DNA of 64,000 bases from Nitrospira sp. GTDB taxonomy: Bacteria; Nitrospirota; Nitrospiria; Nitrospirales; Nitrospiraceae. Positions 1 through 64,000 of this stretch are shown piece after piece (within the stretch, counting starts at the first letter, position 1; each line of letters opens with the position of its first letter). The stretch spans positions 62,001 to 126,000 of the forward strand of contig JAHBWT010000001.1 in assembly GCA_019636815.1 (NCBI GenBank), read 5' to 3'. Position numbers and translations under genes: made by a program. The notes under the pieces were generated by a model that was given only the letters and a program-made list of their open reading frames with translations, was not told where the DNA came from and ran no database searches.

Positions 1-339
1 CCAGCGCCACCCTCCTTCTAACTCCATGACCGGATAGCCTTTCGTTGAAAATTCAACAGCTGCGGTCGCGGCTAAATGACAGACCTGAGAATAGCAATAC
101 AGCACGTTCCTCCTGTCCTTCTGCAATCCATCCAGCGTGTGCCAACGCTCCCGTGGTAGGTTAATAGCACCTGGAATATGCCCAGCCGCGAAATCATCGG
201 CCGCTCTGACATCAACGACGTTCACTTCTCCGCTCTTCATCATATGCTCGAGTTCGACGGGTCCAGTGGTAAAAGCCATTTTGGCCTCGAAATAGGCCCT
301 CGCCTTGGCAGGATCTTGGACGATTGTGTGAGTAGTCAC
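1..339 (-). CDS. Rhodanese-like domain protein (3' part outside window)
   Basis: Reading the minus strand from a GTG at 339 gives about 113 residues that run off the window edge. The GTG is preceded by a strong AAAGGAGG ribosome site. The fold is that of a single rhodanese domain: VVDVRAADDF, GHIPGAINLPRERW, then YCYSQVCHLAA containing the candidate persulfide cysteine loop. Rhodaneses transfer sulfane sulfur or act as sulfur carriers; the substrate cannot be told here. No signal peptide is visible, so it is probably cytoplasmic. The missing C-terminus is an artefact of the window, not a truncation of the gene. Confidence 0.85.
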   Translation of the reverse strand, partial: MTTHTIVQDPAKARAYFEAKMAFTTGPVELEHMMKSGEVNVVDVRAADDFAAGHIPGAINLPRERWHTLDGLQKDRRNVLYCYSQVCHLAATAAVEFSTKGYPVMELEGGWRW

Positions 340-549
340 TGGCGTCCTCCTTTGGTGTGATCGGTTAACATTAAGAAATCGGCGCGCATTTCCCCCTCCT
401 ATCAGCATGTATTGTGTCGCAAGCAGCCGCCGACACGCTGCTCGTTGCCGCGCCGGACTGAGTTGACTCAGATTAGTCGTCGAACGCAACAAAAGCAGTT
501 GATACATGGCCATAGGATGGGCAGCATGATAATAGCCGGCAGCGCCGCA

Positions 550-1431
550 TTATGTCGCCGGTTCTTGCGCTTCCGTTTCCTTATGGTTCAGCGCGGAACC
601 CGTTGCAAACGTCCGGTCGCCCAGACGACCGTCTTGCTCTTCATGAAACCGCTCGCTAACGAATTTGGTGTCAGCGGCTGTGAGCGATCCTCGTGGAACC
701 TGACGCGCATCCTCGTAGTCTCCGCGCTCGATATGATCTAAATATTGCCCCCAGGACAGCAGCGTCCCTTGACAAATATGACGGTCTGGGGAGAGGGTCT
801 CAATTTCCAGCTCCAACCGCCGTATCATTTCACGCATCAGCCACTGAGGGAGTTCCAGTCGGCGGCCCGGATAAATGAAACCGAACAAGACAAGATGGCT
901 GAAGAGCACGCGCCAATGACGATTGAATCTCCACAATAACCTCGCCCAATCCATATCTTTGGATCGTGCGTGCAATAGATGCGCGATATCCGCTCCATCA
1001 TAACGGTCACGTTCCATGATAAAAGCCTTGGACCAGATCATCTCCTCGACGGGCACTAATCGAACCTGCTCATCCATGATCGTCGCCCTCGGCGCCACGT
1101 CGAACCATTTCTGATCGACGGCAGCCACTCCGTTGCCCGACCCGAAAATAATGTCGATGATATGGTCATTTTTTCGCGCTTTACTGATCCAATGAGGAAA
1201 GCGCGCCTCTGTGCAATACCCCTTCTCCGCGAGAAACAGCATCAGCCGATCACTATGCATTCGATGCACGAAGACATCGAGATCTTTGGTTCGGCGCACC
1301 ACACCGGTATAGCGTTCTAACGCGAACGCACCCCCGACCAAAAAAGGAATCTCCGAATGCTGAATATCCTGCAATGCCTGGCGACAGAATGTCTGCGAGG
1401 CCGGATCGGTAAGCTCTTCGGATGTACTCAT
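550..1431 (-). CDS. Nucleotidyltransferase-like protein
   Basis: 293 aa. The N-terminal half has the MNT/minimal nucleotidyltransferase pattern: FLVGGAFALERYTG (GG motif) followed by RRTKDLDVFV with the paired acidic residues expected to bind metal. The rest is basic and helical. The ATG at 1431 overlaps the stop of the upstream phosphoesterase by 4 bp (ATGA), so the two are translationally coupled. Proteins of this type often depend on a metallophosphoesterase or toxin partner; whether it transfers a nucleotide to RNA, protein or a small molecule is not visible. A longer reading frame upstream of this start would overlap the neighbour extensively and is not preferred. Confidence 0.72.
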   Translation of the reverse strand: MSTSEELTDPASQTFCRQALQDIQHSEIPFLVGGAFALERYTGVVRRTKDLDVFVHRMHSDRLMLFLAEKGYCTEARFPHWISKARKNDHIIDIIFGSGNGVAAVDQKWFDVAPRATIMDEQVRLVPVEEMIWSKAFIMERDRYDGADIAHLLHARSKDMDWARLLWRFNRHWRVLFSHLVLFGFIYPGRRLELPQWLMREMIRRLELEIETLSPDRHICQGTLLSWGQYLDHIERGDYEDARQVPRGSLTAADTKFVSERFHEEQDGRLGDRTFATGSALNHKETEAQEPAT

Positions 1432-2186
1432 GCCGTCTCCGCTGATTTCGTCAGCTTGAGCGTGATCGCTCGGAAGGGCGGGTGCTGTGCACGTTGTCGG
1501 CGTAACAACGGCAGCGCGACGTTGTAGACTGGGATTCCTGTCTGTGTACACCCTTCCACGGTCCCATGGTGTGCATGACCATGAAATACCGCCGTTGTTC
1601 CGTACCGATTAATCGGATCCTCCAAACGGCTGGTTCCCAAAAACGGAATAATTTCCGGAGCTTCTCCGATTACGGTTTCAATGATGGGGGCATAATGGAG
1701 CAACACGATCCGATGTGCGGTCCTGAGTTTAGCCAATGCGGACTCTAATTTGAGCGCTTCCTCGACCGATTCACGCACGAACTGTTTGAGCGCTGATTCT
1801 CCCCACGACTGCAAGAGGCGATCCCCAAATCCCCCCGCAAATCCCTTCACCCCCACAAACTCTACTCCGCCTATTTCCGTGGAGGTTCCGTCAAGGACGT
1901 GAATACCCTGGCGCTCTAAAATCTGCGTAATGGTCTCCGCATCCCCTGATTCATAGTCATGGTTCCCCAATACGGCGACAACAGGAATACCTTTCAGAAC
2001 CGGAAGCGCGGCGACAAGGAGCCGCGCTTCCTCAGCCTTTCCATAGTCCGTTATGTCACCACACAACAATACGACATCGGAACATTCCGCTACTTGCGTA
2101 AACAGCGATTGCAGTTCGTCGAGACTCACTCGCGGGCAATGCAAGTCTCCGATAGCTCCTATCCTCAACTCTCCATCAGACGCCAT
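1428..2186 (-). CDS. Calcineurin-like metallophosphoesterase
   Basis: 252 aa. All signature motifs of the calcineurin-like superfamily are present in order: GDLH (D-x-H, residue about 13), CGDITD, GNHDYE, LLHYAP and FHGHAHHG. These provide the two-metal site for phosphomonoester or phosphodiester hydrolysis. No signal peptide is seen, so it is likely cytoplasmic. It is the first gene of a pair with the nucleotidyltransferase-like gene, sharing a 4-bp overlap. The pairing suggests opposing nucleotidyl addition and removal, but the substrate is unknown. Confidence 0.85.
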   Translation of the reverse strand: MASDGELRIGAIGDLHCPRVSLDELQSLFTQVAECSDVVLLCGDITDYGKAEEARLLVAALPVLKGIPVVAVLGNHDYESGDAETITQILERQGIHVLDGTSTEIGGVEFVGVKGFAGGFGDRLLQSWGESALKQFVRESVEEALKLESALAKLRTAHRIVLLHYAPIIETVIGEAPEIIPFLGTSRLEDPINRYGTTAVFHGHAHHGTVEGCTQTGIPVYNVALPLLRRQRAQHPPFRAITLKLTKSAETA

Positions 2187-2438
2187 CCCGACTCATCCGC
2201 TTTCTGCATATCTGGACGTTGAACCCGGAAACCGTTTCTCCGATGGCTTGTTAGACCGCCATCCCACTTTCGAAACTCGACAGAACCACAAGAGTATTGG
2301 CATTCTCAAAGCATACCGTTGACCTACCCCGCGCCACTTCCCTGTTCACGGAACCCTTGTTGGGTGGATTGTACCGCCTCGCGTCCCGCATCCTTCCCCT
2401 GCTTTACAAATTTCTTGATTGATTGCGTGTCATGTTCG

Positions 2439-3152
2439 CTATTTGTCCAAACCTTTTCGAGTCTTCGCAAGTTGCTTAATGGTTGTCGCCGTTCCCATGT
2501 CCGAAGCTTCAACCCGGACATGATCTCCCTTCTTGAATAGACATTCTCCGACGACGAAGCCTGATCCCCGAGCCACATCCTCATTCGCTCGAGAATCTGT
2601 AGACCCCATCCTCTCCTTCATCTCGGAAGGATCTGTAGAAGGGAGTGATTCCGCGTGGCGCTTGAGATCTTGTTGATCGTTTAAGCGCTGTGTCTCGACC
2701 GAATCGGCTTGTTCTCCGGATGATTTCTGACGCTCCATGAATGGCGTCGGAGGTATTTCTGCTTGTTCCGGTACACCTTCTTGTCCCGAAGAGACCTTGC
2801 CTTGACCGTTTGAGGTACAGACCCTATTGGTGTCGGCAGTGACCCGAATCTGGATCTGCTGGCCATGGTCTCCGCTGATCGTATAGTTCTCGCCATGGAT
2901 CTTCTGGATTGATCCGATAATGATCTCTGGTCCTCCAAGGACGACATTTGAAGAGCCTGCGTCTTCTAAACCTAATCCCTGCTGACCGCTTTGTTGAGTG
3001 GACTCTCCGCCGGCTACACCGAGATGGTCACGCTGCTCGGCTGCCAATACCGGATATCCCACAGCGATGCAGATCACACAGACCACTCGTAACAGATGCA
3101 TCCGATTATCGTGACATCGACGCGATGTTTGCGGACTGTTGGTGTTCTTCAT
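2439..3152 (-). CDS. Exported OB-like protein with long hydrophilic insert
   Basis: 237 aa from an ATG at 3152 with GAGGAGCT just upstream. A signal peptide (hydrophobic LLRVVCVICIAVG, cleavage near LAAEQ) implies export. A beta-strand pattern follows: IIIGSIQKIHGENYTI, then IQIRVTADT. An insert of about 85 residues rich in Gln, Glu and Ser interrupts the fold before FKKGDHVRVEASDMG. The same G-x-I-x-x-I ... GD-x-V-x-V core is found in five other genes of this window (near 18.5, 19.2, 23.0, 26.6 and 56.6 kb), making a dispersed paralogous family. Function unknown; a small beta-barrel in the periplasm is inferred. Confidence 0.6.
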   Translation of the reverse strand: MKNTNSPQTSRRCHDNRMHLLRVVCVICIAVGYPVLAAEQRDHLGVAGGESTQQSGQQGLGLEDAGSSNVVLGGPEIIIGSIQKIHGENYTISGDHGQQIQIRVTADTNRVCTSNGQGKVSSGQEGVPEQAEIPPTPFMERQKSSGEQADSVETQRLNDQQDLKRHAESLPSTDPSEMKERMGSTDSRANEDVARGSGFVVGECLFKKGDHVRVEASDMGTATTIKQLAKTRKGLDK

Positions 3153-3619
3153 TGTGAGCTCCTCGTAACGACTCGGCATTTCAATCGGCCATCTTGATTC
3201 GGTGGCGTCGCCGCTGTTGCCATACGCACACAGACGTGAGTGATGGGCCTGAGACGATCGCATGGATCGTTTTACAGGGAGTCGCAAGCGGGGTGGCGGT
3301 TGCGATCGTACATCCTGTGCGCGGTGAATATAAAACACCCCCTCATCGGAGGTCACGGCCCAGCGTTGAACCAACCGAGGAATCAGCGACCGTACATTAC
3401 CCACGGACTCCTTCTACCCCCCATCCGCTTTCAGTATTTTTCGCACCATGTGCTTCATCCAATCGAGCTTGCTCGTACTCTAACCTGTATTCCTGCCTTC
3501 CCATAACTGGGAGACATCCTAGATAACGCTTTCTCACTCCTCTCGGGAAGCTACCAGTGATATTCTGTACCGATGTGAGTCATGCTGAGGATGCGCCTTG
3601 GAAGAGCAGGTGTTGTCCT
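3153..3619. other. Intergenic region, 467 bp
   Basis: Divergent spacer between the exported OB-like gene (minus) and the cupredoxin-like gene (plus). Short open frames here lack ribosome sites and resemble no known protein. Promoters for both genes must lie here, but no clear -35/-10 or -24/-12 box with matching operator was identified. Confidence 0.5.
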
Positions 3620-4102
3620 ATGCGACGATACAAAATGACTCCCTTCATGACGTTGCTTGCCCTTGTCGCTTGCCAGAGCCTTCCTACCTTTACACTCAGC
3701 GGCGATGTGAGAGATGTGTTCGTCGCGGATACACTGTCGACCATTACTCTTCAGGTTCAGGTGGGGGACGAGATCCGATGGATCAACACGCGTGCGGGAC
3801 CGGTTCACATTGTGTTTTATGATCGGATCTTAGACCATTTATCCTGTCGTCGTAATTTTGATGGGTACTACACCGGTGGGGCGGAAGCTATTCTCAGACC
3901 GCATCAGAGTGCCAGCCTATGTTTTCGTGGTCCTGGCACCATCCGTTACACCGTGGGATGGTCATCTCAATTACGGAGCGGGGCCCTGTCACACTTCGGG
4001 ATGGTTCAAATTGAAGCACCTTCTGGATATCCATCCAACAGGAGGCATCTACTACAATTCGCGGCGGACCATACCGACACGTTGCCTCATCTCGGCCGTT
4101 AA
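3620..4102 (+). CDS. Cupredoxin-like lipoprotein
   Basis: 160 aa starting at ATG 3620. The N-terminus is a short lipoprotein signal with lipobox LVAC. The body reads like a plastocyanin/azurin-type cupredoxin: DVFVADTLSTITLQVQVGDEIRWIN, a candidate His in GPVHIVF, and late Cys-containing SLCFRGPGTIRYTV. The classical C-x(n)-H-x(n)-M copper loop is not convincingly complete, so copper binding is uncertain. The gene converges on the LigD-type gene and the two overlap by about 51 bp at their 3' ends. Confidence 0.6.
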   Translation: MRRYKMTPFMTLLALVACQSLPTFTLSGDVRDVFVADTLSTITLQVQVGDEIRWINTRAGPVHIVFYDRILDHLSCRRNFDGYYTGGAEAILRPHQSASLCFRGPGTIRYTVGWSSQLRSGALSHFGMVQIEAPSGYPSNRRHLLQFAADHTDTLPHLGR

Positions 4103-5821
4103 GTGCTGCTGCACCGTGGCGTACTCAGCCCAGGGGTCTTGGGTCAATTGCGATAACCTCGCCTCGATGGTGTGCACGGTAAAGTGGTCAGAGCGCAGTG
4201 CAGGAGAACATTCATCCCACATCAGTGGAACGGAGACGGGAGCTCCCATTCTCGCGCGCGTCGAATAGGCAGCCACGGTGGTTGCTCCTTGTCCATTTCT
4301 CAGATAATCCACATATACCTTTCCCTTGCGAGCGCGCTTCGCCATGTTGTCGGTGAAGCGTTCGGGAAGGGTTCGTGCCAGGTGTCCGGCCAAACACCTG
4401 GCGAAACGTTTAACCTCACCCCAGGAATGTCGGCGTTCCAACGGAACCACGACGTGCAGCCCTTTCCCACCGGTGGTCTTGAGAAAAGATCTCAGGCCCA
4501 ATTCATCCAACACTGTTCGAACGAGACCTGCCGCCTCGCTGACTTCACGCCACGGCACATCCGGCGCAGGGTCTAAATCGAGGATCATGCGATCCGGCCG
4601 GTCCAGCCGCTCTTGCGTAGCCCCCCACGTATGGAATTCGAGGACGCCGAGTTGAACAAGCGCGATCAGGGCGGCGGGCGTATTCACCACCATGTAGCAA
4701 GCCGGTCCGTTACGTTCCTCGACCTCTACGCGATCAATCGCCTCATGAATTTGACCCGTCACATGCTTCTGATAGAAACATCCTGTGCCCTGCCCATCCG
4801 GACAACGCAGCAGCGTCAATGGACGTTTTCGTAAATGAGGCAAAATCCAACCTGCGATCCGTTCATAGAATTGTGCGAGTTCCAGTTTCGTGATCCCATC
4901 GTGGGGGAACAACAGCCGAGAGGGATTCGAGATCCTAATCCCCGCCACCGTGGGAACACCGGTAGGCTTCAGCGTTTGTTTGCGAACTCCGACTCCACGG
5001 GCACGGGCGGAAGAGCGGGGCGAGTTTTCTTCATCCCGTGAGGCAACCCCTAACTGACTCATCGGCACATGGGCGGTTGATTCCCGCACAATAAGATGGG
5101 CCGGCTTGTCGTCGCGCAGGCCTACGAATGAAGCTTGGCGAAGATGGTGATTTCGATTGTTCGCGGGATTGGAGGGCGCACCCCCGGAAGGCTGCCGATC
5201 TGTGTGCCACGTATCGTGTCTGGCCTGGGCAATCTCTTCCATACTCAGTCCGCTTTTCACGCTTGTTGCCAAACGCACCGCTGAATCAGTCGCTGCCGTA
5301 CGAGCGGCTTCGTCACGTCCCTTGATGAGCAACCACTTGTTCTTATCCCGATTACGGGCTCCACCGATTCGTACCAAGGACCAACGGCCCTTCAGCTTCT
5401 GTCCTGCCAACGTAAATTTCAGATGTCCTTTCTCGTAGGCCCTCTTCGGGTTTCCATCGGGAATCCACCGACCTTGATCCCACACCATGACGGTACCCGC
5501 ACCATACTGCCGGGGTGGAATGGTGCCTTCGAAATCGGCATATTCCATCGGATGATCTTCGACATGCACAGCCAATCGTTTATCAGTGGGGTTGAGACTG
5601 GGTCCCTTAGGAACCGCCCAACTTTTCAAGGTCCCGTCAAGCTCCAACCTAAAGTCATAATGGAGTCCCCTCGCGGCATGCTTCTGCACGACATAGCGCA
5701 ACGAGGAGCTTGACGGCGAGGGAGACACTCCCCATGGTTCGGCCGTGCGTAAAAAGTTCCGCTTGTTCCGGTAGTGCCGCAAACTCTCCGACGCTTTTTT
5801 TGTGGTTCTGCTTACGGGCAT
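4052..5821 (-). CDS. ligD: LigD-type protein: 3'-phosphoesterase plus polymerase, no ligase domain
   Basis: 589 aa. Residues about 40-170 form the LigD 3'-phosphoesterase domain, with HAARGLHYDFRLELDG and VHVEDHPMEYADFEG supplying the expected His, Asp and Arg ligands. A low-complexity linker of about 110 residues follows. Residues about 290-585 form the archaeo-eukaryotic-primase-like polymerase domain: SNPSRLLFP, the metal-binding ILDLDPAP and KTTGGKGLHVVVP. The central ATP-dependent ligase domain (KxDG motif) found in full-length LigD of 800-900 aa is absent. The family acts in Ku-dependent end joining; no Ku gene is in the window. It starts 54 bp after the GAPDH stop, beyond a terminator. 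Confidence 0.87.
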   Translation of the reverse strand: MPVSRTTKKASESLRHYRNKRNFLRTAEPWGVSPSPSSSSLRYVVQKHAARGLHYDFRLELDGTLKSWAVPKGPSLNPTDKRLAVHVEDHPMEYADFEGTIPPRQYGAGTVMVWDQGRWIPDGNPKRAYEKGHLKFTLAGQKLKGRWSLVRIGGARNRDKNKWLLIKGRDEAARTAATDSAVRLATSVKSGLSMEEIAQARHDTWHTDRQPSGGAPSNPANNRNHHLRQASFVGLRDDKPAHLIVRESTAHVPMSQLGVASRDEENSPRSSARARGVGVRKQTLKPTGVPTVAGIRISNPSRLLFPHDGITKLELAQFYERIAGWILPHLRKRPLTLLRCPDGQGTGCFYQKHVTGQIHEAIDRVEVEERNGPACYMVVNTPAALIALVQLGVLEFHTWGATQERLDRPDRMILDLDPAPDVPWREVSEAAGLVRTVLDELGLRSFLKTTGGKGLHVVVPLERRHSWGEVKRFARCLAGHLARTLPERFTDNMAKRARKGKVYVDYLRNGQGATTVAAYSTRARMGAPVSVPLMWDECSPALRSDHFTVHTIEARLSQLTQDPWAEYATVQQHLTAEMRQRVGMVRREL

Positions 5822-5843
5822 ACTGCACGCCGGGGTGACGTAT

Positions 5844-5871
5844 GAAAAAAGAGAGTCACGGCTGCCGTGAC
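5844..5871 (-). terminator. Rho-independent terminator after gap
   Basis: On the minus strand a 7-bp perfect stem (GTCACGG / CCGTGAC, loop CAG) lies directly downstream of the GAPDH stop and is followed by TCTCTTTTTT. It separates the tal-gap operon from the LigD-type gene. Confidence 0.85.
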
Positions 5872-5875
5872 CGTA

Positions 5876-6889
5876 TCAACTCTCGACCGGCACGATGAGT
5901 GCCATCGAGACCGCCTGCCGGACCATTTGGCTGGCATAGCCCCACTCATTGTCATACCAACTCATGACCTTTACCAGATTGCCGCACACGACTTGGGTCA
6001 TGTCGGCATCAACGATCGAGGCATGCGAATCCTGAATGACATCGGAGGACACGATCGGATCCTCCGTTATTCCCACCACACCGGCATACCGGTCGCTGCG
6101 CGCTTCTCGCAGGAAGATATCGTTCACCTCGGCAACGTTCGTCTCACGCTCGGTCAGCATCACAATGTCGGAGAGCGAACAGATCGGAACGGGCACCCGG
6201 ATGGCCACGCCCTCAAATCGCCCCTTCAGATCGGGTAACGCACGCGTGGTCGCCATGGCCGCCCCCGTCGTCGTCGGCACGATGTTGGCGGCTGCCGCCC
6301 GACCACGCCGTTTGCGCTTGTGCTGCCCGTCGACCAAGGTTTGACCGGCGGTGTAGGCGTGCGTCGTCGTCATCACGGCCTTTTGGACACCTAGATGGCG
6401 GTTCAGAATTTCAACGATCGGGGCCACGCAATTCGTCGTGCAGCTGGCACAGGACAAGATTGGCCCGTCCTTCTCGTCATATGCGTTCACACCGTAGACG
6501 ACGGTGGGGATATCCTCATCCTTGGCCGGTGCCGACAGGATCACCCGCTTTGCGCCGGCCTCCAGATGTTTGGAGAGTGCCGTCCTGGTCCTGAATTGCC
6601 CCGAACACTCAAACACCACATCGATCCCCAACTGTTTCCATGGAAGATGGAGGGGGTCGCGCTCGGCAAATACGGAATAGTGACGATCCGCCATCACAAG
6701 CGCATCGCGGTCGGCTTTCACCTGAATATGATAACGACCATAGACCGTGTCGTGATTCAGCAGATAGGCGAGGTTATCGGGTGGAGCCAGATCATTAATC
6801 GCGACCAGCTCGAGTTCCGGCATGCTCGCAACAATCTTAAACGTAGCGCGCCCTATTCTTCCCAGCCCATTGATGGCGACTCGCATCAT
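5876..6889 (-). CDS. gap: Type I glyceraldehyde-3-phosphate dehydrogenase
   Basis: 337 aa, full length. The NAD(P)-binding Rossmann motif VAINGLGRIGR is at the N-terminus and the catalytic cysteine lies in SCASCTTNC (about residue 150). THAYT and WYDNEWGYA are also conserved. It catalyses the reversible oxidative phosphorylation of glyceraldehyde 3-phosphate to 1,3-bisphosphoglycerate. It follows the transaldolase gene by 44 bp on the same strand, linking the non-oxidative pentose phosphate route to lower glycolysis or gluconeogenesis. Either of two adjacent ATGs could serve as the start. Confidence 0.96.
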   Translation of the reverse strand: MMRVAINGLGRIGRATFKIVASMPELELVAINDLAPPDNLAYLLNHDTVYGRYHIQVKADRDALVMADRHYSVFAERDPLHLPWKQLGIDVVFECSGQFRTRTALSKHLEAGAKRVILSAPAKDEDIPTVVYGVNAYDEKDGPILSCASCTTNCVAPIVEILNRHLGVQKAVMTTTHAYTAGQTLVDGQHKRKRRGRAAAANIVPTTTGAAMATTRALPDLKGRFEGVAIRVPVPICSLSDIVMLTERETNVAEVNDIFLREARSDRYAGVVGITEDPIVSSDVIQDSHASIVDADMTQVVCGNLVKVMSWYDNEWGYASQMVRQAVSMALIVPVES

Positions 6890-6933
6890 AACGTAATCCC
6901 TTCTGCGCCCAAGGGTCCATCTTCAGGATCCGC

Positions 6934-8097
6934 TCATCCTGGCGAAGCCGATCCAGCCGGCATGACTCGCCGATGCTTTTTATCTAACGCGTGCAGCGCG
7001 CTGTCATACGCATCAACGAATGTTTGCACGCCCTCATGCTCCAGCTGCCAGGTCACGCAATTGAAGTTAATGCCCGTTTTCTCCAACTGCTGCATAACCC
7101 GCTCCGCTTGCTCGACATCAGCCTCCACCGCATCCGCAACCACCAGACCATGATCGGCAAAGGCTCGTAGTGTGGGCTCAGGCATCGTATTGACCGTGTC
7201 CCGACCCACCAACGCTTCGACATACATCACGTCGCGATAGGCGGCATTCTTGGTGCCGGTACTGGCCCACAGAGGCCGCTGTACGCGCGCGCCGGCAGCC
7301 GCCAACCGGGCCCATCGCTCGCTGCTGAACGCTTGTTGAAACGTTCGATAGGCCAGTTTGGCGTTGGCGACAGCTGCTTGCCCCTGGAGTTGGGCTGCAG
7401 CCGATCGTCGCATGGGGTCGTCAGCGGGGATCCGCCGGAGCAGCAACCGATCGACGAGGACATCGATACGGCTCACGAAAAAGCTCGCCACCGATGCAAC
7501 TTTCTCTAACGATCGATGGTCCGTGAGGCGACGCTCGAGAGCCGAGATATAGGCTTCGATAACCCCCTGATAGCTTTGAATCGAAAACAATAGAGTGATA
7601 TTGACCGGAATACCTTCATAGAGCAGTTGTTCGACCGCCAAGATACCCGCTTCCGTCGCTGGGATCTTGATATAGAGGTTGGGACGATTGACACGCTCGA
7701 CATATCGTCGCGCTTCAGCCATGGTGGCCTCACCGTCGTACGCGAGATGCGGTGAAACTTCGAGGCTGACGTATCCATCGAGACCATCCGTATCGTGATA
7801 GGTGTCCTGGAGCAGGTCGCAGGCTTGCTGAACATCCGCGATCAATAGCGCCTCAAAGATGGACTGAGTGGAACGCGTTTCACTGGCGAGGGACTTGATG
7901 TGCGGATCATAATCCTGGCTCTGCAAGGCATCACGGAAGGTCGTGGGATTCGCCGTGATACCGCGCAATCCGCGCCGACGAATCCAGTGCGCCAATTCTC
8001 CACTGGTCATCATCTGCCGCGTGAGATTGTCCAACCAGAAGCTTTGCCCGCATGCCAGAAGCTGCTGGAGTGGATCGTCATAATGTTCCTTCGTCAT
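6934..8097 (-). CDS. tal: Transaldolase
   Basis: 387 aa from ATG 8097 (MTKEHYDDP). The longer frame upstream of this ATG lacks family similarity. Family motifs are GITANPTTF, GYVSLEVSPHLA, and NLYIKIPAT with the Schiff-base lysine; LLFSIQSYQ and SRIDVLVD follow. The length fits the bacterial subfamily of about 370-390 aa. It transfers a dihydroxyacetone unit between sedoheptulose 7-phosphate and glyceraldehyde 3-phosphate in the cytoplasm. It is the upstream gene of a tal-gap operon. Confidence 0.95.
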   Translation of the reverse strand: MTKEHYDDPLQQLLACGQSFWLDNLTRQMMTSGELAHWIRRRGLRGITANPTTFRDALQSQDYDPHIKSLASETRSTQSIFEALLIADVQQACDLLQDTYHDTDGLDGYVSLEVSPHLAYDGEATMAEARRYVERVNRPNLYIKIPATEAGILAVEQLLYEGIPVNITLLFSIQSYQGVIEAYISALERRLTDHRSLEKVASVASFFVSRIDVLVDRLLLRRIPADDPMRRSAAAQLQGQAAVANAKLAYRTFQQAFSSERWARLAAAGARVQRPLWASTGTKNAAYRDVMYVEALVGRDTVNTMPEPTLRAFADHGLVVADAVEADVEQAERVMQQLEKTGINFNCVTWQLEHEGVQTFVDAYDSALHALDKKHRRVMPAGSASPG

Positions 8098-8226
8098 GGC
8101 GTTCGGTCCAGATAGTAATGGTTGCTTGACTCTCGGGCGATCGGCGCTCCCTTCACATTCGGTCACTGACCGAGATCTATTCGTATCATGCGGCCCACGG
8201 GCAACGAAGACGACATGAAGCAAGAT

Positions 8227-8682
8227 CTACACACGATCCACGACCACGAGCTCGTTGACGACATCCTTCACACCCGCCAGGTATGCATCATCAATCGCGT
8301 TTCGGACGGAGTCCCAATCCCTTACAGTACCTCTCAATGTGGCCGTGCCGTCGTTGACTGACACATCGATACCGTCACTTTTAATGAAGAGGCTCATTGC
8401 AAGTTGGCATTCCACCGCTTGCTTGAGCTCCTCGTCTGATTGCCACTCCCAATCATCTCCGTCGTCGAGCGAACCGTACGCAGCATCCTGACAAGGATCA
8501 GGGGAATTGTCGGACCACTTGTCACCAGGATATCCTTCGGCGCGAGCGTCGTTCTGATTCGTTCCCGATCCATACAGGCCTTTGTCTGAGTCGTAGCCTG
8601 ATAATCGCGCTCGCTCTTCAACGGCAAACAGAAGCGCTCCACCGATTAGGACAATCACGAATAATGAAGCTCGTGTGCCCAT
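8227..8682 (-). CDS. Exported BON-domain protein (copy 1)
   Basis: 151 aa. The N-terminal segment SLFVIVLIGGALLFAV is a signal peptide or anchor. A hydrophilic acidic stretch follows, then a BON domain from about residue 78: DEELKQAVECQL, IDVSVNDGTATLRGTV, AIDDAYLAGVKDVVNEL. BON domains are thought to contact phospholipid or envelope structures. The protein is clearly homologous to the 146-aa copy at 9767-10207, with the same DWEW-x-SDAEL lead-in. It lies downstream of a 42-aa membrane-protein gene and may share its promoter near 9030. Confidence 0.8.
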   Translation of the reverse strand: MGTRASLFVIVLIGGALLFAVEERARLSGYDSDKGLYGSGTNQNDARAEGYPGDKWSDNSPDPCQDAAYGSLDDGDDWEWQSDEELKQAVECQLAMSLFIKSDGIDVSVNDGTATLRGTVRDWDSVRNAIDDAYLAGVKDVVNELVVVDRV

Positions 8683-8774
8683 TTTATGCCTCCTTTTTCA
8701 TGCCTCCTTTTGGCAAGGGCATCTGATCCCACAATGGCTGCAGTCCATTCTGAACACGAAGCACTCAGCATATT

Positions 8775-8903
8775 TCATGAAACCTGAGCCATCACCCTGG
8801 TGGTGGATGCAGCATAACCAAAGAGAGCGACCATGCCTAAACCTACGAGGAGGATCCAGAATAATGCTCCCAAACCTGTGGCAGTCGCCTGCGTATCCTC
8901 CAT
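8775..8903 (-). CDS. Small single-pass membrane protein, 42 aa
   Basis: An ATG at 8903 is preceded by an excellent ribosome site (AAGAAGGAGG, 6 bp spacing). It opens a 42-codon frame with a hydrophilic N-terminus (MEDTQATATGLG) and one transmembrane helix (ALFWILLVGLGMVALFGY). It has no recognised family. A sigma-54-like promoter at 9025-9039 and a tandem operator at 9147-9178 lie upstream at normal distances. The same operator type precedes cydAB, the complex-III cluster and hemerythrin, so a role linked to membrane respiration is a reasonable guess. Confidence 0.62.
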   Translation of the reverse strand: MEDTQATATGLGALFWILLVGLGMVALFGYAASTTRVMAQVS

Positions 8904-9024
8904 GACCGTCCTCCTTCTTGTTACCAGCCCTCAAATTGCATAGGGTCGTTCTATCACGTGACTGTCATTTACAGGCTAGTGCGTCAGAAGGTTTTACATG
9001 CCTTCTCTCTCTTCTTCTTTATTC

Positions 9025-9039
9025 GCAAAATGCGCGCCA
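9025..9039 (-). promoter_or_regulatory. Sigma-54-like -24/-12 promoter
   Basis: The minus strand reads TGGCGCGCATTTTGC, matching TGGCACG-N4-TTGC at all but one position, with GG-N10-GC spacing. Predicted transcription would begin near 9013 and read the 42-aa membrane protein and then the BON gene. The tandem operator starts 109 bp upstream of the -24 GG. Confidence 0.65.
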
Positions 9040-9146
9040 TACGTCGATCGTGATGCAAGCCACTCATACTTTTATTCAGGCACAATGTTCATTAAGCTTT
9101 CGCAGGTAGGAGGCGGCTCAAGGCTGGACGGCCGGTCACATGTGAG

Positions 9147-9178
9147 GGACAAGTCGTCTTTGCGCGGAAGTTCTGTCC
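9147..9178. promoter_or_regulatory. Tandem 19-bp-period operator, copy A
   Basis: Two half-palindromic sites, GGACA-AGT-CGTCT and GGAAG-TTC-TGTCC, are separated by 6 bp. Length (32 bp) and internal spacing (5-3-5-6-5-3-5) are identical to copies near 12.3, 53.2 and 60.8 kb. Placement upstream of a -24/-12 box suits an enhancer-binding protein. Confidence 0.6.
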
Positions 9179-9202
9179 CCCCGATGGCACGGGGATGCCA
9201 CA

Positions 9203-9237
9203 CTGAGTGTCCAGCGGACCAACCGCCGGACACTCAG
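9203..9237. repeat. 15-bp inverted repeat hairpin
   Basis: Arms CTGAGTGTCC-A-GCGG and CCGCCGGACACTCAG pair over 15 bp with one mismatch around a 5-nt loop. There is no T-tract on either side. It may still end transcription of the exported-protein gene at 9290, or be a protein site, since it contains TGTCC and GGACA half-sites like the operators nearby. Confidence 0.55.
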
Positions 9238-9289
9238 ATTAGCCTTCCTCTCAACCGAATATATATTTTAGGAAGAACTGCGACACACC

Positions 9290-9721
9290 TCATCTCCCTA
9301 GAGAATTCCCGGCGCCGCTATCCATCTCTTTCAAATCCTCTCTCAAACCCTTGACCGCCGGATCGCCTTTTGGGCTGCTGCCGAACGGAGGACTGGAACC
9401 ACCTATTTCATCCTTATGGCCATGCACACTACCCGGCACATCGATCGAGGGAGTTATGTCTTGACCCCGTTCACGATCAGACAAGCTCATGTCGTCATTG
9501 CCATTTTGTAGACCCACAAGGCCTCCTTCTTCGGTCTGGTACCCGGCGGCATCAGGGGCCTTACCAGTACGGCTACGGCCTGGGGCTTCGAAGACATAGA
9601 CGAGCGCATCTCGCTCGACCAAACCTGGCTCAACTGCGTCATGATCCAGCCAGACAGCTGAGACAAAACCTGGGACGGCCAACCATGAGACCAACAGCAG
9701 GCACGCCAATAGACATTTCAT
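9290..9721 (-). CDS. Hypothetical exported protein, 143 aa
   Basis: A clean signal peptide (CLLACLLLVSWLAVPGFVSA) is followed by a hydrophilic, Gly/Asp-rich chain with no recognised domain. The ATG at 9721 has AGGAGGGTG upstream. It lies between the two BON-domain genes on the same strand, 45 bp downstream of the second BON gene, so it could be co-transcribed with it. Function unknown; probably periplasmic. Confidence 0.6.
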   Translation of the reverse strand: MKCLLACLLLVSWLAVPGFVSAVWLDHDAVEPGLVERDALVYVFEAPGRSRTGKAPDAAGYQTEEGGLVGLQNGNDDMSLSDRERGQDITPSIDVPGSVHGHKDEIGGSSPPFGSSPKGDPAVKGLREDLKEMDSGAGNSLGR

Positions 9722-9766
9722 GTGACACCCTCCTAATGCTAATGTTTGAAGAATCGCTTGCTCGAT

Positions 9767-10207
9767 CTATTTCTTTTCCACTTCCACGACCTGCAGCTCA
9801 CTGGCGACATCTTTCACTCCCGCTTGATAGGCATCCACGATCGCACTTCGAACGGAGTCCTGATTGTGTACCGTTCCACTCAATGTGGCCGTACCGTCAC
9901 GAACCGCCACCTGGATACCACTAGCCTTGAGAAAGGGGCTCTTCGTGAGCTGGCATTCCACCGCTCTCTGCAGTTCAGCGTCCGATTTCCATTCCCAATC
10001 TCGGGTACCGCCGAGAGGACCGCGAGGCGACACGTCCTGACACGCCGTGTCAGCGCCATAAGACCAATTGTCATCCGGATACGGATAGTCATAAGCCACG
10101 AGGTCCCTCTTCATTTCCGACCCACGTGTTTCTCCTTGTACTTGAGCAAACAATGGAACGCCCAAACCGATTAGCGCGATTCCCAGTACCGTAATATTCG
10201 TGCCCAT
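9767..10207 (-). CDS. Exported BON-domain protein (copy 2)
   Basis: 146 aa with signal segment TVLGIALIGLGVPLFAQV. The chain then resembles copy 1 at 8227-8682: DWEWKSDAELQRAVECQLT, a BON core with VAVRDGTATLSGTVHNQDSV, and DAYQAGVKDVASELQVVEV. The two genes are tandem paralogues separated by two unrelated small genes. An envelope-associated role is inferred from the family. The sequence upstream has only a weak -24/-12 resemblance near 10314 and no tandem operator. Confidence 0.8.
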   Translation of the reverse strand: MGTNITVLGIALIGLGVPLFAQVQGETRGSEMKRDLVAYDYPYPDDNWSYGADTACQDVSPRGPLGGTRDWEWKSDAELQRAVECQLTKSPFLKASGIQVAVRDGTATLSGTVHNQDSVRSAIVDAYQAGVKDVASELQVVEVEKK

Positions 10208-10633
10208 TTTACTTTCTCCTTCTCAAAAGGATGTTTTAGATGAAGTTGCGCGGTCTATGGATCGTTTGAGCTCTCTTCGCTATCGGGCAGCCCGACTGAG
10301 AGCACAACAGCTGCGAGCTCACCACCCACACTGCGCCGTTTTCGATTGCGACAACATGGTGGCTACTCCTCTCTCTCACTTCTGTCTCCGACTGATGGGA
10401 GTGACGAAACAAGTTAATTTTCCAGAAGACCTGCAACCACCATACCAACAAATTTCTCGTGTCGACCTTCACATACCGCACGATCCAATCCTGATCGTCG
10501 CGATCGGCGCAATCAGGACATCACGCCTCAGGAACCATCCTTCGCCTTACCACAGATATCGCACCGTCCGGGTTTGGTCGCCGAAATACAACACGCGCAC
10601 GTTCCACACGTTCCAATTGATCGTCGGCACCAT

Positions 10634-10669
10634 AAAGGATCTATATACCTCAAAGGATCTATATACCTC
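10634..10669. repeat. 18-bp perfect tandem duplication
   Basis: The 18-mer AAAGGATCTATATACCTC occurs twice head to tail (10634-10651 and 10652-10669). It is AT-rich and non-coding, and could be a recent slippage event or paired binding sites. Confidence 0.85.
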
Positions 10670-10727
10670 GGCTATTCCACCTCAAATATTCCACTAGGAT
10701 ATTCCCTGGCTAACTATCCCACCCCAC

Positions 10728-10741
10728 GGCACCGATGTTGC
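10728..10741 (+). promoter_or_regulatory. Sigma-54-like promoter upstream of SDR gene
   Basis: CGGCACCGATGTTGC has GG-N10-GC spacing, GGCAC at -24 and TTGC at -12. Transcription would start near 10753, leaving a leader of about 340 nt before the SDR start. No tandem operator is found upstream. Confidence 0.45.
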
Positions 10742-11094
10742 GTTCATAAATTTTCTGCTAGGAGAAGGTGAGATACCGTTGGGATGCCCCGGCACAAAGT
10801 GAATCGTGGAGACGAACCTCACGGGAAGGTTGTACTGGCCACAAGCCTATCACCGCCTGTCATCCGAACGGACAGAATGTCTCACCGAGAAGTTCCGACG
10901 GAACTCCAGCTGGGCGTAGCAAGCCTTTTCTTTATGAATCCCGCTCATGAGTACGTCGCGTTTGTCAAAAACCGGAACGACAATGCGAGAAAGCAGATAG
11001 GCAATGACCCGACCGCGAAGGTCCGGTGACGTGCTGCGTGTCGGATGCTCACTGCTCGGTCAATCCGACTCACGTCAGAAGAAAGGGGGGCATC

Positions 11095-12168
11095 GTGAGA
11101 CCTCACGGTCACGGAAAGAGAAAGCCTGAAGTCGTCGTCGTGACGGGTGCTTCGGCTGGTGTCGGCAGAGCGATTGCGAAGGAGTTCGGCAAGCATGGCG
11201 CATCCGTTGTTCTACTGGCTCGCAGCCGAGATGGCCTGGAAGGAGCGAGACAGGATGTGGAACACGTCGGAGGCCGTGCGTTGCCCCTCCAGACCGACGT
11301 CTCCGACGACCGGCAGGTCGAGGCGGCCGCGGATCGAACGGAACGCGAATTTGGCCCTATTGATATATGGATCAACAATGCCATGGTTTCCGTCTTGTCT
11401 CCTGTACTTCGGATGACGGTGGCAGAATACCGGCGGGTGACGGAGGTCACATATCTCGGTTATGTCAACGGGACCTTGGCGGCGTTGCGCCGCATGTGGC
11501 CGCGAGACCACGGCGTCATCGTACAAATCGGTTCTGCCCTGGCATATCGATCCATCCCGCTGCAATCCGCCTATTGCGGCGCCAAACATGCGATTCAGGG
11601 ATTCACGGAATCGCTGCGCTCGGAGCTGATCCATGACGGGAGTAAAGTTCGCCTCACGATCGTTCAGTTGCCGGCGGTCAATACGCCACAATTTTCATGG
11701 ATCAAGACCCGCATGCCGCGTCACCCCCGGCCGGTGCCGCCGATCTTTCAACCGGAAGTCGTCGCCCAATCCGTGTACTGGGTCGCGCATCACCCTCGGC
11801 GCGAGTTCACAATCGGCTTGTCCGCGGTGCAAACCATCATCGGAAATAAATTCGTTCCCGGCCTGTTGGATCACTACTTAGCCGCTGTCGGGTACGAGGC
11901 TCAGCAAACACAGGTATCCGTGGATCCCAATCGCCCGAACAATCTCTATGACCCCGTGCCCGGTGATTATGGAACCAGAGGGCCGTTTGACGGCCAGGCC
12001 GCCACGTACAGTGTGCAAGCTTGGATCAATCATCACCGTGGTTGGCTGGCACTTGCCGGGGTGAGCCTCGCGGCTCTCTCTACTTTCTACCTGAAAGTTA
12101 GAAGGCATCCATCCAACAGAAGCGGTTTCCCATCGGTTCCGCTTCTCTTCAGCCGAACCGATGATTGA
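11095..12168 (+). CDS. Short-chain dehydrogenase/reductase with C-terminal membrane helix
   Basis: 357 aa from a GTG at 11095, chosen because AAAGGGGGG lies just upstream; a longer frame from 11026 has no ribosome site. Residues about 10-250 are a classical SDR: cofactor motif TGASAGVG, NNAMVS, catalytic Ser in GSALAYRS and YCGAK (Tyr/Lys pair). The C-terminal extension of about 100 residues ends in a hydrophobic helix (GWLALAGVSLAALSTFYL), so it may be membrane-anchored. The substrate is unknown. The gene lies upstream of cydAB but 444 bp away, with its own signals between. Confidence 0.85.
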   Translation: MRPHGHGKRKPEVVVVTGASAGVGRAIAKEFGKHGASVVLLARSRDGLEGARQDVEHVGGRALPLQTDVSDDRQVEAAADRTEREFGPIDIWINNAMVSVLSPVLRMTVAEYRRVTEVTYLGYVNGTLAALRRMWPRDHGVIVQIGSALAYRSIPLQSAYCGAKHAIQGFTESLRSELIHDGSKVRLTIVQLPAVNTPQFSWIKTRMPRHPRPVPPIFQPEVVAQSVYWVAHHPRREFTIGLSAVQTIIGNKFVPGLLDHYLAAVGYEAQQTQVSVDPNRPNNLYDPVPGDYGTRGPFDGQAATYSVQAWINHHRGWLALAGVSLAALSTFYLKVRRHPSNRSGFPSVPLLFSRTDD

Positions 12169-12295
12169 CAGACCAGCCGACCTGAATAGGCCAACACATG
12201 GAGCTCTCGAATGAACGGTTTCAGCTTCTGCTTTGATGTATATGGCCGCGTTAACTCAGTAAATGGCGTGCAGACCACAGAGACATGATTGGGAG

Positions 12296-12327
12296 GGAAC
12301 GATTGTCCCGGAAACGACAACCTGTCC
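12296..12327. promoter_or_regulatory. Tandem 19-bp-period operator, copy B (cydAB)
   Basis: GGAAC-GAT-TGTCC and CGACA-ACC-TGTCC separated by 6 bp, giving the same 5-3-5-6-5-3-5 layout as the copies near 9.1, 53.2 and 60.8 kb. It lies 131 bp upstream of the -24 element of the cydAB promoter, a usual enhancer distance. Confidence 0.6.
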
Positions 12328-12457
12328 CATCATCCGCACATGAAGCGGTTTTTCCAAGACAACGGCGGTTCTGAGCCTGTCATCTCAGAATGAAAAGCCG
12401 GTGAGATGATGCAGTTTCACTGAGCCGGCGACTTCTTTTGGCTCTTTTTGTCATTGA

Positions 12458-12473
12458 CGGCATTTCACTTGCA
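12458..12473 (+). promoter_or_regulatory. Sigma-54-like -24/-12 promoter of cydAB
   Basis: CGGCATTTCACTTGCA has GG at 12459-12460 and GC at 12471-12472 (N10), with GGCA and TTGCA at the two boxes. The predicted start is near 12484, about 130 nt ahead of cydA. Confidence 0.6.
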
Positions 12474-12565
12474 CCAGTTATGAATGATGGCTCGGATGCC
12501 AGCCCGGCGACGATGGTGGAGAATACGGTGCGCGAAGTAGTCTGACGATCAAGGGAGATGGGGTC

Positions 12566-12601
12566 ATGTCTATCCGACGACACATATTTCACGATTCCTG
12601 A
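12566..12601 (+). CDS. Possible 11-aa leader peptide upstream of cydA
   Basis: ATG at 12566 is preceded by AAGGGAGATGGGG, a good ribosome site. The frame encodes MSIRRHIFHDS and ends in TGA 11 nt before the cydA ATG. The cydA start itself has only a weak upstream purine stretch, so translation of cydA may be coupled to this leader. Confidence 0.35.
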   Translation: MSIRRHIFHDS

Positions 12602-12612
12602 CATACGGATTT

Positions 12613-13944
12613 ATGATCTCGGACCTCATTGCCGCTCGCTCTCAGATGGCCATGTCCCTCGGCTTTCACATCGTCTTTGCCGTCTTGGGCATTGCGATGC
12701 CGGTGTTAATGGCGGCCGCCGAGTGGCGCTGGCTGAAAACCAAAGATGAAGCCTATCTCGCGCTGGCGAAGCGCTGGTCGAAGGGGACTGCGATTTTGTT
12801 CGCCGTCGGCGCCGTGTCAGGGACCGTGCTCTCATTCGAATTGGGCCTCCTCTGGCCTTCCTTCATGGAGCGGGCCGGTCCCGTCGTCGGACCGCTCTTC
12901 GGGCTCGAAGGTTTTGCGTTTTTCACGGAAGCGATCTTCCTTGGGATCTATCTCTACGGGTGGTCGCGTCTTCCACCGCGCGCGCACTTTATCGCCGGCC
13001 TGATTGTCGCGGCGAGCGGCACCGCCTCCGCAATGTTCATCGTCACGGTGAATGCCTGGATGAACGCTCCGACCGGTTTTGACATCGTCAACGGAGAGAT
13101 CACCAACGTGCGGCCGTTAGTTCCTTTCTTGCATCCGTTCGCGTTTCATGAAACGTTGCATATGTTGCTTGCAGCCTTCGCCGCAACCGGATTGCTCGTC
13201 GCCGGTATCCACGCATTTCTCCTCTTGCGCCACCCATCGAATCAATTCCATAAGAACGCACTCGTCATCGCGCTCGTGGTCGGCGGCATTCCCGCAATCC
13301 TCCAACCGGCGAGCGGAGATCTGATCGCTCGGGCGGTCGCGGATCACCAGCCGGCGAAGCTGGCCGCCATGGAAGCACACTTCGTTACGGAAGCCGGAGC
13401 GGACTTCGTCCTCTTCGGACTTCCCGATGTCTCCTCACAAACCGTCGACTATGCCGTCGTGATTCCACACGGGTTGAGTCTTCTCCTGCATGGAAATCCT
13501 CATGCGATCGTTCCTGGGCTGGATCAGATCCCTCGTCAAGATTGGCCACCCGTCGCCGTCACTCATGTGGCCTTCCAAGTGATGGTTGTCTGTGGGCTGA
13601 TCATGGCTGGGATGACCATCTGGGCTGGCTGGCGCTGGTGGAAAGGACGGCTGGAAGAAGACCGATGGCTTTTACGCATGTTGCTCGCCACGGCGCCGCT
13701 GGGATTCATCGCCATCGAAGCCGGCTGGGTGGTGACCGAAGTCGGGCGTCAACCATGGATCATACAAGGACTCATGCGGACCTCTCAGGCCGTGACACCT
13801 ATGCCTGGCCTCTGGATTCCCATGGTGACCTTTTCGGCCTTGTATATCCTATTGGCAGGAGTCGTCGTGTGGGCGATCCGGCGTCATATCGCGGCCACCA
13901 TGGCCGTCTCGCCTGATCAAGGAGTAGGAAGGGACACGGCGTAG
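12613..13944 (+). CDS. cydA: Cytochrome bd quinol oxidase subunit I (short Q-loop, CioA type)
   Basis: 443 aa, multi-pass. Heme ligands align with the known enzyme: His19, the Glu99/Glu106 pair in LFGLEGFAFFTEAIF, His near 183 (FHETLHML) and a Met near 324. The signature GRQPW is at about 378-382. The Q-loop is short, as in cyanide-insensitive oxidases. With subunit II it oxidises quinol and reduces oxygen to water in the cytoplasmic membrane, usually with high oxygen affinity. It is followed directly by cydB. Upstream lie a sigma-54-like promoter and a tandem operator shared with other respiratory genes in the window. Confidence 0.96.
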   Translation: MISDLIAARSQMAMSLGFHIVFAVLGIAMPVLMAAAEWRWLKTKDEAYLALAKRWSKGTAILFAVGAVSGTVLSFELGLLWPSFMERAGPVVGPLFGLEGFAFFTEAIFLGIYLYGWSRLPPRAHFIAGLIVAASGTASAMFIVTVNAWMNAPTGFDIVNGEITNVRPLVPFLHPFAFHETLHMLLAAFAATGLLVAGIHAFLLLRHPSNQFHKNALVIALVVGGIPAILQPASGDLIARAVADHQPAKLAAMEAHFVTEAGADFVLFGLPDVSSQTVDYAVVIPHGLSLLLHGNPHAIVPGLDQIPRQDWPPVAVTHVAFQVMVVCGLIMAGMTIWAGWRWWKGRLEEDRWLLRMLLATAPLGFIAIEAGWVVTEVGRQPWIIQGLMRTSQAVTPMPGLWIPMVTFSALYILLAGVVVWAIRRHIAATMAVSPDQGVGRDTA

Positions 13945-13945
13945 G

Positions 13946-14974
13946 ATGCCCTCGTATGAGCTCATGGTCGCCGCCGCGCTGGTCGGCGCCCTTACGTTCT
14001 ATCTGTTATTCGGCGGAGCGGATTTCGGGGCGGGGATCTGGACTCTGTTTGCGATGGGCCGCCAAGGACAACCGCAACGAGCGCTCATCGATCAAGCGAT
14101 CGGTCCGATATGGGAAGCCAACCATGTGTGGCTCATCATCGCCGTCGTGATTCTCTTTACCGCGTTTCCTCCCGCCTTTGCCGTCATTTCTATCAGGCTG
14201 CATATTCCACTGACCGTGATGCTGATCGGGATCGTATTGCGAGGAACGGCCTTTGCCATTCGTACCCACGACATTTCCTCTCGCTCCGACGGATTCACCG
14301 GGGCTCCGCCGATTTGGCACCGAATATTCGCGTGGTCCAGTCTGATCACACCGACCATGCTGGGCATCATCCTTGGGGCAATCGCATCGGGACGTGCGTC
14401 CGGTCCGACCGACACCATTCGGGAAGCCTTTGTCGATCCCTGGCTCGCACCATTTTCCATCACAGTCGGCGTCCTCGCAACGGCTTTGGTCGCCTATCTC
14501 GCGGCCGTCTATCTGATCATGGAAAGCTCCGATCCGGAGTTACGCCGCCTCTTTCGACGTCGGGCCGTCATGAGTGGGATTCTCGTCATCATCCTGGCCG
14601 CCATCGCCCTGTTCCTCACGCATGATGGAGCGCCAGAAATCTATCGCGGGCTGGTACAAACAGCGCTGGGTCGTGCGACCGTGGTTGCCACGGCGCTGGT
14701 GCATCTGGCAGCCCTATGGGCGGTGATTACGGCACGCAATCTTCTGGCTCGATTCTTGGCGGGAGTTGGAGCCGTCGCCATTCTCTGGGGCTGGGCCCTG
14801 TCGCAGTATCCGTATCTTGTCGAGCCCTCGGTCACGATTTACGATGCGGCTCCTCACAGCACATTGGACATTTTACTGGCGAGTCTGCTTCTAGGATCCA
14901 TCGTTCTCCTTCCCTTTCTGTTTTACTTATACAAACTGTTCAAAGGGGATGTGCTCTTGCACCGTCACGACTGA
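13946..14974 (+). CDS. cydB: Cytochrome bd quinol oxidase subunit II
   Basis: 342 aa with about eight membrane helices. The family motifs GGADFGAGIW and PIWEANHVWLI are present in the first 70 residues and the length is typical. It starts 1 bp after the cydA stop, so the two form one operon. It stabilises the heme-bearing subunit I. No small CydX-like frame was found directly downstream. Confidence 0.95.
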   Translation: MPSYELMVAAALVGALTFYLLFGGADFGAGIWTLFAMGRQGQPQRALIDQAIGPIWEANHVWLIIAVVILFTAFPPAFAVISIRLHIPLTVMLIGIVLRGTAFAIRTHDISSRSDGFTGAPPIWHRIFAWSSLITPTMLGIILGAIASGRASGPTDTIREAFVDPWLAPFSITVGVLATALVAYLAAVYLIMESSDPELRRLFRRRAVMSGILVIILAAIALFLTHDGAPEIYRGLVQTALGRATVVATALVHLAALWAVITARNLLARFLAGVGAVAILWGWALSQYPYLVEPSVTIYDAAPHSTLDILLASLLLGSIVLLPFLFYLYKLFKGDVLLHRHD

Positions 14975-15157
14975 GGCCTCTCCAATGGTGCTCTGTGTCG
15001 CATCTGCAAACGCCTTTTATTTGTGCTGGGGATAGCTCCAGTGGGCGATGTGATTTCATCCAACTATCATACATGACTGAGAGATGGGAAAGGCCGAAGG
15101 AGAGGTGAGAGTCTTGAAGGAAGAGGCCAAGGTCTATGAGGAGCAGAGGAGGACGTT

Positions 15158-15337
15158 ATGCTGCTGAAATGGGCAGTTATCTTTTTTGTGATCGCTCTGA
15201 TTGCCGCAGCGTTCGGTTTTACCGGCATCGCAGCCGGTGCGGCGGAAATCGCCAAGATTCTGTTCTATTTGTTTCTCGCGATCTTTGTCATCCTATTAAT
15301 CGCCGGATTGGTCATTGGGAACAAAATCGTCTCCTAG
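15158..15337 (+). CDS. DUF1328 (YtjA-type) small membrane protein
   Basis: 59 aa starting at ATG 15158 behind GAGGAGGACG. Two hydrophobic helices ([20 protein letters not shown] and [19 protein letters not shown]) flank [14 protein letters not shown], the characteristic DUF1328 pattern. Members are small inner-membrane proteins often linked to stress; the molecular role is unknown. A strong terminator lies about 210 bp downstream. Confidence 0.85.
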
Positions 15338-15642
15338 CACTCGGAAGCGGAAGCGACCCAGCCCGCCATGCGAACGTCGAAGCGCCGGGTCTCTCTTTTT
15401 TTCAGGTTATCCCAGCGTTAGGGGATTTCCGAGTACCGGACGAGAGGGAAACGCGATACGGTGCAAATGAGAACAGAGCAATGGACACATTGTGAAGGGA
15501 TAATGGAAACGTTATCATCCATGATGCAACAATTGTTCTGGTCGAGAGCTCCGTCCTTGAAAAAGGACGGAGCTCTTTTTGTGCCCGTTCTCTGCCAGTA
15601 TGCTCCACCAGCGCCCTCCCGGCCGCCGCTAAAGCTCCCGGG
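15338..15642. other. Intergenic region with terminator, 305 bp
   Basis: Convergent spacer between the DUF1328 gene and the sensor kinase. Apart from the hairpin terminator at 15545-15580 nothing was recognised. Confidence 0.6.
15545..15580 (+). terminator. Rho-independent terminator
   Basis: A perfect 14-bp stem AGAGCTCCGTCCTT / AAGGACGGAGCTCT with a GAAA tetraloop is followed by a short T run on the plus strand. It likely ends transcription from the DUF1328 gene. Confidence 0.88.
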
Positions 15643-18123
15643 TTACGCCAGCACCTTGCCGCTTGTGGATCGAGGGCGTGATGCCGTGCAAGACTCGGCC
15701 ACGATCGTCTGAATGGCCACGTACAACCGCTCGGCCGCATATTCTTTCGTTAACAGGACCTGCGCACCGGCTGCTCGCATGGCGTGCTGATTGCTCGTCT
15801 CGGCATCGATCGAGAGACCGATCACGTGAACGTCCGGATGAGCCGCGGTAATCCGCCTCGTCGCCTCGATCCCGTTCAGTTTCGGCATATTGACGTCCAT
15901 GACCACAACCGCGGGATGCAGCTCCTCCACCAACCGCACGGCCTCTTCGCCGTTGGCCGCCTCCCCCACGAGCGTCAGATCCGGATAGCCGTCGAGCACC
16001 GCCCGGATGCCTTGCCGCACCATCGTATGATCGTCTACCAGGAGCACGCGAATCGTTTTGTCCCGTTTGCGGTCGGAGGACTGCGGGGCTCTGAAGGACT
16101 GAGGGCTGAGGGTTGGGTTTTCCGTCCTGATGGCGGCTGTACCGCTGAGCGGCAATGTCAGCGTCGCGATCGTACCTCGCCCGGGAGCCGACTGGATGTC
16201 GAACGACCCTCCCAGCGCTCGCATACGCTCCTGAATGCTGAAAAGTCCGAACTTGGAGGAAATGCCGCTTGTCGGATTCCTCATCGCCGCTGTCACAACA
16301 TCAAAACCTTGCCCCTCGTCACTCACGGTTACATACAGATAGTCCTCACACTGTTCCATGCGGACGGTGGCTGTTCCCGTGTTTGCATGTTTGGAGGTAT
16401 TAATGAGCAGTTCCCGAACGGACTGAAACAGCATGATACGATGAGCTTCGGGTAACGGAACATCCTGGTTTGCAGAAAGCAATACCGTGACCGTCTGGTT
16501 GTATTTTCTCATATACTCCGCCAGCCAGGTGAGCCCCGCGGCCAATCCGTGATCGTGTAACACGGGTGGGCTGAGCTCCGCCACCAGCGTCCGACTATAG
16601 GTCAACGCCTCCGAGAGGATGTCATCGACTTTTTTCAAAGCCATTTCGCATTGTGGCATGCCGCTCGCATGGAGGTTGGCCTTCCCGATCGTCAACTTCC
16701 CGACGACCAGCATCTGCTGCAGATGGTCGTGCAACTCAGTCGCCAGGCGTTTTCGCTCGCGCTGTTCGGCAAGATTCAACTCATTGGCCATGGCACGCAG
16801 TCGCTCCTGCAACTGGACCAGTTCCTGTGTCCGCTCAGTTATCAAGCTCTCCAATTGCGCCGCAAATTCCCGCAACTTCTTTTCGCTCTCACGCAGCGCC
16901 GTTTCAGACTGCTTGCGCTTGGAGATGTCTCGTACTGTCCCGACGAGGCGAACGACTCGGCCCCGTTCAAATATCGTACAGCCTATCGCCTCAACCCATC
17001 GCATCTGGCCGTCGGTTCGAGAGAGGACTTGGAATTCGGCATGGTACCGGCCATCACCGGTCGGATCGAACGCGTGGTGCATGGCGGCTTTGGTCATGGC
17101 TTGGTCGTCTGGGCACACACTGGTCCAGAATGTCTCGGCTGTGATCGGTTCATGCGCCCCCACACCCCATAACTCCCGGACACGGCCGTCCCATCGGATC
17201 GTTCCCTGCCTGACATCATAGTCATGAATCCCGATACCGGCGGCTTCTTTCGCCAACTGCAGTCGGATTTCGCTTTCACGACGCTGTCGATCGGCGCTCG
17301 TGAGAGCCCGTGCCACCATCCAAAGCACAAGACTGAAACCGGCGATATTGAGACCGACGCCGACGATCATCCCGGACGTATGATTGAACCAGCCTGTCGC
17401 TTGTCCGCCTATACGCAACCATCCGGTGACGATCACCATCACGAATGTCAGGGGGACCATGCGGCGCAACATGAGTCCTCCCGCTTCTTGCGAAAGAATA
17501 GCGCCCATGAATCCACGATCCGGACTCACGCAGACGAGTGCACCGCCGAGCAACAGGAAGGAAATCGCGGTAGGCAATGTTATCGAGGCATACTGTCCGA
17601 AGGTATACAGAGACTGTTCATCGTAGAGATATCCGATGAGGGCGATTCCGCTGATCCATACCATGAGAAGCACGGCCGCTTCTGAAACTCGTTGGACCGC
17701 TCTCCGTTCGCTCACAAACGTGACGACGGCTAGAGTGAAGAGCATGAACGACACTGCGGCGCTCGGAGACATCCAAACGGAAGGAGGCGTTTCTCGTTCC
17801 ATACCGACGGCGTAACCGACCAACGTGCCCAATCCCATGAGACCTGCGACAGTGGCCGGAAGAACCGACACAAGACGCCGCGACTGTCGAAGAATTCCTG
17901 TCTCCGATCGAGTCGTGCTCAGCGCGAGTGCCGAAGTTGCAGCGCAGAGAAACCCGAAGGCCGCAACGGTATTCATGGAGATAACCGGTAGATCCCTGCT
18001 GGTCAGGACCTGAATCTGCAAAGACCAGCCGATGAGGGCGAGTGATGCCATACCCACCGTGGCGAGCGCGAGTGCACGATTTACATTGTGGTACGAGCGA
18101 TATAGGTCGTTCTTGAGTTGCAT
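15643..18123 (-). CDS. Membrane sensor histidine kinase fused to a receiver domain
   Basis: 826 aa. The N-terminal 280 residues are a membrane sensor of about eight helices. A PAS domain (about 290-410, ending GTVRDISKRKQ) and a coiled coil follow. The kinase core is of the HisKA_3/NarX type: ERKRLATELHDHLQQ holds the phospho-His, LINTSKHA is the N box, and SDEGQGFD the G1 box. After a proline/serine linker, a receiver domain (about 690-810) has VLLVDDH, phospho-acceptor Asp in VVVMDVNMPKLNG and the Lys in LTKEY. There is no HTH output domain, unlike NarL-type regulators, so output must be by phosphotransfer or to a separate regulator. The signal is unknown. Confidence 0.9.
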   Translation of the reverse strand: MQLKNDLYRSYHNVNRALALATVGMASLALIGWSLQIQVLTSRDLPVISMNTVAAFGFLCAATSALALSTTRSETGILRQSRRLVSVLPATVAGLMGLGTLVGYAVGMERETPPSVWMSPSAAVSFMLFTLAVVTFVSERRAVQRVSEAAVLLMVWISGIALIGYLYDEQSLYTFGQYASITLPTAISFLLLGGALVCVSPDRGFMGAILSQEAGGLMLRRMVPLTFVMVIVTGWLRIGGQATGWFNHTSGMIVGVGLNIAGFSLVLWMVARALTSADRQRRESEIRLQLAKEAAGIGIHDYDVRQGTIRWDGRVRELWGVGAHEPITAETFWTSVCPDDQAMTKAAMHHAFDPTGDGRYHAEFQVLSRTDGQMRWVEAIGCTIFERGRVVRLVGTVRDISKRKQSETALRESEKKLREFAAQLESLITERTQELVQLQERLRAMANELNLAEQRERKRLATELHDHLQQMLVVGKLTIGKANLHASGMPQCEMALKKVDDILSEALTYSRTLVAELSPPVLHDHGLAAGLTWLAEYMRKYNQTVTVLLSANQDVPLPEAHRIMLFQSVRELLINTSKHANTGTATVRMEQCEDYLYVTVSDEGQGFDVVTAAMRNPTSGISSKFGLFSIQERMRALGGSFDIQSAPGRGTIATLTLPLSGTAAIRTENPTLSPQSFRAPQSSDRKRDKTIRVLLVDDHTMVRQGIRAVLDGYPDLTLVGEAANGEEAVRLVEELHPAVVVMDVNMPKLNGIEATRRITAAHPDVHVIGLSIDAETSNQHAMRAAGAQVLLTKEYAAERLYVAIQTIVAESCTASRPRSTSGKVLA

Positions 18124-18464
18124 TGTTCAGGCACTTTGGTTGAGACACGGCATCGCAGACTCGGTCGTGTAGGTATGGTGCCAGTTGATGGATGGCAAAC
18201 AGAAAGGAAGAGACCATCCCCGGCCTGCGAGACGAACTATTCTCTCTCGGACCGTAGGTGATGATGTCCGCATTTTGGACCAGATCTGATTCGGTATGCG
18301 AAAGCTAAGGGTACGTTACACTGACGTCTGGAACGGGACAACTAGGATCTCTACTAGGGATAGAAACCAGCACCGCGCATCAGCCGCCCGCATGGCTCGC
18401 CTATACACCGCGGTGGAAGAGATTCCCTTGTGCAATAGACCAAGAAGGGAAATAAACCATTGGC
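18124..18464. other. Intergenic region, 341 bp
   Basis: Upstream of the sensor kinase gene. It contains scattered GTCC and GGAC words but not at the spacing of the tandem operator. No gene was recognised. Confidence 0.5.
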
Positions 18465-18959
18465 TTATTTGACTCGGTGTAAATCAATCACGGCGCCGGC
18501 TTCATTTAATTCCACTGTTACCTCTGTGCCGGGATCGATTCCTTTCGTTTTGATCTCCTGTCTGGTTAAGGGAAACACTTTCTCCCCTTCTGCCGTTTGG
18601 AGTTTGACACGTTTGTCCATTTTCCCAAGATGGAGCAGCTTGCCTGTCACGAAGGTGTGTTTTCCTTCTTCGCCCTTGTGATGAACATCAATGGCTGTAT
18701 TGTTTTCATCCACGACCACGCTGACTCTATCACCTTCCTTGAACGCTGCGTGACCATGTTGATGGGATTGCTTTTCATTCACCTGATAGGTCGCGCCGTC
18801 AGGTGTCTTGACTACCAAACCGGTGCCCTGTTTCACGACGACTCCGGAGAATGTTCGGTGGCTGCTCTGTTGCTCCTCCGCGTGGACAATACGAGGCACC
18901 ATGATCACGGCACCCAAAAGCAGCAGCAACGCACATAGACGATCCAGACGAATACACAT
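18465..18959 (-). CDS. Exported OB-like protein, two repeats
   Basis: 164 aa from ATG 18959. The signal peptide LCALLLLLGAVIMVPRIVHA precedes two similar beta-rich units: FSGVVVKQGTGLVVKT ... FKEGDRVSVVVDENNTAIDV and VTGKLLHLGKMDKRVKLQT ... IDPGTEVTVELNEAGAVIDL. The repeated G-x-V/L ... GD/GT-x-V-x-V ... I-D-V/L core marks it as a member of the dispersed exported family in this window. His-rich patches (HQHGHAAF) lie in the first unit. Function unknown, probably periplasmic. Confidence 0.65.
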   Translation of the reverse strand: MCIRLDRLCALLLLLGAVIMVPRIVHAEEQQSSHRTFSGVVVKQGTGLVVKTPDGATYQVNEKQSHQHGHAAFKEGDRVSVVVDENNTAIDVHHKGEEGKHTFVTGKLLHLGKMDKRVKLQTAEGEKVFPLTRQEIKTKGIDPGTEVTVELNEAGAVIDLHRVK

Positions 18960-19210
18960 TCCTGATTCCTTTCTTAAAGTTATGGCGATCTCACTCGCCA
19001 ATGGACAAGCCCTCCCCTTCCCTTCATTTCAGTCAGAGAGCCCCATATACGCACCGCAGCGAAACACGTACACGGAGGATTGGGCGCGTTTCTTCTCAGC
19101 TATGATTCCTCTTTGGAGCAAGCTGCCACGAGCACACGTTCGCACCATGCATACGTTCTTCCTCCTCCATCACTCGATTTCTCATCAAACGAACAGAGTG
19201 CCGAACCGTC

Positions 19211-19525
19211 TCAATTATTATCACGCTGCAAAGTCGTCGTATGGCCTCGGTCCGTCACATAGGCTTTAACCATGTCGCCCGGCATCACTTTGTCCAACTT
19301 GGTGCTCTTATCAACATGGATCTTCCGCTCTTTGCCGTCGTCATCTTTTATGTAGTAATACTCTCCCTCGATAGTCATCAAGGTGCCTTTTATCGTATCT
19401 TTCGTCAGGCGTTCTTTGATGGTTGGACTGGCTCCTTTCTCAACCATCGAATCAGCTGCGTACGTCATGCTCATTCCAAAGCCCAGCAATCCCAGGATAA
19501 GCATTGAGATTATTCCTGTTTTCAT
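19211..19525 (-). CDS. Exported OB-like protein, single unit
   Basis: 104 aa with signal peptide SMLILGLLGFGMSMTYAADS. One unit of the exported family follows: IKGTLMTIEGEYYYIKDDDG, ERKIHVDKSTKLDKVMPGDM, VKAYVTDRGHTTTL. This is the smallest complete member and shows the core fold best. The ATG at 19525 is preceded by a good ribosome site (AAGGAGGCC). Function unknown. Confidence 0.7.
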   Translation of the reverse strand: MKTGIISMLILGLLGFGMSMTYAADSMVEKGASPTIKERLTKDTIKGTLMTIEGEYYYIKDDDGKERKIHVDKSTKLDKVMPGDMVKAYVTDRGHTTTLQRDNN

Positions 19526-19786
19526 AGTGGCCTCCTTAGGTTTTATTTATTTTCGCGTGAGACTTCCGAATGGGGAACTGGGGAAACACCTTGAATAAGG
19601 TTCAACGAAGGAGTGCATCGAAACGCGTCGCCTTTTAGACCGCAGCCCAACCGTCGGCGTCCTCCAGACGAGTTTCCCACCGATCGTCAAGATGGAAGAA
19701 TAGGGTACTCTACTGACAGCAGCATACGTACACTCATAAATAACGATTTAAAATTAGGTCGTTACCTGAAGAAGGGGATGGTTCGG

Positions 19787-20914
19787 CTACAAGAAGGGAG
19801 ACTGGACATTGATTACCTTCGTCTTGGTAACCGGTGGTCGCCGCACAATCTGGTCAGCGGACGGCCACTTTTTTTTGTCGGGCAGTGATAACGGTACCGG
19901 GCGACCGATTTGTGCGGAGCGATAAAGCGCCTGAACGATCGACACATCGATCAGGCCTTCCCATCCGGACGGTTCAGGTTGAGTGTTCCGAAGGATGCCA
20001 TCTGAAAAGTGCAGTAGCTCGGGGGCAAACTGATCGCCTGCCTTGTACGCGCGTGACTGTGTCTTCCCATTGAGCACCACCTGTTGCTCCAGTTCACCGA
20101 CGTACTCAAACGCGGAATTCAGTCGCACTCGGCCTTTCGTTCCGATCACCTCATACGTGGACACATCGGCCGCGCCGAAACTACAGATAAATGTCGCCAG
20201 CCGATCATCTGGAAACCGCAGCCACACCGCAGCCATTTCATCGACTTCTCGAAACCTGGCATCCGTTCCTCGAACGATCGACGCGCTGGCTTCGATCGGG
20301 TTCGCCTGAAAGATATAGCGGGCGGCGTTAATGCAATACACGCCGATATCATACAAGGATCCGCCGCCAAGCTTGGCCTGCACGCGGATATCCCCCGGAC
20401 GCACCTGCATCGTAAACAGCGAGTCAAACAACCGAAGGCCTCCAAGTCTTCCAGATTGCGCCAGCTTAACCGTACTCATGTTGGCTGCTTCGAAATGGAG
20501 CCGATAGGCCACCATGAGTTTGACACCCGTATACTCCGCCGCGCTAATCATGCGGCGGCATTCTTGCTCGGTCACAGCCATGGGTTTTTCACAGAGCACA
20601 TGGATGCCCGCCTGCGCGGCACGAACCGCGAAGTCACAATGAAGGCTGTTCGGCAGCGCGATATAGACGGCATCGATCTCGCCTTCTTCCAGACATTGGT
20701 CGTACTGACGGTACGAATACTGATGAGACACATCGTATTGCTTGCCTAGCTGCTTCAGTTTGATCGGATCATTCGATACCAGCGCAGCCAATCGAGAATT
20801 GTGTGCGGCATGAGCAAATGCGGGAAGGACGGCAGTTTGCGCGATATGTCCCAGTCCCACGACCGCATACCGGACTGTGCCCGACTTCTTAGCAGTGACA
20901 CGCTTCCTGTTCAT
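19787..20914 (-). CDS. Gfo/Idh/MocA-family oxidoreductase
   Basis: 375 aa from ATG 20914 (MNRKRVTAK), chosen over an upstream start because GAGGTCGGGC precedes it. The N-terminal Rossmann domain has VVGLGHIAQ and the family motif LCEKPMAV. The C-terminal half is the alpha/beta substrate domain (GGGSLYDIGVYCINAARY). Members use NAD(P) to oxidise or reduce sugars and related polyols; the substrate cannot be told. It appears to be transcribed alone. Confidence 0.87.
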   Translation of the reverse strand: MNRKRVTAKKSGTVRYAVVGLGHIAQTAVLPAFAHAAHNSRLAALVSNDPIKLKQLGKQYDVSHQYSYRQYDQCLEEGEIDAVYIALPNSLHCDFAVRAAQAGIHVLCEKPMAVTEQECRRMISAAEYTGVKLMVAYRLHFEAANMSTVKLAQSGRLGGLRLFDSLFTMQVRPGDIRVQAKLGGGSLYDIGVYCINAARYIFQANPIEASASIVRGTDARFREVDEMAAVWLRFPDDRLATFICSFGAADVSTYEVIGTKGRVRLNSAFEYVGELEQQVVLNGKTQSRAYKAGDQFAPELLHFSDGILRNTQPEPSGWEGLIDVSIVQALYRSAQIGRPVPLSLPDKKKWPSADQIVRRPPVTKTKVINVQSPFL

Positions 20915-21165
20915 GATGCCCGACCTCGCATGGAAAGAAAAGACAATCACCTCGTGGTTTCTTGGACAACACTCTCGTGCTCTCAGCGATATCCTGGTCA
21001 AACGAAGGCATTCGACTCATCGGCCGGCGTCTTGCCCTGCTGCTTTTTCGATTTCTGCATTGATTTCACCGCTCGAAGAAGCCCAGAGAGCATCCAACCC
21101 GCCGAGCTTCCAGGGATTGTATGCGGGCGATGGGGTCGTGAGCGAAGATTCTGCCAAAGGCCGCT

Positions 21166-22734
21166 TCATGACCTGCCTTCAAAGCCGGGAAGAATCGCCT
21201 TGAAGAAAGCGTTCTGTACGAGTTTCCCGATAATCTGCCAGGTATTGGCCTGAGGATTTTCAACAGGCCCCGACACATCTGTTGTTGTCGCCGCCTCGTC
21301 CCGCGGGGTATTTTCCAATAGCGACACCACCCCCCCGACAATGGCTTCGTATAATTTTTGTGACACGGCCTTGTCTTCGTCCTTTTTCGAGTCATAGACC
21401 TCGACATCGCGGAACAGCGGTTTGACATATCCTTCGACTCGGTTGTTTTTCACCGTAATCTCGCTGAACAAGGCGAACTTTCCCCGATGCGTATCGACAT
21501 TGCCGTAGGCGCGCAAGACGTCGTTGAACGCGGCGACGTCCGTTTTGATTATTTTCACCGCCAGATCAAAATCCGGACGCGGTTGTTCCGGCCGAAACGT
21601 CCCCGTGATGACGGTCGGACCGCTGCCCATGAATTTTCCGGTGATCTTCACGACACCGGTACCTTCTTCCAGCCGATTGCTGAAGTTATCCACGTCGGCA
21701 TTGACGTCGGCCAGGAATATGCGATAGTCCGGGTCAGCCGAGCGATTCTGGAACCCCACCTCGCTGTTGAGTATCTTGCCATGGCCGATCTTGAAAAAGA
21801 ATGACGGCTCACGATGAGCTTTCGCCGCCTGTTTGGCGCCTCGCTCCAATTGACGCCGCTGCTTGGATTTGGTTGCCTCCTGATACACATAGCCGACCTT
21901 GGCGCCTTCCAATACGAAAGAATCGAGCATGAGGACCGTTCGCTTGTCCTGCACGACCCGGCCCGTCGCACTGAAAATCCCGCCCTTCAGAATGAGATTG
22001 TAAGACCCCGCGACAGGCATCAAGTCAGTGATACGCATCCCGCTCAACTTGACGGACGCATCGGCCGCAGGAAGAGGCTTGGCCAGCGGATCCGCCCTTC
22101 CGTCGATTTCCACGCGCGCATGATCCACCAACGTGCCGCTCATGCGCAATTCGGATGGATAGGGTTGCGCGTCCGGCGGTCGATTCGTCAGGTTGCGCGC
22201 CTCGACATCCAGCCCCGTCATCCTGATCGGTTCGTCGCTCGGCTGCCCCGCGTACCTGATCTCGCCGTTCTTGACGAAAAGGTTCGCTTCGAACGGCATC
22301 ATGTCGCGGACATGATCTTGCCAGGGCACCGACCGCTCCGCGTCTTTCGTCTCTGCGGATGCGGCTTCTATTTGTCGCCGAGTGACGGCAACAACCGGAT
22401 CGTGGAGACGAATATCCGCCGCCGCTTTTCCGGCCAATAAGGGAGCCAGTTGAGCATCGATCACGATTTCCCGAATGTCGGCCATCGGCGGATCCGGATG
22501 AGCCTCTTGCCGCACAACAACATCGCGCAGATCCACCGAAAGGGGGAGTGGGTGTAGGTCAAGCCTGCCGATTTGGAAGCTATACCCCTGCACCGCTTCA
22601 TTGGCCGACCGTTCGGCATAGCGCCGGAGGGGTTCATCGGCAAAAAACGCTGCGACCACAACAGTCGCTATAAGAGCGGCCACACTGATGGCGATCCATT
22701 TGAGCCAGCGAGGTATCATAAATTCACCCATCAC
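21166..22734 (-). CDS. DUF748 (AsmA-like) envelope protein
   Basis: 522 aa. An N-terminal membrane helix (IAISVAALIATVVVAAFF) is followed by a long beta-rich periplasmic chain: GYSFQIGRLDLHPLPLSVDL near the start, SGTLVDHARVEIDGRADPL in the middle, and FKAILPGFEGR at the end. The pattern matches DUF748, related to AsmA/bridge-like lipid-transfer proteins that span the envelope. It is shorter than many members. The start is ambiguous among three nearby codons, none with a strong ribosome site. Confidence 0.8.
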   Translation of the reverse strand: MMGEFMIPRWLKWIAISVAALIATVVVAAFFADEPLRRYAERSANEAVQGYSFQIGRLDLHPLPLSVDLRDVVVRQEAHPDPPMADIREIVIDAQLAPLLAGKAAADIRLHDPVVAVTRRQIEAASAETKDAERSVPWQDHVRDMMPFEANLFVKNGEIRYAGQPSDEPIRMTGLDVEARNLTNRPPDAQPYPSELRMSGTLVDHARVEIDGRADPLAKPLPAADASVKLSGMRITDLMPVAGSYNLILKGGIFSATGRVVQDKRTVLMLDSFVLEGAKVGYVYQEATKSKQRRQLERGAKQAAKAHREPSFFFKIGHGKILNSEVGFQNRSADPDYRIFLADVNADVDNFSNRLEEGTGVVKITGKFMGSGPTVITGTFRPEQPRPDFDLAVKIIKTDVAAFNDVLRAYGNVDTHRGKFALFSEITVKNNRVEGYVKPLFRDVEVYDSKKDEDKAVSQKLYEAIVGGVVSLLENTPRDEAATTTDVSGPVENPQANTWQIIGKLVQNAFFKAILPGFEGRS

Positions 22735-22960
22735 TACCCATCGTTACAGGGAGCGTTGCTCGCGAGGCGCGGCACATCTTCTACGGCGTGGAGGAAACTC
22801 ACGTACCGCCTTGGCCTATCTATCCTGCTTCGATTCATTCCCATTGATATGGACTTTCCATCCTGATCCTCCTTATGTGCCTCGCCCGCTTCGAGACACA
22901 TCGTAATTGTCGGCGTTGTTCGTTGTTAGCGATCCTTCTTCGAAGTCTCACCGAATTGTT

Positions 22961-23287
22961 TCAGCGCTTCGGAAGAAACCTCTTCCGTGGGATTACAGCA
23001 GCCGAGACGTATTCAGCTCGACGATCCGTAGCTCGGTTCCCTCTGATCCACAAGGCACGATTCTGATCATCGACAGACACCGAAATGCGGTGGCCTTGTT
23101 GGATAGGAGGTTTCTGCGTCGTCTCAGTGACCTGGAAGTGCACTTCTTTCCCATTCTTATCCTTCACGACAAAATTCTCGCCATCCATCGGAAATACCGA
23201 TGCTCCGGGGACAGCTTGTCCATTGCTTTCCATGTCGATGTAGCATCCTCGCATCGAATCTGTCGCGAACGAACTGGTACTATCCAT
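22961..23287 (-). pseudogene. Degenerate member of the exported OB-like family
   Basis: A 108-codon frame contains the family core (DGENFVVKDKNGKEVHFQV, ISVSVDDQNRALWI) but has no signal peptide. An in-frame stop lies two codons upstream of the first possible ATG, so the export signal appears lost. It is listed as a likely decayed paralogue; an intact cytoplasmic protein is less likely. Confidence 0.45.
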
Positions 23288-23349
23288 AGATATTTAGAAA
23301 CAGTCCCTCGCTACTCAGTTCAGAATCGGCCGTTGATGGGCTTCATACG

Positions 23350-23508
23350 GTGAAAGATGCGGTGAATACCGCCATTGACAGCACACAGGATATCGTGCAG
23401 GAGCTGCGCAGTGGCGCAGTCAAAGCCGTCAACCAGACAGTCACCCGAACCATCGATCGCGTAAGGGAGTCTTTGGATCAACAGCGCCTTCGGTTTGAAC
23501 AATACTAG
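23350..23508 (+). CDS. Short amphipathic-helix frame, 52 aa
   Basis: From GTG 23350 the plus strand encodes a single predicted amphipathic helix (VKDAVNTAIDSTQDIVQELR ... VTRTIDRVRESLDQQRLRF). The heptad-like pattern is protein-like, but the ribosome site is weak and the frame is open upstream to a stop at 23287. It may be the 3' remnant of a larger apolipoprotein- or phasin-like gene. Confidence 0.3.
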   Translation: MKDAVNTAIDSTQDIVQELRSGAVKAVNQTVTRTIDRVRESLDQQRLRFEQY

Positions 23509-23597
23509 AACAAGACCGTTGCGCGAGAGGAGCCTACGCGAAACTGATCAGGCCTCAGCCTTGACGTGAGATTCTTCAACCTGCAGGCAGACCCTCT

Positions 23598-24650
23598 TTA
23601 CTTTCCACCGTTCGGATTGTCATCTTGGGTGGGTTTCTCCCGATTGGCCATGTCCAGGTAGTCACGGGCCTGGACGACTTCGGACGCGCTCGGCCCGAAG
23701 GCCACTTCCTGTATGCGTAACGCGTCTTGATAGAGAGGGACGGCAAGATCTCGGCGGTTGTGCGCTTCATACATGCGGGCCATCGCACTGAGCGACAGCG
23801 CGACCATCGGATGATCTCGCCCAAAAACCTTTTCTCGGATCTCCTTAGCGCGGAGGAACAGCGGGATCGCGAGCGATAAGTTATTGGAATACAAACTGAT
23901 CGCGACATGATGGAGACTATCTGCAATGGCAGGATGGTCCGGTGCTAACGCCCCCTCTCGAATGACCCATGCGCGGAAGAATAATGGACCGGCTAATGCC
24001 CGCTCTTGTTGCTGTTCAAATAACGCGCCGGCAAGTAAGTCCAAGGTATCAGCCACACGAAGATCCTCAGATGCACGAGTTGACGTATAGATGGTGAGTG
24101 CCCGGCGTAACACAGTCTCCGCACCAGTGAAGTCGTGTTGCATGAACCGCGCAGCGCCCAATTTGCTAAGAAGAGACGCCAGATCCTGATTCGTTTCTTT
24201 GTCGATGGTTCGCTCCAAGAGTCCGACAGCCATCGTATAGGCTTTTTCGGCTTCGGCCCAGTGACCGACGGACTTTGCATGGTCTCCGTTGGCCTCATGT
24301 CCGGACCAGCCTATGTCGTCGACAGAGGCGACCAAGCCGATGCAAACTCTCATCACCGGCAAGAGCAAGGTCCGGCTGCCAGTCACTTCTCGGGGGAAGC
24401 ATACATCCCTTCCTCCTGCAGACATAGGGCCGCGTGCGAGAAGCTTGTCGCTTCTCGTATGGCCTCCCCACTCCATATCGCTCGCCTCCATGTCGCTCGC
24501 CAGCGGAGGAGTGCTCGCGCGATTTTCTAGAGAAGACCCACCAGCAAGAGACACCGTGGAATCCAGACAATAGCACAGGACAGCGATGAGCCCCGCGCAG
24601 CATTTTAGAAGACCGGCCTGAGGCTTGGTGTAGGCTTTTGCTCCAGACAT
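23598..24650 (-). CDS. Exported tetratricopeptide-repeat protein
   Basis: 350 aa from ATG 24650, which has GAGGTGGAGC just upstream. A signal peptide (GLLKCCAGLIAVLCYCLDS) is followed by a hydrophilic stretch and about five TPR units of the kinesin-light-chain type from residue 120: AEKAYTMAVGLLERTI, GAETVLRRALTIYTS, DHPAIADSLHHVAISLYS, DHPMVALSLSAMARMYEAHN, LAVPLYQDALRIQE. TPR proteins mediate protein-protein contacts; the partner is unknown. Confidence 0.78.
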   Translation of the reverse strand: MSGAKAYTKPQAGLLKCCAGLIAVLCYCLDSTVSLAGGSSLENRASTPPLASDMEASDMEWGGHTRSDKLLARGPMSAGGRDVCFPREVTGSRTLLLPVMRVCIGLVASVDDIGWSGHEANGDHAKSVGHWAEAEKAYTMAVGLLERTIDKETNQDLASLLSKLGAARFMQHDFTGAETVLRRALTIYTSTRASEDLRVADTLDLLAGALFEQQQERALAGPLFFRAWVIREGALAPDHPAIADSLHHVAISLYSNNLSLAIPLFLRAKEIREKVFGRDHPMVALSLSAMARMYEAHNRRDLAVPLYQDALRIQEVAFGPSASEVVQARDYLDMANREKPTQDDNPNGGK

Positions 24651-25060
24651 GCTCCACCTCATGAGGAACAGTTATACGTGTATTCTTAGACGGAGACGCC
24701 CAGCATGAGAACCCGCCATCTGTCTATGGTCACCACATTCAACAGGTCGGTCAACACGTCTCCCGATGGAGCAGTTGAAGACCACATTGCCCGAAAGTGA
24801 CTCACCACAGAGATATCGCTTCACCTCGTGAAGACAACATGTCTTGGAGCGGTGAAGCGGACATACAACTGCTCGTCTGGTGCCAGGAAACCGTTCAAAG
24901 TGGCAAAGGGAAATTCAAAGTTGTCGAGTCCTCGCTGTCGGCTGATAACTCCGGGTAGCTTACCGCCATTGCCGAGCCTATCTCCTGATGAACGGTCGGA
25001 ATCAAAACTCATGATGCTCCACCCTGCGCTCAGCGCGAACATGAATAGCCCACTGGTTCA
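24651..25060. other. Intergenic region, 410 bp
   Basis: Between the TPR gene and the DUF2892 gene. Only short frames lacking ribosome sites and family similarity were seen. Confidence 0.5.
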
Positions 25061-25519
25061 TCAGCGGTTCATCGCGGCCAGGACTCGCCTGGCTTCGCCT
25101 TCATCAACAGTGTGGGTTCTCGGCAAGTCCTCGAAGTCTCCGCGGATGGCTTTCAGCCCATACCGCTCCGAATCGATCTCTCTCGCAGTCCGAATTCCCA
25201 GACGACGGAAGAACGGCACCGGCGGACACCACCCTTGCACCGCATGCTGCAGGAGAAATCCAGCGACCACCGCCGGAAGGATGAAGAACCGTCGATTGAC
25301 AAGAGCACCAAGGCCGAGCCCTACAAGAGCAATAGTGGCGGCATTGGCCTCGAGTGTTCGCTCCATATCCCATTCCTGATCCAGCTTTTCAAGCCGCCGA
25401 TTGATTTCATATTCTCCTTGTTTCCCCACGGAAGCGATACGCTGCTCTATTTGTCGTTGGATCTCTTCATTGACCGCTTCATCGGTATGCTGCTCGACAC
25501 GGGTGGTCGTCGGAATCAT
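25061..25519 (-). CDS. DUF2892-type membrane protein
   Basis: 152 aa. The N-terminal half is charged and helical (VNEEIQRQIEQRIASVGKQ). A DUF2892-like segment with two helices follows (ANAATIALVGLGLGALVN, FFILPAVVAGFLLQHAVQGW), then CPPVPFFRRLGIRTAREID, a typical conserved tail. The related fused version is at 58222-59049. Function is unknown; these proteins are common in stress-related gene groups. Confidence 0.72.
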   Translation of the reverse strand: MIPTTTRVEQHTDEAVNEEIQRQIEQRIASVGKQGEYEINRRLEKLDQEWDMERTLEANAATIALVGLGLGALVNRRFFILPAVVAGFLLQHAVQGWCPPVPFFRRLGIRTAREIDSERYGLKAIRGDFEDLPRTHTVDEGEARRVLAAMNR

Positions 25520-25557
25520 AGTTTCCCCCTTATTGAAAGAAGTGACCTAGTGAACGT

Positions 25558-26007
25558 CTACGGTAAGTGCCGCGGAATGATCGAAATGCTTCCCGTAGTT
25601 TCCAAGACAGCGCACTTGATCTGCTCCATGCGCTCCAAACCCTGAGATTCCCGCGCCGCCGTGAGGACATCGACTTCGCTCACTCTTGCCTTGATCATCA
25701 AGTCTTTGAGCGGCCTGCCGTCCCGGACGATGATCATCGGCAACCCGTCCATCCACCGTGCTACGATCGGCACTCGCTGCTTGACGTACGAGAAGGCGAT
25801 ATCCAGGCTGATCAATGTCAGAATGACAAGCAACGCGTTCGTGATCGAAGAATCGTTCTGCAGCAACGCGTTCTGCGTGGCTTCACCGATGATCAACAGG
25901 AGAACGAAATCGAAGCTGGTCATTTGCATGAGCGTCCGGCGACCCGCCAGACGAAGGAAGACCAGCAGAGCAAGGTATATGAACGCAGATCGAACGACCG
26001 GATCCAT
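25558..26007 (-). CDS. DUF421 (YetF-like) membrane protein
   Basis: 149 aa from ATG 26007, preceded by AAGGGAGCTG. Three N-terminal membrane helices carry the DUF421 signature GRRTLMQMTSFDFVLLLIIG and GEATQNALL. The C-terminal domain follows (VPIVARWMDGLPMIIVRDG, VLTAARESQGLERMEQIKCA). It is shorter than the 200-230 aa of many members. It starts 10 bp after the stop of the next upstream gene, forming a two-gene operon. Confidence 0.82.
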   Translation of the reverse strand: MDPVVRSAFIYLALLVFLRLAGRRTLMQMTSFDFVLLLIIGEATQNALLQNDSSITNALLVILTLISLDIAFSYVKQRVPIVARWMDGLPMIIVRDGRPLKDLMIKARVSEVDVLTAARESQGLERMEQIKCAVLETTGSISIIPRHLP

Positions 26008-26017
26008 ATCAGCTCCC

Positions 26018-26515
26018 TTATGGAAAGATAAACTGCCGAATGGATAGAGAAGCCGCATCGCCCACACCCATCCTGGATGTCAGCAACCCAATGTGTTCGG
26101 GCTGGTATGATACCGTCACCAGCATAGAACCATCCTTGGCGTTGGAGGACCATATGAAACGGATACCATCGGAGATCGGCTGTTCGACAACGGGCTTGGG
26201 AGTAACTCGCGTGATCTGCACATCGGCCAAAAATGCACGATCGAGGTAAAAGGAGAGAATATCGTCCTTAACCAAGCCGGCTTGAAGGTGTAATCGCAGC
26301 TGCAGTGGAGCCTGGTACCGGCCGAACCGCTGGTATTCCACGAACAAAGACTCACCCGATGCCGTAGTCCAGCTCACCGGACCATTCCCAAATAGTCCCA
26401 GCAACGCGCCTATTAATAGAATTGCCATGGCACTCCAGCCCATCCGCTCCACTTTCCACATGCGTCGCTGGAACTGAAGGTCCTCGTTGATTTCAAGGTC
26501 CCCGTTTCTCACCAT
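26018..26515 (-). CDS. Single-pass membrane protein paired with DUF421
   Basis: 165 aa. A cytoplasmic N-terminus (about 28 aa) is followed by one membrane helix (MAILLIGALLGLFGNGPVSW) and a beta-rich external domain (FVEYQRFGRYQAPLQLRLHL; GIRFIWSS; VTVSYQPEHIGLLTSRMG). No named family was recognised. It lies 10 bp upstream of the DUF421 gene, so the two products probably work together in the membrane. Confidence 0.6.
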   Translation of the reverse strand: MVRNGDLEINEDLQFQRRMWKVERMGWSAMAILLIGALLGLFGNGPVSWTTASGESLFVEYQRFGRYQAPLQLRLHLQAGLVKDDILSFYLDRAFLADVQITRVTPKPVVEQPISDGIRFIWSSNAKDGSMLVTVSYQPEHIGLLTSRMGVGDAASLSIRQFIFP

Positions 26516-26621
26516 CTTAGTCGCTCTTGAGTCCCCACGATGCTCGCGTCAGCAGCTCGGCTTCCTCATCGGCCAGCAAGTTTCCGGCGTGCGTGGAGCG
26601 CCATACCTGCTTCTATATCCG

Positions 26622-27470
26622 TCATCGAGTCGGCGCGACTTCAGGCGTCGCGATCTCCAACACGTAACCTTGATCGTCCATCAGCAAGACCACGTCCTGA
26701 CCGGCCTGCAACCGGTCCAGCTTGTCGAGTGGCGGGCGGTAGGGAAGCTCCTGCTCCCGTCCCTCTTGAGCGATCTTCAGCCGTCCTTCTCCACCGGCCG
26801 CCGGCGCCTCAGCGCCTTTGAATACAGCATGCATTTGACGGTGCGCGCCCGAGCCTTTGATGGGAACCTTGTCGCTCTCGGCTGATTCCTTTGCCGCCTG
26901 CTCGCTCGCCAGCTGGGCGTCGACGAGTTGTCCGGTTTCGTCGGCCATAAAGAGTAATTCCGGTCCCACCGGCATGGCACTTAGCTTGCTGCGTGCCCGT
27001 TCGGCGATGATGAAGGACTTGTCGCCCTGCTGAGTTTCGATGACGGCCTTGTCCAACCCCACAGTGAGCGGTGTCTTTAATCGCCCGCCGAACACCTGGT
27101 GATGGGAGGCCTCCTCGGGATGGTGGTAATCCACAACGGCGTTATGGTCGTTGATGGTCACGACGATCACATCCCCCGGCTTGAACGTCTGCCCTTTCTG
27201 CTGGGCCGGTTTGAGCGGCACGAACAGCGGCTGCGGGTTGCCGATGTCGATTTTTATCTGATTGCTCCGTATGTCTTTGATCCGCCCCAGCACCAGCTGA
27301 TTGCCGGGAAGTAGATTGTCCGTCGGCTCGCTGACGACCCGTTCGGTACCCAATTTCATGCCCTCTTTCGATGACGTGGATTCGCGCTGGGATGATGATG
27401 CCGAAAATGCACGGTCTGTCTCCCACAACACGAGAGCCAGCACTGCGATGATGATCGTGTGTCTATTCAT
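26622..27470 (-). CDS. Large exported OB-like protein
   Basis: 282 aa with signal peptide (IIIAVLALVLWETDRAFSA). The first unit matches the exported family best: LGRIKDIRSNQIKIDIG, FKPGDVIVVTINDHNAVVDY. Two further looser units end in MPVGPELLFMADETGQLVDA and LQAGQDVVLLMDDQGYVLEI. It is the longest of the six related genes and seems to have grown by repeat addition. Probably periplasmic; function unknown. Confidence 0.6.
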   Translation of the reverse strand: MNRHTIIIAVLALVLWETDRAFSASSSQRESTSSKEGMKLGTERVVSEPTDNLLPGNQLVLGRIKDIRSNQIKIDIGNPQPLFVPLKPAQQKGQTFKPGDVIVVTINDHNAVVDYHHPEEASHHQVFGGRLKTPLTVGLDKAVIETQQGDKSFIIAERARSKLSAMPVGPELLFMADETGQLVDAQLASEQAAKESAESDKVPIKGSGAHRQMHAVFKGAEAPAAGGEGRLKIAQEGREQELPYRPPLDKLDRLQAGQDVVLLMDDQGYVLEIATPEVAPTR

Positions 27471-27813
27471 TTAGGTTTCTCCTTACTGTCTGGTCGACGG
27501 TTCAGTGTGGCCCCGCGGCGGAACGCGTTCCTTCTCTGATCAACCCTGCGTTCCTACCATCTAGACTCTCAGCATCATTGCCAGAAAATAATAGGCCATG
27601 CAGCAGCCGCTGCCATCTGGGGCAAACCCTGGCGGAGCGGAGTGGGATTCAGGCCATTGCGACAGCCCATGACTGGCATAGAGGGATTAAGATCTTTAGC
27701 GCTCAGGTGCTAGAGGATATCCCGGTATCGCACACACCAGATGGGGTCTTGCGTTAGAAGAGTCTGGATGCCCATATTGATATGGCATTCTTGGAACGGA
27801 CCTGATCGAGGCC
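27471..27813. other. Intergenic region, 343 bp
   Basis: Divergent spacer between the large exported OB-like gene and the RibD-like gene. No RNA motif, repeat or convincing promoter was recognised. Confidence 0.5.
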
Positions 27814-28659
27814 ATGTTGGAAATCAGAACGCTATACGATGGAGCCGGCCTTATATCGTCTCCATATCTCACGAAGGTTTTGCGTGCAACATATGACGGT
27901 GACTTGATCTTCAGCGATTCGCCGAAAAGACCGCTGGTCTTCTGCAACTTTGTCCAGACCTTGGACGGCATTGTCTCGCTCAAGATTCCGGGCAAGTCCG
28001 GCGGAGCTGAGATCAGCGGGACAAACCAAGAGGATGCGTTCATCATGGCGGTGTTACGCGCCTGTGCCGACGCAGTCATGATCGGAGAAGATACGTTTCG
28101 GAACGCACCGGGGCACGTTTGGACCGCGGGCTGTGTGTACCCCGCACTCGTCGATGAGTTTCAGGCATTTCGCAAGCAAGTGGGCAAAGCCTCTCTTCAT
28201 CCGTTGAATGTCGTAGCCAGCGGCATGGGCCATGTCGATCTGGATCAGCCACTGTTCAGGGATGCGGAGATCCAAAACCTTGTGCTGACGACCCAACGAG
28301 GCGCCGCACATTTACAACAGCGCTACGGTGCCACGTTGCCGGCGACTGTCCGTGTACTTCCCGGCGATGCCGTACTCAATCCGTCCGATATGATGGCATT
28401 GCTCCAGGCCGAGTATGGAATACACCTGCTCCTCCATGAAGGAGGACCGACGTTGCTTGCTTCTTTTCTGGAGCATGCGTGGCTTGACGAAGTATTTCTC
28501 ACGGTGTCCCCTCAAGTGGTCGGCCGGGGTCTGACAGGCGAGCGGCCGTCCTTTTCCGGCCCGCTCCAGTTGGAGCCCAAGCAGGCGATCTGGACCACGC
28601 TGCTGTCCGTGAAACGGGCCGGCAAAAGCGGCCATCTGTTTCTGCGTTATCGAGTCTGA
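27814..28659 (+). CDS. RibD C-terminal / dihydrofolate-reductase-like protein
   Basis: 281 aa. The pattern is that of the RibD_C reductase fold: RPLVFCNFVQTLDGIVSL near the N-terminus, ACADAVMIGEDTFRN, then LLLHEGGPTLLASFLEHAWLDEVFLTVSP. In riboflavin synthesis this domain reduces the ribosyl side chain with NADPH. The deaminase domain of RibD is absent and the gene is outside a rib operon, so it may be a stand-alone reductase with another substrate. The ATG at 27814 follows GAGG at short spacing. Confidence 0.8.
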   Translation: MLEIRTLYDGAGLISSPYLTKVLRATYDGDLIFSDSPKRPLVFCNFVQTLDGIVSLKIPGKSGGAEISGTNQEDAFIMAVLRACADAVMIGEDTFRNAPGHVWTAGCVYPALVDEFQAFRKQVGKASLHPLNVVASGMGHVDLDQPLFRDAEIQNLVLTTQRGAAHLQQRYGATLPATVRVLPGDAVLNPSDMMALLQAEYGIHLLLHEGGPTLLASFLEHAWLDEVFLTVSPQVVGRGLTGERPSFSGPLQLEPKQAIWTTLLSVKRAGKSGHLFLRYRV

Positions 28660-28681
28660 TCGCAAGGAAGGCGAGAATACG

Positions 28682-28861
28682 ATGAAAAGGCGACCGATCA
28701 AAGAGCCGCCGACTCCCGAGAGACCGCCTGTCAGGGAGCCGCCACGACGACCCGAGAAAAGCCATACACCGATCGGTGATCCACCGAAGAAGCGACGTCC
28801 CAACAAGCTTGAGACCCCCTACCGATCGGCAACACCTAGGCAAGCTCGGGTGCTCGGCTGA
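28682..28861 (+). CDS. Proline/arginine-rich small protein, 59 aa
   Basis: ATG 28682 follows AAGGAAGG at about 9 bp. The frame is a highly basic, Pro-rich peptide (KRRPIKEPPTPERPPVREP ...) without predicted structure. It starts 22 bp after the RibD-like stop and is probably co-transcribed with it. No family is recognised; a disordered nucleic-acid or envelope-binding peptide is possible. Confidence 0.42.
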   Translation: MKRRPIKEPPTPERPPVREPPRRPEKSHTPIGDPPKKRRPNKLETPYRSATPRQARVLG

Positions 28862-28928
28862 TGTCCAGCCTTTCACAATTGAGCGATGCCGATCTCGACG
28901 CGCGGCAACGACCAACGGTGCCACGCGA

Positions 28929-30077
28929 TCAGTGTTCGCTATAGGAGATACGATAGATCACACCGGCGGAATCGTCAGAGACCAGCAGAGCACCATCCGG
29001 CATGACAAGGACATCGACAGGACGGCCCCATGCCCTTTGGCCTTGAAGCCATCCTTCCGCAAAGACAGAGTATCTCGTTCGCCCTCGCTCATCTCGTGAC
29101 ACAACCGTGATCCGATATCCGACTTTCTCGCTCCGATTCCAAGAGCCGTGTTCGGCGATAAAAATTTGATTTCGATATTCCTTTGGGAACATATCACCGG
29201 TGTAAAACCGCATGCCCAGAGAAGCGACGTGAGATCCCAGTTCGGTGGCAGGCGCCGTGAATTCTCGGCAAGCATGTTTGCGCCCGTACTCAGGATCTGA
29301 GATCGTTCTCCCATGGCAGTAGGGATAGCCGAAGTGCAATCCGGGCTTCGTCGCATGGTTGAGTTCGTCCGGCGGTTGATTGTCACCGAGATAATCCCGA
29401 CCATTGTCCGTGAACCATAAATCCTGGGTGGTCGGGTCCCAGTCGAAGCCGACTGAGTTTCGAACTCCGCGCGCGACGACCTCATACCTGCTCCCGTCCG
29501 GATTAAGACGGCCGATGAGAGCATAGCGATCGGGGTCAGGCTCACAGATATTGCAGGGCGCTCCCACCGGCACGTACAGTTTTCCATCGGGGCCGAACGC
29601 GATAAACTTCCATCCATGACTGGTTTCTTTCGGGAAGCGGTCCGCGATGACCACCGGTGGCGGCACATCTTTCAATTGTGTGTCGATATCGTCGAACCGC
29701 AAAACGCGATCCACGGCGGACACATACAGCGAGCCTTCTCGATAGGCCACGCCTACCGGCATGTGCAGCCCGCGAGCGATCGTCAGCACTTCGTCGGCGC
29801 GCTGATCGCCGTTTTTGTCCAGCACCGCGTAGACATCGCCTTTGTCCTTTGTACCGACAAAGAGAACACCGTCTTGCCCTAGCGCCATACCGCGAGCGTT
29901 TGGAACATTGTCCGCATAGAGGACGATGGTAAAACCAGGAGGAAGTTGGATCGTATCGAGAGGAAGAGTGCCGGCTTCGACCCGGCTCCCGAAGAAGAAC
30001 AGTATCAGCGAAGCGCAGACCGGCCCGACGAGGCGATCCATGGCTGTGCTTTTTCTCACGCGCGTTGTGCTCATCAT
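28929..30077 (-). CDS. PQQ-type soluble sugar dehydrogenase (exported)
   Basis: 382 aa with N-terminal signal sequence (LVGPVCASLILFFFGSRVEA). The body is a six-bladed propeller of the glucose/sorbosone dehydrogenase family: GFTIVLYADNVPNARGMAL, FGPDGKLYVPVGAPCNICEP, RGVRNSVGFDWDP, WFTDNGRDYLGDNQPPDELN, FIAEHGSWNRS, and PVDVLVMPDGALLVSDDSAG at the end. Members oxidise aldoses or related sugars in the periplasm and pass electrons to the respiratory chain. It overlaps the upstream permease gene by 4 bp and lies at the end of the pqq operon, strongly suggesting use of PQQ. The exact substrate is unknown. Confidence 0.87.
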   Translation of the reverse strand: MMSTTRVRKSTAMDRLVGPVCASLILFFFGSRVEAGTLPLDTIQLPPGFTIVLYADNVPNARGMALGQDGVLFVGTKDKGDVYAVLDKNGDQRADEVLTIARGLHMPVGVAYREGSLYVSAVDRVLRFDDIDTQLKDVPPPVVIADRFPKETSHGWKFIAFGPDGKLYVPVGAPCNICEPDPDRYALIGRLNPDGSRYEVVARGVRNSVGFDWDPTTQDLWFTDNGRDYLGDNQPPDELNHATKPGLHFGYPYCHGRTISDPEYGRKHACREFTAPATELGSHVASLGMRFYTGDMFPKEYRNQIFIAEHGSWNRSEKVGYRITVVSRDERGRTRYSVFAEGWLQGQRAWGRPVDVLVMPDGALLVSDDSAGVIYRISYSEH

Positions 30078-30595
30078 GATGACTTCCTCCCCAATAGATT
30101 AAAGATCCACTGTCCCAGTATCCCCATCATCGGAGGAACCAAGAGAGCAGGTACGCACCGAGCAATGGTCAACCGCCACCCGAGCAGAGGAGCTTCATAG
30201 GTCAGGATTCTGATCGGGCTGACCATGATTTTGGCGGTAATGAGTGCGATCAAGGCACCGGGAGGCACCCCGGTTTTCCAGAGACTCGCTGCCAAGGGAA
30301 ACAAAAAATAAGGCCCTCCAGGAATCACTAAGCCGGCCATCCACCCCACGAGAATTCCGCGTGTCGAAGACTCAGTTCCCAGCCACGCGGTGATCTGAAC
30401 CGGAGAGATAAGCACCTCAACAAACCCCGCAAGAAGGAAGCCCAGCAGCAATTCGATCCAGACGCTTTCGAATAGCCTGCCGCTCGCATAGAGTCCCTGT
30501 AGCGGCAACGAGCGATCTCTTGCAAACGCGAACACGCCGACAGATACGGTCAGCACGAGCAAAATGATCAGACTGGCATTCATGCGTCGGGTCAT
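30074..30595 (-). CDS. Half-size permease-like membrane protein
   Basis: 173 aa with about four to five helices: SLIILLVLTVSVGVFAFA, LLLGFLLAGFVEVLISPVQI, GILVGWMAGLVIPGGPYFLF, ALIALITAKIMVSPIRIL. It resembles one half of the DUF318-type permeases. It overlaps pqqE by 4 bp and the dehydrogenase gene by 4 bp, so it is embedded in the PQQ operon. A role in moving PQQ or a substrate is inferred from context only. Confidence 0.6.
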   Translation of the reverse strand: MTRRMNASLIILLVLTVSVGVFAFARDRSLPLQGLYASGRLFESVWIELLLGFLLAGFVEVLISPVQITAWLGTESSTRGILVGWMAGLVIPGGPYFLFPLAASLWKTGVPPGALIALITAKIMVSPIRILTYEAPLLGWRLTIARCVPALLVPPMMGILGQWIFNLLGRKSS

Positions 30596-31695
30596 CGTGA
30601 AGAACGTCCCCGACCGGTCCGATACTCGAACAGGACAGGGATTCCGGCCGTGCGATCGGCCTGAGTTCTTGCCGACTCAATGACGTCATGGCCGGGAGCG
30701 AGAGAGCAGGCAGGATCTGGCATGCCGGCATCTCCGCTCAGATGAAACGCTTGGCAACGGCAGCCTCCGAAGTCTAGGACGCGGCGCTCGCAGGTCCTAC
30801 AAGGATCGGGCAGCCACTCGTTCCCACGGAATCGGTTGAATCCCGCCGAATGGTGCCAGATATCCGAGAGCCGGCGCTGCGTGACATGCTCGAAACGCAA
30901 TCCAGGTATCGTATGCGCCAGATGGCAGGGCAACGCGAGCCCTTCAGGATTGACCACGATGAACCGGCGCCCCCATCCCTCCATGCAGGATTTGGGGTGA
31001 TCCGTGTAATAGTCTGGAGTGACGAAGAGCACCTCCATGCTTCCACGAAGGCGCGCTTTGGCCTCAGCTGCAACGGTTCGCGCCCGCTCGATTTGTTCAC
31101 GAGTGGGCAGGAGCGCGGCACGATTCTTCAATGCCCATCCAAGATACTGCGTATTCGCCAACTCGAGTCGATCGGCGGAGACGCATTCAGCCAGAGCGAT
31201 GAGCTCTTCGATTTCAGAGATGTTTTCTCGATGGAGCACGACGTTTACAGTCAATGGAATTTCGAGCGATGTGGCCCATCGCATGGCATCCAGCTTGCGG
31301 TTGAACGATGGCGCGCCGGCGATTCGGTCTGCTACGGACCGCCTCGTGCTTTGAATGGAGATTTGCACGCTATCCAATCCCAGCGCGCGAAGTCGGGAGA
31401 GCCGCTGGGATGTGAGCGGAATTCCGCTCGTGATGAGATTCGTATACAGGTCGAGCTTGCGGGCCCCCTCGACAAGCAGTTCCAGATCATCTCGCAACAA
31501 TGGCTCGCCTCCTGTGAGGTTGAGTTGAACCACGCCAAGTTCTTCGGCTTCATGAAAGACCCGGAGCCAAGTGTCGGCGTCGATTTCATTCCCATGTTCT
31601 GCAAAATCCAACGGATTCGAACAGTAGGGACAGTGAAGCGGGCACCGGTAGGTGAGTTCGGCGATCAACGTATACGGGCGATGCTCGTTGTTCAT
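30592..31695 (-). CDS. pqqE: PQQ biosynthesis radical SAM protein PqqE
   Basis: 367 aa. The radical SAM motif CPLHCPYC (CxxxCxxC) is at residues 18-25. The C-terminal SPASM-type cysteines (CMEGWGRRF, CHLAHTIPG, CRTCERR, CRCQAFHLSGD) bind auxiliary Fe-S clusters. PqqE forms the C-C bond between the Glu and Tyr side chains of the PqqA peptide bound to PqqD. It overlaps pqqD by 4 bp upstream and the permease by 4 bp downstream. Confidence 0.95.
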   Translation of the reverse strand: MNNEHRPYTLIAELTYRCPLHCPYCSNPLDFAEHGNEIDADTWLRVFHEAEELGVVQLNLTGGEPLLRDDLELLVEGARKLDLYTNLITSGIPLTSQRLSRLRALGLDSVQISIQSTRRSVADRIAGAPSFNRKLDAMRWATSLEIPLTVNVVLHRENISEIEELIALAECVSADRLELANTQYLGWALKNRAALLPTREQIERARTVAAEAKARLRGSMEVLFVTPDYYTDHPKSCMEGWGRRFIVVNPEGLALPCHLAHTIPGLRFEHVTQRRLSDIWHHSAGFNRFRGNEWLPDPCRTCERRVLDFGGCRCQAFHLSGDAGMPDPACSLAPGHDVIESARTQADRTAGIPVLFEYRTGRGRSSR

Positions 31696-31973
31696 GTCGC
31701 ACCTTGAAGCAGGCCCCGGTCGGCAAGGACACCCAGAAACTCGTGCACCGCTCGCCTGATTTCGCCGGGAGACGCGTCAGCATAGGTTCCGGTGAGATGA
31801 TCGACCATGTCATCGATCGTCTTTTCGCCCGTGCAAAGACGCGCAATCGCCGTGGCGGTGTCGTTCAGTTCGAGTCCGGTTTCTGGGTACAAGAGCAGGT
31901 GGCGGCCGGTACGCCGATCGAACCGCAGGCGAACTTTCGGATTAAGCCGAGGCCTGACGGCGGCGAGAGTCAT
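31692..31973 (-). CDS. pqqD: PQQ biosynthesis peptide chaperone PqqD
   Basis: 93 aa from ATG 31973 (a start 12 codons earlier is also possible). Conserved stretches are RPRLNPKVRLRFDRRTGR, LLYPETGLELNDTATAI and TIDDMVDHL, as in other PqqD proteins. PqqD binds PqqA and presents it to PqqE. The gene overlaps the end of pqqC by about 32 bp, or more if the earlier start is used, and pqqE by 4 bp. Confidence 0.92.
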   Translation of the reverse strand: MTLAAVRPRLNPKVRLRFDRRTGRHLLLYPETGLELNDTATAIARLCTGEKTIDDMVDHLTGTYADASPGEIRRAVHEFLGVLADRGLLQGAT

Positions 31974-32709
31974 GAGCAGTCCGCTTTCGTTCCGATTCCG
32001 TTTCAACATATGCCACGGAGAGGTGATCGAGCATGGTCCACAGAATATCCGCCTTCTTGATCAAGGCCCTCACACATCTTTCTTGAAGCGCACAGGTGGT
32101 CGCGTGCTGAATTACGAATTCGACGGCCTGGCTCGAATCGAGCGTTGCGCGAGCGATGCGCAATTGAAAATACTCCAGGGACTCCGAGCGAACCCAGGGA
32201 TAATGTCGTTTCCACGCCTCGAGCCGCCGCGCCATGAGGGAAGGAGCAAACAATTCCGTGAGGGAGGAGGCCACGGCTTCGAGAAGCGGAGCCTCGCGGA
32301 CAAACCGGACATACTCGTCGCATGCGAGCCTGACCCCCGGGAGTACGTATCGGCAACTCCTCACGACTTCGGCGTCGAGGCTCACGCCTCGGGCCAATTC
32401 GAGCCAGAGGGCGAGTCCGCCTTCTCCTTCCTGTTCGCCGTCATGGTCCCGAATGCGACGGAGCCACATCCGTCGAAAAGCCGGGTCCTCGGATTTCGCG
32501 ATAATGAACGCATCCTTGATGGGAATTCGCGTTTGATAGTAGTAGCGGTTCAGTACCCACTGTTGGAGCTGTGTCTTCGTCAAATTCCCGTTATGCATCA
32601 GCTTATGGAAAGGATGGTGGTCATGGTAGCGACGAGAGCCTTCCCGCTTGAGCCATTCGATGAAGGCCTCCTTTGGGAACCGATCCCGATGCGGATCCTC
32701 CTTCATCAT
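31942..32709 (-). CDS. pqqC: Pyrroloquinoline-quinone synthase PqqC
   Basis: 255 aa from the first ATG of an ATGATG pair whose first base is the last base of the pqqB stop codon. Conserved: HDHHPFHKLMHNGNL, QWVLNRYYYQTRIPIKDA, RIRDHDGEQ, GGLALWLELA. PqqC is a cofactorless oxidase that performs the final eight-electron oxidation and ring closure with O2. The length matches the family. A longer frame upstream lies wholly inside pqqB and is rejected. Confidence 0.95.
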   Translation of the reverse strand: MMKEDPHRDRFPKEAFIEWLKREGSRRYHDHHPFHKLMHNGNLTKTQLQQWVLNRYYYQTRIPIKDAFIIAKSEDPAFRRMWLRRIRDHDGEQEGEGGLALWLELARGVSLDAEVVRSCRYVLPGVRLACDEYVRFVREAPLLEAVASSLTELFAPSLMARRLEAWKRHYPWVRSESLEYFQLRIARATLDSSQAVEFVIQHATTCALQERCVRALIKKADILWTMLDHLSVAYVETESERKRTAHDSRRRQASA

Positions 32710-33635
32710 CACAACAGGATCTCCATCCCGTCCCATGCGACTTCCCATCCTGCCGCCTCGACGAGTGTTCGTTCGCAAGAATCTTCTCTCAACATGGGAT
32801 TGGTGTTGTTGATGTGGATGAACACCCGGCGACGCGCGGCAATCTCCGAAAGCATCGCAAGGCTTCCTTGCAATCCGCCGACGGGCCAATGTGCGAGAGC
32901 TTCCGCCGATTTCTCGAGGAAACCGGGCGCGGACAGCTCATCACTCGACCAAAAGGTTCCGTCAAACATGACGCAATCGGCTTCGTCAAGCGCGTTGAGA
33001 ACCGCAGACGTGATCCGGCCGACAGCCGGGAAATAGGCCAGCGCACCCCTGTCGGTCGATTGCCGAAATCGGAGTCCCACATTCACGTCCGCTTCACCGG
33101 ATGCAACGAGTCCTTCCAAGTGGATGGGGAGTTTTCCCGGAACGGCCACGGCCGTGACCGTCAGCCCGGACGGCTTTCCGTCCGAAGACAACAGCGGTTC
33201 TTCAACATCGAGTTTCAGTGTCCGCCACGTGACCTGTTCGGCGAAGCGCTGGAGTGTCCGATACAAGACATTGCCTTCGGTGAATCCGCGACGCACCGAG
33301 TCCGTCGCATACAGAACAAGCCGGTGATTCTCCCGGAGCGAGAGGAGTCCCAAGCAGTGGTCCAGATCTCCGTTGGTCAGCAAGATCGCGTGGATCGGGG
33401 AAGAACGTGACCGATGAGGATGGAGAGGAGCAAAACTCTCGATCTGAGCACGAATGTCCGGCGAGGCGTTGACGAGAAACCAGTCACCATCTCCCGCGCT
33501 GAGACCGATGGATTCCTCCGTCCGTGGGCGTGCGGAGATCAGTCCATTCCGCATGCCATTGCAATTCACACAGGCGCAGTTCCACTGTGGGAACCCGCCT
33601 CCGGCAGCCGATCCTAGAACCCGAATGAGCATCAC
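32709..33635 (-). CDS. pqqB: PQQ biosynthesis protein PqqB
   Basis: 308 aa of the metallo-beta-lactamase fold. The signature GSAAGGGFPQWNCACVNC is at the N-terminus. The usual HxHxDH is replaced by LTNGDLDHCLGLL, as is normal in PqqB, and FIHINNTNPML near the C-terminus is conserved. PqqB is reported to hydroxylate the tyrosine-derived ring. It overlaps pqqA by 4 bp (ATGA). Confidence 0.95.
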   Translation of the reverse strand: MMLIRVLGSAAGGGFPQWNCACVNCNGMRNGLISARPRTEESIGLSAGDGDWFLVNASPDIRAQIESFAPLHPHRSRSSPIHAILLTNGDLDHCLGLLSLRENHRLVLYATDSVRRGFTEGNVLYRTLQRFAEQVTWRTLKLDVEEPLLSSDGKPSGLTVTAVAVPGKLPIHLEGLVASGEADVNVGLRFRQSTDRGALAYFPAVGRITSAVLNALDEADCVMFDGTFWSSDELSAPGFLEKSAEALAHWPVGGLQGSLAMLSEIAARRRVFIHINNTNPMLREDSCERTLVEAAGWEVAWDGMEILL

Positions 33636-33784
33636 ATCGATCCATTGCTATCCGCAACGAGTGCCGATAACGACATGTCCTTCGATGGTTCCTTCGTCTC
33701 CGTGTCGTCTCGAAAATCATCTTGGTACGAGTTGATTTCGGCATCCATTTTTACTTCCACAAACGAAGGCGCTTCCCAATTCAT
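33632..33784 (-). CDS. pqqA: PQQ precursor peptide PqqA, long C-terminal tail
   Basis: 50 aa from ATG 33784, which follows GGCGGAAGGAGGAGC, a very strong ribosome site. The leader MNWEAPSFVEVKMDAEINSY contains the E-x3-Y core (Glu16, Tyr20) from which PQQ is made. The peptide is longer than usual (about 23-39 aa), with roughly 30 extra acidic and lysine-rich residues after the core. The same frame is open upstream to ATG 33889, which has GGAGG only 1 nt away. An 85-aa form is possible but less likely. Confidence 0.93.
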   Translation of the reverse strand: MNWEAPSFVEVKMDAEINSYQDDFRDDTETKEPSKDMSLSALVADSNGSM

Positions 33785-33925
33785 GATAGCTCCTCCTTCC
33801 GCCATCGGCACTGCGCGATCATCGCCGGGATCGAATATGCTTGCAAAGTCCTTTTTCCACTGCCACATGCGACCGAATCGATATCGCATGCCTCCTTAGG
33901 AATTCATTCACGACAATCGGTTGGA

Positions 33926-35128
33926 TCAGTACCGAAAACGGGCGGCTAAAGATTTCCGGCCCGTCGTGAGAAATACACGTCCCCCGTTCATGAATGTCTC
34001 TATGATCGCCAGCTCGTGGAGGTCTTCATCATCCGGCCGCCGTTCCTCGTGCACTTCAGCCCATTGACGGTCCGGATCAAAACGTCCCCAGAGAGGGTGA
34101 TTGATTGGGGCGACAAGCAAGTCGACTCGGCCCTGTACAGCCGCCGGTAAAATCTCTGTTACATGGTTCGCTCCTCGGCCCGTAGCGATGGCTTCTCTGA
34201 CTTGCTCCAGCGCCTCCCGCCTGATCCGAACCAGTCTTGGCTCCATGACTTGCCAGGCGTCGCGCTGGAGTTCCTCATCTCGCCGTCCCTCGGCATTTCC
34301 CAGAAGTTGTTCTGAAGCTATGAATCCATAACGGCTGATCGACCGATACAGCGGCAGGAGATAGTCCACCCCGGCTAGAACCAACGGCTCGTGACGATCG
34401 CGCAGGACATCGCAGACCACGCCGTCTACGGCGCGAAAGTATCGTTCCACATCGGCGGTGGAGACATCGCTACTCGAGCCGTGCCCATGGAAAATCGCCG
34501 TTCCGCCTCCACTGCTCGTGCCGGCGGCGCCCTTGGGTGCGATGGCTTCGAACTGCAACTGTGTCTCACGGCGCTCATAGCCCGGCGTCTCTGTCATGCT
34601 GACAGGTGCGTCGGCCAGATCCAACGGGACCACTGTATGCCTCGTGCATCGCAAGAGACGGCATCCGTTCTGGCTGAGGGCGAGCACGTAAAAGCGCTCA
34701 TCCTCGGTAAAGTACGGCAGCAGCGGTGAAACATGGAAACGTTCCGCCACGACCATCCCTTCCTCGAACCGAAGGGGAAGGCGAAACAAACGCAACAAGC
34801 CCGGTGCAAGAAACAGGGTCAAGCCGTCACTTTGATGCCGCCAAAACTCGCCATCTTCCTTGAGTGAATCTATGGGAGCGAGCCATGCACGGACATCCGG
34901 CGAACGGTGTCCTTGTTCGATGAGAGTCTGTTCCGCCGCCCGATGCAGATTCTTCAGCCTGATGGGATCCTGCCGGACTTGAGGCCCGGCACGATGAGTC
35001 GGCATGAAGATCGAGACACAGGGCCCGTCATGATAGGAGACGAGCGCTCGTACATCGTCTCGGCTCAGCTGATCTTCCGAACGGAGAGACCAGGGTTCAT
35101 GTTCAGCCAACAATGATTGTTCCGGCAT
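33926..35128 (-). CDS. Bacterial archaeo-eukaryotic release-factor-like protein (baeRF family 3)
   Basis: 400 aa. Recognisable segments are DDVRALVSYHDGPCVSIFMPTHR near the N-terminus, ERFHVSPLLPYFTEDERFYV, VLAGVDYLLPLYRSISRYG and a C-terminal FMNGGRVFLTT. These match baeRF_family3 proteins, which share the eRF1/Pelota central and C-terminal domains and are thought to act on stalled or hibernating ribosomes. No GGQ-type loop is clear; a Gly/Ser-rich loop (GTSSGGGTAIFHGHG) is present. It lies upstream of the pqq operon on the same strand with 141 bp between them. Confidence 0.72.
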   Translation of the reverse strand: MPEQSLLAEHEPWSLRSEDQLSRDDVRALVSYHDGPCVSIFMPTHRAGPQVRQDPIRLKNLHRAAEQTLIEQGHRSPDVRAWLAPIDSLKEDGEFWRHQSDGLTLFLAPGLLRLFRLPLRFEEGMVVAERFHVSPLLPYFTEDERFYVLALSQNGCRLLRCTRHTVVPLDLADAPVSMTETPGYERRETQLQFEAIAPKGAAGTSSGGGTAIFHGHGSSSDVSTADVERYFRAVDGVVCDVLRDRHEPLVLAGVDYLLPLYRSISRYGFIASEQLLGNAEGRRDEELQRDAWQVMEPRLVRIRREALEQVREAIATGRGANHVTEILPAAVQGRVDLLVAPINHPLWGRFDPDRQWAEVHEERRPDDEDLHELAIIETFMNGGRVFLTTGRKSLAARFRY

Positions 35129-35442
35129 CGTTCCTCCAGTTCAATCAACGACATTACTCAGCAAGCTTGCTGATCTGTTTGACACAGGCATCACTATCGA
35201 ATTTTCGTTCAAGGGCCGGCTCCGCGGCCATGTATCGCACCTTTCCAAAAGACAGGACGCTCATTCCATGTATAGATGGCCTGATAGAACCCTATGGCAA
35301 GGTTGCCGCTAGAAGTGCTCAGCTCCTGATGGTGTCTAGATAACAACTCAAGAATTTCTGCGCTGGCAACTTCCTCGATCATGCTGGTCACACACATCCT
35401 ACCGTCGTAGGTCCACATGCAAGACTGGTCTTTCCCCTAGCA
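35129..35442. other. Spacer with an unrecognised small frame, 314 bp
   Basis: Lies between the baeRF-like gene and the MrpA relic. On the minus strand 35209-35418 encodes 69 residues with one amphipathic helix (EEVASAEILELLSRHHQEL), but there is no ribosome site and no recognised family. It may be part of a decayed gene. Confidence 0.35.
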
Positions 35443-35601
35443 TCAGTTGACTCCATCGGATGGCGAGGACCCTTTCAGGTAACCCCCGCTGTAGACCACG
35501 ACCACCGAGCCGGTGCCGGTGATCAGTAGGGCGAATAGGAGGCTGAGACCGTCCAAGTGGAATGCCAGCGAGAATCCCTGGCTCGGTATCCAAGGATGGG
35601 A
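35443..35601 (-). pseudogene. Relic of an MrpA/NuoL-type antiporter subunit
   Basis: The minus frame encodes [20 protein letters not shown] then [20 protein letters not shown], an unmistakable N-terminal segment of MrpA/MnhA (related to NuoL). It lacks a start of its own, since upstream sequence is the end of the FAD/Fe-S oxidoreductase gene. It stops after about 55 residues of an expected 700 or more. It is a small deletion remnant. Confidence 0.7.
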
Positions 35602-35615
35602 AAACAATGACCGTC

Positions 35616-38600
35616 TCACCGGAAAAAACGAGCGGAAGGCACGAAAGAAGCCAGGCGGTTTCTCTTCCTCTTCGTCCACCACCATGTGCCGGCTATCACG
35701 GCGAGACCCACGCCCACGAGGAGCGCCCTTTCCCACGCCGCATAGTTAGGCTGGACTCCGTTGCCGCTCATGCGCCGAGACTCAGGATACGGCTCCGGCG
35801 GTCCCTCCGGCCCTTCATGCAAGGCCATCTGAAGCACTTGCGCCAAGTGCAAGGCTCGGCGGTCCGTACTTTGAGCAATCTGCTCGCGACAACTGAACCC
35901 ATCTGCGATGACCAAGGTCTCTTTGGGAGCCTTTCGGACGGCCGGCAGGAGGACACGTTCCCCGATTTGCATAGACAGGCCGTAGTGCCGGCTGTTGAAT
36001 CCGAATGAGCCGGACATGCCGCAGCAGCCGGAGTCGAGCAACGTGAAATTCAACCCGAGCTTTTCGAGTATCTTGCAATCGGCCTTCATCCCTAGAACTG
36101 CCTTCTGATGACAGTGTCCATGGACGACCGCCTGTTGATGGAGCGTCGGCAGAGCGAAGTTTTGCGCCCGGTCTTCAAGAAATTCGCTAAGAGTCATAAC
36201 CTGGGAACGCAGACGCTGCGCATGTTGATCATAGGGAAAGAGATTGATCAGCTCATCCCGAAATACAGCGGCGCAACTAGGCTCCAAGCAGACGATCGGG
36301 GTACCGGCGATAATATCCGCTTCCAACGCGGTGAGCACGTTGCGAAGCAAGGATTTAGCTAGAGACAGCATGCCGAAGTCATAAAGGGGACGCCCGCAGC
36401 ACAACGGTTGCTTCGGGACCGCCACGTAAAAGCCGGCGGCTTCCAAAACCTCCACCGCTGCCCGAGCCGTCTCGGGAAAGAAATGATTGTTAAAGGTGTC
36501 GGGCCATAGGAGGACGCGAGGGCTGCCATGATTGCGCGAACGGCGGCCATGGAACCAAGCCAAAAAAGTACGGGACGAGAAGGGAGGAAGCCGGCGTTCG
36601 GCGGCCAAGCCGCCGAAGGCCTTCATCAGCCGGCTGGCCAGCGGCGCTTGGGTCAAAAAGTTCGCCACGCCGGGGAGCCATGAGGCAAGGCGCGCCCACC
36701 AGTGGATCAATCCCATTGCATACGCGGCGAGCGGCCGAAGCCGGCCCTTGTAGTAATGCGCGAAAAATTCGGCTTTATACGTTGCGATATCGACGTTGAC
36801 CGGACACTCGCCTTTACAGCCCTTGCATGCCAAACAGAGGTCCAGCGCCTCTTTGACGTGCTCATCCCGCCAGCCGCCGGTGATCGTGTCACCCTCCAGC
36901 ATTTCAAAGAGTAATCGAGCACGCCCACGGGTCGTGTGCTTTTCTTCGTGCGTCGCCATGTAACTCGGACACATGGTCCCGGCATCCAACTGCCGGCATT
37001 TGCCTATCCCGACGCAGCGCAGAGTGGCCCGGGAAAAACTGCCGTCGTCATCCGGATACTGAAAATGGGTGTCGAGCTGCGGAGGACGATACCGCGTGCC
37101 TAGACGCAAATGCTTGGTGGGGGGATGGGGCAGCACGACTTTGCCGGGGTTCATCTTCCAATCAGGGTCCCAAATCGCTTTGAACTCCTGGAATGCAATG
37201 ACCAGTTTCTCGCCGTACATTTTCGGCAACAACTCGGCCGTGGCCTGCCCGTCTCCGTGCTCACCGGAAAGAGAACCTCCATATCGCAGAACCGCATCAG
37301 CGGCTTCGTCAAGGAATTGCCGGAAGCTCTCGATGCCGCCACCGGTGATGAGATCGAAATCAATCCGTGTATGGATGCATCCATCACCGAAGTGTCCATA
37401 CAATGCGGCGCGGAAACCGTATTTATCATAGAGCTTGCGGAGATCCCGCAGATATGCCCCCACCTTATCAGGCGGCACCGCGGAATCTTCCCATCCCTCC
37501 CACTTGTCCTTTTCTCCGGGAACGATCGCCGTGGCGCTCAATCCTGATTCGCGCGTCTCCCAGAGTTTCAGTTGGGTATCCAGGTCATCATAGAGCTTCA
37601 TCGCCGGCGGATGCTTCCCGTCGTTCAGTTCCTCCATCAAGCGTCGCGCTTGATCATGAGCCTCTTCCTGGGTTTCTCCGCCGAATTCAGCCAGCAGCCA
37701 TCCGCCTCCTTCCGGGAGAAGCGCGATTTCATCGGCACGCAGGCCTTTCTTCCTCAAGTTTTCGATGAGCATGTCATCCATGCCCTCAAGCCCCACCGGA
37801 CGATGCGCCAAAACCTCAGTGACGCGATCTCCGGCGATGAAGACATCCGGATAGCCCAACACGAGGAGCGACCGTTTGGGCGGGCTGCTGACTAGACGCA
37901 CGGTCGCTTCGAGCACCGTGACGCACGTGCCCTCGGTGCCCACAAGCGCTTTCGCCACATCGAACCCCTTTTCCGGGAGCAGTTGCAGCAGGTTGAACCC
38001 CGAGACGCGGCGAGGTATGTCCACATAGCGCTCGCGGATCGCGTCCGCATACCGGTCGCGGAGGCTTTTCAACTTGCGGTAGATCTCACCAGCCCGCCCA
38101 CCTGCCGTGATGAAGCGTTCGAGTTCCTCGTCCCCGGTCTTGCCGACGCGCATGCGTACACCGTCATAGGTCAGTATGTCCAGCTCCTCGACATTCTCTT
38201 CGGTCTTGCCGCCCATGACCGAATGCACGCCGCACGAGTTGTTCCCGATCATGCCGCCCAACGTGCACCATCTATGAGTCGATGGATCTGGCGCGAAGGT
38301 CAGGTGAAATTTTTCTGCCGCGGACCGAAGATCATCAAGTACGAGCCCCGGCTGAACGCGCGCCCGTCGCTGCTCCGGATTCAACTCCAGTATCCGGTTC
38401 AAGTATTTCGACATGTCCATGACAACCGCAATATTACAGGTCTGCCCGGACAAGCTGGTGCCGCCGCCTCGCGACAGTACCGGTGCACCGTAGCGGCGGC
38501 ACGCGGCAACCGTCTCGATCACATCCTCAACGGTCTTCGGCAGCACGACTCCGATCGGCACTTGGCGATAATTCGAGGCATCAGTGGCATAGAGCGCTCG

Positions 38601-38714
38601 ACTCCCGGGGTCAAAGCGCACCTCACCCTCGATCGCGCTACGCAAAGAGCGGGCCAATGCGTCGCTGTCCACGCGAGGCGCCTCGCGCACCGTTCGTTCA
38701 TTCTCTTTCAGCAT
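35616..38714 (-). CDS. FAD-linked oxidase / Fe-S oxidoreductase fusion (D-lactate or glycolate dehydrogenase type)
   Basis: 1032 aa. Residues about 45-540 form a VAO-type FAD domain ([79 protein letters not shown]). Residues about 590-960 contain Fe-S binding: [20 protein letters not shown] and two CCG domains ([20 protein letters not shown]). Together they resemble GlcD-GlcF or the large D-2-hydroxyacid dehydrogenases, which pass electrons to quinone. The C-terminus adds a membrane helix ([16 protein letters not shown]). It is the last gene of an operon with an enolase-superfamily enzyme and a ThDP oxidase. Confidence 0.9.
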
Positions 38715-38728
38715 AGTTATCCAAATAG

Positions 38729-39859
38729 TTATCCAACGGAATACGGCGCCGCATCCGAGCGTTTCAATTCAAGGCCGAATCCGGGTCGTGACAAATCCGG
38801 ATAAAGCGCGCCGGTGTGCAATGTCGGTACCCCATCGAACAGCATCTGCTCGACGCGGACGTGATCGTGAAAGTATTCCATGTGCCGCACCGGCTTGAGC
38901 GCGCAACACGGATGCAGGTGCAACGCTGGAGCGGTGTGTGATGACAGTGGGAGCGCGTAGGCTTCGCAGAGGGCGCCGACTTGCATGAATCCGGTCACAC
39001 CCCCGCACCGCCGGGCATCGGGCTGGAGCACATCCACCGCTCCGGCCTCCATCATGCGGCGAAAATACAACAAATCGAATCCGTATTCGCCAGCCGCGAT
39101 ATTCATCCCCGACGGCGACCGATCCCGGAGCAACCGCAAGCCCTCCAAGTCATCGGAGGAGACCGGTTCTTCGAACCACGTCACGCCAAACTCCGCGAAC
39201 ACCTCGCTAAAGGCCAGCGCCTGTTTCCGATCATAGGCGCCGTTGGCGTCGACCATGAGCTCCCCTTCCTTCCCCAACGCTTCCCGTGCGGCCGCGACTC
39301 GCCGGCGATCCTGATCCGGGTCGCGTCCGACTTTGATCTTGACTCGCGAAATGCCTTGACGCACCCATCCTTCGATTTCCCGTTGAAGCTGGAGCAAGGA
39401 ATAGGACGTAAACCCCCCGCTACCGTAGATCGGCACCGAGTCGCCGACGGCTCCCAACAGGGTCACGAGTGGAAGCTCCAGCAAGCGCGCTTTGAGATCC
39501 CAGAGAGCGAGATCGATAGCCGAGACCGCTGTGGACGAGACCCCTGCACGACCCGATTCACGGATGGCACGGACCATGGCCGCCCACGTACCGGCAATCG
39601 CCATTGCATCGGAGCCGCACACCGGCTCCTCCAGCACGTCTTTGATCAGCCGAGCCGCTGCGCCATCGCCATACGCATAGCCCAACCCCCGTATGTTGCC
39701 CGCCACGGGTTCGACAATGATGATGGTGGTGCTGTTCCATTCCCGCGTGCCGTCTGATTCCGGGACTTCGGTCGGAATGGTGTAGACCGACACGTCGAGA
39801 CGCTCGATAGGAAACTTCTCAATGACGGTGCGAGGCATGGCCGATTCAATCTTCCTCAC
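38729..39859 (-). CDS. Enolase-superfamily (mandelate racemase/muconate lactonising) enzyme
   Basis: 376 aa from GTG 39859 (an ATG at 39838 is an alternative). Catalytic motifs are in order: RVKIKVGRD with the K-x-K base, metal ligands in LMVDANGAYD, FEEPVSS and AAGEYGF, and SSHTAP holding the acid/base His. Members dehydrate sugar acids or racemise 2-hydroxyacids. The start overlaps the ThDP enzyme stop by 4 bp. Between a ThDP oxidase and a 2-hydroxyacid-type dehydrogenase, a sugar-acid or hydroxyacid substrate is likely. Confidence 0.85.
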   Translation of the reverse strand: MRKIESAMPRTVIEKFPIERLDVSVYTIPTEVPESDGTREWNSTTIIIVEPVAGNIRGLGYAYGDGAAARLIKDVLEEPVCGSDAMAIAGTWAAMVRAIRESGRAGVSSTAVSAIDLALWDLKARLLELPLVTLLGAVGDSVPIYGSGGFTSYSLLQLQREIEGWVRQGISRVKIKVGRDPDQDRRRVAAAREALGKEGELMVDANGAYDRKQALAFSEVFAEFGVTWFEEPVSSDDLEGLRLLRDRSPSGMNIAAGEYGFDLLYFRRMMEAGAVDVLQPDARRCGGVTGFMQVGALCEAYALPLSSHTAPALHLHPCCALKPVRHMEYFHDHVRVEQMLFDGVPTLHTGALYPDLSRPGFGLELKRSDAAPYSVG

Positions 39860-41604
39860 ACCATCTCCCGTATTTTATCTTTGAGCACCGTCCAGATGAT
39901 CTTGTCCCGATCGGGCTGGCCTTTGGCCAAGGATTTGGCGAACATCGCCGCCTGCTCCATCGTAATCTTCGGCGGCATCGGCGGGACGAACGGATCCACC
40001 GTCGCTTCGACCAGCACCGGTCCCGGGGTGCGGAGCGCTTCGTCCAGCACCCGTCCGCAATCGGCCGGGTCGTCCACGGTGAATCCGGCGCCTCCACACG
40101 CGCGCGCGATAGCGGCGAAATCGATCGGCATCAGCTCGCAGCCGAATTCAGGATGGCCAAGGAACACCATCTGTTCCCATTTGATCATGCCTAAGCTGTT
40201 ATTCTTGATCACGATCACCTTGATCGGCAGCTGATGCTGCACGGCGGTGGCAAATTCGGCCATCAGCATGGAAAAGCCCCCATCGCCGATAAAAGCGATG
40301 CATTGCCGGTCCGGATAGGCGACCTGCGCCGCGATGGCATAGCACAGCCCGTTGGCCATCGATGCCAGCGTTCCGGAGAGGGAATATTTCTGCCCGCGTT
40401 TGACAGGAAGTTGGCGCGCGAACCAGGTGGCAATCGTGCCCGAATCCGACGAGACGATGGCGGTCTCGGACAGCCGCTTCCCTAACTCCCAGGCGACCAC
40501 CTGCGGTTTCATCGGCTTTTCCGATCGGGTCCCGCGCTCTTCCATCAGCGCCCACCACTCTTTCATGCTCTTTTGGGCTTGCTCGAGAAACGCCCGGTTC
40601 GTCTTCCGTTGCAGAAACGTCAGCAGCATTTGGAGCGTCCGACGACTGTCGCCCACCATCCCGACCTCGACCGGGTAGCGCAGACCGATCCGCGCTGGAT
40701 CGAGATCCACTTGCACGCCGCGCGCTTGTCCGGGTTTAGGAAGAAACTCAATGTACGGGAATGATGTGCCGATCAGAAACAGCGTATCGCAGTTTTCAAT
40801 AGCCTCTTGGGATGGACTCGTGCCCAAGAGACCGATCCCGCCGGTGGTGTATGGGCTGTCATCAGGAACTGCCGCTTTGCCCAGCAGCGCTTTGATGATC
40901 GGTGCACCCAGCACATCGGCGATCGCTTCCAGCTCTTTGGTCGCGTGAAGCGCGCCTTGACCCGCGAGAATCGCCACTTTTTGCCCTTCGTTGAGCACGG
41001 CCGCCGCCCGGCGCACGTCCTCCTCGGCCGGTAATCGCGCGCCACGGGCGAACACGTCCGACGTATGCCCTTGAATGTTGCGTTTCGATCGCTCGCCCCC
41101 GACCTGTTCCTGGAGATCAACGGGGAAATTAATATGGGAAACGCCGCGATAGGCGAGGGCAGTGCGGCACGCCAGATGCGTCACGGCCTCGACATGGGAT
41201 GCGCCGGTGATACGCGTGTTGTAGACGGCGACATCCGCAAAGACCCGATCGAGACTGATGTCTTGCTGCGCGTGGGTGTCGATCAGATCGTGATAGTGAT
41301 GTCCGGTGATCGCGAGGACGGGCTGGCCGTCCATTTTCGCGTCATACAGGCCGTTCAGGAGGTGAATGCCTCCAGGCCCGGACGTGGCCAGACAGACCCC
41401 GAGCTTACCGGTATATTTGGCGTAGGCGCAGGCCATGAACGCCGCCGATTCCTCGTGCCGGACTTGAATAAATCGGATTCGATCCTGCCGGGTCCGGAGC
41501 GCTTCCATGATGCCGTTGATACCGTCACCGGGAAGGCCAAAAATCGTCTCCACGCCCCATTCCTGTAAGGTCTCCACCAAGATTTCCGCTGCGTTCTGCG
41601 CCAT
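39856..41604 (-). CDS. Thiamine-diphosphate-dependent enzyme, pyruvate-oxidase-like
   Basis: 582 aa. The catalytic glutamate lies in VRHEESAAFMA. The N-terminal GLPGDGINGIMEAL and SGPGGIHLLNGLYDAKMDG are typical of pyruvate oxidase/acetolactate synthase. The ThDP motif runs from IGDGGFSMLMAEFATAV to VIVIKNNSLGM. The C-terminal FVPPMPPKITMEQ resembles PoxB-like enzymes. It probably decarboxylates pyruvate or another 2-oxoacid; the FAD dependence is not certain. It is the first gene of a three-gene operon. Confidence 0.85.
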   Translation of the reverse strand: MAQNAAEILVETLQEWGVETIFGLPGDGINGIMEALRTRQDRIRFIQVRHEESAAFMACAYAKYTGKLGVCLATSGPGGIHLLNGLYDAKMDGQPVLAITGHHYHDLIDTHAQQDISLDRVFADVAVYNTRITGASHVEAVTHLACRTALAYRGVSHINFPVDLQEQVGGERSKRNIQGHTSDVFARGARLPAEEDVRRAAAVLNEGQKVAILAGQGALHATKELEAIADVLGAPIIKALLGKAAVPDDSPYTTGGIGLLGTSPSQEAIENCDTLFLIGTSFPYIEFLPKPGQARGVQVDLDPARIGLRYPVEVGMVGDSRRTLQMLLTFLQRKTNRAFLEQAQKSMKEWWALMEERGTRSEKPMKPQVVAWELGKRLSETAIVSSDSGTIATWFARQLPVKRGQKYSLSGTLASMANGLCYAIAAQVAYPDRQCIAFIGDGGFSMLMAEFATAVQHQLPIKVIVIKNNSLGMIKWEQMVFLGHPEFGCELMPIDFAAIARACGGAGFTVDDPADCGRVLDEALRTPGPVLVEATVDPFVPPMPPKITMEQAAMFAKSLAKGQPDRDKIIWTVLKDKIREMV

Positions 41605-42024
41605 ATGTCACCTTCCTTCCACTCTCGATGATGATGAACACTGTCTCACCCTTTATGTTGGACGGCTTCATGATCCACTATGCCCTTCCCATTGTTGGTC
41701 GTTGGATTGAACGTTATGGCCTGCAGTGCGGTAAGCAAACGCTGCTGAGAATCTGGTCCACGCCCGCCCTTCTTTTTCCTACTTTTAACCTAGCTCTGCG
41801 GATTACGGCTCATCAACTCGTGGACTCCCTAGCCCGTATCAAGTTCTGTCAAACACGAGATGAGTCGAATGCCATGATAGAGGGGAGAATGAGCCTCACA
41901 GTCATTGACTCCGGCGTAGAGTCGTCAGCCGGTGATCGCCATCAGGGCCACCATGAAAACATTGGGGTTGGTGAGGCATCTCTTGATGCCTACACAAGCA
42001 CGGGTCCAGGCAGCGCTCACACCT
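41605..42024. other. Intergenic region, 420 bp
   Basis: Between the ThDP-enzyme gene and the SemiSWEET gene. An open plus frame covers much of it but has no ribosome site and reads like random sequence. The promoter of the ThDP operon should lie at its lower end. Confidence 0.5.
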
Positions 42025-42279
42025 TTAGCCGTAACGTAATTTAAGTATTACGTTCATGCCGGCGAGCACGAACGTAACGGCGTTGGCAATGATGACGGGC
42101 AGTGAATCGATCATGACGCCGTATACCAGCCAGCAGAAGACGCCCGTCGTGAAGGTCACCAGCATAGTTATCGAAAGATCCTTGGCCGACTTGTTCCTCC
42201 AGATCCGGATCACTTGCGGCAAGAAGGCGATCGTCGTCAGCGTGCCTGCAAGTAGTCCTAATGGGGTAGCAATGTCCAT
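42025..42279 (-). CDS. SemiSWEET-type sugar transporter
   Basis: 84 aa with three helices, the size of a bacterial SemiSWEET protomer. The PQ motif is in TTIAFLPQVIRIWRNKSAKD and the third helix ends in VTFVLAGMNVILKL. It works as a dimer to let sugars pass the membrane down their gradient. It begins 9 bp after the debranching-enzyme stop, so the two are co-transcribed and linked to glucan or sugar metabolism. Confidence 0.88.
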   Translation of the reverse strand: MDIATPLGLLAGTLTTIAFLPQVIRIWRNKSAKDLSITMLVTFTTGVFCWLVYGVMIDSLPVIIANAVTFVLAGMNVILKLRYG

Positions 42280-42288
42280 CGTCTCAGC

Positions 42289-44589
42289 TCAGTTTCTTTC
42301 ATGGCTCTCATTATCCACCTGTATGTCCAACACACCCTGCAACTTCACCACCTCGACGTCCACACCCTCCATCCCACGTCGAAAAGCGAGATCGACGACC
42401 GCTCCACCCACATGCAGCCGCCGCAGTTCCAGTCGGTCGAGAAAGTTGGGTAACATCGGCCGCCTGATGCGGAGCCGCTTCTCGAACCCCTCCGGTGTCA
42501 AGCCGAGCAAGGTCGTCAAGAGAAACGGAAGCGCGCCGGAGGCCCAAGCCTGCGGATGGCAGGCGACGGGATAACCGACGGGGACTTCGTACTCCGTCCG
42601 GCCGAAGCCGCAAAACAATTCCGGAAGCTGATGCTCTTGGAAATGGTAGGCGGCGTCGAACAGCCCGTGAAAGATCCGCAGAGCATCCACATCCTGTCCA
42701 TAGCGGCGGAATCCCGCCGCTATGATCGAATTGTCGTGCGGCCAAACCGTCCCAAGGTGATAGCCGATAGGGTTATAAGCGCGCGCCTTTGACGACAGGG
42801 TACGGACGCCCCATCCGTTGAACATGTCTTCAGCCATGAGTCGCCTGATCAACCGTTCGGCTCTGTCTTGCTCCACTATGCCGGTCCACAGCCCCTGGCC
42901 CGCGTTGGAAGAGATGACAGCGGCCTGCCGCCCGTCCCTCTGCAATGCGAGCGCGTAACAATCCTCATTCTCCATCCAAAAGTCGCGGTTGAACCGCTCT
43001 CGCAGCCGCCGTGCCTCTCGAATCAGGCGATCCGCTCGGTCTCGGTCGCCGGCCCGCTTGAACAACCCCGCGATCCCGAGTTTGGCGGCATAACCGTAGC
43101 CCTGGACCTCAGCCAGCGCGAGCGGCGGCAGAACCACCTCTCCGTCGGCGTTGACAATGGCGTCTCCCGAGTCTTTCCACCCCTGATTGATTAACTTGCC
43201 ATTCGACCGGGTGGTATAGGTGATATAGGCTTCACCATGCCGGTCGCCATAGGTATCCATCCAGGACAGCGCCCGTTCGATGGAAGCCCGCAATTCGTCG
43301 AAGAGGCTCAGAGAGCCAGTCCACGCCGCATGTTCCGCGACCAGCATCAGGAACAGCGGCGTGGCATCGACCGTTGCATAGAACGGGGTATGGGGAATCG
43401 CGTTCAGGTTCGCCATCTCTCCGACCCGTAATTCATGGAGAATTTTCCCTGGCTGCGCGTCCCGCCACTGGTCTTCTTTCGTACCCTGATATTTTGCCAG
43501 TAGGCGCAAGGTTTGCTCAGCTATCCGCGGATGATAGGCCAGCATTTCCCAAGCGGTGATCAGGCTATCGCGTCCGAACAGCGTGACGAACCATGGCACT
43601 CCAGCCGAAAAATACGTGTCCTTCCCCAGGTGTGTGCGCAAGACCAGGAGTCCGCGGAAGGAGCGTTCCATGATATGATCGAGGGCCGAGCCGTTGGTCA
43701 CCACTTTGGTGACATGCGTCATCCAGAGTTCCGTTTCACGTTCAAGCCCCCTACCCAGTCGGTTGAAGTCCTCCGGATCGGGCATTGTCCGGCCGGCGAC
43801 CACCCGGTCTTTGGATTCGCCGATCACGAGTGTCACATCGATTCGCTGTTGGCCGTGGGGGCTCAAGCGCACGACGAACTCCGCCGTCGTGCCCTGCCGC
43901 TTGTTGGGTGGAGGGTCAAAATAGACCGTCACTGTGCGAAGGATCTCGTCCTTGCCGTCATAGGAAAAGCACAACTGGTGGCCTTTCCAGGACGGGGGAT
44001 GGAGCGTGCCCAAGCGTCCGGGCGACTGTTCTCGAACGGCGAAGAGATCCTCGAAGGCGGATTGAATCGTCAACGTAACGGGAAACTCGAGCGTCTGAAG
44101 TGTGAAGTTCTGAATGTGCAGGCGGTCTCGCAGCGCCGGTGTCTCGTTGTCGATGAGCCGCCGCCATGTAATGCCGAGTTTCTCCTCCTCGAGAACATCC
44201 CCGTCCATCAACTCAATTCTGGGGTTCGTCAACGCAAAGACACCGATCGCACCCTGGGTTGACGAAGCCGACAGGTGAGCCGGTTTCCTTCCCGCCAGTT
44301 CAATCTCATAGCCGTTCACATAGCGACAGTCGTGATAATAGAGACCCATGCCATGAGAGCTCCTGAGAGGCACGCTTCCGTCCGGCCGCGCCACGAAGAA
44401 CACATCCTCGTGCTTTATGACAATTGCGTCGGCGATGCTGTCGGTCGGGGCCGGGCATGCCTTCGTGAGTGTTTCCTCCCGCCGATCATCTTTGAATTCG
44501 GCCCCCTGCAACAACGTGCCGGACCAGAGAGGCAGGGTCGCCGGCCAGGTGAGAGAAAAACGAAGCAGCGAACGCCGATCGATCTTCAT
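42289..44589 (-). CDS. Amylo-alpha-1,6-glucosidase / glycogen-debranching enzyme
   Basis: 766 aa. The N-terminal beta-sandwich (HGMGLYYHDCRYVNGYEIEL) and C-terminal alpha/alpha-toroid with LFGRDSLITAWEMLAYHP, GWKDSGDAIVNADGE and GTVWPHDNSIIAAG match the GDE family. It would hydrolyse alpha-1,6 branches or trim glucans. The first 30 residues, MKIDRRSLLRFSLTWPAT and onward, look like a twin-arginine export signal, which is unusual for an enzyme normally kept in the cytoplasm. Upstream of the SemiSWEET gene. Confidence 0.88.
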   Translation of the reverse strand: MKIDRRSLLRFSLTWPATLPLWSGTLLQGAEFKDDRREETLTKACPAPTDSIADAIVIKHEDVFFVARPDGSVPLRSSHGMGLYYHDCRYVNGYEIELAGRKPAHLSASSTQGAIGVFALTNPRIELMDGDVLEEEKLGITWRRLIDNETPALRDRLHIQNFTLQTLEFPVTLTIQSAFEDLFAVREQSPGRLGTLHPPSWKGHQLCFSYDGKDEILRTVTVYFDPPPNKRQGTTAEFVVRLSPHGQQRIDVTLVIGESKDRVVAGRTMPDPEDFNRLGRGLERETELWMTHVTKVVTNGSALDHIMERSFRGLLVLRTHLGKDTYFSAGVPWFVTLFGRDSLITAWEMLAYHPRIAEQTLRLLAKYQGTKEDQWRDAQPGKILHELRVGEMANLNAIPHTPFYATVDATPLFLMLVAEHAAWTGSLSLFDELRASIERALSWMDTYGDRHGEAYITYTTRSNGKLINQGWKDSGDAIVNADGEVVLPPLALAEVQGYGYAAKLGIAGLFKRAGDRDRADRLIREARRLRERFNRDFWMENEDCYALALQRDGRQAAVISSNAGQGLWTGIVEQDRAERLIRRLMAEDMFNGWGVRTLSSKARAYNPIGYHLGTVWPHDNSIIAAGFRRYGQDVDALRIFHGLFDAAYHFQEHQLPELFCGFGRTEYEVPVGYPVACHPQAWASGALPFLLTTLLGLTPEGFEKRLRIRRPMLPNFLDRLELRRLHVGGAVVDLAFRRGMEGVDVEVVKLQGVLDIQVDNESHERN

Positions 44590-44657
44590 GGTTCACCTTT
44601 TTCGTGTAGCAGCATCATCACAAGCTCGGCAATGGTGCTGACGCGGGTGTTGTCGCA

Positions 44658-45977
44658 TCAAGGAGCCGGCTTCCCATCGTACGTAGCCCGTTCATCCTCA
44701 AGGGTCGTGACCCCGTAGATCAGGTATCCGTTATAGGCTCGGGCCGTCTCTCGCACCCAGCCCATGCTGAGCATCGTCAGCATGGCGCACAGGGCGACCG
44801 TGATGAGGATCTTTTGATTCCCGTGATCCTGGACGCTCATCACGCCGGTCTTCCACCAAGAAGCAGAACCAGTAAAGGAACGTAGAAAGAGGATCCAATT
44901 CAGTAGACCGAAGAACACGAGCGCCACGATCGCGAAATATTTGTTCGGCTGCATCTTACCGAGGGGATTGATCTCGGCGTCGGTCAGTCTCGAGAGGAAG
45001 GGAATATGTTGCAGATGATACGGCATGGCAAAGACCAGCCAGGCGATGATGAGCACCGCTAAGGACATCGGAAGGATTACGCGGGCGGCGCTGTCCGGTC
45101 TGCTGCTCGAACGGATAACGCGAAGCATATACAAGGACCCCAGCACGGCGATCAGTCCATAAAGCAGGGCGACCAGATCGAACAGCCAGGAGCGGGCACC
45201 GAGCATGAGTGTATGAAACGCTTGCGGTTCGGCGTACCGCACGTGCAGCAAATATTGATAGCCGATCACCGGCATGATCAAGAGCGCTCCGAATCCCACG
45301 CCGAAGCAGACTCCTCCGGCCCAGCGATAAAATCGGCGGTCTTCCTCAGCCCGAGCAAGGAGGAACGCGGCGCCGCACAAGGCCGCAATGGCAAATCCGG
45401 ACCACGTCAAGTTTCCGAACCACCGATGAAGGTCGAGATCGATCATGGTCGGATTCAAGATATTGGCCCACGACGAGTCAGTGGGATGCGGCGTCAACAT
45501 GTAGGACGCGGTGATATCGATAAAAAACATCGCCACCACCGCGCAGACGGCGGCAAGCCAACCGAATGCCAAATGAACGTTTCTGCGCCATCCTGCGGTG
45601 CTCGACCAGTCCCACAGGTAGTACCACGCATAGGCAAAGACGGCCTCGCCAAAGAACAAAAGTCCTTCCAGCACGAACGGCCAAAACATGATCCGAAAGA
45701 TCTTGTGCCAAAACTGAGGCCAGAATATGTTGAGTGCGAATACCAATGACACTCCGAAAAAAGAAATCGTGGCGGTGCTCACTACCAGAGCGAACGCGAT
45801 CATGTGCCCAAGCCTCCGATACCTGGGCTGATCCGTCATATGTGCCAGCGTCGCGACGACTGCACCGATCACCGCGCTGCCGACGACCAGCGTGGCGAAG
45901 AGACTATGGCTCAGCGCCGCCAAGGCAATGGCAACACGGCCGTATAGCATTGGCATGTTGAGTGGTTCGAGGTCCAT
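44658..45977 (-). CDS. Cytochrome bd-like subunit I, glutamate-containing paralogue
   Basis: 439 aa, about nine or more helices. His24 in ALSHSLFATLVVG corresponds to the bd N-terminal heme ligand. FVLEGLLFFGEAVFAYAWYY keeps both glutamates (104 and 111) at the 7-residue spacing seen in CydA. The GRQPW motif is absent and no CydB partner follows. It is the last gene of the complex-III-like cluster. It may be the heme-bearing oxidase or electron-exit subunit of a larger assembly; true oxidase activity is unproven. Confidence 0.78.
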   Translation of the reverse strand: MDLEPLNMPMLYGRVAIALAALSHSLFATLVVGSAVIGAVVATLAHMTDQPRYRRLGHMIAFALVVSTATISFFGVSLVFALNIFWPQFWHKIFRIMFWPFVLEGLLFFGEAVFAYAWYYLWDWSSTAGWRRNVHLAFGWLAAVCAVVAMFFIDITASYMLTPHPTDSSWANILNPTMIDLDLHRWFGNLTWSGFAIAALCGAAFLLARAEEDRRFYRWAGGVCFGVGFGALLIMPVIGYQYLLHVRYAEPQAFHTLMLGARSWLFDLVALLYGLIAVLGSLYMLRVIRSSSRPDSAARVILPMSLAVLIIAWLVFAMPYHLQHIPFLSRLTDAEINPLGKMQPNKYFAIVALVFFGLLNWILFLRSFTGSASWWKTGVMSVQDHGNQKILITVALCAMLTMLSMGWVRETARAYNGYLIYGVTTLEDERATYDGKPAP

Positions 45978-46000
45978 ACAAGTCCAACGAGTCCCGAAGG

Positions 46001-47257
46001 TTAAGGTGGATGCTCAGTTTGAGGAGGCTTACCTTTAGGCTGGTCCTCAACTCCTTGTCGAAATGCTGCGGGTTGCCTGGCCTCGTCATGAAGGGAGATG
46101 ACATTCCGCACGGTGTCCGGACGGCGCGCTGTCTCCCGGATGGTCCCCATCGTGAGGTACGTCATCACAGCAACCACCGCCAGAGCGGTGGAAAGGAAAC
46201 GAATGAACGGTCTCTGGTACCGTTCCGATGATGAGCCATCCGCCAGTAGGCGGCGGGCTCGGTACAGCACCACGGCGCTCAGCGCCACAAGAGCGAAGGT
46301 CCAGCCTCGCCGGAGATCCGGATCCGGATAGCCGACGGATAGCACCATCGCGAGTGCGAACGAGCCGGCAGCTACAAGGCGCCACCTCCCCGGCCTCCCC
46401 GCCGAAGATACGCGGTGAAGCCACACATGACTGCCGAGAAATAACGCGCCAATCAGTAGAAATTGAGCATAGATCCATGGCTGATAGGGTCCTTGTGTCA
46501 GTTGTCGATAGGCCTCCGGCGCGGACATGCTGATCGCCCGGGCATAGAGCAATCCGCTTAAGGGCTGAATCATCAGCATGATGAAGCCGATCAGTAGCCC
46601 CATCTTCAATAGGTGCACATAATAGTCGACGTCCTCCCCTCGCGCGGCGGCAAGCCGCCAAGCGGCATACCCCGCCATCACGTATCCGGCCATAACGAGA
46701 TTCCCCAAAAAACGATGTACGATCAGAGGAATCCAGGTCGGATTCGCGAGCCGGCTCCACACATCGTCAGCCGGCGCCGGGGTGAGCATGTACGACCCGA
46801 TTCCGTCGAGCACCGCGACCCAGATGAGCATGAGCAAGGCCGCGAGGAATCCGAGTGTCCGATGGATACCCGGACTCCTCGCGCGCAAGGCATCCCAATA
46901 ATGATAGTAGGGATAGAGCGCCAAGAGCTGGAGGAGAAAGGCAATCATGGCGACGTAGATCGGGTAGCGAAAGCGATTGAACAGATACGCGTTTGTCACC
47001 GGGAACAGCCCAATGAATAGTTGCACCATGATGACCGCCAACACCACGCTTGCCGTATAGGTGACGATCGTAAACCTCGTCATCGATCGGGCGGCGTCGA
47101 GCAACCATGGATGTCTTTCTCCCGCCCATTCGGCGGGCGGCGCGAGCATCATGAATCCGACCCCCAAACCGGCAAGAAGGATATGCAGCAGGGCGAATAG
47201 GCCAATCGCGAGACTGTTTCCGATCAGCGGGAATTCGATGCCAGGAAGTGTCGGCAT
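46001..47257 (-). CDS. Cytochrome bd-like subunit, divergent, no glutamate pair
   Basis: 418 aa, multi-pass, homologous in layout to the following gene (shared SYMLTPxPxD and WIPLIVHRFLGNL/ DLHRWFGNL segments). His25 is kept, but the helix that should carry the two glutamates reads YVAMIAFLLQLLALYPYYHY, with none. It also lacks GRQPW. It may have lost high-spin heme sites and become a structural or quinone-binding subunit. It lies 23 bp upstream of its paralogue and 32 bp after the ActDE stop. Confidence 0.72.
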   Translation of the reverse strand: MPTLPGIEFPLIGNSLAIGLFALLHILLAGLGVGFMMLAPPAEWAGERHPWLLDAARSMTRFTIVTYTASVVLAVIMVQLFIGLFPVTNAYLFNRFRYPIYVAMIAFLLQLLALYPYYHYWDALRARSPGIHRTLGFLAALLMLIWVAVLDGIGSYMLTPAPADDVWSRLANPTWIPLIVHRFLGNLVMAGYVMAGYAAWRLAAARGEDVDYYVHLLKMGLLIGFIMLMIQPLSGLLYARAISMSAPEAYRQLTQGPYQPWIYAQFLLIGALFLGSHVWLHRVSSAGRPGRWRLVAAGSFALAMVLSVGYPDPDLRRGWTFALVALSAVVLYRARRLLADGSSSERYQRPFIRFLSTALAVVAVMTYLTMGTIRETARRPDTVRNVISLHDEARQPAAFRQGVEDQPKGKPPQTEHPP

Positions 47258-47289
47258 AGTGGATATGGAGTCGGCGGACCAGCCTGTTG

Positions 47290-48309
47290 CTAGGGTTGAG
47301 ACAAGGATTTGACGTACATGACTACGGAGCGCCGCTCTTCGGCCGACATCTCACCTTTAAAGGGCGGCATCACATCTCTCCCATCGACCGACCGCCCATA
47401 CGTCACCGTATCGTAGAGTGCAGCCTCGGATAATGCCTGTACATCCGGAGCGAGGAGGTCGGTGGGTTTCTCCTTCAAATAGGCGATGACCAGACCGTTG
47501 CCTGTCCCGTCCATGCCATGGCAATGGGAACAGTTGATACGGAAGAGGCCGGCTCCTTCATCGACCAGCTGTTGAGTGGGCAGAGACTTTAGCACCGACC
47601 GGCTCTCTCGCGGCACCGAACCTACCGGTGAATGGAGGCGCGGCGCTTCTTGCGGCTGATACGACGGTTGCTCTTGCATATCGCGCGAACAAGCCTGCAT
47701 CCCGCACAAGCTCCAGGCCGCGACGAGGACGGCGGCGGTCACCCGTCCTTCTCGCTCCGCTCCATGCGGGACCGACGGCGTTGGATGGCGATGCCGGATT
47801 TCCAGCGCGCCGGTCTGTTGCAGAAGGTCCCGCACCATCTCGAACCGAGCCGAATCCGTCGGCAGAGAGAGGATCACCTCAATGAACCCATCATCGATGC
47901 GCGGATCGCGTTCGGCGGCGTTCCGGCTTTCCGACCGAATCCGGACGAGCATCGTTACGAACGTCGTGACGATCGCCACGAGCATCATAGTTTCAAAGGC
48001 GATAATGCCGAGGACCGGAGGGGCCACGATCGGTTTTTCTCCCGTTACGATGGGATACAGAAGCGCCGTACCTCCGGCGACCATGACCCCGAGGCTGATG
48101 CCCACCACACCAGCTATGATCGTGATAACGTGCAACGGGACACGTGCGGGACGCAGCAAAGCCGCCTTATGAAGCGGCAATGGAGAGAGGATCTCGACAG
48201 CGTCCTCCGGCACACCTGCGTCTCGGAGTTTCGCGACAAGCGACTCCAGATAGACGGACGGCTTGAAGAGAGCCCGCACCGTCATCTCATGTTCCGTGAC
48301 AGGACGCAT
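47290..48309 (-). CDS. ActD-ActE fusion: DUF3341 membrane domain plus monoheme cytochrome c
   Basis: 339 aa. Residues 1-175 match ActD (DUF3341): FKPSVYLESLVAKLRDAGVP and two membrane helices. Residues 190-339 match ActE: a signal-like helix (TAAVLVAAWSLCGMQAC), then a cytochrome c domain with CSHCH and distal Met in DVMPPFKGEM. In other organisms these are separate genes. A GTG at 47742, preceded by AGAAGGACGG, begins exactly at the second half in the same frame, so the cytochrome may also be made separately. It lies 7 bp after the ActC stop. Confidence 0.8.
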   Translation of the reverse strand: MRPVTEHEMTVRALFKPSVYLESLVAKLRDAGVPEDAVEILSPLPLHKAALLRPARVPLHVITIIAGVVGISLGVMVAGGTALLYPIVTGEKPIVAPPVLGIIAFETMMLVAIVTTFVTMLVRIRSESRNAAERDPRIDDGFIEVILSLPTDSARFEMVRDLLQQTGALEIRHRHPTPSVPHGAEREGRVTAAVLVAAWSLCGMQACSRDMQEQPSYQPQEAPRLHSPVGSVPRESRSVLKSLPTQQLVDEGAGLFRINCSHCHGMDGTGNGLVIAYLKEKPTDLLAPDVQALSEAALYDTVTYGRSVDGRDVMPPFKGEMSAEERRSVVMYVKSLSQP

Positions 48310-48316
48310 GAACGAG

Positions 48317-49660
48317 TCATTCCTTTTCCTCCCAGATGGAAATCACCGGGACGATCTTGACGGCCAGGGCATAGAGAAGGACCGCCAGCGCCAATGATCC
48401 GACGATGATGGTCATTTCCACCCAAGACGGGAAGTAGCTTCCCCAATTGAACGGCAATCGGGGATAGGACAATGGGGGCACCAGGATCAAGACACGTTCG
48501 ATGTACATTCCGATATTGATGAGGACGCCGATGATCATGACACCCAGCGGCCACTGGCGAAAGGCCGGGTTCGTCAAGGTGGCCAGCGGGAGGATGTAGA
48601 TGCAGGTCGCCATGAACCAAAACGGTACGGCAAACGGACCGGTCAATAACGCGTCCACCACCCACATGTGATCAGGAATGTTTGCGTACCAGATGGTGAG
48701 CAATTCGGCGAAATACAGATAGGCCAGGCTCAACGTCGTCACGAGCATCAACTTGGCCAGTTTGTCGAAATGCTCCGGCGTGATATAGTCATCGAGACGG
48801 TAGATCTTACGAAGAACGTACAGCCCGATCGCCACCAATCCCATACCGGAATGCACCGCGCCCACGACAAAATAGGGCGCGAAGATCGTCGAGTGCCACG
48901 CGGGCACCAGCGACACGCCGAAATCCCATCCGACGATCGAATGGACGGATATCATCACCATCACGATCAACGGCGTAATGATCCGCATGGCGGTTTCCAG
49001 GATCTGCCATTGGTTCTGCGTGCCGGTCCATCCGAGTGAGAGTACTCGGTACAGCGGTTTGCGCCAGCCACCGATTCGTTCCCGCAGCAGCGCAAAATCG
49101 GGGATCAGTGGCAGATACAGATAGATTGTACTGGCGGTCGCATAGGTGAAGACTGCTGTCGCATCCCACATGAGCGGCGACCGAAAATTCGGCCACATTT
49201 CCCGCTGATTAGGATAGGGAATCAAATAGTACCAGCGCCAGACGCGCCCCAGATGGTAGAAGACGAACAAGGTGGCGATTATCAAGGAAATGAAGGTCAT
49301 TAATTCGGCGATTCGCGTGACAGGCCTTCGCCACTCTGCCTTCGTCAGACGCAGCACGCCTGAGATGAATGTGCCTGAATGGCTTGCGCCGACCCAGAAG
49401 ATGAACGACGCGATATAGACCGCCCAAAAGATCGGCGGATGCAAATTGGTTTGCCCGATACCGGTTTGGACTTGATAGGTCCAGGCGCCGGCGCCGGCCG
49501 CCACAAGACAGGCCAGCACACCGATCAGCAGAAAATACGTCCAATGGGTCACGAGCAGGGGCGCCAGGAGTTCGTGATTGATCTTCGGAATCCGTTCCCA
49601 GTGTCTGTCCTCTTGTTCCATCTCCGCTCGTCTATCTGTCGTCCACGGTTTACCCAGCAC
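48317..49660 (-). CDS. ActC / NrfD-type quinone-interacting membrane subunit
   Basis: 447 aa with about ten helices. HPPIFWAVYIASFIFWVGAS and SHSGTFISGVLRL near the N-terminus, LAYLYFAELLTIWYANIP and MYIERVLILVPPLSYPRLP in the second half match ActC of alternative complex III (PsrC/NrfD family). It should hold the quinol-oxidation site. It begins 5 bp after the ferredoxin-subunit stop. Confidence 0.85.
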   Translation of the reverse strand: MLGKPWTTDRRAEMEQEDRHWERIPKINHELLAPLLVTHWTYFLLIGVLACLVAAGAGAWTYQVQTGIGQTNLHPPIFWAVYIASFIFWVGASHSGTFISGVLRLTKAEWRRPVTRIAELMTFISLIIATLFVFYHLGRVWRWYYLIPYPNQREMWPNFRSPLMWDATAVFTYATASTIYLYLPLIPDFALLRERIGGWRKPLYRVLSLGWTGTQNQWQILETAMRIITPLIVMVMISVHSIVGWDFGVSLVPAWHSTIFAPYFVVGAVHSGMGLVAIGLYVLRKIYRLDDYITPEHFDKLAKLMLVTTLSLAYLYFAELLTIWYANIPDHMWVVDALLTGPFAVPFWFMATCIYILPLATLTNPAFRQWPLGVMIIGVLINIGMYIERVLILVPPLSYPRLPFNWGSYFPSWVEMTIIVGSLALAVLLYALAVKIVPVISIWEEKE

Positions 49661-49665
49661 TGTCT

Positions 49666-50367
49666 CTATGTCAGCCGTTTCAAATAGGTCACGGCCGGAT
49701 GAGTCCCGACCGATTCCAGCAGATGAAAGGCGCGGTCTTGGCGGGCCAATTTTGAGACGCGGCTGTCGGGATCACGACGATCTCCGAATACCAATGCGGA
49801 GGTGGGACAGGTCTGGACGCAGGCCGGCGTGATATCGCCGTCACGGACAGGCCGGCCTTCCTTTTCCGCCCGCTCCTTGCCTTGCCGAATGCGTTGCACG
49901 CAAAACGTACATTTCTCCATGATGCCGTTCTGTCGGACCGTTACGTCAGGGTTGAGTTGTTCCGCCAACGGTTCATCCCAGTGCGGGTCGAACCAATTGA
50001 ATTGTCGCGCGGTATACGGGCAGTTGTTGCCGCAGTAACGGACGCCGATGCAACGATTGTAGACTTGGGCATTGAGCCCTTCGGGCGTGTGGTAGGAGGC
50101 GTAGACCGGGCAGACTGGTTCACACGGTGCGTCATCGCAATGTTGGCAGAGCACCGGCATGAACCGGGTACGGACATCGGGATACTCCCCTTCCCAGTAC
50201 CGCTCAATCCTGATCCAATTGATCGCGCGACCTTGCGCCGCCTCATCTTCTCCTGAAATGCGAACATTATTCTCAGCATGGCACGCCACGACACAGGCTT
50301 CGCAACCCGTACAGCGATCGAGATCAATGACCATCTCCCACTTGTGAGTTTTCTTTTCCTCGCTCAT
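49666..50367 (-). CDS. Four-cluster ferredoxin subunit (ActB2-like)
   Basis: 233 aa from ATG 50367, preceded by GGAGGAGG. Four cysteine groups bind Fe-S clusters: CTGCEACVVACHAENN, CQHCDDAPCEPVCP, CIGVRYCGNNCP and CTFCVQRI with CVQTCPTSAL. This is the DmsB/PsrB-type subunit; in alternative complex III it is the C-terminal half of ActB. Here ActB is split into two genes. The long frame upstream of this ATG is not preferred: it overlaps the molybdopterin-fold gene. Confidence 0.87.
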   Translation of the reverse strand: MSEEKKTHKWEMVIDLDRCTGCEACVVACHAENNVRISGEDEAAQGRAINWIRIERYWEGEYPDVRTRFMPVLCQHCDDAPCEPVCPVYASYHTPEGLNAQVYNRCIGVRYCGNNCPYTARQFNWFDPHWDEPLAEQLNPDVTVRQNGIMEKCTFCVQRIRQGKERAEKEGRPVRDGDITPACVQTCPTSALVFGDRRDPDSRVSKLARQDRAFHLLESVGTHPAVTYLKRLT

Positions 50368-50402
50368 AGGTTGCGCCTCCTCCTTCAGGATGTCCTCCGT
50401 TT

Positions 50403-52586
50403 TCAGTGCGGTTTGATCGTGATCAAGTTGCTCTCTTCTACTGTCGGCCGTTCGAGCATTGCCAGCCGTCCTTTCAAGCCGGTCTGCTCGATGCGAACCC
50501 TGGTGGCGCCTGCTGCGAGGGTTCCGGTCACAGTGTCCAGAGCCGGAGCCAGCAGCTCGGCGGGGTTCACACCTCGGTTTTTTGCGTACCGGCCATAGCT
50601 TGCATGGCCCTGTCCGAGCGGCATGGCCACGACATCGGGGCGGATGCCTGGGAAGAGTACGACCGAAGCAGTGAGCGATCCGAATGGCGACGTCACACGC
50701 ACGACATCCCCCTGAGCGATGCCCAGATCTCTCGCTGTCTTGGGATTGACTTCCACACAAGATCCCCACACGACCGTTGTCAATGTGTCGGGCAATTCTT
50801 GTAGCCATGGCCGATTGGCTCCCTCGCCATGACCGAGTGCCATCGAGGGGTAGGGATGAAGGACAAAGGGATATTCGTGTTCCTCTCCGAAGAAGACCGC
50901 CTGTTCGAATTCCCGCGACGGAGCGAAGTTTACGGGCAGCGCACGACGGCTTGGTCCTTGCCACCAGCCCCCCTGTTGCAGACTGGCGATCCAAGCGCTC
51001 TCAAACCAATCAGCCGTCTCATCATGAGGCTTGTCGGCAAGAAATGTTTTCCATCGTTCGCGCAGCAGGTCGTAGAATGTCGGGGCTTGCACGTACCCGA
51101 GGTCCAACCGGCGACTGAGATCAAGAATCGTGTCGCCGATTTGCTTCGTGTCATACAACGGTGTCACGACGGGCTGGGACAATCCAATGGTCTGTGTCGT
51201 GCTCTCGGCGACATGATCGCCCCACGACTCCAACATGTCTCGATCCGGTAGCAGGAGGTCGGCATACTCTGACGATTCGTCCAGAAATGAACCGAAGCTC
51301 ACGACGAAAGACGCCCGTTCGAACAATGCCTTGATCGGCACCGACGGCGGCATCGTAAAGAGTGGGTTGCAGCCATACAAAAGCAATGCTGGTCGAGCGT
51401 CGACCTCCTTCTGTTTCTCCACCAACTCGAACACCATCTGTTCGGTCAACCACGGGATCGAACGCTCAAGTCGCGTTTCGTCCTGTCGAAGGCCACGCGC
51501 CACGGATTCTCGCCCCATACTCGTGACCAGCGCGTTCAAGCCGTTGATGGCGATCAACGATATCGTGCCGTTCGTGTGTGAGCAGGCAGCGCCACCTCCG
51601 ATGGCGAGGGGAGCACGCGCGGAAGCGAAGTCGTGAGCCAGACGAGCGATGACGTCGCGCGCAACGCCCGTGGCGCTCTCGACTTCATCCAGCCGGACAG
51701 TGCCGTAGAATCCGCGGAACCGGTCTAGTACCTTCCCTGCCAATGCCGATAGAGGGGTATCGAGAATGAGCTGTCCGATCCCAAGGGCCAACATCCCTTC
51801 CGTGCCCGGGCGAATGGGAATCCATTGGTCGGCATTCACCGCAGTCACCGACATCCGAGGCTCAATGTGGATGTACCGGCCACGCACCGTCGTCCGGCCT
51901 TGCCGCATGTGTCCGAAGGCGATGCCCATAGCGACCGGCGACAGCCAGTGTTCGAGGAAAGGAGCGCCGAAGGACAGCAGATAATCCGCGTGAGCCAGAT
52001 CATAGAACGGTGAAGCGTCAGATCCCATGCTCTCATGCCATGCGGCATGCAGCGGCAACTCCGCGTCCGGCGCATAAAAGTAGAGTCTGCCACCGATTGA
52101 ATCCATAAAATCAGATAACAATCGGGCAAGGGTTCCGGACACCGGCCTTGTCACCATCATCGGCGGCTCACTGATATTTTGGAAGGCCTGCGTGCAACGA
52201 CGCAGACCTTCTTCCCATTCGAGTGGGATAAACGTCCCTTCCCCTCGAGGACCCTCTCGTTGAAACGGGTGCCGAAGCCGATCAGGGTTGTAGAGACTTT
52301 GTAACGAGGCTTGTCCTTTTACACAGAGTTTCCCGTGATTCACCGGATGGTCGGGATTGCCTTCGAGCTTCTTGGCTCGGCCTTCCCGAGTACGCACAAG
52401 CACGCCGCATCGGGCAACACATTCATTGCAGACGGAGGCATACCAATCGTCGACACCCGGTATAATCTCGTCGTCAGGCAAGAGGTATGGGATCAGATGA
52501 TCGACGTGCTGTCGGCATCCAGGCATGACCGATCCCACCGTGGCGAGAGCAGCCGTCTTTAAGAGCGTCCGACGTTTGACATTCAT
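50403..52586 (-). CDS. Molybdopterin-oxidoreductase-like subunit (ActB1-like)
   Basis: 727 aa. A twin-arginine signal (KRRTLLKTAALATVGSVMPG) implies export across the membrane. One N-terminal [4Fe-4S] motif (CNECVARCGVLV ... GKLCVKG) follows, then domains of the molybdopterin oxidoreductase fold (LLYGCNPLFTMPP; SSEYADLLLPDRDMLESWGD). In alternative complex III the corresponding domain usually carries no molybdopterin; whether this one does is not visible. It is 35 bp upstream of the ferredoxin gene. Confidence 0.85.
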   Translation of the reverse strand: MNVKRRTLLKTAALATVGSVMPGCRQHVDHLIPYLLPDDEIIPGVDDWYASVCNECVARCGVLVRTREGRAKKLEGNPDHPVNHGKLCVKGQASLQSLYNPDRLRHPFQREGPRGEGTFIPLEWEEGLRRCTQAFQNISEPPMMVTRPVSGTLARLLSDFMDSIGGRLYFYAPDAELPLHAAWHESMGSDASPFYDLAHADYLLSFGAPFLEHWLSPVAMGIAFGHMRQGRTTVRGRYIHIEPRMSVTAVNADQWIPIRPGTEGMLALGIGQLILDTPLSALAGKVLDRFRGFYGTVRLDEVESATGVARDVIARLAHDFASARAPLAIGGGAACSHTNGTISLIAINGLNALVTSMGRESVARGLRQDETRLERSIPWLTEQMVFELVEKQKEVDARPALLLYGCNPLFTMPPSVPIKALFERASFVVSFGSFLDESSEYADLLLPDRDMLESWGDHVAESTTQTIGLSQPVVTPLYDTKQIGDTILDLSRRLDLGYVQAPTFYDLLRERWKTFLADKPHDETADWFESAWIASLQQGGWWQGPSRRALPVNFAPSREFEQAVFFGEEHEYPFVLHPYPSMALGHGEGANRPWLQELPDTLTTVVWGSCVEVNPKTARDLGIAQGDVVRVTSPFGSLTASVVLFPGIRPDVVAMPLGQGHASYGRYAKNRGVNPAELLAPALDTVTGTLAAGATRVRIEQTGLKGRLAMLERPTVEESNLITIKPH

Positions 52587-52617
52587 GGAACTTTTACATT
52601 TATGAAAGATTTGATGG

Positions 52618-53142
52618 TTATTGGTGGCATGTCAAACAGTCCAGCGACGCACCGCGCTGTCGATGACAGGTAAGACACCAGCCCATTTCATAGCTGGCGG
52701 CACGCGGCGTATGTGACATCCGCTCCACATGTCCGTGGCAGTCGGTACAGTTCAAATCAGCTCTCACATGCATTTCATGGGAGAAATACACGAAGTCTGG
52801 CAGCCGCTGCAGCCGCACCCACGGTATTGGTTGTTGTTGATGCCAGTATCTCGATAGTGTTTGGGCCTCGGCGTTTTCTTCGATCAGATTGCCATGGCAG
52901 CTCATACAAAGTTGAACGGACGGGACACCTGCCGTCGCGGAAACGGCGGCAAAACGGTGGCAGTACAAACAATCCACTTGCAGTTGTCCGGCATGCCATG
53001 CATGGCTGAATGACACAGGCTGCATATCTTGGCTCTCCGAATCCGAACTGCCCGAGGAATAAAGAATGCCCACACCAGCCGTTATCACACCGGTAAACAG
53101 CAGCACGGATACGCCGCGCAGGATCGGGCTATGACTCATCAC
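52618..53142 (-). CDS. Pentaheme cytochrome c (ActA-like)
   Basis: 174 aa with one N-terminal membrane helix (GVSVLLFTGVITAGVGILY). Five CxxCH motifs are present: CLYCH, CMSCH, CTDCH, CLTCH and CLTCH. This is the ActA pattern of alternative complex III: a membrane-anchored periplasmic multiheme cytochrome accepting electrons from the complex. It is the first gene of the cluster. The start (GTG 53142 or ATG 53139) has no ribosome site, and the predicted sigma-54-type transcription start is only a few bases upstream, so the message may be leaderless or start further in. Confidence 0.87.
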   Translation of the reverse strand: MMSHSPILRGVSVLLFTGVITAGVGILYSSGSSDSESQDMQPVSFSHAWHAGQLQVDCLYCHRFAAVSATAGVPSVQLCMSCHGNLIEENAEAQTLSRYWHQQQPIPWVRLQRLPDFVYFSHEMHVRADLNCTDCHGHVERMSHTPRAASYEMGWCLTCHRQRGASLDCLTCHQ

Positions 53143-53155
53143 GGGGAGCGGAACT

Positions 53156-53170
53156 GCAAGGAGTAGACCT
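53156..53170 (-). promoter_or_regulatory. Sigma-54-like promoter of the complex-III cluster
   Basis: The minus strand has AGGTCTACTCCTTGCA: GG and GC separated by 10 nt with a perfect TTGCA at -12. The -24 box matches mainly at GG. The operator begins 43 bp upstream of the -24, closer than at the other three loci. Confidence 0.5.
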
Positions 53171-53211
53171 TTTCAAATAATGCTTAAATGGAAAGATAAG
53201 CGATAAATACC

Positions 53212-53243
53212 GGACAAGCTGTCCCTTCTCGGACAAGCTGTCC
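53212..53243. promoter_or_regulatory. Tandem 19-bp-period operator, copy C (best copy)
   Basis: Two perfect GGACA-AGC-TGTCC sites separated by CTTCTC. This is the most regular of the four copies and defines the consensus. It lies between sodC (whose 3' end faces it) and the cytochrome c gene that opens the complex-III cluster. Confidence 0.65.
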
Positions 53244-53288
53244 AAGGAGAATAGGTGCGCCCGCCAATTCAGAAAAACCCGACGGCTC

Positions 53289-53816
53289 TCAACCGACCCG
53301 TTCGATAACGGCGCAGGCGATTCGATCGCCCGCATCGCCCGCCGGTTGGCTTTTGTAGTCGTCCGCCTTCGCGTGAACAATCAAAGCCGAGCCATCGCTA
53401 TCGAGTAACGCACCGTCGCCGTTGGAGAGAGATACGTTGGGACTGAATAGGTGAATATGAAGCGTACCGTCTGCGTGAACGAACTGGTTCGGCATGTCGC
53501 CTGTATGCGGGCCTCCCTCGACCTTATAGCCATGCTCACGTTTTTCGGATGAGTAATGAGGTCCCGCGGATTTGAATCCGTCCGCGGCGTCGCATCGTCC
53601 CGTTTGATGAATGTGGAAGGCATGCTCACCCGGCGGCAGGCCCGTCAACTCGGCCTCGATCAGCAGGCCGGTCGGCGTCGCGATCAATGTGGCGGTGCCG
53701 ATCTGTTTTCCCTTGCCGTCCTTGAAGACAGCTTTGACGTGGTCAGCGGCCGCCGCACTCCCTGTCGAGAGGAATATCAATACTATGCTGAGAACCCATG
53801 CGTATCTATCGGCCAT
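53289..53816 (-). CDS. sodC: Periplasmic Cu/Zn superoxide dismutase
   Basis: 175 aa from ATG 53816 with CTAAGGAGGCG upstream. A signal peptide (AWVLSIVLIFLSTGSAAAA) is followed by the SodC fold: GEHAFHIHQTGRCD (metal His ligands and disulfide Cys), FKSAGPHYSS, GGPHTGDMPN, and the C-terminal VHAKADDYKSQPAGDAGDRI. It converts superoxide to oxygen and hydrogen peroxide in the periplasm. It is located just upstream of the respiratory cluster, consistent with protection from leaked superoxide. Confidence 0.95.
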   Translation of the reverse strand: MADRYAWVLSIVLIFLSTGSAAAADHVKAVFKDGKGKQIGTATLIATPTGLLIEAELTGLPPGEHAFHIHQTGRCDAADGFKSAGPHYSSEKREHGYKVEGGPHTGDMPNQFVHADGTLHIHLFSPNVSLSNGDGALLDSDGSALIVHAKADDYKSQPAGDAGDRIACAVIERVG

Positions 53817-53860
53817 CTTCGCCTCCTTAGTCTTGGAGCAGTTTGGTGCAGCCTGGGCCT

Positions 53861-54118
53861 CACAACCCCCTGCTCCGATTAAAGCGACTTTCATCATATC
53901 GTTCCCTAATCAATCTTATGAGCTGGAATCCTATACCGGCGGCATTCTGCGCCGCATTTGCCAGCGGCACGGCCTGAACTTCGCTGCCGACCTTACCGGC
54001 TACCTCCTTAGCTCGCTCGGTGTTTTTTGGATGTGATCGTCACCTGGTGGCCCGACGCGCTCAAATGATGAGCAAAGGCGGAGCCCATGTTGCCCGCTCC
54101 AATAATCACAATATTCAT
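53861..54118 (-). pseudogene. Frameshifted, truncated NADP-oxidoreductase-like (F420-dependent reductase family) relic
   Basis: ATG 54118 with GGGAGGGAGG upstream opens NIVIIGAGNMGSAFAHHL, a Rossmann start. After TITSK the frame meets an A6 run and stops at 54008. Skipping one A restores NTERAKEVAGKVGSEVQAV, as expected for the family. Similarity then fades and the frame ends at 53861, far short of about 200 residues. The gene therefore carries an indel and a large 3' deletion. Confidence 0.65.
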
Positions 54119-54133
54119 GGCGCCTCCCTCCCA

Positions 54134-55300
54134 CTACGGAGTCATGACGATTTTGATGCAACCGTCTTCCTTTTGATTGAACAGGGCAAACCCCTCCGGC
54201 GCCTCCTTCAGTTTCATGCGGTGCGTCACGACGAAAGCGGGGTCGATTTGACCGTCCACAATACGTTTCAGCAACGGTTGAAAATATCGCTGAGTATGCG
54301 TCTGTCCCGTTTTAATCGTCAGCGCTTTGTTCATCACCGCGCCCATGGGCATTTTATCGATCAAGCCGCCATATACCCCCGGCACGGAGACAGTCCCTCC
54401 TGTTCGGCAGGCCATGATGGCTTGGCGCAGGGCGATGGGTCGATCCGATTCGGACATCACCGCTTGTTTCACGCGGTCGTAATAATAAAGAGGGCCCGGC
54501 ATGTGCGCTTCAAGCCCTACGGCGTCCATGCAAGAGTCCGGCCCTCGCCCGCCGGTGAGCTGCATGAGCGTGTCGTAGACATCCGTCTTTTCATAGTCGA
54601 TCGTATCCGCTCCCCCGTCACGAGCCATCCGGAGCCGCTCCGGAAACCGGTCGATGGCGACCACACGCTCCGCCCCGAGCATAAAAGCACTACGGATCGC
54701 GAATTGGCCGACAGGTCCGCAGCCCCAGACGGCGACCGTATCGCCAGGCTGAATATTGCATTGTTCGGCGGCCATATAGCCGGTCGGGAAAATGTCTGAG
54801 AGAAACAGGACTTGCTCATCAGACAAGCCGTTTTCGACTTTCACCGTCCCGACGTCGGCGAACGGGACGCGCACATATTCGGCCTGCCCTCCGGCAAAGC
54901 CGCCCGTCAAATGTGAGTAGCCATAAATGCCGGCCGGCGAATGACCGAACAATTTCTCCGCCATCCATGCATTGGGATTCGAGTTTTCGCACAGGGAGTA
55001 CAGTTCCTTTTTGCAGAAGAAACATTGCCCGCAGGAAATCGGAAAGGCGACGACGACACGGTCGCCCACGCGTCGGTCCTTGACCTCCGAACCGGTCTCC
55101 ACGATCTCACCCATAAACTCGTGGCCCATGATGTCGCCCTGCTCCATCGTCGGAACGAAGCCGTTATAGAGATGTAAGTCCGACCCGCAAATGGCCGTCG
55201 ACGTGACCTTAACGATGGCATCCTGCTTGTTGAGGAGTTTCGGCTCTGGCACGTCCATCACCCGCATGTCTTGTTTGCCGTACCAACAGTTGGCTCTCAT
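54134..55300 (-). CDS. Zinc-dependent alcohol dehydrogenase
   Basis: 388 aa. Catalytic zinc ligands are in [11 protein letters not shown] and [12 protein letters not shown]; the structural zinc loop is [15 protein letters not shown]. The cofactor motif is [16 protein letters not shown]. The length and the insert between the domains resemble glutathione-independent formaldehyde dehydrogenase-like members. It oxidises or reduces alcohols and aldehydes with NAD(P). The ATG at 55300 follows AGGAGGAG. Confidence 0.9.
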
Positions 55301-55367
55301 AACTCCTCCTATCGGATTTCCTCAGGGCATCTCCTAGCTACAGGTACCTTCGAACAGCACCGTCCGG

Positions 55368-56375
55368 CTACTGGCGCACGGCATGATCGTATTTCCACGA
55401 CGTGCTTTCTTCACGTCCCGCCGGTTGCCCTTGGGTCGTGATCACTTCCCCTGTTTCCATGATTTGTTTGAATCTGCGCAGATCCATCTTTACGGTTTGG
55501 TTCGGATCTTCGCCGAACCAGGGTGCGACCGCAGCACCGACTGTTCCCAGTGGAGGCCGATATTGCATCTCCACGGCGACAATCGTTCCCCGACCTCCAG
55601 GCGCCTGTTCAAATCGGACGGAACCGGCATGATCCAGTTCGGATCCATCAACCGAATGCCAGGCGATCAGTTCATTTGGGCGATCTTCAGTGAGCTCGGC
55701 ATCCCACTCTATCGTTGACCCAACCGGCCCTTTCGCAACCCAGTGAGACCGGCGGTCATCCGACATCTCAATACGCATGACATGCTTCATGAATTGCGGC
55801 AAGTTGCTCAGCTCTCGCCAATGGCGGTACAACGGTTCTTGCGCGCGATCAATGATGAGCGCGGCGCTGATCCGGATCATACCCCCTCTGGTTTCAATCC
55901 CTCGGCTCAATTGCTGAGCCGTGATGACATCCATCACCATGGCACCGGCGACAGAGGCCGTCGCGGCCGCGAGTCTGGTACGATTGGATCGACCCGATGT
56001 GAAGGCCGCCCCTAAGAGAACCAGATCAAGAACGTCTCCCGCGACGCGAGACCAGACGGCACCGGCGGAAGATCGGTCATTAAGGATCCCTGCGCTGCTG
56101 GCAAGCTCACGGAGACCCATCATGCGGATCAGTGTCCGGTGCTCCTGGCTCACCCCGACCATGGCCGCCACTCGTCGTGGGGCGAGAACTTCTGCAAGAC
56201 CCAGTCCGATGCCGAACCAGCCCAGGCTGTTTGCGAGTCGCTGTTCCTGAGTCAGACGACCACGGGCATTGGTCTCCGGAACATGTTGCGCCGACTGGGT
56301 GCTCATGCCCCTCTTTTCTTGTTGTTGTGTTCGCCGCTGATCCCTGCGTGGTTGCTCGCTCTGTTCACTGGTCAT
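55368..56375 (-). CDS. Membrane protein with C-terminal SRPBCC (cyclase/dehydrase-like) domain
   Basis: 335 aa. A charged N-terminus of about 45 residues is followed by a membrane segment (LGWFGIGLGLAEVLAPRRVA; VLDLVLLGAAFTSGR; ATASVAGAMVMDVIT). The SRPBCC domain starts at about 165: LYRHWRELSNLPQFMKHVMR, IEWDAELTEDRPNELIAWHS, then APWFGEDPNQTVKMDLRRFK. A close relative is encoded at 58222-59049 with a different membrane part. Polyketide-cyclase-like domains bind hydrophobic ligands; the ligand is unknown. The start has AGAAGGGAG upstream. Confidence 0.8.
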   Translation of the reverse strand: MTSEQSEQPRRDQRRTQQQEKRGMSTQSAQHVPETNARGRLTQEQRLANSLGWFGIGLGLAEVLAPRRVAAMVGVSQEHRTLIRMMGLRELASSAGILNDRSSAGAVWSRVAGDVLDLVLLGAAFTSGRSNRTRLAAATASVAGAMVMDVITAQQLSRGIETRGGMIRISAALIIDRAQEPLYRHWRELSNLPQFMKHVMRIEMSDDRRSHWVAKGPVGSTIEWDAELTEDRPNELIAWHSVDGSELDHAGSVRFEQAPGGRGTIVAVEMQYRPPLGTVGAAVAPWFGEDPNQTVKMDLRRFKQIMETGEVITTQGQPAGREESTSWKYDHAVRQ

Positions 56376-56634
56376 GTAGGGCTCCCTTCTCGTGCTTGTC
56401 GATGAAGGATGGAATCGGATTCTTGGAATTCTTTCAGCACGGCGGCTATCGCTTGCTCGTTCTTTGATTCGACGGCCGTCGGCACTCGTTCGGATCGCCG
56501 TACGTTTTCCGTGGAAGACTCAACATGATCGATCAGCCATACACATCAGCCCACGGATGGGGTCGTACTCACACTCATCATCACATATGACGCTAGAGCA
56601 GTGGCTTGGTCCGATCTCTCTTTTGCATCGGGTC

Positions 56635-57144
56635 TCACGGCTCGTGTTGTTTCTTCTTCAGAATGATGGCCCGTCCCTGTGGGGTCATCGTGCCTGTGAT
56701 GGTATCTCCAAGACGCAACACGGTATCGCCCCTCGTATACTCATCAATAATGAGCAGCCTGTCTTCGCCGGACTTCTGTCTCACCGTGTGAGTGTTGTCC
56801 TCAGATTTGATGATTTCTCCGCGTATGCTTTTCATGCCGGTAGCTTGTCCGGGATTCACAGTTGGATCGGCAATTCCTGTATTTTGACGGCCGTTGGGCG
56901 ATTCATCCGGCGTAGCAGATCGGCTTCCTCCTTGTAGTTCTCCCTCGATTCGGTAGTTTTCGCCCTGCCCCTGCTGTTTCAGCCGGTTTTTTCGGATTTC
57001 CTCACGCCGTTCTTGTTCCGCAGCATCAGATTGCTGAACCCGAGGGTCTCCTTGAGGAAGAATGGCGTCCCTAGCCGAGACTGGAGAGGCCCAGAGAGAG
57101 AAGTATAAAAGCACGAATAGCATATATCGAAGGACTCGGCTCAT
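56635..57144 (-). CDS. Exported OB-like protein with charged N-terminal arm
   Basis: 169 aa from ATG 57144 with CAGGAGAG upstream. A signal peptide (VLRYMLFVLLYFSLWASPVSA) is followed by a charged coiled arm (EQERREEIRKNRLKQQGQG), then the family core: IRGEIIKSEDNTHTVRQKSG, LRLGDTITGTMTPQGRAIIL. It is the sixth member of the exported family in this window. Probably periplasmic; function unknown. Confidence 0.6.
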   Translation of the reverse strand: MSRVLRYMLFVLLYFSLWASPVSARDAILPQGDPRVQQSDAAEQERREEIRKNRLKQQGQGENYRIEGELQGGSRSATPDESPNGRQNTGIADPTVNPGQATGMKSIRGEIIKSEDNTHTVRQKSGEDRLLIIDEYTRGDTVLRLGDTITGTMTPQGRAIILKKKQHEP

Positions 57145-57503
57145 GATGCTCTCCTGTTTGCCTGATACTCCGATACTGTGTGGCATTCCGAATACTATCT
57201 GCCGACGTCACTTCATGATTCAGCAAAAACTCTGAAGCAACTTGCGAGCCGATGGCTATTCTTCAACATTCTGAGGATTTCTACGTCAAAATGAACAGGC
57301 TTTTCTCAAATCATGATGTCCAATCAGTCTTGCGAGGGACAGAATGCGCGGGAGCGGCGTCAGCTCTGGTGACGTGATAAAGTTCTCAGTAGTGGGCTGG
57401 CCTAAGCGCTTGGCCCCAGCGATAACGATATGGTCGCAGCTCCGCAGCACCGCCGTCGGGTTGATGGCGGCGCTGCTTGCGAACGCATTGAGCCACACTT
57501 CAC
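57145..57503. other. Region with one unrecognised small frame, 359 bp
   Basis: A GTG-initiated minus frame at 57286-57498 begins 5 bp after the stop of the SRPBCC gene and encodes 70 residues. The stretch AFASSAAINPTAVLR faintly recalls the DNA-binding end of Rrf2-type regulators, but other family landmarks are missing. It may be a relic. Nothing else was recognised. Confidence 0.3.
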
Positions 57504-57953
57504 TCAGGCGACCTTTCCTCGCCAGGCGCCCGTTTCTTGACCACGTGACTCAATAAATTTCTTGAATCGCTGGAGATCTCCTTCAACTCGTGAGGAGACT
57601 ATACCAATCGTATCCCCGGTTTTCTCGACGGCACCTTCCGGCTCATATTCCAAACGAAGGTTGAGCCGCGACGTGTTCTCAGCAACCTTGGAAAAGGTAA
57701 TTATTCCCCCATTCTTGGCACCGTCCTGACTCATCCAAGCGATTCGCTGATCCGGAATCTGCTCAGTGATGACAGCATCCCATTCTTTCTGTTTGCCCCC
57801 GATACTGGCTTTCCAGTGCAAATGTTTGTCATCGATCTGCAGCACTTGTTCCACGCCTTCCATGAACCGCGGAAATTCTTCGAATTGAGTCCATTGGTTG
57901 TAAGCTGTATTAACCGGAACGTTGATCTCAATAGATTTCTCTATGACGGACAT
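57504..57953 (-). CDS. Stand-alone SRPBCC (cyclase/dehydrase-like) protein
   Basis: 149 aa, no signal peptide. IEINVPVNTAYNQWTQFEEF and PRFMEGVEQVLQIDDKHLHW at the N-terminus and VEGDLQRFKKFIESRG at the end show a full START-like cyclase/dehydrase domain. It is the third such domain in 4 kb; the other two are fused to membrane parts. It has an excellent ribosome site (CAAGGAGGCAAC). Ligand unknown. Confidence 0.85.
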   Translation of the reverse strand: MSVIEKSIEINVPVNTAYNQWTQFEEFPRFMEGVEQVLQIDDKHLHWKASIGGKQKEWDAVITEQIPDQRIAWMSQDGAKNGGIITFSKVAENTSRLNLRLEYEPEGAVEKTGDTIGIVSSRVEGDLQRFKKFIESRGQETGAWRGKVA

Positions 57954-58221
57954 AGTTGCCTCCTTGTTTGGATAAGTAAAATGGATACATCGGATACCGT
58001 TGATGTGCGCTCGCTCGGTTTCTCTGTCAGTAGTCGCCCGTCGTTATAGATACGGCGCTGAATCTCGATCCCGCATACGCAAATCGACTGACCGCTAGAT
58101 GCTTTTGTGTTTCTATCGTCGATGATGGTTGCGGACAACTAGTAAATTCCCGAGAAATACCAATTGTAGAAGACCGTGTGTCACGGGGTGGACGCGGTAC
58201 GCGGTCAGCACCCTTATCATC

Positions 58222-59049
58222 TCATCGCCCAGGCCCTGGCGACGCCTCTTGGTCTCCGGTGTGAGAAAAGACGCCCGTCTCCATGTGTTCTTTGAATCGC
58301 TGTAGATCGTCGGCCAAATGGATCTTCGGATCTTCTCCGAACCACTTCGCGATGGCAGTGCCGAGCTTACCGCCGGGAGGTTCATATTGCAGCGTCACGG
58401 TCAGCCATGTTTGCCTTCCATCAGCTATCGGCTTGAACTCCACTGAACCAGTGCTATCCACATCCGCGCCTTGCAATGACCTCCACCCAATGCGTTGATT
58501 CTCCACATCGTTGATGATTTCAGCGTCCCATTCAAGTTTTGGGCTGCCCGGCAAGGCCTTCACCGTCCAGTGAGATAACCGGTCATTGATGACCTGCACC
58601 GAATCGAGATGGTTCATGATGCGCGGCAGATTGTCCAATGACCGCCAGAAGCGATACACTTCATTCGTAGGACGATTGATCTCGATCGCTTCTTGAATTC
58701 TCGTGGCCCGGCTCGTATGCACTTTGCGCCTGCCCAGCCTATTGGTGTCATTGGCAAGTCCGGGCCGATTGTTACCACTCATATCGATTCCCATGGCCCC
58801 GAAGGCGAGACAGTAGCCGCTTATCGCTCGATGAAGGAGCCCGATTCCCGCCATGGTTAACGCGGCACCAGACCAGTTACGGCGAGACAATGCGGAAGCA
58901 AGGACGATCATCCCTGCTAGACCCGATAGCACGCGCTGACCATCGCCAATGTTTGTGTGATACTTATCGAACGCCGCTCGTTCTTCGTTCCATTCTAAAT
59001 CCTGTGTATTGGTCCGGTACTGTTTTCCCCCTGACAAATTTGCATTCAT
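58222..59049 (-). CDS. DUF2892 membrane segment fused to SRPBCC domain
   Basis: 275 aa from ATG 59049 with AGGAGGAAGAG upstream. The N-terminal third has DUF2892-like helices (VLSGLAGMIVLASALSRRNW; AALTMAGIGLLHRAISGYC). Then a cyclase/dehydrase domain: IQEAIEINRPTNEVYRFWRS, LEWDAEIINDVENQRIGWRS, AIAKWFGEDPKIHLADDLQR. The arrangement resembles predicted lipid- or isoprenoid-binding envelope proteins. It is preceded by a sigma-54-like box at 59103-59117. Confidence 0.82.
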   Translation of the reverse strand: MNANLSGGKQYRTNTQDLEWNEERAAFDKYHTNIGDGQRVLSGLAGMIVLASALSRRNWSGAALTMAGIGLLHRAISGYCLAFGAMGIDMSGNNRPGLANDTNRLGRRKVHTSRATRIQEAIEINRPTNEVYRFWRSLDNLPRIMNHLDSVQVINDRLSHWTVKALPGSPKLEWDAEIINDVENQRIGWRSLQGADVDSTGSVEFKPIADGRQTWLTVTLQYEPPGGKLGTAIAKWFGEDPKIHLADDLQRFKEHMETGVFSHTGDQEASPGPGR

Positions 59050-59102
59050 TCTCTTCCTCCTCATATTCCATCATGGGTTGAACATGGAAAGTCCTTAGGA
59101 GT

Positions 59103-59117
59103 GCAAGAGGCAGGCCG
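59103..59117 (-). promoter_or_regulatory. Sigma-54-like promoter
   Basis: Minus strand CGGCCTGCCTCTTGCA: GG-N10-GC with TTGCA at -12 and GGC at -24. It would start transcripts near 59092, about 43 nt before the DUF2892-SRPBCC start codon. Only imperfect GGAC/GTCT words lie upstream, not a full tandem operator. Confidence 0.45.
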
Positions 59118-59371
59118 CTTCAGCGTGAATCCAACTCATATGTTTTTCTTGGCCTAGGAATTCAGGCGGCAGACTCATATCGCTCAATCTGTCTTACAGG
59201 GACGCGATTTCTCCCTGTCTATTATTCTTCCAGCAACCCACATTGGCACCCGCTTGCGCGGTGCTCTAGATACCTAAGATACCTATCCTGTATCGCTCGA
59301 CTCAAGCTTAGCGATGAGCATGGACACAATGTTTCAGACTTCAAGTGATGCAGAGAGGAAGATGTCACCTC

Positions 59372-59416
59372 CGCTATGCGACAACGGCCGCATGGCGGTC
59401 CCGTTGTCGCATAGCG
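59372..59416. repeat. 16-bp perfect inverted repeat
   Basis: CGCTATGCGACAACGG and CCGTTGTCGCATAGCG pair perfectly around a 13-nt loop that itself forms CCGC-ATG-GCGG. It sits 15 bp beyond the stop of the DUF4383 gene. No T-tract follows on either strand, so it may be an mRNA 3'-end stabiliser or a protein site rather than an intrinsic terminator. Confidence 0.75.
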
Positions 59417-59431
59417 ATGAGGAAGGAAGGC

Positions 59432-59875
59432 TCAGGCGACTCGTTGGTAGTCTTCGGCTGTTTCAGCAGCTTGTGCACGCTTGCCGTAGCCGTAATAGGC
59501 GGCAAGAGCGGCTGTTCCGCCGTGCAGCCATACGTCCCAACCATGTAAGGGAATGAGGCCGAACGTCATACTGAGCGGTGGGATGACACCCATCACAGCC
59601 AGGATGCCGTAAAACCATGTCAAGCCCCGAGCAAAACCTCTCGCCTGTCTGACGCTGCGGGCAGAGGAAAGGGCTGCAATCCCCACTCCCAGATGGACCA
59701 GATTATGAATCCAGTTCACGGGAAACAGGCCAAAGAGGAGACCATACCCCTCATCCGCAAATAAAGCCGGCACGGCGTCCGGGTGAGGATTCGACAGGAA
59801 GCCTGGTATAAACCCCAGGACTCCTACCAACAGGAATAAGGCTCCGATAAGTCGGGTGAACATTCGACTCGTCAT
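59432..59875 (-). CDS. DUF4383 membrane protein
   Basis: 147 aa from ATG 59875 with GAAAGGAGGTGACG upstream. Four helices match DUF4383: FTRLIGALFLLVGVLGFIPG, LLFGLFPVNWIHNLVHLGVG, LTWFYGILAVMGVIPPLSM, and WDVWLHGGTAALAAYYGY with the conserved His. The longer upstream frame contains the promoter and is rejected. Function unknown, a common stress-associated membrane protein. Confidence 0.87.
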   Translation of the reverse strand: MTSRMFTRLIGALFLLVGVLGFIPGFLSNPHPDAVPALFADEGYGLLFGLFPVNWIHNLVHLGVGIAALSSARSVRQARGFARGLTWFYGILAVMGVIPPLSMTFGLIPLHGWDVWLHGGTAALAAYYGYGKRAQAAETAEDYQRVA

Positions 59876-59913
59876 GCAAACGTCACCTCCTTTCAGTGAT
59901 GACTCAATGACTC

Positions 59914-59928
59914 GCAAACGCCACGCCA
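59914..59928 (-). promoter_or_regulatory. Sigma-54-like promoter of the DUF4383 gene
   Basis: Minus strand TGGCGTGGCGTTTGC matches TGGCACG-N4-TTGC at all but two positions with correct GG-N10-GC spacing. The predicted start near 59902 leaves a 26-nt leader with the ribosome site. Only a degenerate operator-like sequence is seen upstream, near 59950-59981. Confidence 0.55.
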
Positions 59929-60070
59929 AGTCCGACTCTCTGAATATTGGACCGAACACGTAGCTCTTGGACATCCTGCATACTAAGTAAAGACACGGGC
60001 GTTCCTGCGGAACGGCCGACAAGGGAACGCCCGGACGAAGGACACTGCTTTTGTGGTTGCTTTTATTGTT

Positions 60071-60586
60071 TCATGCCGCCCGTCGTTGGTTGCGCGAGGA
60101 TTTTTGTTTCGCCATTCGCTCTTTGATACTCATTGCTTCCTGCCCTAATTCCTCCCAATCGATATCGGCTTGTTCCGTCTCGGGAAACATCTCCTTCTCT
60201 TCCTCTTCTATATGGTGTTTTACCAGTTCACTCAGTACTTTAAATTTAGTTTTATACCCCTTGGCCGATGCCTTCATTTTGTGAAGCTCTTTAATCAGCA
60301 ACCCCACGACATGGTGTTCTTCATTGGCCTCGTCAACCATATCCTCCTCTCCGGTCGCCTCGCGAATAGCAGGATACACAAGGCTCTCCTCGATCTTGGT
60401 ATGAATTTCCAAAGCCTTGAGCACCTTATCCGCAATCCCTTGCCGGGAACGACCATCCGCCTCTTCAAACGATGTGAACAGTTGTTCCACTTCTCGGTGA
60501 TCCTCTTTTAAAAGCTCCAGCGCGTTTACCGACTCTTGTTCCTGCATGTCATCCTCGTCTTGATCGAACGTGTGCTTCTTCGCCAT
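60071..60586 (-). CDS. Hemerythrin HHE-domain protein
   Basis: 171 aa from ATG 60586 with ATAAGGAGG upstream. Iron-binding residues of the four-helix bundle are visible in LKEDHREVEQLF, IHTKIEESLVYPAI, NEEHHVVGLLIKELH and VKHHIEEEEKEMFPE. Such proteins bind oxygen or NO, or repair Fe-S centres. The C-terminal tail is basic. Its upstream region carries a sigma-54-like promoter and the tandem operator shared with the oxidase genes, which fits an oxygen- or NO-related role. Confidence 0.92.
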   Translation of the reverse strand: MAKKHTFDQDEDDMQEQESVNALELLKEDHREVEQLFTSFEEADGRSRQGIADKVLKALEIHTKIEESLVYPAIREATGEEDMVDEANEEHHVVGLLIKELHKMKASAKGYKTKFKVLSELVKHHIEEEEKEMFPETEQADIDWEELGQEAMSIKERMAKQKSSRNQRRAA

Positions 60587-60689
60587 CACAACCTCCTTAT
60601 GTACTGGTTTTAATTGAGCTTCATCACGCTCTGAGCTTTTCTTCCTCCTCGCGTCTCGGTCCTCATCGCCGCGGACTGAGCTTTCAACT

Positions 60690-60704
60690 GCACAAACTCT
60701 GCCC
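60690..60704 (-). promoter_or_regulatory. Sigma-54-like promoter of hemerythrin gene
   Basis: Minus strand GGGCAGAGTTTGTGCA: GGCA at -24, TGCA at -12, GG-N10-GC spacing. The predicted start near 60679 leaves a leader of about 90 nt. The tandem operator begins 107 bp upstream. Confidence 0.52.
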
Positions 60705-60809
60705 GCGGTTTTTCGGTGGCTTCAAGAAATCTCGCGCTTTGGCCTTGAAAACATGAACCCGCCTCGCCCCCACAGCTCTTCTCCGATGAACCAGGTAACG
60801 GTGTCACGG

Positions 60810-60841
60810 ACAATCTGTCTAATGACGGACAAACTGTATCG
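60810..60841. promoter_or_regulatory. Tandem 19-bp-period operator, copy D
   Basis: GGACA-ATC-TGTCT and GGACA-AAC-TGTAT separated by 6 bp, in the same 32-bp layout as copies A-C. It faces hemerythrin on one side and the LuxR-type regulator on the other, so either or both could be controlled. Confidence 0.6.
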
Positions 60842-61187
60842 GAGAAGCCAACGAGTCGAATTACGATGGCACCGATATGTGTCTCGGCGCTTTGCTCGAT
60901 GCGGAAGGGTTGCACCAATCCTCTCGCGTGAGAGTCAGACCCGATGATGAGCCTATGTCTTCGGTATAGAGGGAGAATATGTCGCCACATTCCCGGGGTT
61001 GCCGGGAGTTGGGTTGCCAGGAGGTCGGTGGTGCGCTATCCCTCCGTGTTTCGATGGCGCTAGGGATTGGTCTAGTCGGCGAGGACGACCGCTCCTGTCA
61101 GGATTAAGGCGAGAAGGCGTGGAGGCCAGCAGAAGAGATTCCCTCTCAGGACGTACCCCTCGGGAGGGGTGGGAAAGAGGACGTGCT

Positions 61188-61829
61188 ATGGCTCGGGCCC
61201 GGATTGTCATCGCGGATGATCACCCCCTCGTCGTGGAAAGTGTCACCCAATTACTGGAGCCGACCTTTGCGGTGGTGGGCACCGCGCGGACGGGCCACGA
61301 GGTCATCGAGGCCGCCACGACGTTGCATCCGGATATCGTCTTTCTCGATGCGAACATGCCGGAAATGGGGGGCTTTGACGCGGCAAAAACGCTGAAACGC
61401 GTGCTGCCCCTGGTGCGGATCATTTTTGTGACCATGCGGACCGATGCGGTGGCCGTCAGTGAGGCCTTTCGCGCGGGCGCCACGGGGTATGTGCTCAAGC
61501 AGGACGCCGCGGAAGAATTGCTGGCGGCGGTCCACAGCGTGCTGCTGAATCGACGCTATGTGTCGGCCCAGCTCAGCCTCGAGATCCGCGACGTCATCGA
61601 GGCGGACTGGTCGAGGCCGGAAGGGTATACGGCGCACTTGACGGAGCGCCAGCGGCAGATTCTCGTCCTGCTCGCCAATGGAGGCCACACCAGGCAGATT
61701 GCCGAGGAGCTGCATATTTCGATGAAGACCGTCGAATTTCACAAGGCCAATATCGCACGCAAGCTGGGGGTCCATACCACCTCCGAGTTAATCCGCTTTG
61801 CCCTGGCGGCAGGCCTGACGACACTGTAA
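61188..61829 (+). CDS. NarL/LuxR-family response regulator
   Basis: 213 aa from ATG 61188 (MARARIVIADDHP) with AAGAGGA upstream. The receiver domain has the phospho-acceptor Asp in IVFLDANMPEMGG, the Thr in FVTMR and the Lys in VLKQDA. The LuxR-type HTH is at about 148-205: LTERQRQILVLLANGGHTRQ, IAEELHISMKTVEFHKANI. No kinase lies next to it. The fused kinase-receiver at 15.6 kb lacks an HTH and could use such a regulator, but this is a guess. The gene is more GC-rich than its neighbours. Confidence 0.92.
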   Translation: MARARIVIADDHPLVVESVTQLLEPTFAVVGTARTGHEVIEAATTLHPDIVFLDANMPEMGGFDAAKTLKRVLPLVRIIFVTMRTDAVAVSEAFRAGATGYVLKQDAAEELLAAVHSVLLNRRYVSAQLSLEIRDVIEADWSRPEGYTAHLTERQRQILVLLANGGHTRQIAEELHISMKTVEFHKANIARKLGVHTTSELIRFALAAGLTTL

Positions 61830-62012
61830 CGCTCCCTCCATGGCGAAGCCGCCGTGTCCACGCACCGGCCCCCGCCCGTCAGTAAATGGAGATGAGCCCG
61901 TTCGCGATCGCGTATTTCGTCAGTTGAGCGGTTGAGCGCATGATGCGCCAACCTGACCGAGGTCGGGAGGTGATGATGAGGGACTTAGCAAGGGCTAACT
62001 GATGTCAGCGCA

Positions 62013-62549
62013 TCATTTAGATGGAGGTGGTGTCATGGACCAGCCCTTCATCTTCGCCAACCAGCGTTCTGCGGCGGCTGGTGATACGGCTCCCACTGCA
62101 TCGACCAGTGAAAGCGCTCCAACCAGCCCACCTGTTGCATCCAACACAGGGACATGGCCGATGCGATGCTTGGTCATCGCATGCAGAGCATCCGCCAGGA
62201 TGGCATCCTCACGACATCGAACAGCCGCACGGTGCTTGAAGATCTCTTGAAGTGTGTCCACATTGGAGATATCTTCTCGAGGGATTTTTTCACCAGCTAG
62301 ATCGAGCTCCGTCAGTGCATGGACCGGTTCATCATCCCGGTAGATAACCAGAATGGATGTCTTTTGATTTCTGATGGTCTCGCTCGCCTTTTCCCGCGTC
62401 ATGGACGACTGAACGGTAACTATCTTGCGCGTCATAATGTCTCGCACCAGCCGTTCTTCCCCGCTGAGCACCCCATAGGCCTCATCACTCGTGGATTCTC
62501 CTTTAATACCGGAACGAGGACGTGGGGAGACGGTAACCATATCGATCAT
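62013..62549 (-). CDS. Paired CBS-domain protein
   Basis: 178 aa. Two CBS motifs: VRDIMTRKIVTVQSSMTREK and RNQKTSILVIYRDDEPVHAL, then AVRCREDAILADALHAMTKH and RIGHVPVLDATGGLVGALSL. CBS pairs bind adenosyl ligands and sense energy state; the output domain is absent here. The start overlaps the stop of a small upstream gene by 4 bp. Confidence 0.88.
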   Translation of the reverse strand: MIDMVTVSPRPRSGIKGESTSDEAYGVLSGEERLVRDIMTRKIVTVQSSMTREKASETIRNQKTSILVIYRDDEPVHALTELDLAGEKIPREDISNVDTLQEIFKHRAAVRCREDAILADALHAMTKHRIGHVPVLDATGGLVGALSLVDAVGAVSPAAAERWLAKMKGWSMTPPPSK

Positions 62550-62767
62550 GACCGTGTGCTTCTCCAGCGTGTTTGTTGCCTCGGTTGAGCATTTCCTTCC
62601 ACTCGGAGATGATCCAGAACCTGTGAGAATCGCTCGATTTCACAACTGGTCTTAGCGACAGCGCTTGATACCTTGAACATCGCGAGCGTGACGCGGCTGA
62701 GGATCTCTTGTAGTACCGCTTGTAAACGAATAGCGTCCATTGAGGAAGTGACCGATCGCTCTTCCAA
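62546..62767 (-). CDS. Small helical protein upstream of the CBS gene
   Basis: 73 aa, no recognised family. It is helical (MDAIRLQAVLQEILSRVTL ... TSCEIERFSQVLDHLRVEG) and overlaps the CBS gene by 4 bp (ATGA), which supports it being real. The start is uncertain: TTG 62767 or ATG 62740, neither with a clear ribosome site. Confidence 0.4.
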   Translation of the reverse strand: MEERSVTSSMDAIRLQAVLQEILSRVTLAMFKVSSAVAKTSCEIERFSQVLDHLRVEGNAQPRQQTRWRSTRS

Positions 62768-62784
62768 AATTTCGAGCTGGTTGC

Positions 62785-63063
62785 CTAGCCAGAGAACGTC
62801 GCTCGCTTGAACTGTCCGACTCGTATGCCAGGAGAATGATTTCGGCGCCCGTCCGACGATTTCCGCTCTAAGTGGATTGTTACGGCGGTGACTGAACCAA
62901 TTCTTTCTCCTCTAAAACGGCCTTCTTTAAAACCTGTCTGATCCGTGACAGAGAATGGCTTCATATTGTCCGATGGGGGTGGAGACTCCTGTGCGTGAGG
63001 CGGATGAACGAAGCTAAGGGTCACCAGCATAACAAACACATACCAAGTGAGGACGAAGCACAT
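62785..63063 (-). CDS. Small exported protein
   Basis: 92 aa. ATG 63063 follows GGGGGAGGAAGC. The N-terminus is a signal peptide (VLTWYVFVMLVTLSFVHPPH, AQ). The mature part is short and basic with no recognised family. The C-terminal third looks irregular and might reflect a frameshift. Confidence 0.5.
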   Translation of the reverse strand: MCFVLTWYVFVMLVTLSFVHPPHAQESPPPSDNMKPFSVTDQTGFKEGRFRGERIGSVTAVTIHLERKSSDGRRNHSPGIRVGQFKRATFSG

Positions 63064-63140
63064 ACGAGCTTCCTCCCCCGGCGTAATGACCTCTCCTCAG
63101 TCGAGCAACATGTCCAATACCTTCACATACTGATGTGCAT

Positions 63141-63530
63141 CTACACGCTGGGTGGATCTTCTCGATCCTCACCAGCCAAGACTTTCGTTTCCTGAGCTTC
63201 CAATGCCTGCATCTCCAAGAGCATTCCGAGCAAAGCTTGACGTCTCTGTTGCAGACCGGTCTTGAACCGATCTGTTGACTGTGGCTCCTGTGCAGACTCC
63301 GGTAAGTTAACTAAGGCCTCAGCCTCGCCCAACGTGGCGTATTTGAAGATCTCCAGGTACTGATGGGCCTCCCCGTACAGCCGGGCAAGGACCGCTTGTG
63401 TTTGGGCATCAAACGACTCCAACTCTCGTTGGCTTAGATCCTGATTGTCCATCGAGGCCAAGATGTCCAACTGGTTTTTTATGGCATCGCTCCGAGTGAA
63501 GGGTGCGAATGATGCATTTGTATTAGGCAT
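63141..63530 (-). CDS. Hypothetical helical protein, 129 aa
   Basis: ATG 63530 follows GGGAAAGGAGC. The chain is almost wholly alpha-helical and rich in Gln, Glu and Leu (AIKNQLDILASMDNQDL; TGLQQRRQALLGMLLEMQAL). No signal peptide or membrane segment. No family recognised; the regular coding pattern and ribosome site make it a likely gene. Confidence 0.55.
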   Translation of the reverse strand: MPNTNASFAPFTRSDAIKNQLDILASMDNQDLSQRELESFDAQTQAVLARLYGEAHQYLEIFKYATLGEAEALVNLPESAQEPQSTDRFKTGLQQRRQALLGMLLEMQALEAQETKVLAGEDREDPPSV

Positions 63531-63629
63531 GACCGAGCTCCTTTCCCTTACGTAGAGCAACTCGTGATGTCATATTCCTTCAAGATCTACCCGTACGGTA
63601 CGATGGGCCCAGACGGCCCACACAATCCG

Positions 63630-63859
63630 TCAAGACCAAGGTGAGGTAGACGTTGGGGCCACCGTCTGCGTAAGACGACGCTCAACAGTCTTCCAGTCGA
63701 TATTCTCAAAAAATGACTCAATATAATCCTTGCGCTCAGACGGCTGATAATCGAGCATGAAAAGGCGGCGCTTAAATTCGGAATAGGCCGGCAGAATAGC
63801 CTGGGCTCGGAAGCACAGGTCATAGGCGATAACCCCCTGCTCGAATCGCGTGCGCGTCG
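63630..63859 (-). pseudogene. Start-less coding remnant
   Basis: The minus frame from a stop near 63857 down to 63630 reads protein-like (FEQGVIAYDLCFRAQAILPA ... FFENIDWKTVERRLTQ) but has no start codon before an internal Met. It looks like the 3' end of a gene whose 5' part was lost. The family is not recognised. Confidence 0.35.
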
Positions 63860-63861
63860 AC

Positions 63862-64000
63862 TTAGTCCTTCATCTTTTCCGACAACTCTTTGGCCGTGCC
63901 TTTGCCGTGCTCGGCCGCCCCTTTGACCGTGCCTTTGGCTCGTTCCATTTCCGCCTTCACATCGTTATCTTTGGCTTCTTCCTTCAAGGCTTTCACCTCA
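63862..64000 (-). CDS. CsbD-like stress protein (5' part outside window)
   Basis: 46 C-terminal residues are visible, ending at TAA 63862. They are Lys/Glu/Ala-rich (KALKEEAKDNDVKAEMERAK, then GTVKGAAEHGKGTAKELSEK) and resemble CsbD- or LEA-like hydrophilic stress proteins. Family assignment is tentative because the N-terminus lies beyond the window. Confidence 0.5.
   Translation of the reverse strand, partial: EVKALKEEAKDNDVKAEMERAKGTVKGAAEHGKGTAKELSEKMKD

Follow-up and report, generated by a model that had tools for sequence, protein, structure and literature searches.

Among described systems, the locus reported here is closest to the regulons of sigma-54 and NtrC-family enhancer-binding proteins (EBPs). 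In common with those regulons, it has a -24/-12 promoter with GG and GC, a genome in which rpoN is present, putative activator sites approximately 50-160 nt upstream, and a candidate activator with REC, AAA+ (GAFTGA), and Fis-type HTH domains. For the scoring of sigma-54 elements, the consensus TGGCACG-N4-TTGCW was used. A second point of comparison is provided by the small bd-oxidase subunits CydX, AppX, and CydS; like them, the 42-aa peptide described below is a small, single-helix membrane protein, and it shares its operator class with cydAB. To our knowledge, little is known about transcriptional control in Nitrospira. The operator-promoter arrangement is part of a regulon for which no description was found in the literature searched, where no title or abstract opening described the operator or the peptide. 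Overall, we consider it reasonably probable that the peptide gene is driven by an NtrC-type regulator and sigma-54, and that its product is an N-terminally deleted member of a family of larger membrane proteins (type A, see below), not a bd-oxidase subunit.

The window, i.e. the whole stretch of 64,000 nucleotides that was analysed, corresponds to bases 62001-126000 of contig C1 (138 kb) in a 4.0-Mb genome of 143 contigs. The earlier note on this DNA had proposed an operator and a near-consensus sigma-54 promoter in front of a 42-codon membrane peptide with a strong ribosome site, and all of these elements were recovered. On the minus strand, a tandem operator consisting of two GGACA-N3-TGTCC-type boxes (GGACAAGTCGTCT and GGAAGTTCTGTCC, as read on the plus strand; starts 19 nt apart, 4 mismatches in all) was located at 9147-9178, and a sigma-54 (-24/-12) promoter, TGGCGCGCATTTTGCG, was located 107 nt downstream at 9024-9039. 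Read along the minus strand from 9039 to 9024, the promoter matched the consensus at 10 of 12 positions, with GG and GC in place and the right spacing. The 5' leader (8904-9023) contained the Shine-Dalgarno sequence AAGGAGG six bases before the ATG of the 42-aa ORF, which lies at 8775-8903 on the same strand and had been left outside the box (9025-9178) drawn in the earlier note. The ATG, the ribosome site, and the stop were intact. The encoded peptide, MEDTQATATGLGALFWILLVGLGMVALFGYAASTTRVMAQVS, showed a best 19-residue hydropathy of 2.33, and a single-sequence structure prediction gave one helix over residues 2-41 (mean pLDDT 91.8). The next gene downstream (8227-8682, minus strand) encodes a BON-domain protein (PF04972) and is probably co-transcribed with the peptide. 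An inverted repeat with 26-nt arms (77% complementary) was observed at 9192-9248, separating the operator from the upstream gene pair; it is a possible terminator without a T run and was not reported by the terminator scan. Genome G115 has the same flanks: the locus is bordered by transaldolase, GAPDH, and LigD genes at one end and by SDR and cydA genes at the other. Between these shared flanks, G115 carries a type A gene, a type B gene, and a BON-type gene.

The peptide was found to be a homologue of the final helix in a family of uncharacterised membrane proteins of 131-185 aa, for whose two forms we coined the names type A and type B in the present analysis. Type A comprised six genes in five genomes (123-138 aa as read), which matched the peptide at 18-22 of 40 residues, and type B comprised 13 genes (175-185 aa), which matched it less closely. 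When a profile of the helix was used, 20 places were detected in 15 of the 175 family genomes (E<=1.3e-17; next match 0.016). Nineteen of these fall within open frames of 134-212 aa; ours, in a frame of 51, is the one copy that stands alone. A sample of 395 phylum genomes yielded no second copy of this kind, and a weak match there in G401 (E 7.6e-5, in a 29-residue frame) was taken as chance. The peptide carries the C-terminal helix signature of the family, LGxLFWxxLxxL...Y. The N-terminal helices with the AGGxWL...WxPF core, where the family is most strongly conserved (AGGLWLTPVGP...WMPFLF), are absent from the ORF. The peptide's own genome showed no clear remains of these helices and no other tail-type matches besides two at E 0.4 and 0.9. 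Full-length type A relatives were also present in three genomes of other families (G278, G408, and G315), suggesting that the 42-aa peptide is probably derived from an older long form. Two of these three genes have phospholipase-D-like neighbours (named by eye), and no clear function emerged from the context. The predicted structure of a full-length type A protein had a mean pLDDT of 55, and one type A protein matched VirB3 below the cut-off (E 0.0089), which was taken as chance for a membrane helix.

Regulation of the full-length relatives was then compared with that of the peptide. The first type A gene of G105 was preceded by the operator with TGGCGCGTATCTTGCG 92 nt downstream, and the type A gene of G115 by one good box with a sigma-54 element 102 nt downstream; at the peptide, the distance is 107 nt. 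In G104, G108, and G073, no operator at <=7 mismatches was detected before the type A genes within 420 nt or the shorter stretch searched. The second type A copy of G105 (L031:108-479) lacks a usual start, and a closed frame immediately upstream gives it the look of a gene damaged at its 5' end; the upstream sequence in this locus was too short for an operator verdict. None of the 13 type B genes had such an operator under the same limits (<=7 mismatches, 420 nt or the shorter stretch searched), and a sigma-54 element lay no more than 190 nt from the start in 12 of them. Control of these other family members thus differs from that at the operator-bearing genes. These elements, at L008, L012, L014, L015, and other loci, were strong, reaching 11/12 in TGGCGCGCATCTTGCA. 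The presence of sigma-54 elements without the tandem operator suggests that a second activator probably serves the type B genes.

The truncation raises the question of whether the peptide is more than a non-functional remnant, in which case a deletion would have left the promoter, the ribosome site, and the tail by chance, and the regulation and the BON gene would be what matters. Sequence comparison of the tails bears on this point. The peptide shared 22 of 40 residues with each of three type A proteins (two from G105 and one from G115) and 18-21 with the other three, and the two type A subgroups shared 16-21 of 40 with each other; hence, its tail is no more diverged than those of the full-length genes, which, together with the intact ATG, strong ribosome site, and stop, argues against decay. 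Against the type A gene of G115, however, differences by codon position were 15/10/15 in 37 codons, with no clear third-position excess (comparisons with two further type A genes gave 14/10/23 and 15/12/27). This weak signal, the single stand-alone form among 20 places with none further in the phylum sample, and the start-damaged appearance of the second copy in G105 favor a remnant, and the peptide may be a dying one because the best-conserved part of the family has been lost. That the genome holds the lost segment nowhere else is neutral between the two readings. On balance, we give the remnant rather less than an even chance. Translation of the peptide appears likely, and a selected function has, in our judgement, about an even chance. 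The earlier note had named lack of conservation of the reading frame as evidence against its proposal; the amino-acid sequence turned out to be conserved, whereas the stand-alone frame, present at one of the 20 places, did not.

The significance of the promoter and the operator was evaluated separately. Score-10 sigma-54 elements numbered 6 in the window and 4.8 per simulated window; the promoter by itself is thus at chance level and was dismissed as evidence when taken alone. The operator class is real and above chance. With <=1 mismatch, the single box GGACA-N3-TGTCC had 11 matches in the window as compared with 2.19 expected, a number reached in none of 100 shuffles. Box pairs with a 19-nt start-to-start distance and <=4 mismatches in all occurred four times in the window (at 9147, 12296, 53212, and 60808) and in none of 30 windows simulated by a first-order Markov model, the copy at 9147 being the weakest of the four with its 4 mismatches. 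In the whole genome, seven pairs were found at <=3 mismatches (control, 0 matches), six of them on contig C1. Furthermore, 71 tandem sites were detected in 19 of the 79 genomes of the genus, as compared with 3 sites in the backward control. A perfect single box, GGACAGCTTGTCC, was also noted at 23209-23221, with a degenerate partner at 19 nt.

A link between the operators and sigma-54 elements was observed when 43 distinct pairs were examined. This set, a subset of the 71, covers contig C1, one further contig of the same genome, and loci fetched around hits; mismatches were limited to 3, or to 4 on C1. Sigma-54 elements with a score of >=9 were found 50-170 nt from 20 of the 43 sites (background 6.2%, P 1.6e-13); orthologous operator sites share descent and are not independent, and the P values given here and below are therefore optimistic. 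When eight sites within the regulator's own gene (see below) were excluded, 18 of 35 operators had a nearby element. The genome also contains rpoN (PF00309 match over the cut-off). Helical phasing of the operator-promoter distances was weak (R 0.45 at 10.5 bp, p ~0.02, the best of five periods tried) and was set aside. At another operator, C1:60345, which lies 1655 bases before the window, a score-10 element was observed 107 nt downstream; the next long gene is 819 nt away, and a small unannotated gene may sit between.

A candidate for the protein acting at the operators was found 14 kb from the peptide at C1:55475-56923. Its product has REC, sigma-54 AAA+, and HTH_8 (Fis-type HTH) domains and carries GAFTGA, and it reached the cut-off of none of the 25 NCBIfam models shown. 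Orthologues (E below 1e-190) were present in 14 of the 79 genomes of the genus. Initially, operators were counted in 14/14 genomes with the regulator and in 5/65 others, but this co-occurrence is inflated because 11 of the 66 operator sites in these 14 genomes fall inside the regulator coding sequence, where protein conservation could keep them. When these sites were left out, an operator was present in 10/14 regulator genomes vs 5/65 others (P 1.6e-6), and at least two operators in 9/14 vs 0/65; four of the 14 regulator genomes had no site outside the regulator gene at <=3 mismatches. A pair lies <=300 nt upstream of the regulator gene in G053 and G058 and <=300 nt downstream of it in G055, and in the peptide's own genome a perfect single box lies upstream of the gene at C1:55256. 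The pattern of co-occurrence suggests that this NtrC-type protein is likely the activator at the tandem operators.

Binding of the tandem palindromes by another regulator of the island, e.g. a NarL-type response regulator, with the sigma-54 elements incidental, seems unlikely to us. Several NarL-type regulators are indeed encoded on the contig, and two operators, at 53212 (a perfect one) and C1:56829, have no sigma-54 element of score >=8 nearby. Nevertheless, sigma-54 elements near the sites are 3- to 8-fold above background, and G073, G106, and G107 have close homologues of the window's NarL-type regulator and no operator. As a separate observation, two nearly identical NarL-type response regulators, at 60999-61829 (plus strand) and C1:52506-53216 (minus strand), lie in inverted orientation approximately 70 kb apart and share 416 identical bases in one run.

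The other genes behind the operator include respiratory genes. Before cydA, an operator with 3 mismatches was located at 12296-12327 on the plus strand, 285 nt from the gene, with a sigma-54-like element (CGGCATTTCACTTGCA, 9/12) 130 nt downstream of it at 12458-12473. A perfect operator at 53212-53243 on the minus strand lies 70 nt before the first gene of an ACIII-type operon, whose leading genes encode a cytochrome c7-type protein and an ACIII-type molybdopterin oxidoreductase. The fourth, with 3 mismatches, is at 60808-60839 on the minus strand, 219 nt before a hemerythrin gene and with a score-8 element at 103 nt. In G053, the operator and a score-8 element are followed in a row by homologues of a PRC-domain gene and of C1:57031-58752 and by cydAB. 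The earlier suggestion that the peptide shares its regulation with respiratory genes is consistent with these operators, and it gains further support from the distribution of the operator class across Nitrospira-type genomes and the presence of rpoN. Co-regulation of cydAB with the peptide is plausible, given that both have the same operator, and the set of target genes would fit a response to low oxygen or to stress in general. A study of N. moscoviensis under nitrite-oxidizing conditions reports very weak expression of its two cydAB copies (PMC6606698).

Its size, its single helix, and the operator common to cydAB and the ACIII-type operon would favor the peptide as a CydX-like accessory subunit, either of the bd oxidase or of a complex-III-like assembly. 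This further idea of the earlier note is very improbable and was rejected on the family search (no Pfam or NCBIfam match of the peptide at E<=1, homology instead to the tail of a different and larger family, and no match of PF08173 (CydX) over the cut-off anywhere in the genome), on the gene place (3.7 kb from cydA on the opposite strand and not beside cydB), and on the phylogenetic pattern, since G053 has cydAB behind an operator of the same class, yet no such peptide. A 59-aa DUF1328 (PF07043) membrane protein is encoded at 15158-15337 on the plus strand, starting 184 nt after cydB, and is, by position, a better candidate for a small protein beside the bd oxidase.

Taken together, these findings are best explained by a regulated, truncated type A gene. 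The NtrC-family response regulator would bind the tandem GGACA-N3-TGTCC boxes and activate sigma-54 polymerase at the -24/-12 promoter approximately 100 nt downstream, firing a short transcription unit with the 42-aa peptide as the first ORF, followed by the BON-domain gene. The peptide presumably descends from a multi-helix type A protein, which in two relatives stands behind a like operator and promoter; its first helices would have been lost and the last helix restarted behind a strong ribosome site. The product is most likely a small, conditionally induced membrane protein, which may still perform, or compete for, the contact made by the last helix in the full-length family.

A broader and more tentative idea, which we think doubtful but worth stating, is that the one-helix gene, still under the original sigma-54 switch, persists as an independent micro-protein that inserts into a complex formed by its full-length relatives and modulates it, within an undescribed Nitrospira sigma-54 regulon in which one NtrC-type two-component regulator would jointly control the bd oxidase, complex-III-like genes, hemerythrin, and envelope proteins. 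The peptide would then clearly exemplify how a small protein can arise when most of a larger one is lost and the regulation is retained. Because a candidate regulator, its operator, and a set of genes can now be named, the switch of these nitrifiers to the bd oxidase and related functions becomes directly testable.

Compared with CydX, AppX, and CydS, the peptide has no sequence match to them, occupies another gene place, is homologous to another family, and is absent from a cydAB-bearing relative. With the type A/B family it shares a homologous C-terminal helix and, for two type A genes, a similar operator and promoter; it differs in lacking the first helices, the long form being found in all 19 other places in the family. 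Compared with known sigma-54/NtrC-family regulons, this one is distinguished by its GGACA-N3-TGTCC operator, arranged in tandem at 19 nt, and by targets that appear to centre on respiration and stress, not on nitrogen assimilation.

Follow-up and report, generated by a model that had tools for sequence, protein, structure and literature searches.

The window analysed here, a stretch of 64,000 nucleotides of contig C1 (138 kb) from a Nitrospira genome, carries adjacent genes for the two subunits of a cytochrome bd oxidase, preceded by a short-chain dehydrogenase (SDR) gene. As in a canonical cytochrome bd oxidase, both CydA and CydB are encoded, and the CydA translation contains the GWxxxExGRQPW motif as AGWVVTEVGRQPW; cydA orthologues (73–87%) occur in seven same-genus genomes. 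The 445-bp gap between SDR and cydA holds an operator and a -24/-12 element, both on the + strand. The features of the locus are as follows.

11026–12168, + strand: SDR gene (Pfam adh_short), the upstream neighbour of cydAB and, by synteny, in one operon with it in several relatives
12296–12327, + strand: tandem operator, the proposed site of an enhancer-binding protein, with an exact TGTCN8GACAN3TGTC at 12304–12326
12458–12473, + strand: sigma-54 -24/-12 element CGGCATTTCACTTGCA, assigned by spacing and matrix score
12484, + strand: predicted transcription start, placed by sigma-54 promoter geometry 12 nt after the C (12472) of the -12 GC
12613–13944, + strand: cydA, cytochrome bd oxidase subunit I, 443 aa (Pfam PF01654, 5.6e-142)
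13946–14974, + strand: cydB, cytochrome bd oxidase subunit II, 342 aa (Pfam PF02322, 5e-67)

Just 5′ of cydA, whose own ribosome site looks weak, lies an 11-codon open frame, MSIRRHIFHDS (12567–12602), with a good ribosome site, and the two are possibly translationally coupled. A TGTC-N8-GACA palindrome at 12567–12582 was also considered and set aside as probably due to chance.

The cyd operator reads GGAACGATTGTCC-CGGAAA-CGACAACCTGTCC. It consists of two 13-bp palindromes of the form RGACA-N3-TGTCY, the first of them degenerate, spaced 19 bp centre to centre, and the consensus over all members is RGACA-N3-TGTCY-N6-RGACA-N3-TGTCY. We know of no earlier description of this tandem operator. A search pattern with N4 between half-sites 2 and 3 was abandoned, as it missed the cyd operator, which has N3, and a NorR-like GT-N7-AC reading was dropped because the wider tandem consensus fits all members. 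TGTCN8GACAN3TGTC occurs four times in the window and in none of 100 shuffles. With a leave-one-out matrix the cyd operator scores 25.1 bits, against a background in simulated sequence of about one match per Mb at 12 bits or more. The whole genome (4.01 Mb) has eight exact matches to the core pattern, seven of them on contig C1; this clustering of one regulator's operators in a single region, matched by regions in three relatives (G001, G004 and G006), would fit a regulon that has been brought together in an island. Among 79 same-genus genomes, 13 have 3 to 16 exact operators and the others 0 to 2, the range also given by a reversed control pattern.

The earlier note had described a -24/-12 box of GGCA and TTGCA, correctly spaced and 131 bp downstream of the tandem operator, and the letters bear this out on both counts. 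GGCA (12459–12462) and TTGCA (12469–12473) form GG-N8-TTGC, the sigma-54 spacing, and the 131 bases from 12328 to 12458 separate the operator from GGCA, a distance of +150 bp centre to centre. NtrC-type systems likewise have tandem palindromic sites 100–200 bp upstream of a -24/-12 promoter. The genome also encodes an intact RpoN, as one complete 501-aa ORF with AID, CBD and DBD domains, so that -24/-12 spacing, an activator site at enhancer distance and the sigma factor of a sigma-54-dependent promoter are all present. Transcription from the predicted start would give cydA a leader of about 129 nt.

The 445 bp upstream of cydA cannot be aligned with the corresponding DNA of its orthologues except at the start of cydA; only the elements recur, and footprinting was therefore done on the elements. 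Of the eight same-genus genomes with this type of cydAB, seven (G000, G001, G004, G006, G063, G064 and G065) have a strong operator of 20–31 bits ahead of cydAB, its operon or its divergent neighbour, and all eight encode the candidate activator described below. In N. moscoviensis NSP M-1 (G003, NZ_CP011801.1) the cyd operator is degenerate; this genome encodes the activator too and has 16 exact matches to the operator. Arrangements differ from genome to genome. In G004, G006 and N. moscoviensis, cydAB follows ASRT and SDR genes (G004 and G006 also have an AI-2E transporter gene there), and a strong -24/-12 site lies roughly 40–65 bp before the ASRT start. In G001, cydAB comes after PRC-barrel and HAD/HerA genes, behind an operator and a -24/-12 site. 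The operator precedes SDR-cydAB in G063 and lies between cydA and a divergent gene in G064 and G065; in these three genomes neither cydA nor the SDR gene has a good sigma-54 site directed at it. Given these arrangements, the link between operator and cyd genes persists while gene order changes.

The same comparison bears on the alternative that survives best, in which cydAB is mainly co-transcribed with SDR from a promoter before SDR and the intergenic sigma-54 promoter is minor or condition-specific. Short gaps separate the neighbouring SDR and cydAB genes in G063, G006 and N. moscoviensis, and in G004 and G006 SDR and cydAB form one run with the ASRT and AI-2E genes. Moreover, the SDR-cydA gap of the window has no terminator-like site, so readthrough from SDR could also express cydAB. 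The window has the promoter directly before cydA, where most relatives have it ahead of other cyd-operon genes, so that such readthrough could add to cyd expression here. Nonetheless, the gap contains a full operator with a correctly placed -24/-12 element, and in three relatives (L065:6653, L069:5958 and L070:6782) the promoter ahead of the operon is of the sigma-54 type too and has an operator, so co-transcription would leave the regulatory logic unchanged. We regard this alternative as unlikely, while giving it some weight.

The gene for the protein most likely to act at the operator is also on contig C1, lying 17 kb upstream of the cyd operator and about 5–6.5 kb before the start of the window (C1:62001).

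C1:55472–56923: NtrC-type activator, 484 aa, with receiver (PF00072), AAA+ (PF00158, with GAFTGA) and Fis-type HTH (PF02954, HTH_8) domains

These are the domains of an NtrC-type enhancer-binding protein, and NtrC, ZraR and AtoC likewise have a receiver, an AAA+ domain with GAFTGA and a Fis-type HTH. The best-scoring NCBIfam model, AtoC, reaches 500 bits where the cut-off is 714, so that among the matches listed the protein passes the cut-off of no named regulator. Orthologues (about 75–87% identity) occur in 14 same-genus genomes, the next proteins, which are paralogues, reaching at most 52%. We called genomes operator-rich if they had at least three exact matches within the genus, or at least two outside it. 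Within the genus the activator is present in 13 of 13 operator-rich genomes vs 1 of 66 others (13/0/1/65; Fisher 5e-14), and in the rest of the order outside the genus the same test gave 22/2/18/92 (Fisher 2e-12); kinship is uncorrected in both tests, and the p values overstate independence. The sole exception among the 79 genomes, G033, has the activator without being operator-rich, and carries non-exact operators at the activator gene. For 13 of the 14 orthologues an operator (15–31 bits, mostly above 23) lies no more than about 0.6 kb from the activator gene or inside its 3′ coding end. The genome studied here has its own at C1:56829–56860, 5 kb before the window, and most orthologues have a 23–27-bit site inside the 3′ coding end (L141–L153), sometimes with a sigma-54 site just beyond; in these the gene for the regulator itself contains a regulatory site. 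No conserved kinase was found beside the activator in the 1.5 kb compared on either side.

About 30 sigma-54 activators are encoded in the genome, and a second factor of equal distribution would be compatible with the co-occurrence. The operator and promoter might accordingly be real and a different enhancer-binding protein bind them, but the activator at C1:55472–56923 goes together with the operator in all but one of 79 genomes, and it is in or adjoining this gene that operators are found across the family. We consider binding by another protein improbable.

Taken on its own, the cyd -24/-12 box is at chance level, and without the operator it would be insignificant. Its match is modest (12.1 bits, with C instead of T at the first position), GGCAN6TTGCA is seen once in the window where 0.68 are expected, and with our approximate sigma-54 matrix, built from the general consensus, about eight other sites in the window score as high or higher and about nine reach 12 bits or more. 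The box is convincing because the tandem operator accompanies it. To relate the two elements we took about 80 operators from 13 genomes, using approximately 1.2 kb around 73 operator places in relatives together with those of the genome itself. Sigma-54 matrix matches pointing away from the operator numbered 72 at +50 to +200 bp vs 5 at -50 to -200, and 60 of the 80 operators had a sigma-54 site at 50–250 bp; chance operators in activator-less genomes had none at that position (0 of 7). A matrix-free count of GG-N8-TTGC, with the cyd site left out, gave 92 away from the operator vs 7 toward it. Other GG-TTGC spacings showed no asymmetry like that of N8; a smaller excess at N9 (23 vs 7) is probably due to GGG overlap. 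At +150, the cyd box falls inside the +50 to +200 peak.

The chance level of the box by itself would also fit a random -24/-12 match beside a real operator, at which the activator uses another form of polymerase or represses. That reading is very improbable, as the position and orientation of the cyd box lie inside a peak set by other operators and 92 vs 7 leaves chance little room. In model bacteria cyd genes are usually controlled by sigma-70 with ArcA, FNR or Rex, and general knowledge would favour the same here, but a search between SDR and cydA yielded no sigma-70 promoter clearly above chance, the lone match (9/12) overlapping the cydA start codon, and this explanation is scarcely credible.

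We conclude, from sequence comparison, that cydAB is very probably transcribed from the sigma-54 promoter at 12458–12473 and switched by an NtrC-type activator at the tandem operator, most likely the C1:55472–56923 protein. The earlier note's proposal that cydAB is under sigma-54 and an enhancer-binding protein is supported by the recurrence of the operator with a -24/-12 site, the co-occurrence of the activator, and operators at the activator gene and at other cydAB loci. The elements, their recurrence and pairing and the co-occurrence with the activator are computational observations. From them we infer binding, looping, phosphorylation and a direct action on cydAB in vivo, as follows. The promoter at 12458–12473 would be silent until the activator acts. 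A phosphorylated NtrC-type response-regulator ATPase would bind the tandem operator at 12296–12327, loop to sigma-54 polymerase at the promoter and remodel it, with transcription beginning at about 12484. Respiratory and stress genes would form a regulon switched on by this activator.

Two further operators of the same type as the cyd operator lie in the window ahead of candidate target genes.

53212–53243, no strand assigned: second operator, 34.5 bits
53155–53170, - strand: weak -24/-12 element AGGTCTACTCCTTGCA, 8.2 bits, immediately ahead of the next gene
44658–53142, - strand: respiratory operon encoding a QrcA-like multihaem cytochrome c, QrcB-like molybdopterin, Fe-S, NrfD and ActD/cytochrome c proteins and two CydA-like proteins
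60808–60839, no strand assigned: third operator, 30.0 bits
60689–60704, - strand: -24/-12 element GGGCAGAGTTTGTGCA, 9.7 bits, upstream of the hemerythrin gene
60071–60589, - strand: hemerythrin HHE-domain protein, 172 aa (Pfam PF01814, 3.8e-17), a proposed regulon member with similar targets in other genomes

The two CydA-like proteins (44658–47257, - strand) are encoded at the end of the Qrc/ActD-type operon and show only partial similarity to Cyt_bd_oxida_I; the pair resembles the bd-like oxidases described for Nitrospira (PMC8115632). Elsewhere on the contig, operator targets include genes for a DUF326 protein, a PLD/VTT protein and PRC-barrel proteins, and the targets in relatives are ASRT, TPP enzyme, ferritin, NuoA, trehalase-like, isoamylase-type, CBS, DUF4142, Slp, BON and ADH genes.

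Several other -24/-12 sites in the window deserve mention. TGGCGCGCATTTTGCG, from 9039 on the - strand, and a weak operator at 9147–9178 (8.4 bits) lie together within 9024–9178 and precede a run of BON, transaldolase, GAPDH and LigD genes (8682–4052). A weak operator at 57318 (9.7 bits) adjoins CGGCTCGCAAGTTGCT (57251, 12.1 bits; 57236–57349, - strand), which precedes a 183-aa ORF without a Pfam match. The best -24/-12 site of the window, TGGTATGGTGGTTGCA (10432–10447, - strand, 15.4 bits), is upstream of a BON-domain gene (9767–10207), and no clear operator is found near it.

The target list resembles a stress or stationary-phase regulon with respiratory genes, and suggests low oxygen, starvation or redox stress as a guess at the signal. 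RpoS-type stationary-phase regulons of E. coli include osmY, slp, poxB, ferritin-type genes and appCB. The genes under the operator are alike in kind, with BON, Slp, TPP enzyme, ferritin, glycogen-type enzymes and a bd oxidase, and the difference is that sigma-54 takes the place of sigma-S. The genome also encodes an RpoS-like sigma-70 protein that falls short of the RpoS cut-off (327 vs 379 bits), and we therefore do not claim that RpoS has been replaced.

Compared with the cydAB genes of model bacteria, the target controlled by ArcA, FNR, Rex and sigma-70 is the same, a quinol-oxidising cytochrome bd; the difference lies in sigma-54 and an ATP-dependent activator, with one weak sigma-70-like site. 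Sigma-54 control of cytochrome bd is a rare and unusual case, and it recurs in relatives. In the literature we searched, with incomplete coverage, we found no description of cydAB under sigma-54 control in Nitrospira. For E. coli, the table of one ChIP study gives the sigma-54 sites near cyd genes intragenic-style labels (PMC4591121).

Tentatively, and as a suggestion that could well prove wrong, we propose that in the Nitrospiraceae a regulon for general stress and respiratory remodelling, RpoS-like in content, is under one sigma-54 activator. Cytochrome bd and the Qrc/ActD/CydA-like operon, as the end of the respiratory chain that reduces oxygen, would then be switched in concert with genes for ferritin, hemerythrin, the envelope and carbon storage. 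Members of Nitrospira are the chief oxidisers of nitrite, and some oxidise ammonia completely. To our knowledge, little has been established about their switching between terminal oxidases, and routine genetics for them is not known to us. A named operator, promoter and activator are now available for testing, including in the cultivated N. moscoviensis.
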